Source: Oscillospiraceae bacterium (GTDB taxonomy: Bacteria; Bacillota; Clostridia; WRLR01). From it: a DNA stretch of 41,024 nucleotides. The DNA lies in the NCBI GenBank assembly GCA_009777515.1, contig WRLR01000026.1, positions 1-41,024 on the forward strand, written 5' to 3'. The position numbers and the translations under genes are program-made. The notes under the pieces were generated by a model. That model was given only the letters and a program-made list of their open reading frames with translations, was not told where the DNA came from and did not search any database. Below are positions 1 to 41,024 of this stretch, piece after piece; position 1 is the stretch's first letter, and each line of letters opens with the position of its first letter.

Positions 1-1
1 G

Positions 2-1468
2 GCAGCGGCAGTTACTACGGCAGCCGCAGCGGAGGCTGGTTCCCCGCCCGTACCCATCACATGGATCAACCGCTTGAACGCCACATTCGTCGTGGAGAAC
101 AATCCGGTCATCGACGAGTTGGGCAGGATCACGAACACAGTCATCGACCTAGAAGCGCCGCCTATCAACAACTATGACGACCGCCGTAACATCGTCATGG
201 CGTCCGGCGACATCCCCGACATCATTTATGGCGGCACGGGCGTACTATATGAACAGTGGGCCGCAGAGGGGCTAATTCTCCAGCTCGACGAATATCTTGA
301 CAGGATGCCCAATGTGCTGGCCGATCTATCCGAGCTGGAATTGAACACGGCGCGCATTCCCGATTTGGACTACGGCTTGTATTCGCTACCTCGCATCCAA
401 ACCAAGGCTGTCGACGCCATCGGCTACCGAGGAGACTGGCTGGACAGGCTCGGCATGGAAATCCCGCTGACAGCAGCCGAATTCGCTGATGTGGCATATG
501 CAATGGCGCACAACGACCCAGACGGCAACGGCCAGAAGGACACCTACGGTTTCTCGTTCCAGATCGAGACGCTGAACCACCGTTATACGACCTCCTGCTT
601 CTTCGCGCCGGATTCGGTGCCGGACGAAAATGGGGAATACAATATCATAGAAGCCAAGCCGGGCTACATGGATTACATGGACTGGCTGCGCGGCATGTTC
701 GAGAGCGGCGCGATGGACCCCGAATGGTACCTGAACGAGCGCTACGGTGAAGCGGACAAGTTCTCAGCCGGCAAAGTCGGCATCCGCGCTCTCGACACTA
801 CGACCGCGCATACGATGGACATGTTCACAAACAACGACCTCATAACGGCATTCCCGGGCTATCAGCACTTGCCAGGGCCGGTGCTGCGCGCCGAAGGCGA
901 AGCCAGAGCCACCACCTACTGGTTCCCGCCCGTATGGGGCAACTGGTACATAAACGCGAACACAAAGAACCTTGACGCTGTGCTGGCCCTGATAGACTTC
1001 GGGTTTACGGACGCGGGGCATATTTTGACTAATTACGGCGTGGAAGGGCTCCACTATGACAGTATCGATTTGGATCTGATGATTGTGGACCGCACATTAG
1101 AACAGCGTGAAGAAGCCGGAAAATATGCCTCGTCATATCTCACGTTCCGCCACCGCTCCCCCGGTGACAAGACATGGTCGTCCGGCAACACGCAGGAGGA
1201 AATAGAGGAGTTCGTCAAACGCGAGACGGCTATCCGTGACGCGACATACCATTTTGATTATCTGCCCTCATGGGAAGCTGTGACGCCGGGCGTCAGCGCA
1301 GTAAATCAGGCTATAGCCGATCTGCAGAAAGAACGCGACACGATGATCACGAAGTATATCTGCATGGAGATCAACCGCGACGAACTCGTGAGTTTCTTCG
1401 ATGACAGGTGGATTCCGGCCAATGCTGACAAAGTCGCCGCCATCACAGCGGCACAGCCAAATAAATAA
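2..1468 (+). CDS. Extracellular solute-binding protein, LplA-type (5' partial)
   Basis: This is the C-terminal part of a family 1 solute-binding lipoprotein that delivers oligosaccharides to an ABC importer. The frame is open from base 2, so the start, signal peptide and lipobox lie upstream of the window; the TTG at 74 is not the real start. The segment WINRLNATF and the DPDGNGQKDTYG calcium-loop-like motif (about residue 173 of the visible part) are typical of LplA/YtcQ-type proteins of Bacillota. The visible 488 residues agree with the usual 500-560 of this family. It lies 99 bp upstream of an LplB-type permease, as expected for an import operon. The substrate is inferred from the downstream lyases to be a uronate-containing polysaccharide fragment. 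Confidence 0.9.
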   Translation, partial: AAAVTTAAAAEAGSPPVPITWINRLNATFVVENNPVIDELGRITNTVIDLEAPPINNYDDRRNIVMASGDIPDIIYGGTGVLYEQWAAEGLILQLDEYLDRMPNVLADLSELELNTARIPDLDYGLYSLPRIQTKAVDAIGYRGDWLDRLGMEIPLTAAEFADVAYAMAHNDPDGNGQKDTYGFSFQIETLNHRYTTSCFFAPDSVPDENGEYNIIEAKPGYMDYMDWLRGMFESGAMDPEWYLNERYGEADKFSAGKVGIRALDTTTAHTMDMFTNNDLITAFPGYQHLPGPVLRAEGEARATTYWFPPVWGNWYINANTKNLDAVLALIDFGFTDAGHILTNYGVEGLHYDSIDLDLMIVDRTLEQREEAGKYASSYLTFRHRSPGDKTWSSGNTQEEIEEFVKRETAIRDATYHFDYLPSWEAVTPGVSAVNQAIADLQKERDTMITKYICMEINRDELVSFFDDRWIPANADKVAAITAAQPNK

Positions 1469-1567
1469 AGTTTTGAAGCGAGGGCAGCCTTTGCGGCCGC
1501 CCTCGCCATCCGCACGCACATGACCAAGCACAGCCAAGCCAAACCGAGCAAAGCCGGGGGTTGAACC

Positions 1568-2524
1568 ATGACACAGATGCAGGCCCGCATAATGACGCCG
1601 AATAATAAAAAGAAAGGTTTGTCGGCGGTCTTCAGGTACATTTTTGTAAACCGATATTTTTATGCGCTAATGATGCCCGGGTTGATTTATCTGATAATTT
1701 TCAGATACTACCCCATGTACGGCATATTGATGGCATTTAAGGACTTCAGTTTCGCAAAGGGCATTATAGCAAGTCCCTGGAACGATTTTGCCAATTTCAA
1801 ACAATTGTTCCAGTCGACGGTCTTCTTTGATGTGTTGCGCAATTCGGTCGTCCTGAGTGTACTGCGCATTGTCTGGGGCTTCCCGATACCGATAATACTT
1901 GCACTGTTGATAAACGAGATACGGGCTATGCCATACAAACGCACGACCCAAACCTTGATGTATCTGCCCCATTTTATATCGTGGGTGGCGCTCATGGGTA
2001 TCATCCATGCGTTCCTAACTATGGAGGACGGCATCGTCAATATGTTGATTTTCAGGCTAACCGGCACGAAAATAAACTTTTTGGGATCGCCTCAGTGGTT
2101 TAGGTCGCTGGTTATTATAACGAGCCTCTGGAAGGAGGCCGGGTGGGGCACGATAGTGTACCTTGCTTCCCTATCCGCCATCAACCCAGAATATTACGAA
2201 GCGGCGACGGTGGACGGCGCCAACAGGTTTCAGAAGCTTAGGCACATAACAGTTCCCGGCATCGCGGACACTATAATGATCCTGTTCATACTGCGAGTCG
2301 GTAGCGTCATGAGCAACGGTTTCGAGCAGACATTTTTGTTACAAAACAATTTGAACCTTGACGTCGCCGAAGTTTTTGAGACGTACACGTACCGGATCGG
2401 CATTGTCGGTGGGAGGTATTCATTCTCAGCGGCGGTGGGCCTGTTCCAAAACGTGGTGGGCGCCATACTGGTGTTTACCACAAACCAAATGGCGCGGGCA
2501 ATGGGCCGTGCGTCATTTTATTAG
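1568..2524 (+). CDS. ABC transporter permease, LplB-type
   Basis: This is an inner-membrane subunit of a carbohydrate ABC importer (MalF-like, LplB/YtcP group). After a short basic N-terminus come about six hydrophobic segments, beginning with a Tyr/Phe-rich first helix (YALMMPGLIYLIIF). The cytoplasmic EAA loop is visible near residue 207 (EYYEAATVDGANRFQ) and contacts the ATPase. The length of 318 residues is normal. The ATG follows a GGGGG tract at a usable distance. LplB genes are normally followed by a second permease (LplC), but here a predicted terminator and a beta-helix gene come next, so the partner permease and the ATPase must be encoded elsewhere or the operon is rearranged. Confidence 0.93.
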   Translation: MTQMQARIMTPNNKKKGLSAVFRYIFVNRYFYALMMPGLIYLIIFRYYPMYGILMAFKDFSFAKGIIASPWNDFANFKQLFQSTVFFDVLRNSVVLSVLRIVWGFPIPIILALLINEIRAMPYKRTTQTLMYLPHFISWVALMGIIHAFLTMEDGIVNMLIFRLTGTKINFLGSPQWFRSLVIITSLWKEAGWGTIVYLASLSAINPEYYEAATVDGANRFQKLRHITVPGIADTIMILFILRVGSVMSNGFEQTFLLQNNLNLDVAEVFETYTYRIGIVGGRYSFSAAVGLFQNVVGAILVFTTNQMARAMGRASFY

Positions 2525-2555
2525 GACATATGCGAACACGGGGGGATGAGCGCAG

Positions 2556-2604
2556 GGGGGCGGTTCTTATGTGCTGTGTGTCTTGGCACAAGAGAACCGC
2601 CCCC
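2556..2604 (+). terminator. Strong hairpin after the lplB-type permease
   Basis: A perfect 12-bp stem pairs 2556-2567 with 2593-2604 (GGGGGCGGTTCT and its complement). The 25-nt loop can itself form a small stem. A T-rich stretch (TTGCGTTTCGTTT) follows. It lies between the permease and the beta-helix gene and may act as a terminator or an attenuator that lowers expression of the downstream lyase genes. Confidence 0.65.
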
Positions 2605-2635
2605 TTGCGTTTCGTTTACTATGAAAGGGGCGTTT

Positions 2636-4624
2636 ATGATGGATGATAAGATTACCGATGATAATTCGTATGTGCGTTATGAAGATTTTGGAGCAGCGGG
2701 CGATGGGCGAACCGACGACTTTCACGCGATACAAAAAGCGCACGCGTACGCCAATGAGCGCTGCCTCACCGTCAAGGCGAATCCAGCGAAGACTTATTAT
2801 ATAGGGTTTTCGCCCGAACCCGCTGTGATCATGACAGACACAGACTGGGGCGGGGCGCGCTTTATCGTGGACGATACCTGCGTCCCCGCTGAGCAGCGGG
2901 GCGTAGATGTGTTCGAAGTCAAATCGAGAATGACGCCGTTTGAGATGGAGGCTCCGGCAGGCATCCGCAAGGGGCAGCGGCGCATATACATGGGCGCGGA
3001 AGCGGGCGGCGGCGATGGCAGCGACAACGGCGAGCGCGGTAATACTGCGAAACTCAAGCAAAATGCCCTTGTCATCGCCACTAACAGCGGCAAAAAGCAA
3101 TTCATGCGCAAAGGGCTGAACGTGAACAGCGGGTTTGATCAAATCGATTGTTTTATCCTAGATGAGTCTGGCAACATCCTCACGCCCGTAATTTGGGATT
3201 TCGATAATGTCACTTCGCTCACGGCTTATCCCATCGACGAACGCGCGTTGCTGCTGACCGGAGGCGAATTTACCACCGTATCGACCAAATATTCGCAGGA
3301 CAAGGGGTACAACTATTTTTCGCGCGGTATATCGTTCAGCCGCTCCAATGTGATTGTCACGGGGTTGGTGCACCATGTCGCGGGCGAACTGGAGGATACG
3401 GGCTCGCCCTACGCGGGCTTTGTGCGCACCCGCGCTTGTGCATATATCCAATTCCGCGATTGCCACTTCTTCGGCCATAAGTTTTATTCGACCATCGGCG
3501 CCGCTGGCTTGCCAGTTTCGATGGGTACGTATGATATAAACTTGCAAACATCCATTGGCGTCGCGTTTTACAACTGCCGCCAGGACAACATTATGGACGC
3601 ATCGCGCTGGGGCGTTATCGGCTCGAACGGATGCAAGGATTTATTGCTGGACGGCTGCGTGTTCTCCCGGGTGGACGCGCATATGAACGTGGCTAACCTA
3701 ACGGTCCGCAACACAACGCTGGGCGTACAGGGTTTCAATGCAATCGGCCATGGCTTGCTCACCGTTGAAAACGTCACTATCATGGGGCCGTCCGTTGTGA
3801 GTCTCCGAGGGGATTATGGCAGCAGTTGGGACGGCGATTTATATATAAAAAATGTCACATGGTATCCGGCTGAACGCGTCAGCGGCAATCCCGCCGTAAT
3901 CACTGCCAATAACTCCGGCGACCACGATTTTGGATACCCATGCAGCTTCCCGCGTAAGGTGGTCATCGAAGGGCTGCGTGTGATGGACGGCCAGTACAGC
4001 GGGTTACGGGTCGGAACGCAAAGCGGGGTACAAAGTGGAACGCATGGCGAAGCGCAAAGCGGGCAGCATGAGTGCGTCAGCATCTTCGGCGGAATTGACG
4101 AATCCAATACCGGTCTGAAAAGTTTTGGCGCCCCTGCGGAAGGCGATTTCCCGCATATTTTTTCAGAATTGCTTGTCGCCGAGGGGCTTTCGACGGAAAC
4201 CGGGAAGGGCTTTAGGCTATGGTCGGGCGATGTTGACAGATGCTATAGCGCAAAGCCATATGCAGTAGGCGCCGCAAGTGACGTAAGCAATACAGGTAAA
4301 GCAAGCTCATCAGTTACAGCAGGAACAGCAGACGCCGGTGGGCTGTGGCCCAATTTTCGCGCTAGACTGACCGATATTGACCGTTTCGTCTACGATATGA
4401 GCGCAAGCGAAATAGCGTTTAACGGAGAGCATGCCAGCAAACTTGCCGGGGAACATAGCCTGGCGCCGGACATCCGCGTGTCGGAGTGCCCGCGCGTCGC
4501 AATTCGCGCCGGGAACAGGACGGCACGACTGATGATCAGTGACTGTGCGTTGGAAGACGGCGCGGATATGGGCGGCAAGGAATGTGAAGTCGTGTGTGAG
4601 CGTGTAAAAGGGGTGTTGTTATGA
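2636..4624 (+). CDS. Pectate-lyase-like right-handed beta-helix protein
   Basis: The N-terminus carries the pectate lyase superfamily signature FGAAGDGRTDD followed by an AI..AHAYAN helix (first 45 residues), typical of GH28/pectate-lyase-3-like beta-helix enzymes. The rest is a long series of short beta-helix coils rich in Asn, Gly and Val. Near residue 460-480 is a small low-complexity insertion (VGTQSGVQSGTHG). The ATG at 2636 is chosen because GAAAGGGG lies just upstream; an in-frame ATG at 2621 overlaps that site. There is no signal peptide, so it is predicted to be cytosolic. Its stop overlaps the start of the PL8 gene (ATGA), which indicates translational coupling. Likely a glycosidase or lyase on imported oligosaccharide; the exact substrate cannot be read from the sequence. 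Confidence 0.8.
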   Translation: MMDDKITDDNSYVRYEDFGAAGDGRTDDFHAIQKAHAYANERCLTVKANPAKTYYIGFSPEPAVIMTDTDWGGARFIVDDTCVPAEQRGVDVFEVKSRMTPFEMEAPAGIRKGQRRIYMGAEAGGGDGSDNGERGNTAKLKQNALVIATNSGKKQFMRKGLNVNSGFDQIDCFILDESGNILTPVIWDFDNVTSLTAYPIDERALLLTGGEFTTVSTKYSQDKGYNYFSRGISFSRSNVIVTGLVHHVAGELEDTGSPYAGFVRTRACAYIQFRDCHFFGHKFYSTIGAAGLPVSMGTYDINLQTSIGVAFYNCRQDNIMDASRWGVIGSNGCKDLLLDGCVFSRVDAHMNVANLTVRNTTLGVQGFNAIGHGLLTVENVTIMGPSVVSLRGDYGSSWDGDLYIKNVTWYPAERVSGNPAVITANNSGDHDFGYPCSFPRKVVIEGLRVMDGQYSGLRVGTQSGVQSGTHGEAQSGQHECVSIFGGIDESNTGLKSFGAPAEGDFPHIFSELLVAEGLSTETGKGFRLWSGDVDRCYSAKPYAVGAASDVSNTGKASSSVTAGTADAGGLWPNFRARLTDIDRFVYDMSASEIAFNGEHASKLAGEHSLAPDIRVSECPRVAIRAGNRTARLMISDCALEDGADMGGKECEVVCERVKGVLL

Positions 4625-5973
4625 GCTGCGATTTAAATATAATAGCCAAGCGGCTTGTCGACGGTTTTGTACAGAGCGGCGAGCATGAGGGCGCGGCGGC
4701 GGCGTATGTGGCGCAGCGGCCTGACGGGAGCTTCCCCGACATCGACTACAGCAACGACAGCATGTCTTCGTGGGAGCCGTCAAAGCATCTACCTAGGTTG
4801 CGCGAAATGGCGGTGGCGTACAAGCGTATATGCGGCGGAAACGGCGGGGACGGCGGAGGCGCCAACGGCGCAGACATGCTCGCAGCAGTTATAAAAGGAC
4901 TTGAATTTTGGTTTGCGCGAAAACCGGTTTCATTAAACTGGTGGCACAACCAAATTGGGAAACAATTGCAACTGGGTCCGATAGCGTTAATGTTGAAAGA
5001 CGATTTACCAGGGATTTTGATCGACGCCTGTGCAGACGCGCTGCTCGATCCCGCTAAAGTCGGACCAACCTTCACCACCGGCCAAAACCTGGTCTGGTTC
5101 GCTACAGAATCTATATACAGAGGCTTGATCAAGGAGGACGAGGGCGACGTCGCCGACGGCGTCAGCTATATCCTGCGTGAGATCACGATCGGGCAGCGCG
5201 AGGGCATCCAAACCGACTACAGCTTCCACCAGCACGGCCCGCAACTATACAATGGCGGTTACGGTCTTGGATTCGTCAGGGACACTGCGCATTTCGCCCA
5301 CATGCTGCGAGGGACCGCGTACGCCTTCCCATCCGAGAAGTTGGATATGATAGTCGGGCTGCTGCTCGAAGGCGATCGCTGGATGGTTTATAGTCACTGG
5401 ATGGATTATTGCGTTCAGGGGCGGGAGATCGCACGTGTCGGCTGCGACAAAAAAGCAATCTCGCTGATACCCGTATGCGACATGCTTGAGCAACTGGCGC
5501 CGTCCCGCGCCGCAGAAATCCTCGGGCTAAAATCCATGATCAGCGGCAAGTCGCGTTCATGTGTGATCGGAAACCGCTATTTCCACCACAGCGATTATAT
5601 GTCCCACAGGGACGCAGGGTTTGCTTCTTCGGTCCGGATGGCCTCGTCGCGCTTGTTTGGGACCGAGTCTATGAACAGGGAGAACCGCAAAGGCTGCTGG
5701 TTGCCGTTCGGCGTACATTTCACGCTCGTCCGAGGTGACGAGTATGATGGGATAGTCCCTCTGTTCAACTGGACGCAGTTGCCAGGCGTCACGGCGCCAC
5801 AAATGCTGTATGAGATGCCTGTGTTCGTCAACACGGATGTCGAGTTCGTCGGCGGGGTGTCCGACGGAACCTTCGGGGCGGCTGCCATGCAGTTAGATAA
5901 ATTGGATGTCCGCGCTAAAAAAAGCGTGGTTTTTCTTTGGCGGCGAAATAGTGTGCCTGGGGGCGGACATTGA
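4621..5973 (+). CDS. Polysaccharide lyase family 8, N-terminal catalytic part (frameshifted)
   Basis: This reading frame holds the alpha/alpha-toroid catalytic domain of a PL8 lyase (hyaluronate, chondroitin AC or xanthan lyase family). The active site is intact: N156 (TGQN), H205 (QHGPQ) and Y214 (GGYG). The N-to-H spacing of 49 and H-to-Y spacing of 9 match the family pattern as I recall it from chondroitinase AC (N175, H225, Y234). No signal peptide is seen. The frame ends in junk residues (KKSVVFLWRRNSVPGGGH) because of an A7 run at 5917-5923. With six A's the protein would read straight on as KKAWFFFGGE in the frame of the next entry, giving about 700 residues, the normal PL8 size. The break may be a real mutation, slippage or an assembly error. 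Confidence 0.85.
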   Translation: MSCDLNIIAKRLVDGFVQSGEHEGAAAAYVAQRPDGSFPDIDYSNDSMSSWEPSKHLPRLREMAVAYKRICGGNGGDGGGANGADMLAAVIKGLEFWFARKPVSLNWWHNQIGKQLQLGPIALMLKDDLPGILIDACADALLDPAKVGPTFTTGQNLVWFATESIYRGLIKEDEGDVADGVSYILREITIGQREGIQTDYSFHQHGPQLYNGGYGLGFVRDTAHFAHMLRGTAYAFPSEKLDMIVGLLLEGDRWMVYSHWMDYCVQGREIARVGCDKKAISLIPVCDMLEQLAPSRAAEILGLKSMISGKSRSCVIGNRYFHHSDYMSHRDAGFASSVRMASSRLFGTESMNRENRKGCWLPFGVHFTLVRGDEYDGIVPLFNWTQLPGVTAPQMLYEMPVFVNTDVEFVGGVSDGTFGAAAMQLDKLDVRAKKSVVFLWRRNSVPGGGH

Positions 5974-6736
5974 TTCCAGATCGGATTTTAAAGTCATGAC
6001 AACGCTCAACCAATGCCGACTGCACGGCGATATATTAGCCGATGGGACGAAGTTGATAGCTGAACAAAACGATGTGCTTCTCAACAATCAAGACAAGAAG
6101 TTTGGCGTCGATCTCACGGCAAAGATATGCGCCGGCCGGATATACCACGACGGTGTCGCATACCTGCCGGTCGAGGGCACAAAGGTCAACATTGAGGCGC
6201 AACGCCGCAACGGCAGTTGGAGCGACATCGGCGTCGCAGTGGGCAGCCCTGTCGAAGGCGACGTGTTCACCCTCACTATAGATCACGGCATACGGCAGAA
6301 GGGCGCAGGTTATGCATACACGATCATCCCGGACGTGACGCCGAACGATTATAGCAACAGAACACAACAATGTGCAATATTGGCCAACACCGGGAAGTTG
6401 CAAGCAGTCCGGTACGCGCCAGTCGGCACGGATGCGGGCTCGGACGCAGGCGCGGCGGGTGGCGTAGACGTTATAGGGGCGGTGTTCTATGAAGCCGGTA
6501 GCCTCTCATTCGGGGGTATTGACATTACCGTATCAGATCCTTGTATTATACTACTCAAACCAAAGGCGCATATATATGAGTTGACCATATCATGCCCGTT
6601 GGCGGAAGTCGCGTGCATCGATTTTACACTATCCGCTCACGGGAAGCAGTTCATAAAACACATAACAATGCCGCAAAGCGGCGAAACAGGGGCGTCCGTA
6701 AACGCCCACATGCAGGGGGTAGCAATATGCGATTGA
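5906..6736 (+). CDS. Polysaccharide lyase family 8, C-terminal beta-sandwich part (frameshifted)
   Basis: This frame carries the C-terminal part of the preceding PL8 lyase. It begins in the family-typical segment KKAWFFFGGEIVCLGADI and continues with TTLNQCRLHGD, where PL8 proteins have a conserved TT.NQ motif of the central beta-sandwich domain. The end includes a short Gly/Asp/Ala insertion (DAGSDAGAAGG). The ATG at 5906 has no evident ribosome binding site and lies inside the upstream frame, so it is probably not a natural start. Together with the upstream frame it would be one gene, 4621-6736. The end overlaps the heparinase-like gene by 10 bp. Confidence 0.8.
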   Translation: MSALKKAWFFFGGEIVCLGADIDSRSDFKVMTTLNQCRLHGDILADGTKLIAEQNDVLLNNQDKKFGVDLTAKICAGRIYHDGVAYLPVEGTKVNIEAQRRNGSWSDIGVAVGSPVEGDVFTLTIDHGIRQKGAGYAYTIIPDVTPNDYSNRTQQCAILANTGKLQAVRYAPVGTDAGSDAGAAGGVDVIGAVFYEAGSLSFGGIDITVSDPCIILLKPKAHIYELTISCPLAEVACIDFTLSAHGKQFIKHITMPQSGETGASVNAHMQGVAICD

Positions 6737-8565
6737 ACATGCGCCCGTCCGGGGAAATTCGGGCAATGCTGGACCAATCGGACGAATACCGTAAAATATT
6801 TAAAGAGTTAACGGATGTATACGAGACATGGCGCGACCATTTCGACGCGTTCGAAAGCCCCGGGCGCGTTTCGGGCTGGGGCCACGACTATGTGTGCCCG
6901 GACTGTGCCGGCCGCTTGATCGCCGATCGCAGACAGCCGCTGCTGCACATTTGCTCTCAATGTAGCACGGTCGCGCCCAACAGGCGCGAAGTGCTAGAAG
7001 CATGGGTATACACCATGCGTTCTGAAATATCGGAAAGCCTTGTAAACGCTTCACTGGCATACTATATCCACGGGGACGCCGTAGCGTACGATTATGTGGC
7101 GCATGTGATTGACTGGTACGCCGAGCATTACGCCGAATTCCCCGAACACGGCGAGCATGCAGGGCAAGGCCGCGTGATGGGGCAATCGCTCGACGAAGCT
7201 GTATGGGGGATCAAGCTCTTGCGCGCGATCGCCAACATCGGCATCGACACATGCAGTAGCCGTGGCCAGCGCTGGTACCGGCAACTGTTCTTGCCGGCAG
7301 CGCGCCTTGTGATGTCGCAACAATCTGCCATCCACAACATACCGCTCTGGCACGCCTCATATGCCATATCGGCGGCACTGTTGTTTGGAGACGAGCGGCT
7401 GTACGCCTCGTCGATGAACCAGGAAATGGGCGGGCTAAATCAAATCATCAAAGGCTTTACGCCGGACGGTATATGGTACGAAAACTCAAACCTCTACCAC
7501 TATTATTCCTTGGAAGCCGCCGCCAATCTGTGCGTTTTTTTGGATCAGGCGATGCGCCCAAACCAGCAAATATATGAACGTGTGTTACAAGCCGCGCTCG
7601 CACCTGTAAATATAGCATATCGCGACGGCGTAATTTCTGCGATGAACGATGGCTGGAAGGGGACGGACGTCCGTCGGAGCGCCGATTTGATGCGCCGCCT
7701 GGTGCATCCGCTCAAAAACACCCCGGGCGCCGGGAGGCTGAGCGCGTACATCTGCGAACACGACGCTGGCCCGAGCTTGAATAAGCTGCTGTTTGACGTC
7801 CCGCACACCGGCGGCACATCGCAGTATGATAAATCTATATTACTGGGCAGCAACCGCATCGCGGTACTGCGATCGCCACAAACAGAAGTCTATATAAAAT
7901 TCGGCAACTTGACCCGCAGCCATGCGCACCCGGACGCTCTGTCCATCAGCTTCAACGGCTTCTCTATGGACACAGGCACACCGGGCTACGGCTCGCAGTT
8001 ACACCGCGAATGGTTCACAAAGACGCTGGCGCACAGCACTTTTATGGTGGATGCTAACAGTCAGAACCCCCTTGCTTGCGGCAATGCCGAGTTGTCAGAA
8101 GACGGCAGGGAGCTGACGGCGGTTGTAGCAGGCGCGTACCCTGGCGTCACTGCCCGCCGCGCCCTGAAACTGGATGGTGCGATCCTATGCGATCGGATGA
8201 CCGTCGGCTCAGATGAAGCAGATACAGAGCATGTAATAGACTGGATATTCCACTCCGCCGGGGAGATGAGCCTTGCAGGGCAGTTCCAACCGGCCAAGCT
8301 TATACCGGCTGCTAGCGGCCAGGGTTATGAGCACCTCTCCGATATCCGCTTCTTCACAGGCACGCTATCTCCCATCTGGACGTTGGTGAATCAAACGCTC
8401 TCTCTGGAAATGGACACTGGCGGTGCGGAAGTCTATGTTGCCACATCCCCTGACAATCCCGCGACCGAAAGCCGAACAACTATAATCGTGCGCAAACGCG
8501 CGGCCTTCGCAGAGTTTAGTGCTATGTTTAAATTCGGCCAATCTGTTGTAGGGGTACAATCATAA
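6727..8565 (+). CDS. Heparinase II/III-like polysaccharide lyase
   Basis: This is predicted to cleave uronic-acid-containing oligosaccharides by beta-elimination. Near residues 56-78 a CPDC...CSQC pair suggests a zinc-knuckle-like site. An alpha/alpha-toroid segment follows, with conserved HNIPLWHASY and NSNLYHYYSLE motifs that supply the likely His/Tyr acid-base pair. The C-terminal beta-sandwich domain has RSHAHPDALS, the hallmark of the heparinase II/III-like domain. The ATG at 6727 is preceded by AGGGGGT and overlaps the PL8 end, so the genes are translationally coupled. The 612-residue length is normal. There is no signal peptide, so the protein probably works in the cytosol on imported unsaturated or longer fragments. 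Confidence 0.88.
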   Translation: MRLNMRPSGEIRAMLDQSDEYRKIFKELTDVYETWRDHFDAFESPGRVSGWGHDYVCPDCAGRLIADRRQPLLHICSQCSTVAPNRREVLEAWVYTMRSEISESLVNASLAYYIHGDAVAYDYVAHVIDWYAEHYAEFPEHGEHAGQGRVMGQSLDEAVWGIKLLRAIANIGIDTCSSRGQRWYRQLFLPAARLVMSQQSAIHNIPLWHASYAISAALLFGDERLYASSMNQEMGGLNQIIKGFTPDGIWYENSNLYHYYSLEAAANLCVFLDQAMRPNQQIYERVLQAALAPVNIAYRDGVISAMNDGWKGTDVRRSADLMRRLVHPLKNTPGAGRLSAYICEHDAGPSLNKLLFDVPHTGGTSQYDKSILLGSNRIAVLRSPQTEVYIKFGNLTRSHAHPDALSISFNGFSMDTGTPGYGSQLHREWFTKTLAHSTFMVDANSQNPLACGNAELSEDGRELTAVVAGAYPGVTARRALKLDGAILCDRMTVGSDEADTEHVIDWIFHSAGEMSLAGQFQPAKLIPAASGQGYEHLSDIRFFTGTLSPIWTLVNQTLSLEMDTGGAEVYVATSPDNPATESRTTIIVRKRAAFAEFSAMFKFGQSVVGVQS

Positions 8566-8621
8566 TTTTATGGGCGCCGGGCAACTCAATTGATACAATT
8601 AACGTTATATTATATACGAAT

Positions 8622-8957
8622 TTATAATTTATTTGGCCATTCCGGCTTCATATAAGGCGCCCTGCTCATAAAATATGATTCGACTTTATTAACAAACTTG
8701 CCGTCCCTTTGCGTTTCCTCGGAGACTCTCTGCCATTCGGGGTCGTCCGCGAAAGACTTCCATGCAGCCTCGCGATGCTCCAGATCGCGAAAAGCGCAAA
8801 TGTAGTAAATTTTCTCGACGCCCGTATGATCCTCCCACATGTCGCAGACATGGATCCCATGCTTCTTAAAAAGGTCGAGCTCCGGGCTTTCAAAGCGATT
8901 GTGCATGTTTTGAAGCTTGCCCGGGTTCATATGATAGATGCGCAGTTCGTAAATCAT
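8622..8957 (-). CDS. NIPSNAP family protein
   Basis: This small protein of 111 residues is a ferredoxin-like (dimeric alpha/beta-barrel) NIPSNAP-family member. Diagnostic features are the start MIYELRIYHMNPGKL, the FKKHGI segment and the C-terminal ESYFMSRAPYMKPEW. Bacterial members often accompany sugar catabolic genes, but their reaction is unknown. The start at 8957 is chosen because AAAGGA lies 7 bp upstream; a longer reading adds twelve hydrophobic residues without a ribosome binding site. It is divergent from the oxidoreductase at 9088, with a 130-bp AT-rich shared promoter region. Confidence 0.85.
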   Translation of the reverse strand: MIYELRIYHMNPGKLQNMHNRFESPELDLFKKHGIHVCDMWEDHTGVEKIYYICAFRDLEHREAAWKSFADDPEWQRVSEETQRDGKFVNKVESYFMSRAPYMKPEWPNKL

Positions 8958-9087
8958 GGTTAATCCTTTCAGTGGCTTTATTATGATTATCATTTGCTTG
9001 CTAATATATTACGCTTAAAATATACTAATGTATACTTATTATGCGTTACAGACATCAAAAAATATGATTTATCGGGGAGGTTATCGC

Positions 9088-10251
9088 ATGGGTAACAGGC
9101 TTGGAATAGGCGTTATCGGCGCCGGCGCCATCGCGCTGCGTACGGCGTTCGGGCATTTGCAAGAAGAAGATGTAAGCGACAAGCTGTATGTGGCTGCAGT
9201 TTGCGATCCGGTGCCGGGCCGGGCGGCTGCATTGGTAGAAAAAGGGCAGGCGCAAAAAGGCTATTTGAGCCACGAGGAGCTGCTGGCTGACCCTAATGTG
9301 GATGTCGTGACTATGTGCTCGCCGATTGGCCTACATTACGAGCAGGGCTTGGCGGCGATTAACGCGGGAAAGCATGTGCACTTCAACAAAACCATGACTG
9401 TGACATATGACGAGGCTGCCGCCCTTATCGAAGCGGCGAAAAAGAAGGGCGTCAAAATTGTTGCATCGCCCGGGCAAATGATTGCCGCCGCCGCCCAGAG
9501 CAAGAGAAAAGCGATATTGGAAGGGAAAATAGGCAGAGTCGTTTGGGCGACCTGCGGCAGCGGAAACATCGCGCAGTACCACCTGGATGAAAACGAGCGC
9601 CAGGGCAATTTCGGCGAAGAGCCGATCATCCCGGCCTGGTACTATAAAAAACCCGGTGGCGGGCCTTTGTACGACTCAACTATATATGGTTTGCATATGG
9701 TGACAGGGCTATTGGGGCCGGTCAAGAAGGTCGTCGCGTATTCATGTAAGACCCGCGACTCGTTCGAATTCGATGGCCGTACATTGGTAAACGACGCGGA
9801 CGACTGCACGCCCATGCTGCTCGAGTTCGAAAACGGCGCATACTGCATCGTCGCCGCCGTCTCCACACAGTTGCCCCCGGCGTTCTCCGATGGCGTCTAT
9901 GGCCTCGGCGGCAGTATTGTAGGCTCCAAGCTTAATGGCGAGGACTATGAAGAATTCGTATCGCTTTCTCGTTCTTTGGCGCCATTGCCACATGGGTTTG
10001 GCAACCACCCCCAAATGCGGGAGTCACACGTATATGAAGACATTATGCAACTAGTGGATTGGGTGCTGTATGGCGGTAAGCCGCCGCTGTGTTCGGTTGA
10101 GCATGCGGCGCATGTCATTGAAATCATCGATTCCGCATACCAGTCCGCAGAAAGCGACAAAGCTATATACCTCAGATCAACTTTCGCACCAATGACGATT
10201 GATGAAATAAACGAGGCGCTGGCCAACAGGCGGACAAGCACGGTTAAATAG
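9088..10251 (+). CDS. Gfo/Idh/MocA family oxidoreductase
   Basis: This is an NAD(P)-dependent sugar or sugar-acid dehydrogenase. The N-terminal Rossmann fold has GVIGAGAIA (about residues 7-15). The catalytic-lysine segment reads HFNKTMT, where most family members have EKP; the lysine is kept but the preceding Glu and following Pro are replaced. The C-terminal alpha/beta domain includes GGGPLYDSTIYGLHMV, matching the conserved G.D.G.H region with a shifted pattern. ATG 9088 follows GGGGAGG. The 387-residue length is typical. It probably processes sugars released by the lyases, but this is inferred from location only. Confidence 0.9.
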   Translation: MGNRLGIGVIGAGAIALRTAFGHLQEEDVSDKLYVAAVCDPVPGRAAALVEKGQAQKGYLSHEELLADPNVDVVTMCSPIGLHYEQGLAAINAGKHVHFNKTMTVTYDEAAALIEAAKKKGVKIVASPGQMIAAAAQSKRKAILEGKIGRVVWATCGSGNIAQYHLDENERQGNFGEEPIIPAWYYKKPGGGPLYDSTIYGLHMVTGLLGPVKKVVAYSCKTRDSFEFDGRTLVNDADDCTPMLLEFENGAYCIVAAVSTQLPPAFSDGVYGLGGSIVGSKLNGEDYEEFVSLSRSLAPLPHGFGNHPQMRESHVYEDIMQLVDWVLYGGKPPLCSVEHAAHVIEIIDSAYQSAESDKAIYLRSTFAPMTIDEINEALANRRTSTVK

Positions 10252-10277
10252 GCCGGCAAGAACGCGATACTGGCGCC

Positions 10278-10337
10278 GCGCCTGCATGGCGCTGCGCCTA
10301 CATGGACGCCGCCTCTGCATGGACACCGCCCCTGCAT
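10278..10337. repeat. Degenerate 17-bp tandem repeat
   Basis: Three to four imperfect copies of a unit like GCGCCTGCATGGACGCC lie head to tail between the oxidoreductase and the HAD gene. The last copy forms the left arm of the terminator hairpin. It is non-coding, and its reading resembles the short tandem expansions found elsewhere in this window. Confidence 0.7.
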
Positions 10338-10357
10338 AACAAATACTATGCAGGGGC
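10328..10357. terminator. Bidirectional hairpin between convergent genes
   Basis: A perfect 10-bp stem (GCCCCTGCAT, loop of 10 nt, ATGCAGGGGC) lies between the stop of the plus-strand oxidoreductase and the stop of the minus-strand HAD gene. The T-tract is weak (AGCTTTATC), so it is a moderate terminator candidate. Confidence 0.6.
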
Positions 10358-10405
10358 AGCTTTATCATATAGGCGTGGCGTTTGTCATAATAAAACATCT
10401 CGCCC

Positions 10406-11146
10406 CTATAATTTCTGGAGAGCCTCGATCAGCTCGCGCCAGTCGCGGATATGCAGATGATCGTAGTCCGGTTTGATCTGCCCGCCGCGCTCCCTGTACC
10501 AGCACTCTATCTCACTCTCGTACCACACGGGAAAAATCCCCACCGAATGCGCGCCGATAATATCGTAATCCACACTGTCGCCGCAATACCAAGCGTCGGC
10601 GGCATCCAGGCCGGCTTTCCTCAGCGCCAGCTCAAAAATCATTTTGTTGGGTTTTCTGACGACATATTCGCTGGAGGCGACGGCAAACTCGAAGCTGTTG
10701 CCCGGCAGCACGCTGTCAATCCTCTGCCGCAGAGCCGCTCCGCTGAACGATATATTGCTGATGACAGCCGTCCTTATGCCCACCAAGCGCAAATAATCAA
10801 GCACCTCTCCTATGTGTGGCATCGCATGCGCGGGCGCGGCATTGTCCCAATAAATTTTTTCTATTTTATCAGGTGACAGATCGATTTTGACCTGCATATA
10901 TTCGTACAATAAATTTTGAACTTTGTGCTCATGGGCCTCCACGCCATGTTTGCGCGCCATTTGTGTCGTCACGCCGAATAAATTATTAGATAAAGCAGCC
11001 AACTGCTCCGCCGTAGCGCCGCTTTTATTCGAGACTGCATGCTTCAATACAACCTCCATCCCCCGGGTCCCATCCCACTTGTCTTCATATACCAATGTGT
11101 GCCCGTAGTCGAATATGATCATTTTGGGTTTACTATATTTAAGCAT
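10406..11146 (-). CDS. HAD family hydrolase
   Basis: This is a haloacid dehalogenase superfamily phosphatase, probably cytosolic. Motif I is IIFDYGHTLV (residues about 10-19): the nucleophile Asp is present, but the second Asp of the usual DxD is Gly. Motif II is VISNIS, motif III lies in VVRKPNKMIF (Lys), and motif IV is YCGDSVDYDIIGA. A four-helix cap lies between motifs I and II. ATG 11146 is preceded by GGGAGGA. The 246-residue length is normal. Substrate unknown; the missing acid/base Asp could mean a slow phosphatase or another chemistry. Confidence 0.85.
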   Translation of the reverse strand: MLKYSKPKMIIFDYGHTLVYEDKWDGTRGMEVVLKHAVSNKSGATAEQLAALSNNLFGVTTQMARKHGVEAHEHKVQNLLYEYMQVKIDLSPDKIEKIYWDNAAPAHAMPHIGEVLDYLRLVGIRTAVISNISFSGAALRQRIDSVLPGNSFEFAVASSEYVVRKPNKMIFELALRKAGLDAADAWYCGDSVDYDIIGAHSVGIFPVWYESEIECWYRERGGQIKPDYDHLHIRDWRELIEALQKL

Positions 11147-11306
11147 TTACTATATCCTCCCGCTATAAGCCGACCCGCCCCGACCCGCTATTACATATAT
11201 CTATATAGTATAACATTTAATAAATTTATCTATTTTTAATTTTGGGGTATTAATCATGCCACCAATTAATGAAATTTAAAATATAAATCCGTTATGTGAT
11301 ATACTA

Positions 11307-11358
11307 TCGCCGAAAGGCGAGACCGCAGCGCGGTCAGGGTGGTCAGGGTGGTCAGGTT
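11307..11358 (+). repeat. Two small hairpins and a 9-bp triple repeat in a 5' leader
   Basis: A TCGCC-GAAA-GGCGA tetraloop hairpin (11307-11320) is followed by GACCGC-AGC-GCGGTC (11321-11335) and then three tandem copies of GGTCAGGGT (11332-11358, the last imperfect). They lie in the 249-bp divergent region, just upstream of the nitrilase-family gene. They may form its leader RNA or be replication-slippage products. Confidence 0.6.
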
Positions 11359-11395
11359 TGAATAATATACGTACAGACCAAAGGATGGTTTGATT

Positions 11396-12244
11396 ATGAG
11401 TAGAACGGCAAAAATAGGGATATTCCAGGTCGTCGCCGACTACAGTTGGGCGCCGGACAAATGCGTCGAACATATGCTGGAGCTGGCGGAGGAGTGCCTG
11501 AAGGAAAAAGCGGACGTCGTGACCATGCCGGAGTGGTACCAGTACAAGACCGGCGAGGCCGCAAACGTAGAAAAATCCAAGCTGTACATAGACGATAATC
11601 TGGAACGCAGTTCCAAGCTGGCAAAAAAATATGGCGCATATGTCGTGACATGGGACTTGGAGCATACCGCCGACGGCAAGGTGTATAACACGTCATTCAT
11701 ATACGGCAGGGACGGTTCGGAAGTGGGGCGTTTCAGAAAAGTCCACCCGACGTCGGGCGAACTGGGGTACGGCATTTCGCGCGGCCACGACTTCCCCGTG
11801 TTCGAGTTGGATTTTGCCAAAGTGGGCATCATGATCTGCTTTGACAACAAATTCCCGGAATCCGCCGGGATTCTAGCCCGCAACGGAGCGGAGATCATCC
11901 TTTACCCCCTGTACGGCGAATGGGGGGACATGGCGCCAAGTGACCTGTGGGAGGTCTGCCTGCGCGCGAGGGCCATCGACAACGGGGTCTACATAGTGCC
12001 CAGCCAGCTCAACAACGGGATCATGTACAAAACAAGGACCGCCTACACCGGCATCGTGTCGCCCGGCGGGCATGTGGTGAAGACGCTGGACGAACCGGGG
12101 TCGCATGCCGTCGTGGAAATCGATTTGGAAAAGTTGGACGAAAAGCACGTGAACCGAGGCAAGAACGAAATTGCTCGGTTCAGGGCGGGCATGTTAAAGG
12201 CGCGGAACTACGCGGCGTATAAGATATTATCACAGGAGCCGTGA
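11396..12244 (+). CDS. Carbon-nitrogen hydrolase (nitrilase superfamily)
   Basis: This predicted amidase hydrolyses a non-peptide C-N bond. The Glu-Lys-Cys triad is visible: E46 in MPEW, K115 in RKVHP and C148 in MICFDNKFPE. The sandwich fold is complete over 282 residues, close to the family norm. ATG 11396 follows AAAGGA at good spacing. The substrate could be an amide or carbamoyl group on an amino-sugar breakdown product, which would fit the neighbouring lyases, but this is inference. It converges on the beta-helix gene with only an 18-bp gap and no clear terminator. Confidence 0.9.
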   Translation: MSRTAKIGIFQVVADYSWAPDKCVEHMLELAEECLKEKADVVTMPEWYQYKTGEAANVEKSKLYIDDNLERSSKLAKKYGAYVVTWDLEHTADGKVYNTSFIYGRDGSEVGRFRKVHPTSGELGYGISRGHDFPVFELDFAKVGIMICFDNKFPESAGILARNGAEIILYPLYGEWGDMAPSDLWEVCLRARAIDNGVYIVPSQLNNGIMYKTRTAYTGIVSPGGHVVKTLDEPGSHAVVEIDLEKLDEKHVNRGKNEIARFRAGMLKARNYAAYKILSQEP

Positions 12245-12262
12245 GGGCGCCTATGCTCCATG

Positions 12263-14551
12263 TTATTTCCGCTTGTACTTCCCCTGCGGGCCCGTCTGGC
12301 GGATGTCGAGCGACACAATCCCCATCGCGCGTGCGGGGGAATTCTCCGACAATCTAAAATCGTCGTTGGCAGGGTCGACCAACAGCGGGTCCACGCCATA
12401 TGTACTGGACGTGTCGTGCCCGATGTTGCGCAGGACATCCAAGTCCTCGTCAAGCGGCAGCCGCCTGTCGGCGCGCCCCCACACCTTGTAAAAATGGTGG
12501 TCGGAACGCGGCACGCAGCGGTCGCCTGTGTAGCGGAAATACATGTTGTTATCTATAATCATGGTACTGGCTTCCGCCAGCTCATATATATTACCGAAAA
12601 CATACGAATCCCCGAAAATATCGATGTATATATTCTTCTCAAAGCTGCCGCGCCCCGGCATGCCCCACTTGGTGGTGTAGGCCATCATCCGGTCGGGGTC
12701 CACGTCGTAGATTATATTATTGTTGAAATAATTTTGGCGTTTGAACTCGTATGCAGCGCAGTTCGTGTGTGCGATGACGTTTTCGACCAGGTACGTGTCG
12801 AGCTGATCGTCGTCCGTGCGCACCGCGCCCGCGAGCCCCTCCCCCGGCGCGGAATAGATGTGGTGGACATAATTGCGCCGGAAGATATTGCCGGGGCCGC
12901 ACCCGGACGCATTTATCGACGAGCCGTCGCTCAGCATCTTCAGGCAATGTTCCACATTGTTGTATTCGATCAGGTTGTTGCGCGAGTGCGTGTACTTAAT
13001 GACGTCCTCCCATTTAAACACGGGTAGCTCGATCTCGTTCCAGCGCATGCATTTGCCGAACTCGCGTTGCTCGCGCAGCGCCGGGTTGGAATAATATTGA
13101 TACCTGACGCCGTTCAAGCATATAGCCACGCGCGGCATATTGTATATGTGGTTGTGCGCTATCCGGTTCTCCCCGCTTTGGAAAATGTTGACGCCGTTCC
13201 CATGGTGGTAGAGCAGCCCAAGGTCGTGTATGACATTGTTTATGACGGAGTTTTGCATATTGACGTCTTTTGTGCCGGGGCCGTAGCCCAGAATGTCCAC
13301 GCCGCTCTGGCCCAGGTAGCTCAGCTCGCAGCCGATGACGAAGCAGTGTTGCGCGTAGTTGTCGAAGCGGATGCCCGAGCCGCCGCTCAGCGTGAACACG
13401 CAGTCCTCCACGCCGCAGCGCCGCGCGTTCTTGAAGCGCACGAGCGCGTCGGCCTTGTCCAGCATCCCCCAGTCATGCTGCATCGAGGCGTCGCGCGTCG
13501 TCCAGGTGTCGCGCTTCGCGCACGTAAATGTCAGCCCCCGGAACATGATCCCCGAAGCCGGGGCGTCGTTGCTGCCGACCGTGTCGCCCACCCCCTCCAC
13601 GCGGATGAGTTCTTTGAGCGTGGGCGCGTATACGCCGATAGGCTGGGCGCCGGATCCCGAGGCCCTAGGTCCGGAAGTCCTTGGCCATAGGTATACCTTT
13701 TTCTTTAGCGTGTCCACCGCCCATTGGCCTTCGCCGCTGATGTACTCGATGCGGTTCTCGACTGCGACGGTGGGCTTTCGCCCGAACGACGAAAACGGGA
13801 CCGTCCCGTGGACGCTGACGCACGCCGTCCTGGTGGACTCGTCGACATACGACAGCGGGAGCAGGTTCATCGTAGAGCTGCGCGGCCTGGAGTACAGTTC
13901 AACGTCGCGCAGGTTGTCCCAGTTCTTGATGAAGCCCTCGGGATAGCGGAAGACATAGCGCCGCTTGGCGTTGTCGTCCAGCTCGTCGATGTTCGGGTTC
14001 CCTGTGGGCGGCAGAGGCTCCCGGGCTTGCACGGACTCGTGGCTGTTTTCCGGCCCCGGGAAGAACAACTCGGAGCGAGACCTGGGCAAAAGACCGGCGC
14101 CGTCAAACATCGACGTGCACAGCCCGACAGCGTCGGGTAAGTCCGCTTCCCAAACCTTGCCTGCGGCCGCAGCGTTCACGGGTTCGGCGGTAGGCCTCCA
14201 GCCCTCGATGGGGCATGCGCTTGTAAAGACCGGCTTCTCGTCTCCATGTGCCTTGTAGACTACCCTTTTATACCAATGGGCGGAGTCCTCGACGTCAAAC
14301 GCGACCGTTTTGTCGAGCCTGTAGACGCCGCCCCGTATCTCGACAATGACGTCAAAGCGTTGCAAGTGGCGGATCGTGGCCGTGTTGTCGGTCGGATCGT
14401 GAGGTTTTAGAGCTCGGACTGCCAGCCTTGCGCGGTCGAGCGTTTTAAACGGCCCGTCGGTTTTGTCGGCGCTGGTCGCGGGCAGCGTCCCCGACCACGC
14501 GTCGTCCCCGTCTGTAGCAACATAAAAAGATGGAGCAGTAAATTCCAGCAT
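12263..14551 (-). CDS. Right-handed parallel beta-helix protein, possibly a glycoside hydrolase
   Basis: The 762-residue protein begins with FYVATDGDDAWSGTL followed by DGPFKTLDRARLAVRAL, an arrangement common in beta-helix glycoside hydrolases and lyases such as the GH141-like group. Residues 150-320 form an inserted beta-sandwich-like segment (SPRP..., YLWPRTSG). Residues 340-640 hold repeated coils with runs such as NNVIHDLGLLYHHGNGVNI, ENRIAHNHIYN and NLIEYNNVEH, typical of Asn-ladder beta-helices. No signal peptide is visible. The start at 14551 is preceded by GGGAGA. Family assignment is from memory of signature segments and is not certain; a polysaccharide-degrading role fits the locus. 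Confidence 0.75.
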   Translation of the reverse strand: MLEFTAPSFYVATDGDDAWSGTLPATSADKTDGPFKTLDRARLAVRALKPHDPTDNTATIRHLQRFDVIVEIRGGVYRLDKTVAFDVEDSAHWYKRVVYKAHGDEKPVFTSACPIEGWRPTAEPVNAAAAGKVWEADLPDAVGLCTSMFDGAGLLPRSRSELFFPGPENSHESVQAREPLPPTGNPNIDELDDNAKRRYVFRYPEGFIKNWDNLRDVELYSRPRSSTMNLLPLSYVDESTRTACVSVHGTVPFSSFGRKPTVAVENRIEYISGEGQWAVDTLKKKVYLWPRTSGPRASGSGAQPIGVYAPTLKELIRVEGVGDTVGSNDAPASGIMFRGLTFTCAKRDTWTTRDASMQHDWGMLDKADALVRFKNARRCGVEDCVFTLSGGSGIRFDNYAQHCFVIGCELSYLGQSGVDILGYGPGTKDVNMQNSVINNVIHDLGLLYHHGNGVNIFQSGENRIAHNHIYNMPRVAICLNGVRYQYYSNPALREQREFGKCMRWNEIELPVFKWEDVIKYTHSRNNLIEYNNVEHCLKMLSDGSSINASGCGPGNIFRRNYVHHIYSAPGEGLAGAVRTDDDQLDTYLVENVIAHTNCAAYEFKRQNYFNNNIIYDVDPDRMMAYTTKWGMPGRGSFEKNIYIDIFGDSYVFGNIYELAEASTMIIDNNMYFRYTGDRCVPRSDHHFYKVWGRADRRLPLDEDLDVLRNIGHDTSSTYGVDPLLVDPANDDFRLSENSPARAMGIVSLDIRQTGPQGKYKRK

Positions 14552-14765
14552 GGCATTCTCCCAAATATTAATATTATGGCTCCGGCTAAGCGTAGTGTCG
14601 TCAGCAGATGCCGGACATCCAAGTCAGCATACCACAACCCGAGAGCATATTCAATTAATATGCGCCTATACATTTGTTGCATATGTATACATATATGTTT
14701 ATCGATTATGCAATCAAAACAAATATTTACTGTATTAATGTGCTAATATTGCGTAATTTACAGGC
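14552..14765. other. AT-rich divergent intergenic segment
   Basis: This non-coding stretch lies between the divergent beta-helix gene and the promoter of the structured RNA. It is AT-rich with short self-complementary runs (such as CATATGTATACATATATG near 14684-14701). I see no gene in it. It should hold the beta-helix gene's promoter, but no convincing -35/-10 pair was found. Confidence 0.5.
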
Positions 14766-14795
14766 TTGACATGGGCGCGGTATTGGGTGTAGTAT
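14766..14795 (+). promoter_or_regulatory. Sigma-A-type promoter of the structured leader
   Basis: A consensus TTGACA (14766-14771) is separated by 18 bp from TAGTAT (14790-14795). A small inverted repeat AACG-TAATTT-CGTT follows immediately (about 14797-14810) and could bind a regulator at the start site. Transcription would begin near 14802. Confidence 0.6.
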
Positions 14796-14801
14796 AACGT
14801 A

Positions 14802-15086
14802 ATTTCGTTAATATAATAAAGGTTTATACATTTTAATGTTATTTATTTTGCAATGCAGTTCCCGGCGACAGCGCCGAATGCATGTATGTCTTATTACGCG
14901 GCCGCCCCGGCCAGCCCCAAGCGCGTATTAGCGCGGATCCGCAAGGATCGGGGCCGTCGGTGCGGGCGCTGTTTGGCGTTACATCGGCGGAGCGGGCGGA
15001 CTGTATTTTATAGATAACGGCGAATTATTAGCGTTATCATGCAAACCCAAAACTCCAGGCGATATGACGCCCGGGGTTTTTTTTAT
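14802..15086 (+). ncRNA. Structured leader RNA or sRNA of unknown class
   Basis: About 285 nt lie between a consensus promoter and an intrinsic terminator without coding potential. Paired elements seen by eye are an outer stem TTTGCA/TGCAAA (14847-14852 with 15040-15045), and a stem-loop ATGCA...CGGCG-ACAG-CGCCG...TGCAT (14853-14883). A three-way junction is closed by GCCCC/GGGGC (14914-14918 with 14950-14954) and contains GCGC-GTATTA-GCGC and GATCC-GCAA-GGATC. A 7-bp stem GATAACG/CGTTATC (15013-15019 with 15032-15038) precedes the terminator. The layout resembles a riboswitch or attenuator controlling the ABC exporter operon that starts 65 nt later. It does not match any riboswitch consensus I know. 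Confidence 0.5.
15050..15086 (+). terminator. Intrinsic terminator before the ABC exporter operon
   Basis: The arms 15050-15061 and 15068-15079 form a 12-bp stem with one mismatch and one G-U pair around an ATATGA loop, followed by an eight-T run and further T-rich sequence. It ends the structured RNA 65 nt upstream of the ATPase gene, so read-through must be allowed for the operon to be expressed from the upstream promoter. Confidence 0.8.
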
Positions 15087-15150
15087 TTTATTTTCATCTT
15101 TGCAGTGTGAAATCTATTTTTCCGGGAATACAGGAAGCGGGTGAACAATC

Positions 15151-16287
15151 ATGGGAGCAGCAGTATTGGGCGAGGCTAAAAACGGCGCGATACAGACGCG
15201 CGGTCTGTCGAAAACATTTCGCGCCAAGGTGAAGTCGGAAGGGCTCGCGGCGAGCTTTAAAGCATTGGTCAGGCCGGAATGGCGCACTGTCGAGGCCGTG
15301 CGCGGCATCGATCTGGACGTCGGGCGCGGCGAGATCGTTGCGTTCATCGGTCCGAACGGCGCAGGCAAATCCACATTCATCAAAATGATGTGTGGTATTT
15401 TGCATCCGTCGGGCGGGGAGATATCGGTGCTGGGCATATCCCCACAGCGCGAGCGGCGCCGCCTCGCCATGAGGATTGGCGCGGTGTTCGGCCAGAAGTC
15501 GCAGCTCTGGCTGCATCTGCCGGCGGTTGACAGCTTCACGCTGCTCGCGGCAATATATGAAATCGGGGAGGCCGAGCGCAAGCGGCGCGTGGGAGAGCTT
15601 ACGGAACTGTTCGGTCTGGCGGAATTTATCCGTACGCCGGTGAGGAAGCTTTCGCTCGGCCAGCGCGTGCGCTGCGAGGTGGCGGCGTCGCTCCTGCACG
15701 ACCCGGAGATACTGTTCCTCGACGAGCCGACCATCGGGCTGGACGTCGTTGTTAAGCAGGCGATACGGGAGCTGATTGTCAGCCGCAACAGGGAGCAGGG
15801 CACGACTGTTTTCCTTACGAGCCACGATCCAGCCGATATAGAGCAGTTGTGCAGGAGGGCGGTCGTCATCGACCATGGCTCTATCGTGCTGGATCAGCCG
15901 GTGGACACAATGCGTTCGGAGTATCTGGAAAAAAAGCTCATCGACGTGACGTTTAGCGTGCCGCAGTCGATACCAAAGCTGCCCGGGGTGAGCGCTGTAG
16001 CGCGAGCCGGGGACGGCGGAGGAGACGGGGGCGTGAACGGGAACGGGAACGGAAACGGGAACGGAAACGGGAACGGGGACAGCGATACTCGAACCAAAAC
16101 CCGCGATACACAGGCGCTGCGTTGGACGCTGAGCGTCGACACCGCCGCGCGCCCCATTGGCGAAGTCATGGCGCGGCTTTCGGCGCTGGGGAACGTTATG
16201 GACATCACTATCAACAACCCGCCAATGGAAGAAATTATCACGGCGATATTCGAGAGCCAAAAAAAGGACGCGGGGGGCGATTTATGA
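15151..16287 (+). CDS. ABC transporter ATP-binding protein (ABC-2 exporter type)
   Basis: This is the cytosolic ATPase of an ABC-2 exporter, in the group with a long N-terminal extension before the first strand (COG4586-like, NatA-related). Walker A is GPNGAGKS (residues about 67-74), the signature is LSLGQRVRCE, Walker B is ILFLDEPT and the switch His lies in TSHDP. After residue 285 a Gly/Asn repeat (16033-16078) joins a small C-terminal domain. The start codon ATG 15151 has only a distant purine-rich site (AGGAAG), so translation may be weak or regulated. Its stop overlaps the first permease start (ATGA). Substrate unknown. Confidence 0.92.
   Translation: MGAAVLGEAKNGAIQTRGLSKTFRAKVKSEGLAASFKALVRPEWRTVEAVRGIDLDVGRGEIVAFIGPNGAGKSTFIKMMCGILHPSGGEISVLGISPQRERRRLAMRIGAVFGQKSQLWLHLPAVDSFTLLAAIYEIGEAERKRRVGELTELFGLAEFIRTPVRKLSLGQRVRCEVAASLLHDPEILFLDEPTIGLDVVVKQAIRELIVSRNREQGTTVFLTSHDPADIEQLCRRAVVIDHGSIVLDQPVDTMRSEYLEKKLIDVTFSVPQSIPKLPGVSAVARAGDGGGDGGVNGNGNGNGNGNGNGDSDTRTKTRDTQALRWTLSVDTAARPIGEVMARLSALGNVMDITINNPPMEEIITAIFESQKKDAGGDL
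16033..16078 (+). repeat. Hexanucleotide (GGAACG) repeat coding Gly-Asn
   Basis: About seven tandem copies of GGRAACG-type hexamers encode a (Gly-Asn)n linker within the ATPase. Alternating GGGAAC and GGAAAC units suggest slippage expansion with later drift. Confidence 0.85.
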
Positions 16288-17078
16288 AAAAGTTACGCAA
16301 AGCTTATATAATCGCACGCGTGGGCCTGTCGAACGCGATAAATTACCGGGCGTCGCTGATAACGGGGTTTATCGCCTATACGCTATACATATACATATTT
16401 ATGGGGCTATGGCGGGCGATATATCAGGAGAGCAGCGTCCATGGCTATACATATGTTCAGATTGTGTGGTATTTGACGCTGACGGAGCTCGTCGGCTTCT
16501 TCGCCGGTGGCATCGGCGTCTACCGCATCATGAACGACGACGTCAAAAACGGCGCAATCGCATACCTGATCGGGCGCCCGATCCACTACATCGCATACCA
16601 ACTGTCCAACGCCGCAGGGCAGGCCATATTCAACTTCATTACATACGGCGCGCTGGCTGCGCTGCTCGGGTTCGTATTCGTCGGCCCGCTTCCGGGGTTT
16701 TCGCCGGCCCATGCACCGGCCATGTTCATCTCGGTGCTGCTGGGGTTCCTGCTGCAGTTTTTCCTCATGACACTCATAGGGCTGTCGGCGTTTTTTATCG
16801 AGGACAACTTCGCCATGTACCTGATCTTCAGCAAGCTGACATTCATGCTCGGGACATTTTTACCGGTCGAGTTCCTGCCGCCGTGGCTCGCGCAAATAGC
16901 TAAAGCGCTGCCCTTCTCATATATAAGCTGGGCGCCGGCGAAACTGTTCGTGGATTTTTCGTACGCCCTGTTCGCCGAGCTGGTCCCCATCCAGCTCATG
17001 TGGACGGTGCTCGTAGCAGCGCTCTCCCTGCTCTGCTACCGCGCGGGCGCGCGCAGGCTGCAGATCAACGGCGGCTGA
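16284..17078 (+). CDS. ABC-2 type permease subunit 1
   Basis: This 264-residue integral membrane protein has six predicted helices, starting after the basic end MKKLRKAYIIAR. It matches the COG4587-like partner of the upstream ATPase: a first helix ending in the SLITGFIAYTLYIYIFMGLW region, and a C-terminal helix followed by the basic RAGARRLQINGG. The ATG at 16284 overlaps the ATPase stop, showing translational coupling. Its natural partner permease now lies 1.9 kb downstream because of the IS insertion. Confidence 0.88.
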   Translation: MKKLRKAYIIARVGLSNAINYRASLITGFIAYTLYIYIFMGLWRAIYQESSVHGYTYVQIVWYLTLTELVGFFAGGIGVYRIMNDDVKNGAIAYLIGRPIHYIAYQLSNAAGQAIFNFITYGALAALLGFVFVGPLPGFSPAHAPAMFISVLLGFLLQFFLMTLIGLSAFFIEDNFAMYLIFSKLTFMLGTFLPVEFLPPWLAQIAKALPFSYISWAPAKLFVDFSYALFAELVPIQLMWTVLVAALSLLCYRAGARRLQINGG

Positions 17079-17110
17079 TCCGCTTTGCAATTAATAATAA
17101 ATAAAATCCA

Positions 17111-17129
17111 TACACGGCGCGATGAAGAC
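17111..17129 (+). repeat. Left half of palindromic repeat copy A, cut by the IS
   Basis: The left arm GGCGCGAT (17116-17123) and loop GAAGAC (17124-17129) of a palindromic unit end exactly at the IS boundary. The matching right arm ATCGCGCC follows the IS at 18920. GAAGAC is duplicated on both sides as the 6-bp target site. Confidence 0.85.
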
Positions 17130-17238
17130 AGAGGCTGCTGAAAAAGTGGCAAGGCCTCTGCCAATTTGATATCAATGCATATGATATATGTTATAGCCGA
17201 AAAAAGCCATAGCCAGGCGATAGAATACGAGTCAATTA

Positions 17239-17267
17239 TTGCATAATAACACAATATGTGGTATAAT
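17239..17267 (+). promoter_or_regulatory. Transposase promoter
   Basis: TTGCAT (17239-17244), a 17-bp spacer and a perfect TATAAT (17262-17267) lie 31 bp upstream of the transposase start. The AAGGAGAT ribosome binding site follows at about 17281. Confidence 0.75.
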
Positions 17268-17297
17268 CTCCATATAAAGACAAGGAGATTAAACCAA

Positions 17298-18758
17298 ATG
17301 TTGAATGGGAACGAGCAGGCAATGCTAAGTGATTTTGAAGGTCTGTATGACAGGATAATCCCATCAAATCACATGCTGCGGCAGTTTAATGATTTGGTAG
17401 ACTTCTCCTTTGTCTACAAGGAGCTGCATGACAAATATTGTCTCGACAACGGGCGCAACGCAGAAAGCCCGGTGCGCTTATTCAAATATCTGATATTGAA
17501 AGCCATGTATGAAATGTCGGATGGGGACCTGGTCGAGCGCAGCAAGTTCGACATGTCGTTCAAATATTTTTTGGGGTATCGGCCTGAGGACGATGTAATA
17601 TCAACGAGCCTGCTGTCGAAGTTCCGCAAACTGCGGCTTGCCGACGAGGATCTGATGGACAAGCTCTTGGCAAAAACAGTAGGGATAGCGCTGGGGCTCG
17701 GCATAATAAAAAGCAAGAACATAATAGTGGACTCGCTGCACACAGTGTCCCGCTTCCATAACCGAAAGGCGCATGAGGTATTGCAAGAACAGGCAAAAAA
17801 GCTGCGCAAAGCGACATACAGGGTAGACGAGTCCATCAAGGGGAAGTTCCCCGCGAAAGTCACAAATGACAATCTGGACGAGCATATAGCTTATTGCGAG
17901 GAGCTGCTCGATGTCGTTGCGGCCGAGGACAAGATGGCGATATTTGAATCGGTGACGACTGCGGCGGGCTATCTGCGCGAAATGCTGGACGACAATTTGG
18001 AGCATCTGCGGACGTCCGCCGACGGGGGCGCAAAGGTCGGGCACAAGTCCGCCGACACATCTTTTTTTGGGTACAAGACGCATTTGGCAATGACGGAAGA
18101 GGGCATCATAACAGCGGCGTCCGTGACAAGCGGCGAAAAGATGGACGGCAAGGAGCTTACGGGGCTGGTGGAAAAGAGCCGGGCGGCAGGAGTGGAAGTG
18201 GATGCGGTGATCGGCGACGGGGCTTACAGCGAGAAGGAAAACATAGAGTATGCAAAAGGCAATTTCGAATTGGTTTCGAGGCTGAGTTCGACCGTAACGA
18301 AAGGGTACCATCGGGAAGGCGACGGGTTCGAATACAACAAAGACGCGGGGATGTACGTCTGCCCTGCGGGCCACATGGCCGCAAGCAAAACCAAACGGCA
18401 CAACAAGGATCCCAGGCGCAAAGAGAACCCCAGGTCAGTATATTATTTCGACATCGAAAAATGCAAACGCTGCCCTATGCGCGAAGGGTGCTACAAAGAG
18501 GGGAGCAAGTCGAAAACGTACTCGGTTTCAATAACAAGCGACATACAGAAGGAGCACCAGAAATTCCAGGACACGGAGCGCTTCAAGGAAATGGCGTCGC
18601 ATAGGTACAAGATAGAGGCCAAAAACGGGGAGCTAAAAAACCGGCATGGTTATTCAACTGCCTACTCAACAGGCCTGCAGGCCATGCGAATACAAGGGGC
18701 TGCTGTGCTCTTTGTGGCAAATTTAAAAAGGATTGTACGATTAAAGGGTGCAATATAG
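17298..18758 (+). CDS. IS1182 family transposase
   Basis: This 486-residue DDE transposase has an N-terminal DUF772-like domain (LVDFSFVYKELHDKY; VRLFKYLILKAMYEMSD; RPEDDVISTSLLSKFRK). The RNase H-like catalytic part includes IIVDSLHT for the first Asp and AVIGDGAYSEKENIEYA for the second. A Cys-rich segment (CPAGH, CKRCPMREGC) and the final KIEAKNGELKNRHG supply the zinc-like site and the catalytic Glu. The frame is intact. ATG 17298 follows AAGGAGAT; an earlier in-frame start lacks a site. The gene is presumably active. Confidence 0.95.
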   Translation: MLNGNEQAMLSDFEGLYDRIIPSNHMLRQFNDLVDFSFVYKELHDKYCLDNGRNAESPVRLFKYLILKAMYEMSDGDLVERSKFDMSFKYFLGYRPEDDVISTSLLSKFRKLRLADEDLMDKLLAKTVGIALGLGIIKSKNIIVDSLHTVSRFHNRKAHEVLQEQAKKLRKATYRVDESIKGKFPAKVTNDNLDEHIAYCEELLDVVAAEDKMAIFESVTTAAGYLREMLDDNLEHLRTSADGGAKVGHKSADTSFFGYKTHLAMTEEGIITAASVTSGEKMDGKELTGLVEKSRAAGVEVDAVIGDGAYSEKENIEYAKGNFELVSRLSSTVTKGYHREGDGFEYNKDAGMYVCPAGHMAASKTKRHNKDPRRKENPRSVYYFDIEKCKRCPMREGCYKEGSKSKTYSVSITSDIQKEHQKFQDTERFKEMASHRYKIEAKNGELKNRHGYSTAYSTGLQAMRIQGAAVLFVANLKRIVRLKGAI

Positions 18759-18913
18759 ATAAAAAAGCATAAAAATAGGCCAATAATGCATCAATATAGA
18801 TGATTACTGGCCTTTAGAAGAATCACTATAGGTTCATTTTTGGCAAGACAAGCGGGATCGAAAATATTTGTCATGCTAAAAAGCGATTAGCTAGGGGTTT
18901 TTCAACGGCCTCT

Positions 18914-18966
18914 GAAGACATCGCGCCCTACGATACACGGTGCGATGAAGATATCGCGCCCTACGA
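18914..18966 (+). repeat. Right half of palindrome copy A plus tandem copy B
   Basis: Copy A resumes at 18914 (GAAGAC, then ATCGCGCC and CTACGA). Copy B follows directly at 18934-18966, with arms GGTGCGAT and ATCGCGCC around GAAGAT. The period is 33 bp. Copy B differs from A at two positions. A third copy lies in inverted orientation at 36384-36417. Confidence 0.85.
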
Positions 18967-18999
18967 CTATTAAATGTGCAAAGGACGGTTGACGCCAAT

Positions 19000-19788
19000 A
19001 TGAAAAAACATTTGAAAATAATGCGGTGCTACTTCCGCATGAACCTATCGTCGGCGCTCGAATACAGGACAAGCTTTTTCGTGCAGGCGTTCGGCATGGC
19101 GCTCTCCAACAGTTCGTTCATATTCTTTTGGTGGATCGCCTTTTCGCATGTGGGCGGCCAGATTGCGGGCTACTCGTTCGAGGACGTGATGTTCATCTGG
19201 GCCGCCGCGAGCTCCGGGTTCGGCCTCGCGCACATTCTGTTCGCCAACGCCGCTTCGCTGACGCAGATCATCGTGACCAGCGAGCTGGACGCGTTCCTGT
19301 TGCAGCCATGCAATGTTCTGCTCAATGTCATTTGCGCGAAGACGAATCTCTCCGCGTACGGCGATTTTATGTACGGTATCATCCTGATGGGGATCGTCTA
19401 TCAGGGGAACGGCGCCGCCTGGCTCTGGTACGCGGTTTCGGTTGTGACAGGCTGCATACTGATCACCGCCATCCTGCTGCTCGCGAACTCGTTTACGTTC
19501 TATATCGGCGACGCGTCCGCGCCTTCCCGCATAGTGACGGAGCTGACGATCAACATGTCGATTTATCCGGATAAAATATACGGCCCGCCGGTCCGTGCGC
19601 TGATGTACAGCTTGATACCGGTCGGTTTCGCGGTGCATGTGCCGATGCGGCTGCTCAACGGCGACCCCCCCATCCTCGCAGCGGCGGCGTTCGCCGGCTC
19701 CGTACTCTTCTGCGTCGCAGCCGCCCATGTGTTTTACCGAGGCTTGAAACGCTACGAGTCCGGCAACATCATTGTAACGAGGCTGTAG
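19000..19788 (+). CDS. ABC-2 type permease subunit 2
   Basis: This second membrane subunit (262 residues, COG3694-like) completes the exporter encoded by the ATPase at 15151 and the permease at 16284. It starts MKKHLKIMRCYFRMNLSSALEYR, with six helices and a typical C-terminal FYRGLKRYESGN before the end. ATG 19000 is the best start, although the AAAGGACGG site is rather far upstream; a GTG at 18976 overlaps that site. After the IS insertion its transcription must come from read-through of the IS or from a new promoter near the palindromic repeats. Confidence 0.88.
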   Translation: MKKHLKIMRCYFRMNLSSALEYRTSFFVQAFGMALSNSSFIFFWWIAFSHVGGQIAGYSFEDVMFIWAAASSGFGLAHILFANAASLTQIIVTSELDAFLLQPCNVLLNVICAKTNLSAYGDFMYGIILMGIVYQGNGAAWLWYAVSVVTGCILITAILLLANSFTFYIGDASAPSRIVTELTINMSIYPDKIYGPPVRALMYSLIPVGFAVHVPMRLLNGDPPILAAAAFAGSVLFCVAAAHVFYRGLKRYESGNIIVTRL

Positions 19789-19833
19789 ATAATCACTTGC
19801 AAAAATAAACACCAAAAAATATTTATCTATCCC

Positions 19834-19873
19834 GTTCAATGCCGCCCAATGCCGTTCAATGCCGCCCAATGCC
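19834..19873. repeat. Two tandem copies of a 20-bp unit
   Basis: GTTCAATGCCGCCCAATGCC occurs twice head to tail (19834-19853 and 19854-19873). Each unit is itself a diverged 10-bp dimer. It lies in the convergent gap between the permease and the AT-rich island, near the probable left border of that island. Confidence 0.85.
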
Positions 19874-19947
19874 GCTTATATCTGCATATTTTATTACTCC
19901 CACACCCCCGGCAGATTCATATACTCAGTTTCCCTTGTTCGCCACTC

Positions 19948-20715
19948 CTATGCGACAAACAATTGTAGATTTTCTTGTTGTTGACGCTGACTAAATGGAA
20001 CTGTTTTGATTCCATAATTATAAAACCCACGTAGGACATCATTTGAAACAGTATTTTCATCATTAAATATAATGATTAACTCGCCAGTGTTCCCACGTTT
20101 TTCTTGCGTATCCGCCCAATTAAATAGCGCTATATCACGCCTGTCTTGGGTCAATCTGTTTATTCCCCTACAAAAACGCTCTGGTTTCATCTTCGTTCGT
20201 TGCAAAAGGAAATCGTAAGTATAAATAGTTTCTGTTTTTCCAAGTACAGAGAAGTCTCTTGAAAAAAAAATTTCATTGGCGTTAAAGTAAGTTTCAATAT
20301 CTTCAAGAAACATACTTTTTACACTATCAGGAGACGCAACATACAAGTCGTCAATAGAAAGCATAGCTTGAACCATCATATGCTTCTTTTGCGGAAAATT
20401 ATAGGTAGATGCCGTAGTAGTTATGTCCTCTCCATCAATAATTACATTGAAGTTACTCGCTATCCTATCAAGCATGCTTCTCCTGTTAGTACCTTTCCTA
20501 AAAGTCATTCCCGAGGAAATAAGGTTGCCTATAATGTAGCCGTCATCAGTCAGGCTAAACGTACCGTCAACATTTTGTTTGACATATATTTGCATATAGT
20601 CGTTGAATCGATCTAAAAATGGAGTTGTGAACTCTACGTACTCACCGAACGAGGCAGTGGTTATCTCTTTCTTTAACCACTCTGTGTACTCGCCTATCAT
20701 TTTTTGACAGTCCAT
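19948..20715 (-). CDS. DUF1828/DUF1829 domain protein
   Basis: The 255-residue protein has an N-terminal DUF1828-like domain (about residues 1-95) with TPFLDRFNDYMQIYVKQ and the signature SLTDDGYIIGNL. A DUF1829-like C-terminal half (about 110-255) follows, with KKHMMVQAMLSIDDLY. It is soluble and of unknown biochemical function. Such proteins are found in variable regions, often beside a small partner gene. The start at 20715 is preceded by GGAGGGA. It lies 13 bp after the stop of the DUF6978-like gene, so the two form an operon. Base composition is much richer in A and T than the flanking genes, which suggests horizontal transfer. Confidence 0.85.
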   Translation of the reverse strand: MDCQKMIGEYTEWLKKEITTASFGEYVEFTTPFLDRFNDYMQIYVKQNVDGTFSLTDDGYIIGNLISSGMTFRKGTNRRSMLDRIASNFNVIIDGEDITTTASTYNFPQKKHMMVQAMLSIDDLYVASPDSVKSMFLEDIETYFNANEIFFSRDFSVLGKTETIYTYDFLLQRTKMKPERFCRGINRLTQDRRDIALFNWADTQEKRGNTGELIIIFNDENTVSNDVLRGFYNYGIKTVPFSQRQQQENLQLFVA

Positions 20716-20728
20716 ATACTCATCCCTC

Positions 20729-21169
20729 CTATATAGACATTTGCATAATCACGTTTGGTGGCTCGATAATATTGAATCGTTTAAAGAACGCGTAGCAAAG
20801 ATCAAAAAGGTCTTTGTTCTCAATATCAAATGGAATTGCCACACGTTCACCGTACTCTTCCGAATAAACATGCAGGTGCGCTCCCACAATCTTATCGCCA
20901 CCAGGGTTGCGATGTGGTTGCGTTGGATTTACATCCAGCCGCATTAATATTGCACCGCTACCATAGCGCACCCTACCTTGATATGAGGCGCTGTTTTCGT
21001 TAATGCCTTTACGGGAGATATTTACAACAAAAACGTCCTCTTTCCTGTCTCCCGTAACGTCAAATTCAACTCGACCTTTGCCCGAAGGCAGTTCAAGCTC
21101 CTTTGTTACAGTCTTTTTTAGCATTTCAATAAGCATATCAGCTTCATTTTGCGTAAGTCGAATTGCCAT
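20729..21169 (-). CDS. DUF6978-like small protein, operon partner of the DUF1828 protein
   Basis: This 146-residue protein starts MAIRLTQNEADMLIEMLKK and has an internal all-beta-looking region (GRVEFDVTG, VFVVNISRKG, GAILMRLDVNP) with GAHLHVY near residue 103. I recognise it, with moderate confidence, as resembling DUF6978. The start at 21169 is chosen because GAGAGGA sits 6 bp upstream; TTG at 21175 is too close to it. It is the first gene of a two-gene operon. A toxin-antitoxin or defence role is a guess from context. Confidence 0.7.
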   Translation of the reverse strand: MAIRLTQNEADMLIEMLKKTVTKELELPSGKGRVEFDVTGDRKEDVFVVNISRKGINENSASYQGRVRYGSGAILMRLDVNPTQPHRNPGGDKIVGAHLHVYSEEYGERVAIPFDIENKDLFDLCYAFFKRFNIIEPPNVIMQMSI

Positions 21170-21192
21170 ACTCAATCCTCTCGATATGCGAA

Positions 21193-21222
21193 ATTATAAT
21201 GTTCCTCAATTATCTACCTCAA
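21193..21222 (-). promoter_or_regulatory. Promoter of the DUF6978/DUF1828 operon
   Basis: On the minus strand TTGAGG (21217-21222), an 18-bp spacer and a perfect TATAAT (21193-21198) lie 24 bp from the start codon. A second TTGAGG in the spacer makes a direct repeat that could be an operator. Confidence 0.6.
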
Positions 21223-21340
21223 AGATTTCCTCTGTCGCCTCATAACTTTGTTTTCATATCAAGAACAGCCTGTTAATATCTAAAAGCTCGGTATCTAACC
21301 AGCGTATGATCGTCATTTGAAAAATAGCATCCATATTTTT

Positions 21341-21556
21341 CTACGATTCTCCGTCGGTGATTTTGCTTTTAGCTACAACCCGCCGGTTGTTTATCCGCCC
21401 ATCTTTTGGCTTTTGCGCGTTTTTAGGAATGAGCCAGACTCGACCGAATTTGACGACTCCTTCAATATCTCCGTTAGCACACATTGCTTGCACGCGCCTG
21501 TCTTTTATGCCCCATTTTTCAGCGGCTTGCAATGGTGTAATCCAATCAAGTTCCAT
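21341..21556 (-). CDS. Small helix-turn-helix DNA-binding protein
   Basis: This 71-residue protein has an N-terminal MerR/excisionase-like helix-turn-helix: WITPLQAAEKWGIKDRRVQAMCANG, then a wing GVVKFGRVWLIP. The tail is basic (INNRRVVAKSK). Such proteins are common single-domain regulators in Clostridia accessory regions. ATG 21556 follows GTGAGGT. It has its own strong promoter with flanking repeats. It lies 172 bp upstream of the DUF6978 operon on the same strand and may regulate it. Confidence 0.8.
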   Translation of the reverse strand: MELDWITPLQAAEKWGIKDRRVQAMCANGDIEGVVKFGRVWLIPKNAQKPKDGRINNRRVVAKSKITDGES

Positions 21557-21587
21557 ATATTAAACCTCACAAATGAATGATAATCTT

Positions 21588-21616
21588 ATTATAATGCGCT
21601 TGACCGTTATTATCAA
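21588..21616 (-). promoter_or_regulatory. Promoter and possible operator of the helix-turn-helix gene
   Basis: On the minus strand TTGATA (21611-21616), a 17-bp spacer and perfect TATAAT (21588-21593) form a near-consensus promoter. An inverted repeat CTTGA-N9-TCAAG (21599-21617) overlaps the -35 box. Direct repeats TGAATGATRAT lie at 21574-21584 and 21618-21628 on either side, suggesting autoregulation. Confidence 0.7.
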
Positions 21617-21762
21617 GTGAATGATGATGTAATCATTTGGCTTAAAATTTTATATTTAAATGTGGTAATATTAACATATGTTAACGCGTGGCGGCGGTTG
21701 CTGAGGTTGCGGTAGCGGTGGCGGTGGATTCACTATACTTATAAAGATTGGGGCAATAGAGC

Positions 21763-22695
21763 TTGGATGCATCTGATTGTAAGCTGAGGTATAAATTGAT
21801 TGTTTCAGACCTTGATGGCTCGTTGCTGAACAGCAGGGGCGAAATCTCCGGGCGCACGGTGGAGGCGCTGCGGAAGTACCACGCGCTCGGCGGGCTGTTC
21901 ACGTATGCGACGGGCAGATCGGACGAGTCCGCGAAGCCTTTCGCAGAGCGGGCTGAGGTGTCTGTCGCGGGCATTGCGTTCAATGGAGGGAAGGTCGTCA
22001 GCCATTTGGGCGGGAAAGTGATATACGAGACTTTCATGGACGAGGAGCGATCCAAAAAAGCTTATGTCGCGCTCCGCGCAATCAATAAAAACGTCATCGT
22101 TTACCTGGACAAATCCAGATATGTCGCAGAATATACGCCGGTCGTCGATAAGTATCTGGAGCGGGTGCGCCAGGGCGTCAAAATTATCAGGGACATAGAT
22201 CAGGTCATCGGCGGCGGGGGGAGCGCGGGAAGCGGCGGGGGTAGTGGTTCGGGCGGCGGAAGGGGTAGCGACGCGGTCAACGGCGGCGACGCGGGAGGCA
22301 GCGCGGGCGGCAGGGATAAAATCAAAAAGCTGCTCGTCATCGACCCGCTGCAGGAGGAAGATTTGATTCTGGATACTGTCCGGCCGATATTCGGCGAGCT
22401 GCTCAACTGCGTCAAGTCCGACCCGCAGTACTACGAGCTGCTGCCCCCCGGCACGACGAAGGGCCGCGCGCTGGAGGCGCTCGCCAGCCACCTGGGCATA
22501 GGGTTAAACGAGACGATCGCTATTGGCGATCATTTGAACGATGTGTCCATGATCGAAGCCGCAGGCCTGGGCGTCGCCGTCGCCAATGCCGAGCAGGCCG
22601 CGCGGGACGCCGCCGGATACATCACGGCGTCGAATGACGACGACGGCGTGGCGCTGCTAATAGAAAAATTGATACAGGGCGAACTAATGGTCTAA
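21763..22695 (+). CDS. Cof-type HAD hydrolase
   Basis: This is a cytosolic sugar-phosphate or nucleotide phosphatase of the Cof/HAD-IIB type. Motif I is LIVSDLDGSLL, motif II lies in YATGRSDES, motif III in the GTTKGRALE segment (Lys) and motif IV is IAIGDHLNDVSM. A Gly/Ser insertion of about 36 residues (22210-22316) interrupts the C2 cap domain. No ATG is available: TTG at 21763 is the first start after an in-frame stop, while TTG at 21796 has a better site (GAGG) and gives MIVSDLDG. Either is possible; the longer is listed. Confidence 0.88.
   Translation: MDASDCKLRYKLIVSDLDGSLLNSRGEISGRTVEALRKYHALGGLFTYATGRSDESAKPFAERAEVSVAGIAFNGGKVVSHLGGKVIYETFMDEERSKKAYVALRAINKNVIVYLDKSRYVAEYTPVVDKYLERVRQGVKIIRDIDQVIGGGGSAGSGGGSGSGGGRGSDAVNGGDAGGSAGGRDKIKKLLVIDPLQEEDLILDTVRPIFGELLNCVKSDPQYYELLPPGTTKGRALEALASHLGIGLNETIAIGDHLNDVSMIEAAGLGVAVANAEQAARDAAGYITASNDDDGVALLIEKLIQGELMV
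22210..22316 (+). repeat. Gly/Ser-coding low-complexity insertion in the HAD gene
   Basis: GGC/GGG/AGC-rich DNA encodes GGGGSAGSGGGSGS-type sequence inside the cap domain. The flanking sequence (RDIDQVIG before, DKIKKLLVID after) is conserved-looking, so this is an insertion into a normal fold. Confidence 0.85.
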
Positions 22696-23067
22696 TGTTT
22701 TAAGGGGCGACCCGGCGGCGTCGGTCAGTCGTATTGACAATAAATGCCAATTGTCCGCTTATGGCGGACAACCCGACGGCGTCGGTCAGTTATATTATCC
22801 GTCATATGCCTAACTAATGTTAGGCATATGATATATTTAAAGCCTTTTAATATACTTTATGCGTTTTTTGCGTCTTTTTAACATCATTTTGCGTCTTTTG
22901 TGTCCTTTGCACTTTATATTCCTTGATTTTTTATAAAATTTATTGTAGCATTATGACAATATAATGAACAAATGGACGTAAACAATTTCTAAATATTCAG
23001 AGTATTGCTTCATACACGCATTGTATGTATTGCATCGACATGATTATATACATTTGGGAGGCATTGT
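22696..23067. other. 372-bp intergenic region with palindromes and a repeat
   Basis: No gene is seen. It contains two near-identical copies of CCCGRCGGCGTCGGTCAGT (22711-22729 and 22772-22790), the hairpin TTGTCCGC-TTATG-GCGGACAA (22751-22771), and the perfect 12-bp palindrome CATATGCCTAAC-TAAT-GTTAGGCATATG (22803-22830). A T-rich, pyrimidine-heavy stretch follows to 22930. The 12-bp hairpin may terminate the HAD gene. The remainder should hold the promoter of the gene at 23068. Confidence 0.65.
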
Positions 23068-23928
23068 ATGCGAAACTTGTTCAGAAACATGTCACATTGC
23101 ACAAATGGGGATGGCGCCGAGGGGACCGGTCGCGGGCGTAACGCGCGCAGGCTTTCCGGCACAGGTATGCTGTTGATCGGCATCGTGATCGGCGCGCTGC
23201 TGTTTGGCAGCGGATCAGTGATAGCCCAGGCGGTATATACCGCTCTGCCTACCACATCGAGAGTCTTCGTCGACGGTGGCGAAATTTTTGCCGAAGCGTT
23301 TTTAATTGAAGAAGCTAATTACTTCAAATTAAGAGACGTGGCAAGGGCGCTGGACATCGGCGTATGGTACGACGAGGACAGGGATCATGTCTATATCGAA
23401 ACGGACATCGGCTACGATCCCAGGTATACGGGGGTCAGGGAAGAAGCCACCAACGTTATAGGGCTTAAAAGATCCCTGACGGTAGACGTCGATAACAAAA
23501 AGTCGTTCGATTTGGGCGAGAGCGCCACACAGGGCTATTCGGCGTCCTTCACTATAGTCGAAATTATACGCGGGGAAGAGGCGGCTGAAATAATCAAAAC
23601 CGCCAGCGCGCACAACCCCAGCGCGGGCATTGGCAAGGAGTTTATTTTAGCATGGGTCCGCGCGAAGATAACGGATTCCAAAGATAATAAGAGCGTCGTC
23701 CTGTCAGATATACGCGTAAATATGCACTGCTATTCAACTGACGGCGTAATATACCCGGTCAGCAATCCGTCGAACATCAACCCGATTAACGAGCAGCCGA
23801 GGGAGATCGGCGATTCGGTCGAGGGCTGGATAGCGTTCGCGGTGAACCGCAACGATCACGAGCCGCGTATCCAATTTGGCACGCTGGCGGGCGACGAAGA
23901 ACTGGCCTGGTTCGCTCTGTACAACTAA
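23068..23928 (+). CDS. Membrane-anchored stalk-domain protein
   Basis: A polar, basic N-terminus (residues 1-30) precedes one hydrophobic helix (MLLIGIVIGALLFGSGSVIAQA, about 32-53), which makes this an anchored or secreted envelope protein. The next part, VFVDGGEIFAEAFLIEEANYFKLRDVARAL, is the copper-amine-oxidase-N-like stalk domain. Residues 135-286 form an immunoglobulin-like DUF4352-type domain, with DSVEGWIAFAV and a C-terminal aromatic strand. ATG 23068 follows GGGAGG. The function is unknown; it probably displays a ligand-binding domain at the cell surface. Confidence 0.8.
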   Translation: MRNLFRNMSHCTNGDGAEGTGRGRNARRLSGTGMLLIGIVIGALLFGSGSVIAQAVYTALPTTSRVFVDGGEIFAEAFLIEEANYFKLRDVARALDIGVWYDEDRDHVYIETDIGYDPRYTGVREEATNVIGLKRSLTVDVDNKKSFDLGESATQGYSASFTIVEIIRGEEAAEIIKTASAHNPSAGIGKEFILAWVRAKITDSKDNKSVVLSDIRVNMHCYSTDGVIYPVSNPSNINPINEQPREIGDSVEGWIAFAVNRNDHEPRIQFGTLAGDEELAWFALYN

Positions 23929-23946
23929 AAACCTATCTATTTCTAT

Positions 23947-26900
23947 TTACCGTTTGTCCGTTTGGCGGGATGGAAACTCGTACACCTCTTTTAGATATGT
24001 AAGGGTCGACGCCGGAACGAGCCGCTCGATTTCCGTGAACCTCTGCTCGCGCAGCAGCGAGCGCACCCACGTTGCGCTGATAGTCGTGCCGGCGTACTCC
24101 CGCATGGGGATCACCTGGTACGCGACGCCGTAGCGGGGCAGTACGGCGCGCATGGCGGCGTCGTATTGGAGCGCTATACTGTCGTCCGGCTGCTTCTCGC
24201 CCGTAAAAAACGCGGTTATGTTCAATGCGTTTGTTATATAGCGCGCAAATATTTCCAGCTCGGACGCCGCGCCGGAGGCGGCGTTCCGCTTGTCGCGGCT
24301 CAAATGATACGCCTCGATGGTTTTCTGGGTGACGACGTAGCGCCCCCCGGGAACCACCGTGGCGTTCGTTATGTGGCGCGTGCCCTCCCTTGCGAGCCTC
24401 AGCCGATCTGTAAACGGGAATACCGATTTGTCGTCCTCTGCGATAAAAACGTATGCGTGCTGCATTAGCGACGCGGCTTTTTCGACCAAGTGGCGGTGCC
24501 CGTGCGTGAACGGGCCGCCGCTCAGGATGACCGCGCCGGCCTGCGTTACGCCATCGCGCCTGTATTGAGACAGCCCTATTAAATAGGAAAACAGTTCCGG
24601 ATCGGCGGCGGCTTTAGGATCAAATTGAAAATTAATGTCAAAAACAATAGCACAGGCGTCGGCGCCTGTGTTTGCGCCGGCGCCATTGCTTGCGTCAGCG
24701 TCAGCGTTTGCGCCAGCGCCGCTGCTGTTTCCGGTGTCATCTCGCCCGCCGCCGCTGGGCATATCATCGGGGGCGCCGTCTTTTTGCGTTATCTCAAACC
24801 CTATCCTGTCTACGGTTTCGCCGGATTCATCAAATATCCGCATCATTTCGGTATTCCTGCGTGAGCCGGATGAAAACGCAGGATATATAATGTCCTGGTT
24901 GGACTGTGGGGACTGTTCATCGCGCCCGCCTAAATAAGCGCCATCCATATTGCCGCCTGTGTCCGCATCTGCGCCATTATTAGCATCTATATTGGCAACG
25001 GCTTCGGCTATCGCGCCCGCACCCGCGCCCGTGCCCGCTCCCAAATTCGCATTCATGCTTGATGCGCCATCAGCGCCATCGCCAGTGCCCGTTCCGGCGC
25101 CAGTTCCGGCGCCAGTTCCGGTACCAGTTCCAAAGTCATTCCCGGCGCCATTTCCAAGACCAGTACCTTTGTCATCATCAGCGTTAATTTCTGCACCAGC
25201 GAACGCACCTAAGCCCGAGCCCGAGCCCAAACCCGAACCCGCACTCAAGCCCGAGCTTGCGCCTATGCTTGCACCAACATCATCTGTAGCATTGGCCGCA
25301 GCATCCTCAACCTCCTTGTCAATGTCCGCAGCGACGCTTGTTAAATTTCTTACTCCTAAACCTGTTCCAACGCCTGCGCCTGAGCCAGCCCCCGATCCTG
25401 CGCCCGCGCCAGCCCCTGTTTCCGCTCCCGCTCCCGCTCCCTCGCCCGTTTCGCCGGAAACGGCTGTGATCTCCAGCCTCAATCCCGTGCCTTCACGGGA
25501 CGACCAAAACTCCGCGCCTGTTTTGACAGGTTTACGAATCAGGCCTTCGTTCACCAGCGAATCGTATATCGCAATGGCGTATTGCCTGTATCCGTATGAG
25601 TTCATATGCAGCGCGTCGACAAAAACCTCGCCAAGGTCGTGGGGGCGCTCAAAATAAGGCTGCACGCTGCATATATGCGCATAATCCATGTATTCGCGTA
25701 TCATCGTCTTCGGGTATGACAACAAGCAAACCACAATGTCCCCCTGCCGCAGCGGTAGCCTCCCAAGCAGCTTCGGGATTTCAAAAACATCGCCCATATT
25801 GGAATTGGCAAAGTTCAGCACATTATATTTATGTATATTGTCTGTCTGCCTGTCTTTAATGATGCCCTGCAGATGGCTTGCGATTGTCCCGCCGTCGTCG
25901 GCGCCGATACCAAAGGCAATCGAGTGCCCCAGCATATAAATGTTGCAAGTGGCTTCCGGCCACAAGCCCTCCGTATACCTCATCCCGTCCGAGCAGTTCA
26001 TATATATGCCGGAGCAATCTGCGGCCACGGTGACACCGCTATCGGTATCACCGCCCGGTGGGCCGATGTACCGCGTTTTGCCTGTGTTGTCATAAACCTT
26101 TTTTATCCGTTTTAGCGTTGTAAAACATGAGCGCATATACTCCCGATCATAACCATATGGGGCATACGCGTTATCGAATATGGCGTCATGGGACAGGCGC
26201 TTCGCGAATGGGATTTTACCGATGTTTTTGGTGATCCATTCCTCATGCTTCGACGGTTTTTCGCCTATGGCTGCCCTGTCGACAAGCAGCAAGCTGGCGC
26301 CCTCCCTGCGTGTAATGGCGAGCAGGGGTTCGACGCAGCAAGCAATAAAATATTCGTGCATACAAACGTCGTCTAAAAAGTACAGCTCAGAAAAATTATA
26401 TTCCAGTTTATGGCGAACGGCAGGTTCAATCGTTTCGATGACAAGGACCGGAGTTTGCCGATCCTCAACGTCGTCGATATCCATAAAATTGATCGAAAGT
26501 AAATACGGCCTGGTATTCAATGCTCTTTTGCCGCCTGCCCCGATAAACCCGTCGATGCGAAAATCGCCCATGGCGCCGGCCATCAGGCTGAGTCGACCGG
26601 CAAGCGCTGCCGCGCCCCCTGAGGCGCTGCCTGAGGCGCTACCTGAGGCGTTGCCGGAGGTTCCGCCGCTCCCTGAGGCGCTCCCGGAGGTGCTGCCGCT
26701 CCCTGAGGCGCTGCCGTTCCAGGAGGCTCCGCCGCTCCCGGAGGCGCTGCCGTTCCCGTATACATATATCTTGCCGATGTTTTTGCGCTTAAAATGCCTG
26801 AAAACATTCCACCCATAATCTGAAATTGCCGAAAGCGCTACCTGGATTTCGTCGTCAGTCATCTTCATCCTATACCCGACTGTAGGTATCTCGTAAGTTT

Positions 26901-27726
26901 TGCGCAGGTAGTGGAGGGTCGCGGGCGGCACGAGCTCCGATATCGCGTCAAACCTTTGCTCATCTATTAGCCCTTTGATTTGCGCCTCAATAACGGCGGC
27001 GTCGGACGTGGCGGACTTTGGCATTATCTGGTACGCGACGCTGTGCTGCGGCAGGATTTCAAGCATCGCCGTATTATACGCGCGCGTAGCCGGGCTGACG
27101 GGCTCACCGCCGGAGAAGCGGATGCTGACGCCGAGCGCGGGCGCGACATGCTCCGCAAACCGCACAATATCATCTACAACCGCAGTGGAAACATCATTAT
27201 CATTGGCCTCCGCAGCATCCGACATCGAAGTGAAATATCGCACAGATACAGTATATTTACCGCCGGAGACAACTGTGACATTTTCTAAATCGCCGACGCC
27301 CTCGGCGACAAGATTGAACCGATTTTTATATGGCATTTCCGAGTCGAAATCGTCCGCAACAAAGCAATATAGGTGGGGGACATGGGCAGCCGCATACTCA
27401 ATCAAGTATTTATGCCCATTCGTAAACGGCTCGCAGCTCAACACCAGCGCGCCAGCTTCGGCGACGCCCTCTTTGCGGCAACTGGCCAAATATTCAATAT
27501 ATTCGTCCAGGCTGGCATCGCCGGCCCATTTGCGCAGCGCTCCGCCTCTTCCGCCGCCGCTTGCACCGCCGCCTGAACTACCGCCAAAGCCGCCGCCACC
27601 TGAATCACCGCCTAAGCCGCCGTCCACTTCGACGCCGCCGCCAATGACATCCATATTTAAGCCAACGTCCATATTGATGCCTTCGTCCATATTGATGCCA
27701 TCTGTTTTCGCATCTGAAATATCCAA
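23947..27726 (-). CDS. Multidomain fusion: CitC-like NTase, Rossmann-like, SGNH hydrolase-like, CitC-like NTase
   Basis: This 1259-residue protein has no clear signal peptide. After a repetitive start (INMDEGINMDVG) and Gly-rich linker, residues about 70-285 form a citrate-lyase-ligase C-terminal-like nucleotidyltransferase with T102-N-G-H105. Residues 310-460 look Rossmann-like (KIYVYGNG, DGFIGAG) but are split by a Gly/Ser linker. Residues about 590-740 resemble an SGNH hydrolase (MLGHSIAFG with S602, and D704-A-L-H707). A Gly/Ala/Thr/Asp linker spans about 745-1030. Residues about 1045-1255 hold a second nucleotidyltransferase with T1074-H-G-H1077 and ISATWVR (1216-1222). The start is TTG 27726 after GGGGGA. 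It is divergent from a TarI/IspD-like gene. Likely linked to an activated polymer precursor; not proven. Confidence 0.8.
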   Translation of the reverse strand: MDISDAKTDGINMDEGINMDVGLNMDVIGGGVEVDGGLGGDSGGGGFGGSSGGGASGGGRGGALRKWAGDASLDEYIEYLASCRKEGVAEAGALVLSCEPFTNGHKYLIEYAAAHVPHLYCFVADDFDSEMPYKNRFNLVAEGVGDLENVTVVSGGKYTVSVRYFTSMSDAAEANDNDVSTAVVDDIVRFAEHVAPALGVSIRFSGGEPVSPATRAYNTAMLEILPQHSVAYQIMPKSATSDAAVIEAQIKGLIDEQRFDAISELVPPATLHYLRKTYEIPTVGYRMKMTDDEIQVALSAISDYGWNVFRHFKRKNIGKIYVYGNGSASGSGGASWNGSASGSGSTSGSASGSGGTSGNASGSASGSASGGAAALAGRLSLMAGAMGDFRIDGFIGAGGKRALNTRPYLLSINFMDIDDVEDRQTPVLVIETIEPAVRHKLEYNFSELYFLDDVCMHEYFIACCVEPLLAITRREGASLLLVDRAAIGEKPSKHEEWITKNIGKIPFAKRLSHDAIFDNAYAPYGYDREYMRSCFTTLKRIKKVYDNTGKTRYIGPPGGDTDSGVTVAADCSGIYMNCSDGMRYTEGLWPEATCNIYMLGHSIAFGIGADDGGTIASHLQGIIKDRQTDNIHKYNVLNFANSNMGDVFEIPKLLGRLPLRQGDIVVCLLSYPKTMIREYMDYAHICSVQPYFERPHDLGEVFVDALHMNSYGYRQYAIAIYDSLVNEGLIRKPVKTGAEFWSSREGTGLRLEITAVSGETGEGAGAGAETGAGAGAGSGAGSGAGVGTGLGVRNLTSVAADIDKEVEDAAANATDDVGASIGASSGLSAGSGLGSGSGLGAFAGAEINADDDKGTGLGNGAGNDFGTGTGTGAGTGAGTGTGDGADGASSMNANLGAGTGAGAGAIAEAVANIDANNGADADTGGNMDGAYLGGRDEQSPQSNQDIIYPAFSSGSRRNTEMMRIFDESGETVDRIGFEITQKDGAPDDMPSGGGRDDTGNSSGAGANADADASNGAGANTGADACAIVFDINFQFDPKAAADPELFSYLIGLSQYRRDGVTQAGAVILSGGPFTHGHRHLVEKAASLMQHAYVFIAEDDKSVFPFTDRLRLAREGTRHITNATVVPGGRYVVTQKTIEAYHLSRDKRNAASGAASELEIFARYITNALNITAFFTGEKQPDDSIALQYDAAMRAVLPRYGVAYQVIPMREYAGTTISATWVRSLLREQRFTEIERLVPASTLTYLKEVYEFPSRQTDKR
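24640..25490 (-). repeat. Long low-complexity linker of the fusion protein
   Basis: About 280 codons encode Gly, Ala, Thr, Asn, Asp and Ser repeats such as GTGTGAGTGAGT. At the DNA level there are short tandem units, for example 12-bp GGCGCCAGTTCC-type copies near 25085-25130 and 6-bp units near 25208-25250. It connects the SGNH-like and C-terminal nucleotidyltransferase domains. Confidence 0.85.
26590..26760 (-). repeat. Gly/Ser linker inside the Rossmann-like segment
   Basis: Repeated GAGGCGCTGCC-like units on the plus strand encode (Gly-Ser-Ala)n on the minus strand. The insertion falls directly after VYGNG, the likely dinucleotide-binding loop. Confidence 0.85.
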
Positions 27727-27982
27727 AGTTTTGTCCCCCGCGTAAACATATTAAATATACCTCATTATATTGCCCCGACTATGCAAATGCAATGTCAGCG
27801 GGCGCTTATTTTTTTAATATGACTATTTTAACAATATATGTCAATTATTCACAAAAAGCATGGCAACGAAAATTTCTCATTGTTGCCGTAAACCTGTTAT
27901 GATAGTAAACAACAGAGATATATATAACGATATAAATAACAAAATATGTAACTAATAAATACGCTGACGAAGGGGCATAAGC

Positions 27983-28705
27983 ATGATATATGCGGCAGTA
28001 CTGGCCGGCGGCGCCGGCATACGAATGCGGAGGGACGATTTGCCCAAACAATTTTTGCCGTTGGGCGGAAAAAGCATCTTGGCGCACTCGGCACTGCGGT
28101 TTCTAAATAACACGAATATTGATAAAGTACTTATTGCCGTTCCTGACGATTGGCTGGCATATACGGAGCATCTATTTTCGTCGGACAAAGACGCCGGCGT
28201 CCACTCCGCAAAAATCGTGCTGGTCCAGGGTGGGGCCGACAGGAACTCCAGCCTTATGGCGGTCGTCGATAAAATCGTGACGTTATACGGCGTCGCAGAT
28301 GACGATATCATAGTCTCGCACGACGCGGTCCGTCCCTTTTTTACGCAGAGGATCATTGATGAAAATATCGAGGCATGCAAAATATGCGGCGCCGCAGCCA
28401 CGATCTATCCATTTACCGACACGCCGGTGTTGTCCACCGACGGCGAGACCATATCGAATATCCCTGTGCGAAATGGGTTTTATGTGGCCCAGACGCCGCA
28501 GACATTTAATATAAAATTATTAATGGAAGTATATACTTCTCTGTCCGATGATGATAAAAGCATTCTGACCGACGCGAGTAAAATGTTTGTGTTAAAAAAC
28601 AAAACGGTGAGGATCGTCCAGGGCGAAAGCTATAACTTAAAAATAACGACGCCTTTCGATTACATCCTGGCACAGGCATTAATAAACGAAAATAACATAG
28701 AGTAA
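27983..28705 (+). CDS. IspD/TarI family cytidylyltransferase
   Basis: This protein transfers CMP from CTP to a polyol phosphate (ribitol-5-phosphate in TarI, methylerythritol phosphate in IspD). The substrate loop AGGAGIRMRRDDLPKQF is near the N-terminus, followed by the core motifs SHDAVRPF (about residues 112-119) and AQTPQTF. The size, 240 residues, is normal. ATG 27983 follows GAAGGGG. The presence of a divergent gene with two other nucleotidyltransferase domains favours the TarI-like polymer role over isoprenoid synthesis, but the sequence alone does not decide. A 26-bp inverted repeat (GGCAAC-N14-GTTGCC, near 27870-27895) lies in the shared promoter region. Confidence 0.88.
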   Translation: MIYAAVLAGGAGIRMRRDDLPKQFLPLGGKSILAHSALRFLNNTNIDKVLIAVPDDWLAYTEHLFSSDKDAGVHSAKIVLVQGGADRNSSLMAVVDKIVTLYGVADDDIIVSHDAVRPFFTQRIIDENIEACKICGAAATIYPFTDTPVLSTDGETISNIPVRNGFYVAQTPQTFNIKLLMEVYTSLSDDDKSILTDASKMFVLKNKTVRIVQGESYNLKITTPFDYILAQALINENNIE

Positions 28706-28830
28706 ATGATTCCTCCCGCCCCCTCCCCCACCCTTCCACGCCCCCGCAACCCGCATCCCCGCGCCCCCGCGCCCCTGCACCCCCGTCCCCCCCCGCGCTT
28801 CCCGCGCCCCCCCTCATCCGCTCGCGCCCA
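28706..28830 (+). other. C-rich intergenic tract
   Basis: About 120 bp after the cytidylyltransferase stop are made almost only of C-rich runs (CCCCC...), with little A or T. The transcript of the plus strand would be C-rich and poorly structured, as in Rho-utilisation sites, and the minus strand would be rich in G-runs able to form quadruplexes. No gene is supported here. It separates the cytidylyltransferase from the GntR operon. Confidence 0.6.
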
Positions 28831-28953
28831 TGTGTTTCTCATTCTGTATCATTGCGTGTTGACACAGTTAATAATAAATGGTACAGTATGGAACATTAAT
28901 CGGGAACCATCGTCATAATAATTATGAATGAGAGAGACGGGGGCTGTACGGGC

Positions 28954-29334
28954 ATGATATTTATCAATCCAAGAAATCCCAAGCCGCTGCACGAACAAAT
29001 CAAAGAAAGCGTGCTGGAGCAGATATCGTTGGGCCTCATGTCGCCCGGCGACAGGCTGCCATCTGTGCGCGAAATGGCGCAATCGATGCGCATAGCGCCA
29101 AATACGATCCAGCGCGCGTACAGGGAGCTGGAAACCGGGGGCGTGATAAATTCGTACCCGGGGAGGGGCTCGTTCATCACAATACACAGCGACGGTATAC
29201 GCGAGCGCCGCAAGGGGGAGCTTGCTGCGCGGTTCACGCAACTTATCGGGGAGATGCGAAATATGGGCGTTACAGAAGACGAAATGCAGCGCTTATTGAA
29301 GGGGGGAGTCGCGTCACATGACTCAGACGGTTAA
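28954..29334 (+). CDS. GntR family regulator, YtrA subfamily
   Basis: This 126-residue protein has the winged-helix domain of GntR regulators: PLHEQIKESVLEQISLG, SPGDRLPSVREMA and NTIQRAYRELE, followed by the wing YPGRGSFIT. The short C-terminal part (about 45 residues) is typical of the YtrA group that autoregulates ABC operons. ATG 28954 has GGGGGC about 10 bp upstream and gives the standard MIFINPRNPKPLHEQ start; ATG 28924 is a possible longer start. Its end overlaps the ATPase start, confirming an operon. Confidence 0.9.
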   Translation: MIFINPRNPKPLHEQIKESVLEQISLGLMSPGDRLPSVREMAQSMRIAPNTIQRAYRELETGGVINSYPGRGSFITIHSDGIRERRKGELAARFTQLIGEMRNMGVTEDEMQRLLKGGVASHDSDG

Positions 29335-30406
29335 CACAGGTATTAATATGGACAACGCCACGATCGGCATCGGGCCGACGGTAACAGCAGCCATCATGAT
29401 AGAAGTACGGGCGCTGATCAAGCGCTTCGACGGCTTCACGGCGTTGGACGAAATGGCGCTGCATGTTCCGAGGGGCAGCATATACGGGCTGGTCGGGCCG
29501 AACGGCGCGGGCAAAACCACGCTTATCAGGCACATCGCAGGGGCGTACCGCCCGGACAGCGGCGACATATTGGTCGACGGCAGCCCTGTATGGGAGAACC
29601 CGCAGATCAAGCAGCGGTTGATCCACATCCCGGACGATTTAAACTTCATCCCATCGGCGAATATAAACGATCTGGCCACATATTACAGGCACATATATCC
29701 AAATTTTAACATGGATCGATTTGAACGGCTTAAAACCGCTTTTCCCCTGGATTTAAAGCGGCGCGTGAGCAAATTCTCAAAGGGCATGCAAAAGCAGACG
29801 GCGCTTTGGCTCGCTCTGTGCTGCATGCCGGACGTGATGCTGCTGGACGAGCCGGTGGACGGCTTGGACCCTGTGGCGAGGCGGATTGTGTGGAGCCTGA
29901 TATTGCGGGACGTCGCCGATAGGCAGACCACGGTGCTGATATCGTCGCACAACCTGCGCGAGCTGGACGGCATCAGCGACCATATAGGGATAATGCGGGA
30001 CGGTAAATTGATATTGGAGCGGGCCCTCGCGGACTTGCAAGGCGATGTGACCAAGTTGCAAATCGTGCTCGCGAAACCCGGGGGCGGCGGCGCGACCGAC
30101 AGTGGCATTACGTCGCCGTTGGGTGGCGCGGCCGGCGGTGGCATTGCGTCGCCGTTGGGCGGCGCGGCCGGTGGCGATTCGGCATCACCGCCGGGCGGCG
30201 CCTTCCGGCTTCCGGGCTTTACGATACTGCACGAGTCGCACAATGGGCGGCTTTCGGAGTATATCATACGGGGCAGCGCGGACAGCGTCCTCGCTGCGGC
30301 GAACGCCATCGATCCGCCGCCGCTGCTGGCCGACGCGATTCCGCTGACACTTGAAGAAATATTCATCTACGAGTTGGGGGGTATGGATTATGCCGAATAT
30401 ATTTAA
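29318..30406 (+). CDS. ABC transporter ATP-binding protein (YtrB-like)
   Basis: This is the ATPase of a YtrA-controlled ABC-2 type transporter. Walker A is GPNGAGKT (about residues 60-67), the signature FSKGMQKQ, Walker B VMLLDEPVDGLD and the switch ISSHN. The N-terminus has a non-conserved extension including the odd GINMDN. After residue 250, repeats of GGxxSPLGGAAG (30102-30190) form an inserted linker before a final domain ending in EEIFIYELGG. The start at 29318 overlaps the regulator gene by 17 bp and the stop overlaps the permease gene. Confidence 0.9.
   Translation: MTQTVNTGINMDNATIGIGPTVTAAIMIEVRALIKRFDGFTALDEMALHVPRGSIYGLVGPNGAGKTTLIRHIAGAYRPDSGDILVDGSPVWENPQIKQRLIHIPDDLNFIPSANINDLATYYRHIYPNFNMDRFERLKTAFPLDLKRRVSKFSKGMQKQTALWLALCCMPDVMLLDEPVDGLDPVARRIVWSLILRDVADRQTTVLISSHNLRELDGISDHIGIMRDGKLILERALADLQGDVTKLQIVLAKPGGGGATDSGITSPLGGAAGGGIASPLGGAAGGDSASPPGGAFRLPGFTILHESHNGRLSEYIIRGSADSVLAAANAIDPPPLLADAIPLTLEEIFIYELGGMDYAEYI
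30102..30190 (+). repeat. 36-bp tandem repeat inside the ATPase gene
   Basis: Two near-identical 36-bp copies and a third diverged copy encode GITSPLGGAAGG, GIASPLGGAAGG and GDSASPPGGA. The period is a multiple of three, so the frame is preserved. Confidence 0.85.
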
Positions 30407-32777
30407 TATAAGGCACATACGAATGCGTATGCATATGCATATGCGTATGCACGACGACGGCGGCGGCGGTGGTGGCGGCGCCAACGGCGCTAACGGTAGT
30501 AGCGGCGCCAACACCGCCAACGGCAGTAGCACCGCAAACGGCGTCGGTGGTAACGATATCAATATCGGCGGCGCCAACTACAGCGGCGCCAACACCGTCA
30601 ACACCGCCAACGGCAGTAACAGCACCGCCAGCAGCGTTAATATTAGTGGAGCCAGCTACGGCAACACCAACACCGCCAACGGCAACACCAACACCAGCAA
30701 CGGCGGCGCGGAAACGTCCAACAATGGCGACGCTTCCGGCGGCTTCCTGCTACGCGTCTTCGGCCCGCGCCCCATCAATAGATCCCTATTTCTGACGAAC
30801 CTCCGGCGCTACTGGCCCGGTGCGGCGCTCATGATGCTCGTATATTTAATATACGCCATTACGCAGTTTGTAGAATTGTCCGGGTATTTTTTTCAAACTA
30901 TGACATGGGTACCGGAACCGGAGTACATATCGGACGAATCCTCAATCGTTTTTGGCATATTCGCGTTTATCGCCGGGCTTATCGCGGCGATGCTGTGCTT
31001 CCATTACCTGATGAACCAGCGCGAAACCATTATGAGCCATTCGCTGCCCATCAAGCGCGAATCCCATTTGCTCTCGGCGGCGCTGTCGGGCTTGACGCTG
31101 CTGGGCGCGCCGATCATAGCCGGGGGAGGATTGTTTTTTGTTGTATTCGCGCTGCGCGGGCTGTTCTATCCGATAGCTGCCATACACTGGATCATCGCCA
31201 ATCTGTCCATCGCTTTTTTTGGGTTCTGCATCGCCGCCTTCTTTGCGATGCTGACCGGCAACTCCATCGCGCACGGCATCTTGACGCTGATTTTCATTAA
31301 CCTGCCCATCATGGTAGAGATGGTGTTCATCAACTACTGCGAGCGCTTCCTGTTTGGTTTTATAATCTGGGTCCCCTTAACAAGGTATATAAACCCGTTT
31401 TATCATATAGCGATATATTTTAGCAATGGCGCGGACAGGTACTACGCCAATATATTGCCGGACTTTTTGCCACCGCTGTTGTTTGTGCTGGTGGGCCTCG
31501 TCTTTCTGGCGCTCGCCGTCCTGCTTTACAGGCGGCGTAACTTGGAGACGGCGGGCGACATAATTTCGCTGCGCCAGGTTCGGCCGTTCCTGCGCTATGG
31601 CGTGGCGCTCGGCGTCTCGTTCATTTTCAGCCTGATATACAACGGGGCCACTTACATCAATAATTATTCGCCGATATGGGAAATCATTTTTTCGATCGTC
31701 GGCGGCGCGATTGGCTTCTTTATAGCGGAGATGTTCATCCGGCGGACAATACATGTGTTCCGGCTGCACTATATGGGCGCAATCGGTTTCGCCATAGTTT
31801 TCATAGCAGTATTTTTTACCATATATAACGACCTGCCGGGCTATGGAAGGATGAAGCTGGACGCGGGCGCCATCGATTATATCGTGATCCAAGACATCAA
31901 GCCGCGCGTAAGGCAGGCCATAGAAGGCGAGCCCCTGTCATTTTTCGGTACCATAGAGGACCTGGACATCGACGACCCCGGCGGGTATCTGGACGGGCGG
32001 ATTAACGGTAAGCAATACAGGCCCAATGGCCCGGTCCCCCAATATATAGCGCGGCAGATCATAGAGCGCGATCACTCCGTGCTGCGCGGCGAAGACGCGC
32101 AAACAGCCGTTAGTTTCCAGCATTTTCTAGCGGACAACTCCCTGCGGTTTGGGAGCGGTCGGGCGACCCCCTCGATGTATCGCGGCAACACCGCATATAA
32201 TACCCGTAATGTCCGGTTCATAGCGCGGTATAAAAATGGACGCATTATCGAGCGCAATTATAGCGTGCGCCTGTACACCGCAATAGAGGCCAGCCAACCT
32301 GAAACGCTCGAGTCGATGTACTACAGCCATTTATCCAATGTTCAGTACCTGAACATGCTCGCCGAAAGGAAGTATCTGATCGACTGCGCGGCCCGTGCGA
32401 ACTATGTACAGTTCGACTTTCCGATGCATATCGTCGAGAACTATATGGCCAGCAGGCAAGACGCCGACTTGTATCCTATATCGGGCGGCTCGGAGCGCGC
32501 AATTTTAGGCTGGGGCCAATATAACGGGCTGTTTGAAGCCTATCAGTTGGACGGTATACAGCAGGGCGACGAAGGGGAAATAAAGACCCAAGACGACTAT
32601 CCTTCTCGCTGGGTATACGATCAGCTCCTCGTAAACGTGGAAATAATGATGCCGGACGAATACAAAACATCTCTCCGTATCGGGGTGGACGATATCAACT
32701 CCGTACGCTGGTTCGTGCAGAAAGGGTTTATACGAGGCGACATATTAGAAAAATTAGGCGACTATTTAGAGCAATAA
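30390..32777 (+). CDS. ABC-2 type permease with large extracytoplasmic domain
   Basis: This 795-residue membrane protein is the partner of the YtrB-like ATPase. The first residues are MPNIFNIRHIRMRMHMHMRMHDD, a Met/His/Arg-rich stretch, followed by a Gly/Asn/Ser/Thr linker (about residues 25-115). A membrane domain of about 10-11 helices then spans residues about 140-490. The last 300 residues are hydrophilic and probably outside the membrane. ATG 30390 follows GGGGGGT and overlaps the ATPase stop region. Such permeases are found in YtrA-type operons that respond to cell-wall stress or antibiotics. Confidence 0.85.
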   Translation: MPNIFNIRHIRMRMHMHMRMHDDGGGGGGGANGANGSSGANTANGSSTANGVGGNDINIGGANYSGANTVNTANGSNSTASSVNISGASYGNTNTANGNTNTSNGGAETSNNGDASGGFLLRVFGPRPINRSLFLTNLRRYWPGAALMMLVYLIYAITQFVELSGYFFQTMTWVPEPEYISDESSIVFGIFAFIAGLIAAMLCFHYLMNQRETIMSHSLPIKRESHLLSAALSGLTLLGAPIIAGGGLFFVVFALRGLFYPIAAIHWIIANLSIAFFGFCIAAFFAMLTGNSIAHGILTLIFINLPIMVEMVFINYCERFLFGFIIWVPLTRYINPFYHIAIYFSNGADRYYANILPDFLPPLLFVLVGLVFLALAVLLYRRRNLETAGDIISLRQVRPFLRYGVALGVSFIFSLIYNGATYINNYSPIWEIIFSIVGGAIGFFIAEMFIRRTIHVFRLHYMGAIGFAIVFIAVFFTIYNDLPGYGRMKLDAGAIDYIVIQDIKPRVRQAIEGEPLSFFGTIEDLDIDDPGGYLDGRINGKQYRPNGPVPQYIARQIIERDHSVLRGEDAQTAVSFQHFLADNSLRFGSGRATPSMYRGNTAYNTRNVRFIARYKNGRIIERNYSVRLYTAIEASQPETLESMYYSHLSNVQYLNMLAERKYLIDCAARANYVQFDFPMHIVENYMASRQDADLYPISGGSERAILGWGQYNGLFEAYQLDGIQQGDEGEIKTQDDYPSRWVYDQLLVNVEIMMPDEYKTSLRIGVDDINSVRWFVQKGFIRGDILEKLGDYLEQ
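30425..30451 (+). repeat. Palindromic hexamer repeat coding Arg/His-Met
   Basis: Alternating ATGCGT and ATGCAT units form a nearly perfect dyad centred on GCATATGCATATGC. They encode the RMHMHMRMH stretch at the N-terminus of the permease. Confidence 0.8.
30460..30720 (+). repeat. Gly/Asn/Thr/Ser low-complexity linker of the permease
   Basis: GGCAACACC- and GCCAACGGC-type trinucleotide-based units encode roughly 87 residues such as ANTVNTANGSN. The linker precedes the conserved start of the membrane domain (RSLFLTNLRRYW). Confidence 0.85.
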
Positions 32778-32865
32778 AGCGTTTTACCCACGGGCGACTA
32801 TTCAAAACAATAAAGCGTTTTGCCCGCAAGCGGTTATTCAGAGCAATAAAGCATTTTGTCCGCTG
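32758..32865 (+). repeat. Three tandem 36-bp copies covering the permease 3' end
   Basis: Units start at 32758, 32794 and 32830. The first contains the last codons (GDYLEQ) and the stop TAA; the other two would encode GDYSKQ-stop and GYSEQ-stop if read in the same frame. Each unit therefore repeats the stop codon. Confidence 0.9.
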
Positions 32866-32891
32866 CCCGCTTTGTTTGGTATAAAATAACG

Positions 32892-32930
32892 TGACGGCGT
32901 ATTATTTTAAGGATGCGCCGTCATTTTGCT
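32892..32930. terminator. Bidirectional terminator between permease and ybaK
   Basis: An 8-bp stem (TGACGGCG at 32892-32899, CGCCGTCA at 32916-32923) with a 16-nt loop is followed on the plus strand by TTTTGCTCTTT. It serves the convergent genes on either side. Confidence 0.7.
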
Positions 32931-32933
32931 CTT

Positions 32934-33410
32934 TCAAAATAAATCGCAAAGTTTCGCTTTAGCCAGTTTCGCAAGGTCGCCGGGGAACAATTCTATTTGC
33001 AACCCTATACGCCCGCCGCTGACGACTATCGATTCATATAATAACGCCGTTTCGTCTATAAACGTCGGGAACAGCTTTTTCATGCCAATCGGCGAACAGC
33101 CGCCGTGTACATAGCCCGTTTTTGGCTCCAGGTCGCGCGATTTTAACATTTCAACATATTTGTCGCCCGTTGCCTGCGCCGCCTTTTTGAGGTCAAGCTC
33201 GACATTGCTCGGAATGACGTATACATTTATCCCGGTTGTTTTGCCTTCGGCCACAAGCGTCTTGAATACGCGCTCAGGCTCGCGGCCAATCTTGGCGGCA
33301 ACCGCAACGCCGGATATTTCGCCATCCGCAACATCGTACTCATGCGCCGTATACGCAACATTTGCAACCTCGAGCATCCGCACCGCATTTGTTTTTTGGG
33401 TTTTAAACAT
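32934..33410 (-). CDS. ybaK: Cys-tRNA(Pro)/Cys-tRNA(Cys) deacylase YbaK
   Basis: This enzyme removes mischarged Cys from tRNA(Pro). The 158-residue protein shows the YbaK pattern: MFKTQKTNAVRMLE, VAAKIGREPERVFKTLV with the conserved Lys, a VIPSNVELDLKKAA segment, and GGCSPIGMKK, the GGxSPxG motif of the substrate pocket. The start is ATG 33410, with GAGGGA 8 bp upstream; the ATG at 33419 would overlap that site. Convergent with the ABC permease. Downstream of the MerR gene on the same strand, with an 18-codon duplicate of its own 5' end between them. Confidence 0.92.
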   Translation of the reverse strand: MFKTQKTNAVRMLEVANVAYTAHEYDVADGEISGVAVAAKIGREPERVFKTLVAEGKTTGINVYVIPSNVELDLKKAAQATGDKYVEMLKSRDLEPKTGYVHGGCSPIGMKKLFPTFIDETALLYESIVVSGGRIGLQIELFPGDLAKLAKAKLCDLF

Positions 33411-33436
33411 CGCAATCATCCCTCATGCAATACGCA

Positions 33437-33493
33437 TCATGTGCAAACCCACGCATCCATTCGCGCTGCTTTTGTTTTTGGGTTTATTAACAT
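33437..33493 (-). pseudogene. 18-codon duplicate of the ybaK 5' end
   Basis: Upstream of ybaK an ATG (33493) follows a GAAGGATGG site and reads MLINPKTKAARMDAWVCT before a TGA. It aligns with the ybaK start MFKTQKTNAVRMLE, and the DNA around it (TTGGGTTT, AACATCGCAA, CATCC) repeats the ybaK start region with an 83-bp offset. It looks like a decayed partial duplication, though it could be translated as a leader peptide. Confidence 0.6.
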
Positions 33494-33513
33494 CGCAACC
33501 ATCCTTCAAGCCC

Positions 33514-34626
33514 TCAAGCAGTAGGCAATCCAAAATACTTTTCGACTACGTCGGCAATGTGCTCGACTGTCGAACTGTCGTCCCGTATTATTTGTTTTAC
33601 ATCATGTTTTGTCGCTCCGCGCGGGTTTTCGGGTTTGCCTTTGCCCCATACTGCATCAAGCTTTCGAATAAGTTTTTCCTTTTCAACTTCTGAAATATCG
33701 CGGCGGCGTATGTCATTTTCATATCCTTCAATAAAATTATCCCAATTTTTATCGTTGGTTATTATAACCGCGTGGGTCACGATTTGCATTATGCTGTCAA
33801 TGTCTATGTCATTTTCGCAAATTACCTTTTCATGCTGCGCTAAAAGCTGTACCAAATCCATGATGACCATCGGCGTGTAATCATGTACGACGCCAGTTTC
33901 ATGCTGCATGGCGTCTTGCGGATCCAGCGCGTAAAAATCATGCACATCACGGCTTAGCTCCGGCTGATACTGCGGGTCGGCGTTGCGCGAGTGCTTGTAC
34001 CTGTGATCGCAGGTGTGGTATACATGATAGCCGTGCCGGCGGCCAAGCTCTTCTGCCACATCCGCCCCGTCCCCCCAAATGAAGTAAACATTTTCCAACG
34101 CCCGCTTCAATACATTGTCGGGAATCAGCAGCCTTGAAACGGCTTTTTCCTCGAGTTTTTCCGCAACTTCGAACAATCGATGAACAGGCGAGGGGTTGCC
34201 AGCGTACTCTGCATTGGCGAGTTGCGTTTTGATCTCCCTTGCCCTGTCATAGAGCAACTTCACATCGGAGTCTTTACTAAAATCCGCTTGCTCAATCTGG
34301 CGGATAAATGTTATGACAATTTCTTTTAACTCATGCAAAAGCGCGACTTCTTCATCAATGTCGTCAACCTTTTTCCCCAAGACTTCCAAAACGACTTCCG
34401 ACCCCGCAGCGCTGAATATGCGCCGAATGTCTTTGATGCTTATATTCAGCTTTCGCAGTATCAATATCTGCTCCAGTCTTTTTACGTTAGCATCGTCATA
34501 CATTCTATAGGCATAGTCATTTGTGCGCCGGCTCGCAATAAGCCCGGCTTCTTCGTAATAGCGAAGCGTCCGCGTCGACACGCCATACCGGTTTGACAGA
34601 TCCCCTGCTTTGATTAGATCGTTCAT
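33514..34626 (-). CDS. MerR family regulator with kinase-like C-terminal domain
   Basis: The N-terminal MerR helix-turn-helix is clear (IKAGDLSNRYGVSTRTLRYY, then EEAGLI and YRMYDD). A coiled-coil dimer helix spans about residues 75-125. The C-terminal half (about 165-330) resembles a nucleoside- or shikimate-kinase-like domain: VYFIWG, a HGYHVYHTCDHRYKH segment, ALDPQDAMQHE, LLAQHEKVICE and THAVIIT. Where the P-loop is expected it reads only IWGDGADVAEEL, with no GxxxxGKS/T. So nucleotide phosphorylation is unlikely, and it may be a ligand sensor. ATG 34626 is in an AT-rich context. Confidence 0.85.
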   Translation of the reverse strand: MNDLIKAGDLSNRYGVSTRTLRYYEEAGLIASRRTNDYAYRMYDDANVKRLEQILILRKLNISIKDIRRIFSAAGSEVVLEVLGKKVDDIDEEVALLHELKEIVITFIRQIEQADFSKDSDVKLLYDRAREIKTQLANAEYAGNPSPVHRLFEVAEKLEEKAVSRLLIPDNVLKRALENVYFIWGDGADVAEELGRRHGYHVYHTCDHRYKHSRNADPQYQPELSRDVHDFYALDPQDAMQHETGVVHDYTPMVIMDLVQLLAQHEKVICENDIDIDSIMQIVTHAVIITNDKNWDNFIEGYENDIRRRDISEVEKEKLIRKLDAVWGKGKPENPRGATKHDVKQIIRDDSSTVEHIADVVEKYFGLPTA

Positions 34627-34690
34627 TAATTTACGCCACCCTTCATTAATTTAAGTATATAAAATAATATTGCCTAATCATAGGGTAACC

Positions 34691-34713
34691 GTTGACGCAA
34701 CGCTCGTGTCAAC
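34691..34713. promoter_or_regulatory. Candidate operator in the MerR/oxidoreductase divergent region
   Basis: GTTGAC-N11-GTCAAC (34691-34713) is a 6-bp inverted repeat. Next to it CCTA-ATCA-TAGG (34673-34684) is a second dyad that contains a TATGAT box on the minus strand. Both sit 50-90 bp upstream of the MerR gene and may mediate autoregulation. Confidence 0.45.
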
Positions 34714-34897
34714 ACCATAATTAAAATTATTTTTAGCTAGTGTTACTATCTTTCATATAGATGCCCATAAAGACACTGCATTCGTCTACAACGCAATCGT
34801 CTATAAAGATACCGCAATTGTTTGGAATGTATGATAATATATAATAAAAATTTGTTAAGCGTAACAGGGCATAACGGTGAATAGCGGGGCGAGCGCG

Positions 34898-36379
34898 ATG
34901 GATGTTTCAATTTTATTGGTGGGCGTAGGCGGATATGGAAAGAATTATGTCGATGCGCTGTTTAGCGGGGCGGCGGTCGGCCGGGGCGGACGGCGCGGGG
35001 CTGGCGGGCTTGGCGAGGTTGGCGAAGTTAGAAGGCAGGGCGGGGCTGTGCGGGTCGTGGGCGCCGTCGAAATTTCGGCGGCGGCGCGAGCGGCGGCGGA
35101 GGAGATAGCTACGTCAGGAGCGGCGGCGGCGGAAGCAGTGGCTGAGGAAGCGGCAGCGGAGGAAGCGGCGGCGGCTACAGCAAACGGGGCGGCTGGCGCC
35201 GGAGCGATGGCTGGTACCGGGGCGGTATCTGGTGCGCCAGCCGGCGTACGGGGCGGCGCTACATCCTGCATCCCGTTTTATGATAGCATCGGCGCGTTTT
35301 ACGCAGAGAAGCGGGCTGACCTGGCGATACTGTCGACGCCCATCCATTTGCATTGCGAGCAAATCATACAGTGCTTGCAAAATGGCAGCCATGTCTTGTG
35401 CGAGAAGCCATTATGCGCGACGGTCGACGAAGCCGCCGCAATAACGAAAGCCGCAACTGCAGCGGGGCGGCATGTGTGGGTCGGTTATCAGATGTCCTTT
35501 TCGGACGCCGTCCTGGCGTTGAAAGACGACATTATGAGCGGCGCGTTCGGCAAGCCCCTCATGTTTAAAACGATTGTCCACTATCCGCGCGACGAAGCGT
35601 ATTACGCGCGAAATAACTGGGCGGGTCTCAAGCGCTCCGGCGATGGCCGTCTTATCCTGGACAGCCCGGTCCACAACGCCGTCGCGCACCATTTAAACAA
35701 TATGCTGTTCTTGCTCGGGGGGGCAGCCGACAGGGCGGCGCAGCCCAAAACAGTGCAGGCGGAACTGTACCGTGGGAACCCCGACGTCGACAACTTTGAC
35801 ACAGCCGCGCTACGCTGCATGGTCGACTCGAAGGCGACAGACAGCGGCGTACCGGTACTTTTCTATACGACCCACTGCCTGCCGCGCGCCGTCAATATCG
35901 GCCCGATAAACCAATACCGTTTTGAGCACGCGACCATCGTCCATACGGACGAACGGGTACACGATACATTTATCGCCATGCTCGACGACGGCACGACGCG
36001 CCGCTACGCCCCGCCGCCTCCCGGCCAAACGGGGGGCCCAACAGGGGGCCAAATGAAAAAATTGTGGGACTGCATCGAAGCGGTGCGCGGGGGGCCCGTC
36101 CCGCCGGGCGGCGCCGACGCCGCGATCGCGGAGGTCTTGTGCGTCAACGGCGCACAGTTGTCGCACCCCATACTGACAATACCCCCGGAATATGTCAGGC
36201 GCGTCGGCGACATGGGAAAGCGCTTCACGGATGTCGAAGGGCTTGAAAAGATGCTGTTTGACTGCTACGACAGCATGCTGCTACCGTCCGAGCTGGGCGA
36301 CGGCCTACACCCCCCGTGGACAGTAGCCGGTAAAATAATAGAAGCACCCGAAATAACCAACATATCGGCAAAAATTTAA
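34898..36379 (+). CDS. Gfo/Idh/MocA family oxidoreductase with long low-complexity insertions
   Basis: The Rossmann fold starts VSILLVGVGGYGKNYVDAL, and the catalytic segment VLCEKPLCATVDEA has the canonical EKP. Between them two insertions interrupt the fold: one Gly/Arg-rich (about residues 25-50) and one Ala/Glu/Gly-rich (about 63-125), before CIPFYDSIGAFYAEKRADLAILSTP. The C-terminal domain follows with GGRLILDSPVHNAVAHHLN-like (here DGRLILDSPVHN) and normal length. ATG 34898 follows GCGGGG; GTG 34877 is an alternative. Predicted NAD(P)-dependent sugar dehydrogenase. It lies ahead of UroD-like and aldo/keto reductase genes on the same strand. Confidence 0.88.
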   Translation: MDVSILLVGVGGYGKNYVDALFSGAAVGRGGRRGAGGLGEVGEVRRQGGAVRVVGAVEISAAARAAAEEIATSGAAAAEAVAEEAAAEEAAAATANGAAGAGAMAGTGAVSGAPAGVRGGATSCIPFYDSIGAFYAEKRADLAILSTPIHLHCEQIIQCLQNGSHVLCEKPLCATVDEAAAITKAATAAGRHVWVGYQMSFSDAVLALKDDIMSGAFGKPLMFKTIVHYPRDEAYYARNNWAGLKRSGDGRLILDSPVHNAVAHHLNNMLFLLGGAADRAAQPKTVQAELYRGNPDVDNFDTAALRCMVDSKATDSGVPVLFYTTHCLPRAVNIGPINQYRFEHATIVHTDERVHDTFIAMLDDGTTRRYAPPPPGQTGGPTGGQMKKLWDCIEAVRGGPVPPGGADAAIAEVLCVNGAQLSHPILTIPPEYVRRVGDMGKRFTDVEGLEKMLFDCYDSMLLPSELGDGLHPPWTVAGKIIEAPEITNISAKI

Positions 36380-36383
36380 TTAT

Positions 36384-36417
36384 TCGTAGGGCGCGATGTC
36401 TTCATCGCGCCGCTATA
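36384..36417 (-). repeat. Palindromic repeat, copy C (inverted)
   Basis: The core GGCGCGAT-GTCTTC-ATCGCGCC (36390-36411) is the exact reverse complement of reconstructed copy A around the IS at 17 kb, including the loop. The flank TCGTAG also matches. It sits right after the oxidoreductase stop and may act as a hairpin in the transcript. Confidence 0.85.
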
Positions 36418-36477
36418 TGGCGTTTATCGCACCGAAACATGTTATATTAATCAAAAATGATCAAAGGAGCAATTAAC

Positions 36478-37428
36478 ATGAACAAGCGATTAAGGGTATT
36501 GAACGCGATGGACAAAAAGGAAGTCGACCATGTCCCCGTCGGCTTCTGGTACCATTACGCAGGCGAATACGCGCGGGGCGAGGCCTGCGTCAAGGCGCAT
36601 CTGGACTATTATAATGAAATCGACGCCGACATTATGAAAATCATGTGCGACGGCTATTTCCCCTACCCCATCGAAATTGAAGTCAACAAGGCCTCCGACT
36701 GGTACAACCTAAAACCGCTGGGCAAAGACCATCCATATCTCGCCGAGCAGGTGTGGCGCGTTAAGCGCATAAAAGAAGAGACGGGCGACGAGCGCGCGGT
36801 GTTTTATAATGTCAACGCGCCATTTTCGTCGCTGCGCAACGGGGCGGGCAACGACCTCGTTATGGCGCACCTTAAAGAGGACAAGGGCGCGGTGATGCAC
36901 GCGCTCGACGTCGTGGCGCAGGACAACGCGACCATCTGCGAGCTATGCATCACCGAGGGCAAGGCCGACGGCATATACATGCCCGTCCAGGGCGGCGAGC
37001 TAGCCCGTTTCAGCTACGACCAATACAGGGAGATGATCACCCCCAGCGATTTGCGCGTATTAAAGCACGCGAACAAATTCTCCGAATATAATATATTGCA
37101 TGCGTGCGGCTGGGCGGGCGACAAAAACCGCCTGGAAATATGGCGGGACTACCCATCCAAGGCGATAAACTGGGCCGTATACGTCGAAGAGGTCTCCATG
37201 GAGCAGGGGCGCGAATATTTCGGCGAGCGCTGCTGCCTCGGCGGCTTTAAAAACACGCGCCCGGGCATTTTGTTTTACGGCACAAAAAAGGATATACAGG
37301 ACTACACGAAGAACCTGATTATCTCATTCGGCAAGAGGGGCCTCATCATAGGCGGGGACTGCACAATCCCTGCGGAAGTGCCGCACGAGCGCATGAAATG
37401 GGTAGTGGAAGCCGCCAGGCAGATATAG
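36478..37428 (+). CDS. Uroporphyrinogen decarboxylase (URO-D) family protein, methyltransferase-like
   Basis: This 316-residue TIM barrel belongs to the URO-D/MtaA/CmuA superfamily. It starts MNKRLRVLNAMDKKEVDHVPVGFW, a common opening for non-heme members. A HAC motif (ILHACGW) and a GGDC motif near the C-terminus (IIGGDCTIP) resemble the H-x-C...C zinc site of corrinoid-dependent methyltransferases; the Arg/Asp residues of true URO-D are not evident. ATG 36478 follows AAAGGAG. Predicted methyl-transfer or demethylase role on a methoxylated or other small substrate; unproven. Confidence 0.85.
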   Translation: MNKRLRVLNAMDKKEVDHVPVGFWYHYAGEYARGEACVKAHLDYYNEIDADIMKIMCDGYFPYPIEIEVNKASDWYNLKPLGKDHPYLAEQVWRVKRIKEETGDERAVFYNVNAPFSSLRNGAGNDLVMAHLKEDKGAVMHALDVVAQDNATICELCITEGKADGIYMPVQGGELARFSYDQYREMITPSDLRVLKHANKFSEYNILHACGWAGDKNRLEIWRDYPSKAINWAVYVEEVSMEQGREYFGERCCLGGFKNTRPGILFYGTKKDIQDYTKNLIISFGKRGLIIGGDCTIPAEVPHERMKWVVEAARQI

Positions 37429-37431
37429 GCG

Positions 37432-37515
37432 TAGCACATGGGGCACATGGAGACGTATGGAGGCGCGGGGGTGTATAGGACGCATGGGGCGTATGGAGCG
37501 CATTAAGGCACATGG
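37432..37515 (+). repeat. Degenerate GYATGG repeats before the aldo/keto reductase
   Basis: The 98-bp gap holds many diverged copies of units like CACATGGGG and CGTATGGAG (at least seven). It is purine-rich and non-coding, and the last copy overlaps the ribosome binding site of the next gene. Confidence 0.65.
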
Positions 37516-37526
37516 GGGGCGTATGT

Positions 37527-38531
37527 ATGAAATATGTTAAGCTGGGGAAGACGGACATTGATATTTCCGTATTGTCGCTGGGATGCTGGGCATTTGCGGG
37601 CGGGACTTATTGGGGAGAGCAGGATGAGCGCGAGTCGATAAAAACCATCGATGCAGCGCTCGATCTGGGCGTCAACTTTTTGGACAGCGCCCAGGCCTAC
37701 GAAAACGGCGTGTCGGAGCGCGTGGTCGGCAAAGCGCTAAAAGGGAAACGCGAAAAAGCGGTGATCGCAACGAAAGTCAGCAACGGCAAGCATTATTACG
37801 CAGACACGATGATCGAGGCATGCGACGCCAGCCTGGCGAACCTTCAGACCGATTACATCGATTTATATTACCTCCATTGGCCTAATATGAAAGTACCGTT
37901 CGACGAGCCGATGGAGGGCTTGTATAGACTAAAAAAGCAGGGGAAAATCCGCGCGGCGGGCATTAGCAACTATGGCCTCAAACAGATGGGCATGCTGGAG
38001 GAGACCGGGAAATTCGACATCCTGGAGGCGCACCAATTGCCGTATAACCTGTTCTGGCGCGCAATCGAGCATGGGATACAGCAAAAATCCATAGAAAGTG
38101 GATTGGGCATCGTGTGCTACAGCACACTGGCCCAGGGGCTGCTTTCGGGGAAATATAATTCGGCCGCAGAGGCCCCAGACCACTTGAAAAGTACGCGCTT
38201 CATCAACGATCCGGACGGAAAGTTCCACGGCACGCCGGGATTCGCAACAGAGGTGTTTGTGGCGCTCCGCGAATTACGTCCGCTGTGCGACGAGGCCGGC
38301 CTGACCATGCCGCAGGCATGCCTTGCATGGCTGTTCAGGCAAAGGGGCGTCGCCTCGCTGCTTACAGGCCCAAGGAATGTGGGCGAGCTGATGGAAAACA
38401 TCCGATGCATGGACACAGAAATCAGCGACGAACTCGCCGCAAAACTGGCAGCCGCAAGCGAGCCTGTCAGGCAAAAAGTTGGGGATAACCCGGACATGTG
38501 GTTCGTGGGCGAACGCGCAAGGACATATTGA
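37527..38531 (+). CDS. Aldo/keto reductase
   Basis: This NADPH-dependent reductase of carbonyls or sugars shows the complete catalytic tetrad: D53 (LDSAQ), Y58 (AYENG), K83 (ATKVS) and H117 (LHWP). The family opening MKYVKLGKTDIDISVLSLG and the C-terminal nucleotide-binding LLTGPRNVGELMEN are clear. The 334-residue length is typical of the AKR/YghZ-type group. ATG 37527 is preceded by GGGGGGCG. Part of the presumed operon from 34898. Confidence 0.93.
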   Translation: MKYVKLGKTDIDISVLSLGCWAFAGGTYWGEQDERESIKTIDAALDLGVNFLDSAQAYENGVSERVVGKALKGKREKAVIATKVSNGKHYYADTMIEACDASLANLQTDYIDLYYLHWPNMKVPFDEPMEGLYRLKKQGKIRAAGISNYGLKQMGMLEETGKFDILEAHQLPYNLFWRAIEHGIQQKSIESGLGIVCYSTLAQGLLSGKYNSAAEAPDHLKSTRFINDPDGKFHGTPGFATEVFVALRELRPLCDEAGLTMPQACLAWLFRQRGVASLLTGPRNVGELMENIRCMDTEISDELAAKLAAASEPVRQKVGDNPDMWFVGERARTY

Positions 38532-38551
38532 GCTAAGGGGGAAAGTGCAAG

Positions 38552-40327
38552 GTGCGCAACATCGCCGTAATCAGACTGATTATACTGATCACAGCGTGTC
38601 TTATATTGATCCTGAACGCTGGCGGCGCAGTGGCAGCCGCGGCGGGAGTTGCTGCCCAAATGGGCGGGGCGGAAGCCGCCACATCGGGCGGATTGGAGCA
38701 ATCCGTCAGGCGGGTCTATAGCGGCAGGGACTATATAATCACCGAGACGGAAGTCGTCGGCGACTACAGCGCCGCCGATCAGAGGTACCCGTCGGTGGAC
38801 TCCAGGTTCTACGACGGGCTGGCCATCATACGTGGGCGCGACGGCTACGGCTATATTGACAGGACCGGCCACATCGTCATCCCGGCTGTCTACGTGAGGG
38901 CGCACGCATTTCGCGACGGGATCGCCAGGGTCGTCGAAACGGACCGCTCGGCAAGGGGCCGCGTCCAAAACATTATGTACGTTGACACCTCCGGAAATAC
39001 GGCGACCAACCTAGAAACAATCAGGAAATATAATAGTTTTCACGCATATATAACGCTGCTGATCCACAATGTAAATTTGGCGGACGGCGCCGTCTATAGG
39101 GACGGCCTCGCGCTGGCGCGGGAAGGCGCAGACGGTTCAGGAGCGGCGGCGGGTAGCGCCGGAGCGGCGACGTCTGTACTGTCGTGGAACAACGGTAGAA
39201 GCGCGGCTCCATCGGCGGCAGCCCCATCAACGGCAGCGGCAGCGGCAGCGACAGTGTCGACAGCAACGACGACGATTGAGGCGATAGCTACGGCGGCGAT
39301 AGCGGCGGACGACAATTTTGGCGCTATATCCAAATATCAGCCATCGCGGGACACTCAGAGCGGCGGGCAAAACAACAGCCAACAGCCTGCGTCAAGCGCA
39401 GACAACGACAACGGCGAGGATGACAGCGCCGAGGGCGGCGCTAATGCCGATGCCAATACCGATTCCAATACCGACTCCGTAACTGAGGCCGAGACCGGCG
39501 CCGGGCGGTTCGGCTATATCGACGAGGACGGCAATGTCGTCGTGCCTTTTCAATATGATTACGGCTGCACCAGTTTCAACGAAGGCCTCGCGCTGGCACG
39601 CAAGGGCGACAAGTTATATGTGTTGGAAAAACTGCCTGCGGACAGCATTCCCGTAGACAGCCCCGAGGTCGCGGGCAAGCGCATACCCATCCTCATGTAC
39701 CACGCGGTCCACGACAACCCACACACATCGAATTCGGGTCTGTTTGTGCGCCCGTCGGAAATGGAAGCCCATCTTAAATATTTGGCGGACAATGGCTTCC
39801 AGACGATCACATTCGAGGATTTGGACAATATAGGCGCGTACGATAAACCTGTAATGCTGACGTATGACGACGGGTACAAAGACAACTATACCATTTTACT
39901 GCCTTTGCTCAAGAAGTATGACATGAAAGCGACTGTGTTCATTATCACCGATGCTGTCGTCTGGGGCAACGACGAATTCGTCTCCACAGACGAAATAATC
40001 GAAATGTCCAATTCCGGCCATATATCGATCCAAAGCCACACGGTTACGCACCCCCAACTACCGGATGTGAGCGGGGCGCGCGTGGCTAGGGAGCTATCCG
40101 AGTCTAAGACATTCCTCGAAGAATTAATCGGGAAGCCGGTAGACGTCCTGTGCTACCCCGTCGGCAAAAATAACGCGTCTGTGAGGACCCAGGTGGCTGA
40201 CTATTATAAATATGCCGTAGTCATGGGTGGCGGGAAGTTCCGGTGCGGCGACAACCTGCTCGCGATGAGCCGGATATACGTCGCGCGCGGCACAAGCGCC
40301 GCAGCATTCGCCCAATTGGTGAACTAA
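38552..40327 (+). CDS. Secreted polysaccharide deacetylase with WG repeats
   Basis: An N-terminal signal peptide or anchor (VIRLIILITACLILILNAGG) is followed by a WG-repeat-like domain (about residues 75-160: FYDGLAIIRGRDGYGYIDRTG). Next comes a low-complexity linker (about 190-310), a second WG-type repeat (GRFGYIDEDGNVVVPFQYDYG, about 316-337) and a NodB deacetylase domain (about 375-590). The metal triad is present: TYDDGY (436-441) and SHTVTHP (494-500). It probably removes acetyl groups from peptidoglycan or a surface polymer outside the membrane. The start is GTG 38552 after GGGGGAAAG. Confidence 0.9.
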   Translation: MRNIAVIRLIILITACLILILNAGGAVAAAAGVAAQMGGAEAATSGGLEQSVRRVYSGRDYIITETEVVGDYSAADQRYPSVDSRFYDGLAIIRGRDGYGYIDRTGHIVIPAVYVRAHAFRDGIARVVETDRSARGRVQNIMYVDTSGNTATNLETIRKYNSFHAYITLLIHNVNLADGAVYRDGLALAREGADGSGAAAGSAGAATSVLSWNNGRSAAPSAAAPSTAAAAAATVSTATTTIEAIATAAIAADDNFGAISKYQPSRDTQSGGQNNSQQPASSADNDNGEDDSAEGGANADANTDSNTDSVTEAETGAGRFGYIDEDGNVVVPFQYDYGCTSFNEGLALARKGDKLYVLEKLPADSIPVDSPEVAGKRIPILMYHAVHDNPHTSNSGLFVRPSEMEAHLKYLADNGFQTITFEDLDNIGAYDKPVMLTYDDGYKDNYTILLPLLKKYDMKATVFIITDAVVWGNDEFVSTDEIIEMSNSGHISIQSHTVTHPQLPDVSGARVARELSESKTFLEELIGKPVDVLCYPVGKNNASVRTQVADYYKYAVVMGGGKFRCGDNLLAMSRIYVARGTSAAAFAQLVN

Positions 40328-40340
40328 CCAGCGCAGATCA

Positions 40341-40388
40341 AACGAGGGGACGGTTCTTTTGGAACCGCCCCCTCGTTTTGTTTTAATT
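40341..40388 (+). terminator. Intrinsic terminator of the deacetylase gene
   Basis: AACGAGGGG-A-CGGTTC, loop TTTTG, GAACCG-C-CCCCTCGTT forms a 15-bp stem with one mismatch, followed by TTGTTTTAATTT. Its core resembles the hairpin at 2556. It also faces the 3' end of the minus-strand 5S gene. Confidence 0.85.
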
Positions 40389-40503
40389 TGGCAGCGACTT
40401 ATTTTCCCGGGACGTCACCATCCAAGTATCGTCAGCACTGGGAAGCTTAACTGCTGTGTTCGGTATGGGAACAGGTGTGCCCTTCCCGTAATCACCGCCA
40501 AAA
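40387..40503 (-). rRNA. rrf: 5S ribosomal RNA
   Basis: Read on the minus strand, the about 117-nt sequence shows the conserved 5S core: ACACCTGTTCCCATACCGAA, CAGCAGTTAAGC, and a terminal stem pairing TTGGCGGTG with CGCTGCCAA. It lies 127 bp downstream of the 23S gene in the same minus-strand operon. Confidence 0.95.
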
Positions 40504-40630
40504 ATTTTCTGGTGGCAGAACACAGGGCGCTTTTCCCTGTGTTCTGGCCGTGTGCGGGCCCAGGGTACCCCTGGGCCCTGCACACTCAAAACTATATAAC
40601 GCGCAGCGTCCGTGACCTTCAACGCTTCTC
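40504..40630 (-). other. 23S-5S intergenic spacer with two hairpins
   Basis: The spacer holds the 12-bp hairpin CAGAACACAGGG/CCCTGTGTTCTG (40516-40546) and a longer one with GGGCCCAGGG/CCCTGGGCCC (40556-40578) extended by GTGC/GCAC. These are likely RNase III or maturation signals of the rRNA transcript. No tRNA gene is present. Confidence 0.8.

Positions 40631-41024
<394 letters not shown>

Follow-up and report, generated by a model that had tools for sequence, protein, structure and literature searches.

The window, by which we mean the whole 41,024-nucleotide stretch of Oscillospiraceae DNA that was analysed, carries a long gene for a multidomain fusion protein and, divergent from it, a gene for a cytidylyltransferase. 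The features are as follows.

23947..27726, minus strand: fusion gene, 1259 aa, TTG start, in the order NTase1, alpha/beta segment, SGNH-like domain, linker, NTase2
27517..27726, minus strand: Gly-rich N-terminal tail, residues 1-70, read from the sequence
26887..27516, minus strand: NTase1, CitC C-terminal type, residues ~71-280
26020..26874, minus strand: alpha/beta ('Rossmann-like') segment, residues 285-569, conserved in genome G001 only
26608..26748, minus strand: Gly/Ser low-complexity insertion in the alpha/beta segment, residues 327-373, not in G001
25492..26019, minus strand: SGNH-like domain, residues 570-745
24607..25491, minus strand: Gly/Ala/Asp low-complexity linker, residues 746-1040
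23974..24600, minus strand: NTase2, CitC C-terminal type, residues 1043-1251
27727..27982, no strand: divergent AT-rich intergenic region, 256 bp, 32% GC
27983..28705, plus strand: TarI-like (D-ribitol-5-phosphate type) cytidylyltransferase, 240 aa, assigned by family scores and structure matches

Both reading frames of the preliminary description, the 1259-residue one and that of the divergent cytidylyltransferase, were recovered at these coordinates. Promoter-like sites were found on each strand of the intergenic region in numbers not far above those in shuffled sequences, and purine-rich, ribosome-binding-like stretches (GGGGGA, GAAGGGG) lie upstream of the fusion and TarI-like starts. The genome G001, from a second genus within the taxonomic family of the window, encodes a 1255-aa open frame with an identical domain order (NTase, middle, SGNH-like, NTase), which is ~51% identical to the window protein in NTase1, ~48% in the middle plus SGNH region and ~61% in NTase2. 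As the whole protein is kept in G001, the window fusion is real and more than a chance open reading frame. The linkers of the two proteins did not align, which, together with the absence of the Gly/Ser tract from G001, indicates that the domains, but not the linkers, are under selection. The alpha/beta segment had been called Rossmann-like, a designation that we could not confirm: the segment has no family match, and its AlphaFold2 pLDDT is mostly 25-55. Homology of this segment to the N-terminal regions of other fusions was considered and rejected, as a profile matched it in the window and G001 proteins only.

The NTase domains were assigned by family searches. Citrate_ly_lig (PF08218) from Pfam matched the protein twice (E 1.7e-84 for the protein), and the NCBIfam model cit_ly_ligase likewise covered two stretches, identifying both NTases as CitC C-terminal domains, in agreement with the citrate-lyase-ligase-like domains proposed earlier. 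NTase1 retains TxGH (residues 102-105) but has VIEAQIKG (residues 245-252) where ISAS.VR is expected, whereas the HIGH-type motifs of NTase2 are intact, with TxGH (residues 1074-1077) as an NPFT.GH-like motif and ISATWVR (residues 1216-1222) as the ISAS.VR-like one. Among 69 NTase copies, the ISAS.VR-type motif was lost in NTase1 of both genera (AIGLRIQE in G001), kept in NTase2, and present, with few exceptions, in stand-alone CitC and in fusion proteins with a single NTase. Therefore, only NTase2 looks catalytic; NTase1 is presumably dead, and the view of the protein as two working nucleotidyltransferases is not supported. In a maximum-likelihood tree, the four NTase copies of the window and G001 proteins formed one clade (support 100/97) within which each pair was also a clade, suggesting that NTase1 arose by internal duplication before the two genera split and was altered afterwards. 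The fusion NTases mostly grouped apart from stand-alone CitC (94/96), the exceptions being one long-branched stand-alone row inside the fusion group and one long-branched fusion row outside it.

Compared with CitC (TIGR00124, PF08218), both fusion NTases match the C-terminal NTase domain along its whole length and share its TxGH motif, and NTase2 also shares the ISAS.VR-type motif. However, the fusion has no match to the N-terminal part of CitC, its best stretch covering TIGR00124 profile positions 122-330 only; its score, with the two copies summed, is 260.6 bits, just under the cut-off of 262.1; and it combines two NTase copies with an SGNH-like domain. No citrate-lyase genes were detected among the window neighbours scanned. 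PF08218 was matched by all 22 fusions scanned, nine of which also matched HIGH_NTase1, the TmcAL family; the TmcAL-family HMM matches, seen in several fusions, were weak. The likeness to TmcAL and HIGH_NTase1 (PF05636, PF16581) thus lies in the HIGH-type NTase fold and in these weak matches, with no full-length match: the window protein scored 12 bits against a PF05636 cut-off of 27, and one relative reached 29.6 bits over a short stretch only. Unlike TmcAL, the fusion is not expected to act on tRNA. A full-length relative from family f114 folded with a mean pLDDT of 84.5, and its top solved matches in Foldseek were phosphopantetheine adenylyltransferases (PPAT), via the NTase. In the model of window residues 71-749, NTase1 was confident, the SGNH-like domain moderate and the middle low in confidence; PPAT again ranked first, with TmcAL (5y0t) among the matches. 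In both models, the top matches fell on the NTase and not on the SGNH-like part.

The SGNH-like domain of the window protein falls below Pfam thresholds, and its assignment was approached through motifs, profiles and models. A block I Gly-x-Ser is present as GHS (residues 600-602), with Ser602 as the candidate nucleophile, and a block V Asp-x-x-His as DALH (residues 704-707), with Asp704 and His707. The nucleophile column of 48 sampled copies holds Cys in 39, Ser in 7, Thr in 1 (G001) and Asp in 1, a Cys/Ser ratio that is biased because the starting query carried Cys; Ser occurs in the Leisingera and Vibrio copies. The block V His is present in 46 copies, and the Asp-bearing copy lacks it too. 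The GxND motif is absent from the aligned block, where the column of the block III Asn (oxyanion hole) is variable. A 12-member profile matched the SGNH esterase 9otv weakly (E 7.5e-4), with both block I and the His of block V aligned, and its nearest solved relatives are esterases and lipases. AlphaFold2 modelled the segment as an alpha/beta fold with a pLDDT of ~75-87 for most blocks. The SGNH-like domain of the preliminary description is supported; with this weak profile match and a model of moderate confidence, an SGNH fold is a candidate assignment.

SGNH enzymes form acyl-enzymes, and glycan O-acetyltransferases are among them; in SGNH hydrolases the block I Ser has been termed invariant and essential (PMC9487903). 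With the SGNH/GDSL hydrolases and O-acetyltransferases (TesA-like, OatA/PatB-type) the fusion shares blocks I and V, but it differs in the Cys that replaces Ser in most sampled members of its family, in the variable block III Asn and in having no membrane acyltransferase part. Neither an SGNH Cys nucleophile nor a CitC-SGNH fusion was found in the literature searched, which covered papers outside subscription.

Relatives were found well beyond the window lineage. An SGNH-like domain precedes a single CitC-type NTase in the Clostridia genome G246, and within family f114, 52 of 189 sampled genomes contained matches to this SGNH-like domain. In named genomes, a scan located the f114-like loci in Selenomonadaceae, where SGNH-NTase fusions are common, and other loci in Lachnospiraceae, Synergistaceae and Leisingera; a Vibrio plasmid record also carries a fusion. 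Among the non-redundant open reading frames in hand, 37 have the order SGNH-NTase, and the order NTase-SGNH-NTase is confined to the window lineage; a single Synergistaceae protein combines one NTase with two SGNH domains. Viral sequences scanned with the whole protein and the SGNH alignment yielded no relative; phage and plasmid collections held mostly ordinary CitC, plus the Vibrio fusion and a protein with an NTase domain from the deltaproteobacterium Smac51. The family is widespread in bacteria and apparently undescribed, with the window protein as an unusual member.

The Smac51 protein (P0001; locus L122, 1-2736; 912 aa) consists of an N-terminal GDS-containing stretch, repeats and a CitC-type NTase, and its gene adjoins sulfate-activation genes. 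One genome of the Selenomonadaceae family (G869; L090, 5558-13295) carries three to four tandem SGNH-NTase genes. In Synergistaceae (L118, 1765-7461), two divergent genes encode repeated segment-SGNH units, and in one SGNH copy the nucleophile is replaced by Asp and the His by Arg; their joint loss suggests a dead copy beside a live one. In a further relative (L071, G929), residues 22-99, N-terminal to the SGNH domain, match ILEI weakly (E 0.0011, below the cut-off), and this region is possibly a sugar-binding module.

The genes around several relatives point to glycan or surface-polymer chemistry, the general role suggested for the locus at the outset. The G246 fusion lies in a capsule-type locus, as judged from open reading frames read by eye and not from a family search. 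One relative (L095) is near the nonulosonic-acid genes for NeuB, UDP-GlcNAc 2-epimerase and a CMP-sugar synthetase-like protein; the Synergistaceae relative of L118 is near PglD-type acetyltransferase and CBS-nucleotidyltransferase genes; and the Leisingera fusion (L117) lies near a radical SAM gene and flagellar-type genes, the latter again recognised by reading and not by family search. The window itself offers a GntR-type regulator, ABC transporter parts, a HAD hydrolase and others as neighbours, among which the scan found no glycan or polysaccharide operon.

The divergent neighbour is a TarI/IspD-like cytidylyltransferase, as first described, and its scores place it with TarI rather than IspD: 280.9 bits against the NCBIfam TarI model NF001183 (cut-off 166) versus 140 bits against the IspD model TIGR00453, below the cut-off of 181, and 204-228 bits against TarI structures versus ~80 or less against IspD. 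Although its family and structure scores are those of TarI, no TarJ or teichoic-acid genes were seen among the window neighbours scanned. It would make a CDP-polyol (CDP-ribitol-like) by itself; cooperation with the fusion is possible. The full architecture recurs in G001, but the link to TarI is not general. Of 30 relatives' loci spanning 8 kb or more, among which some duplicate one another, one had an IspD-family gene close to the fusion. The IspD-family matches in G001 and G002 resemble the window gene only distantly, those of G001 not being orthologues; two of these matches lie beside CarD-like and PIN/TRAM-like open reading frames, as read by eye. The relatives are few and incomplete in this respect: the G001 assembly reaches 85% completeness, and the contig in question begins within the fusion gene, leaving the upstream gene outside. 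To judge from these comparisons, homologues largely lack a conserved cytidylyltransferase partner, and the proposed fusion-cytidylyltransferase link is not upheld.

The neighbour was also considered as the IspD of this genome. Its TarI scores and its position below the IspD cut-off speak against this, but no other full-length IspD-family gene was found in the assembly, and it may be so nonetheless. IspF is present (G000:C2:63304-63714), and a partial match on C132 is GlmU. This leaves two possibilities: an IspD gene hidden in an assembly gap, or a TarI-like enzyme that does the work of both.

For the fusion protein, the reading we prefer, with a probability of roughly 45%, is that of a CoA-independent acyltransferase producing its own activated donor. 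NTase2 would spend ATP on activating a small carboxylic acid (acetate in the simplest case) as an acyl-AMP, from which the acyl group would pass to the SGNH nucleophile, which would be Ser602 here and Cys in most sampled relatives, and finally to a hydroxyl or amine group on a sugar, polyol or nonulosonic acid. NTase1 would be a non-catalytic internal duplicate, perhaps retained for binding or dimer-like packing. The steps beyond the domain identities are what we infer. CitC is an acetate:SH-citrate lyase ligase (PMC10798043), and TmcAL forms acetyl-adenylate from ATP and acetate before transfer (PMC12514573). With these two nearest characterised NTase families acting on acetate and the SGNH relatives forming acyl-enzymes, the simplest reading is a path from acyl-AMP through acyl-Ser/Cys to an acylated acceptor. 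Several observations count against this acyl relay. The block III Asn is variable, G001 has a Thr nucleophile, and the window has no glycan operon; many f114 copies lie between housekeeping-type genes, sometimes in tandem, with no glycan cluster. HIGH-type NTases also yield nucleotide-activated products, as in PPAT and NadR.

In the interpretation first offered, the NTases and the TarI-like enzyme cooperate to supply a surface polymer with a CDP- or AMP-activated small molecule, whose esters are edited by the SGNH domain. The domain superfamilies permit this reading, the TarI family makes CDP-ribitol and its member here is divergent from the fusion gene, and one relative's locus (L101) has an IspD-like gene, a gene for a TagF-like glycerophosphotransferase and the fusion in one cluster within 5 kb. 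However, since CitC and TmcAL turn carboxylates into acyl-adenylates, an acyl-AMP is a likelier product of the fusion than a CDP-activated compound; with the motif lost in NTase1 and the neighbour rarely conserved, we regard this interpretation as unlikely. We consider it quite improbable that an acyl-AMP is made but that the SGNH-like domain acts as a hydrolase or thioesterase, removing or proofreading acyl groups: the esterases and lipases nearest to its profile would fit, but ATP would be wasted if one chain made and hydrolysed the same acyl group, and the Cys that most sampled copies carry instead of Ser is uncommon among esterases, in which the block I Ser is described as invariant (PMC9487903). 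The least likely of the readings, that the window-lineage protein is at least partly a non-catalytic scaffold or binding protein, draws on the NTase1 motif loss, a nucleophile that is Ser here and Thr in G001, and the long low-complexity linkers inserted, but the NTase2 motifs and the SGNH His are intact in both genera, and the domains are ~48-61% identical between them.

Extending the acyl relay to the relatives, we consider plausible, at somewhat less than even odds, a widespread and undescribed class of acyltransferases that are self-sufficient. Acyl-AMP would be made by a CitC/TmcAL-type domain, and a covalently linked SGNH-like domain would relay the acyl group through a Cys thioester or Ser ester to surface glycans, polyol phosphates, nonulosonic acids or flagellin glycans with neither CoA nor a membrane acyl carrier; in the window lineage, internal duplication would have added a pseudo-NTase with a regulatory role. 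The usual explanation of surface-glycan acylation invokes acyltransferases that depend on acetyl-CoA or are membrane-relayed. If the proposal is true, a soluble fusion with its own acyl-AMP and an SGNH Cys/Ser relay would constitute a third route, one that many gut and rumen bacteria are predicted to have and that would bear on their decoration of capsules, flagella and teichoic-acid-like polymers. The main interest lies in the unreported fusion family rather than in the window variant. Since citrate lyase ligase is the routine annotation of this NTase domain, many of its genes may be misnamed.

Low-complexity tracts in the source genome extend beyond the fusion protein. Gly/Ala/Ser/Asn tracts lie in, or are added to, several of its ordinary proteins, for example those encoded at 29318-30406 of the window, at 3263-3862 of locus L120 (IspF) and at 304-1887 of locus L002 (GlmU). 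Such insertions are an unusual habit of this genome.
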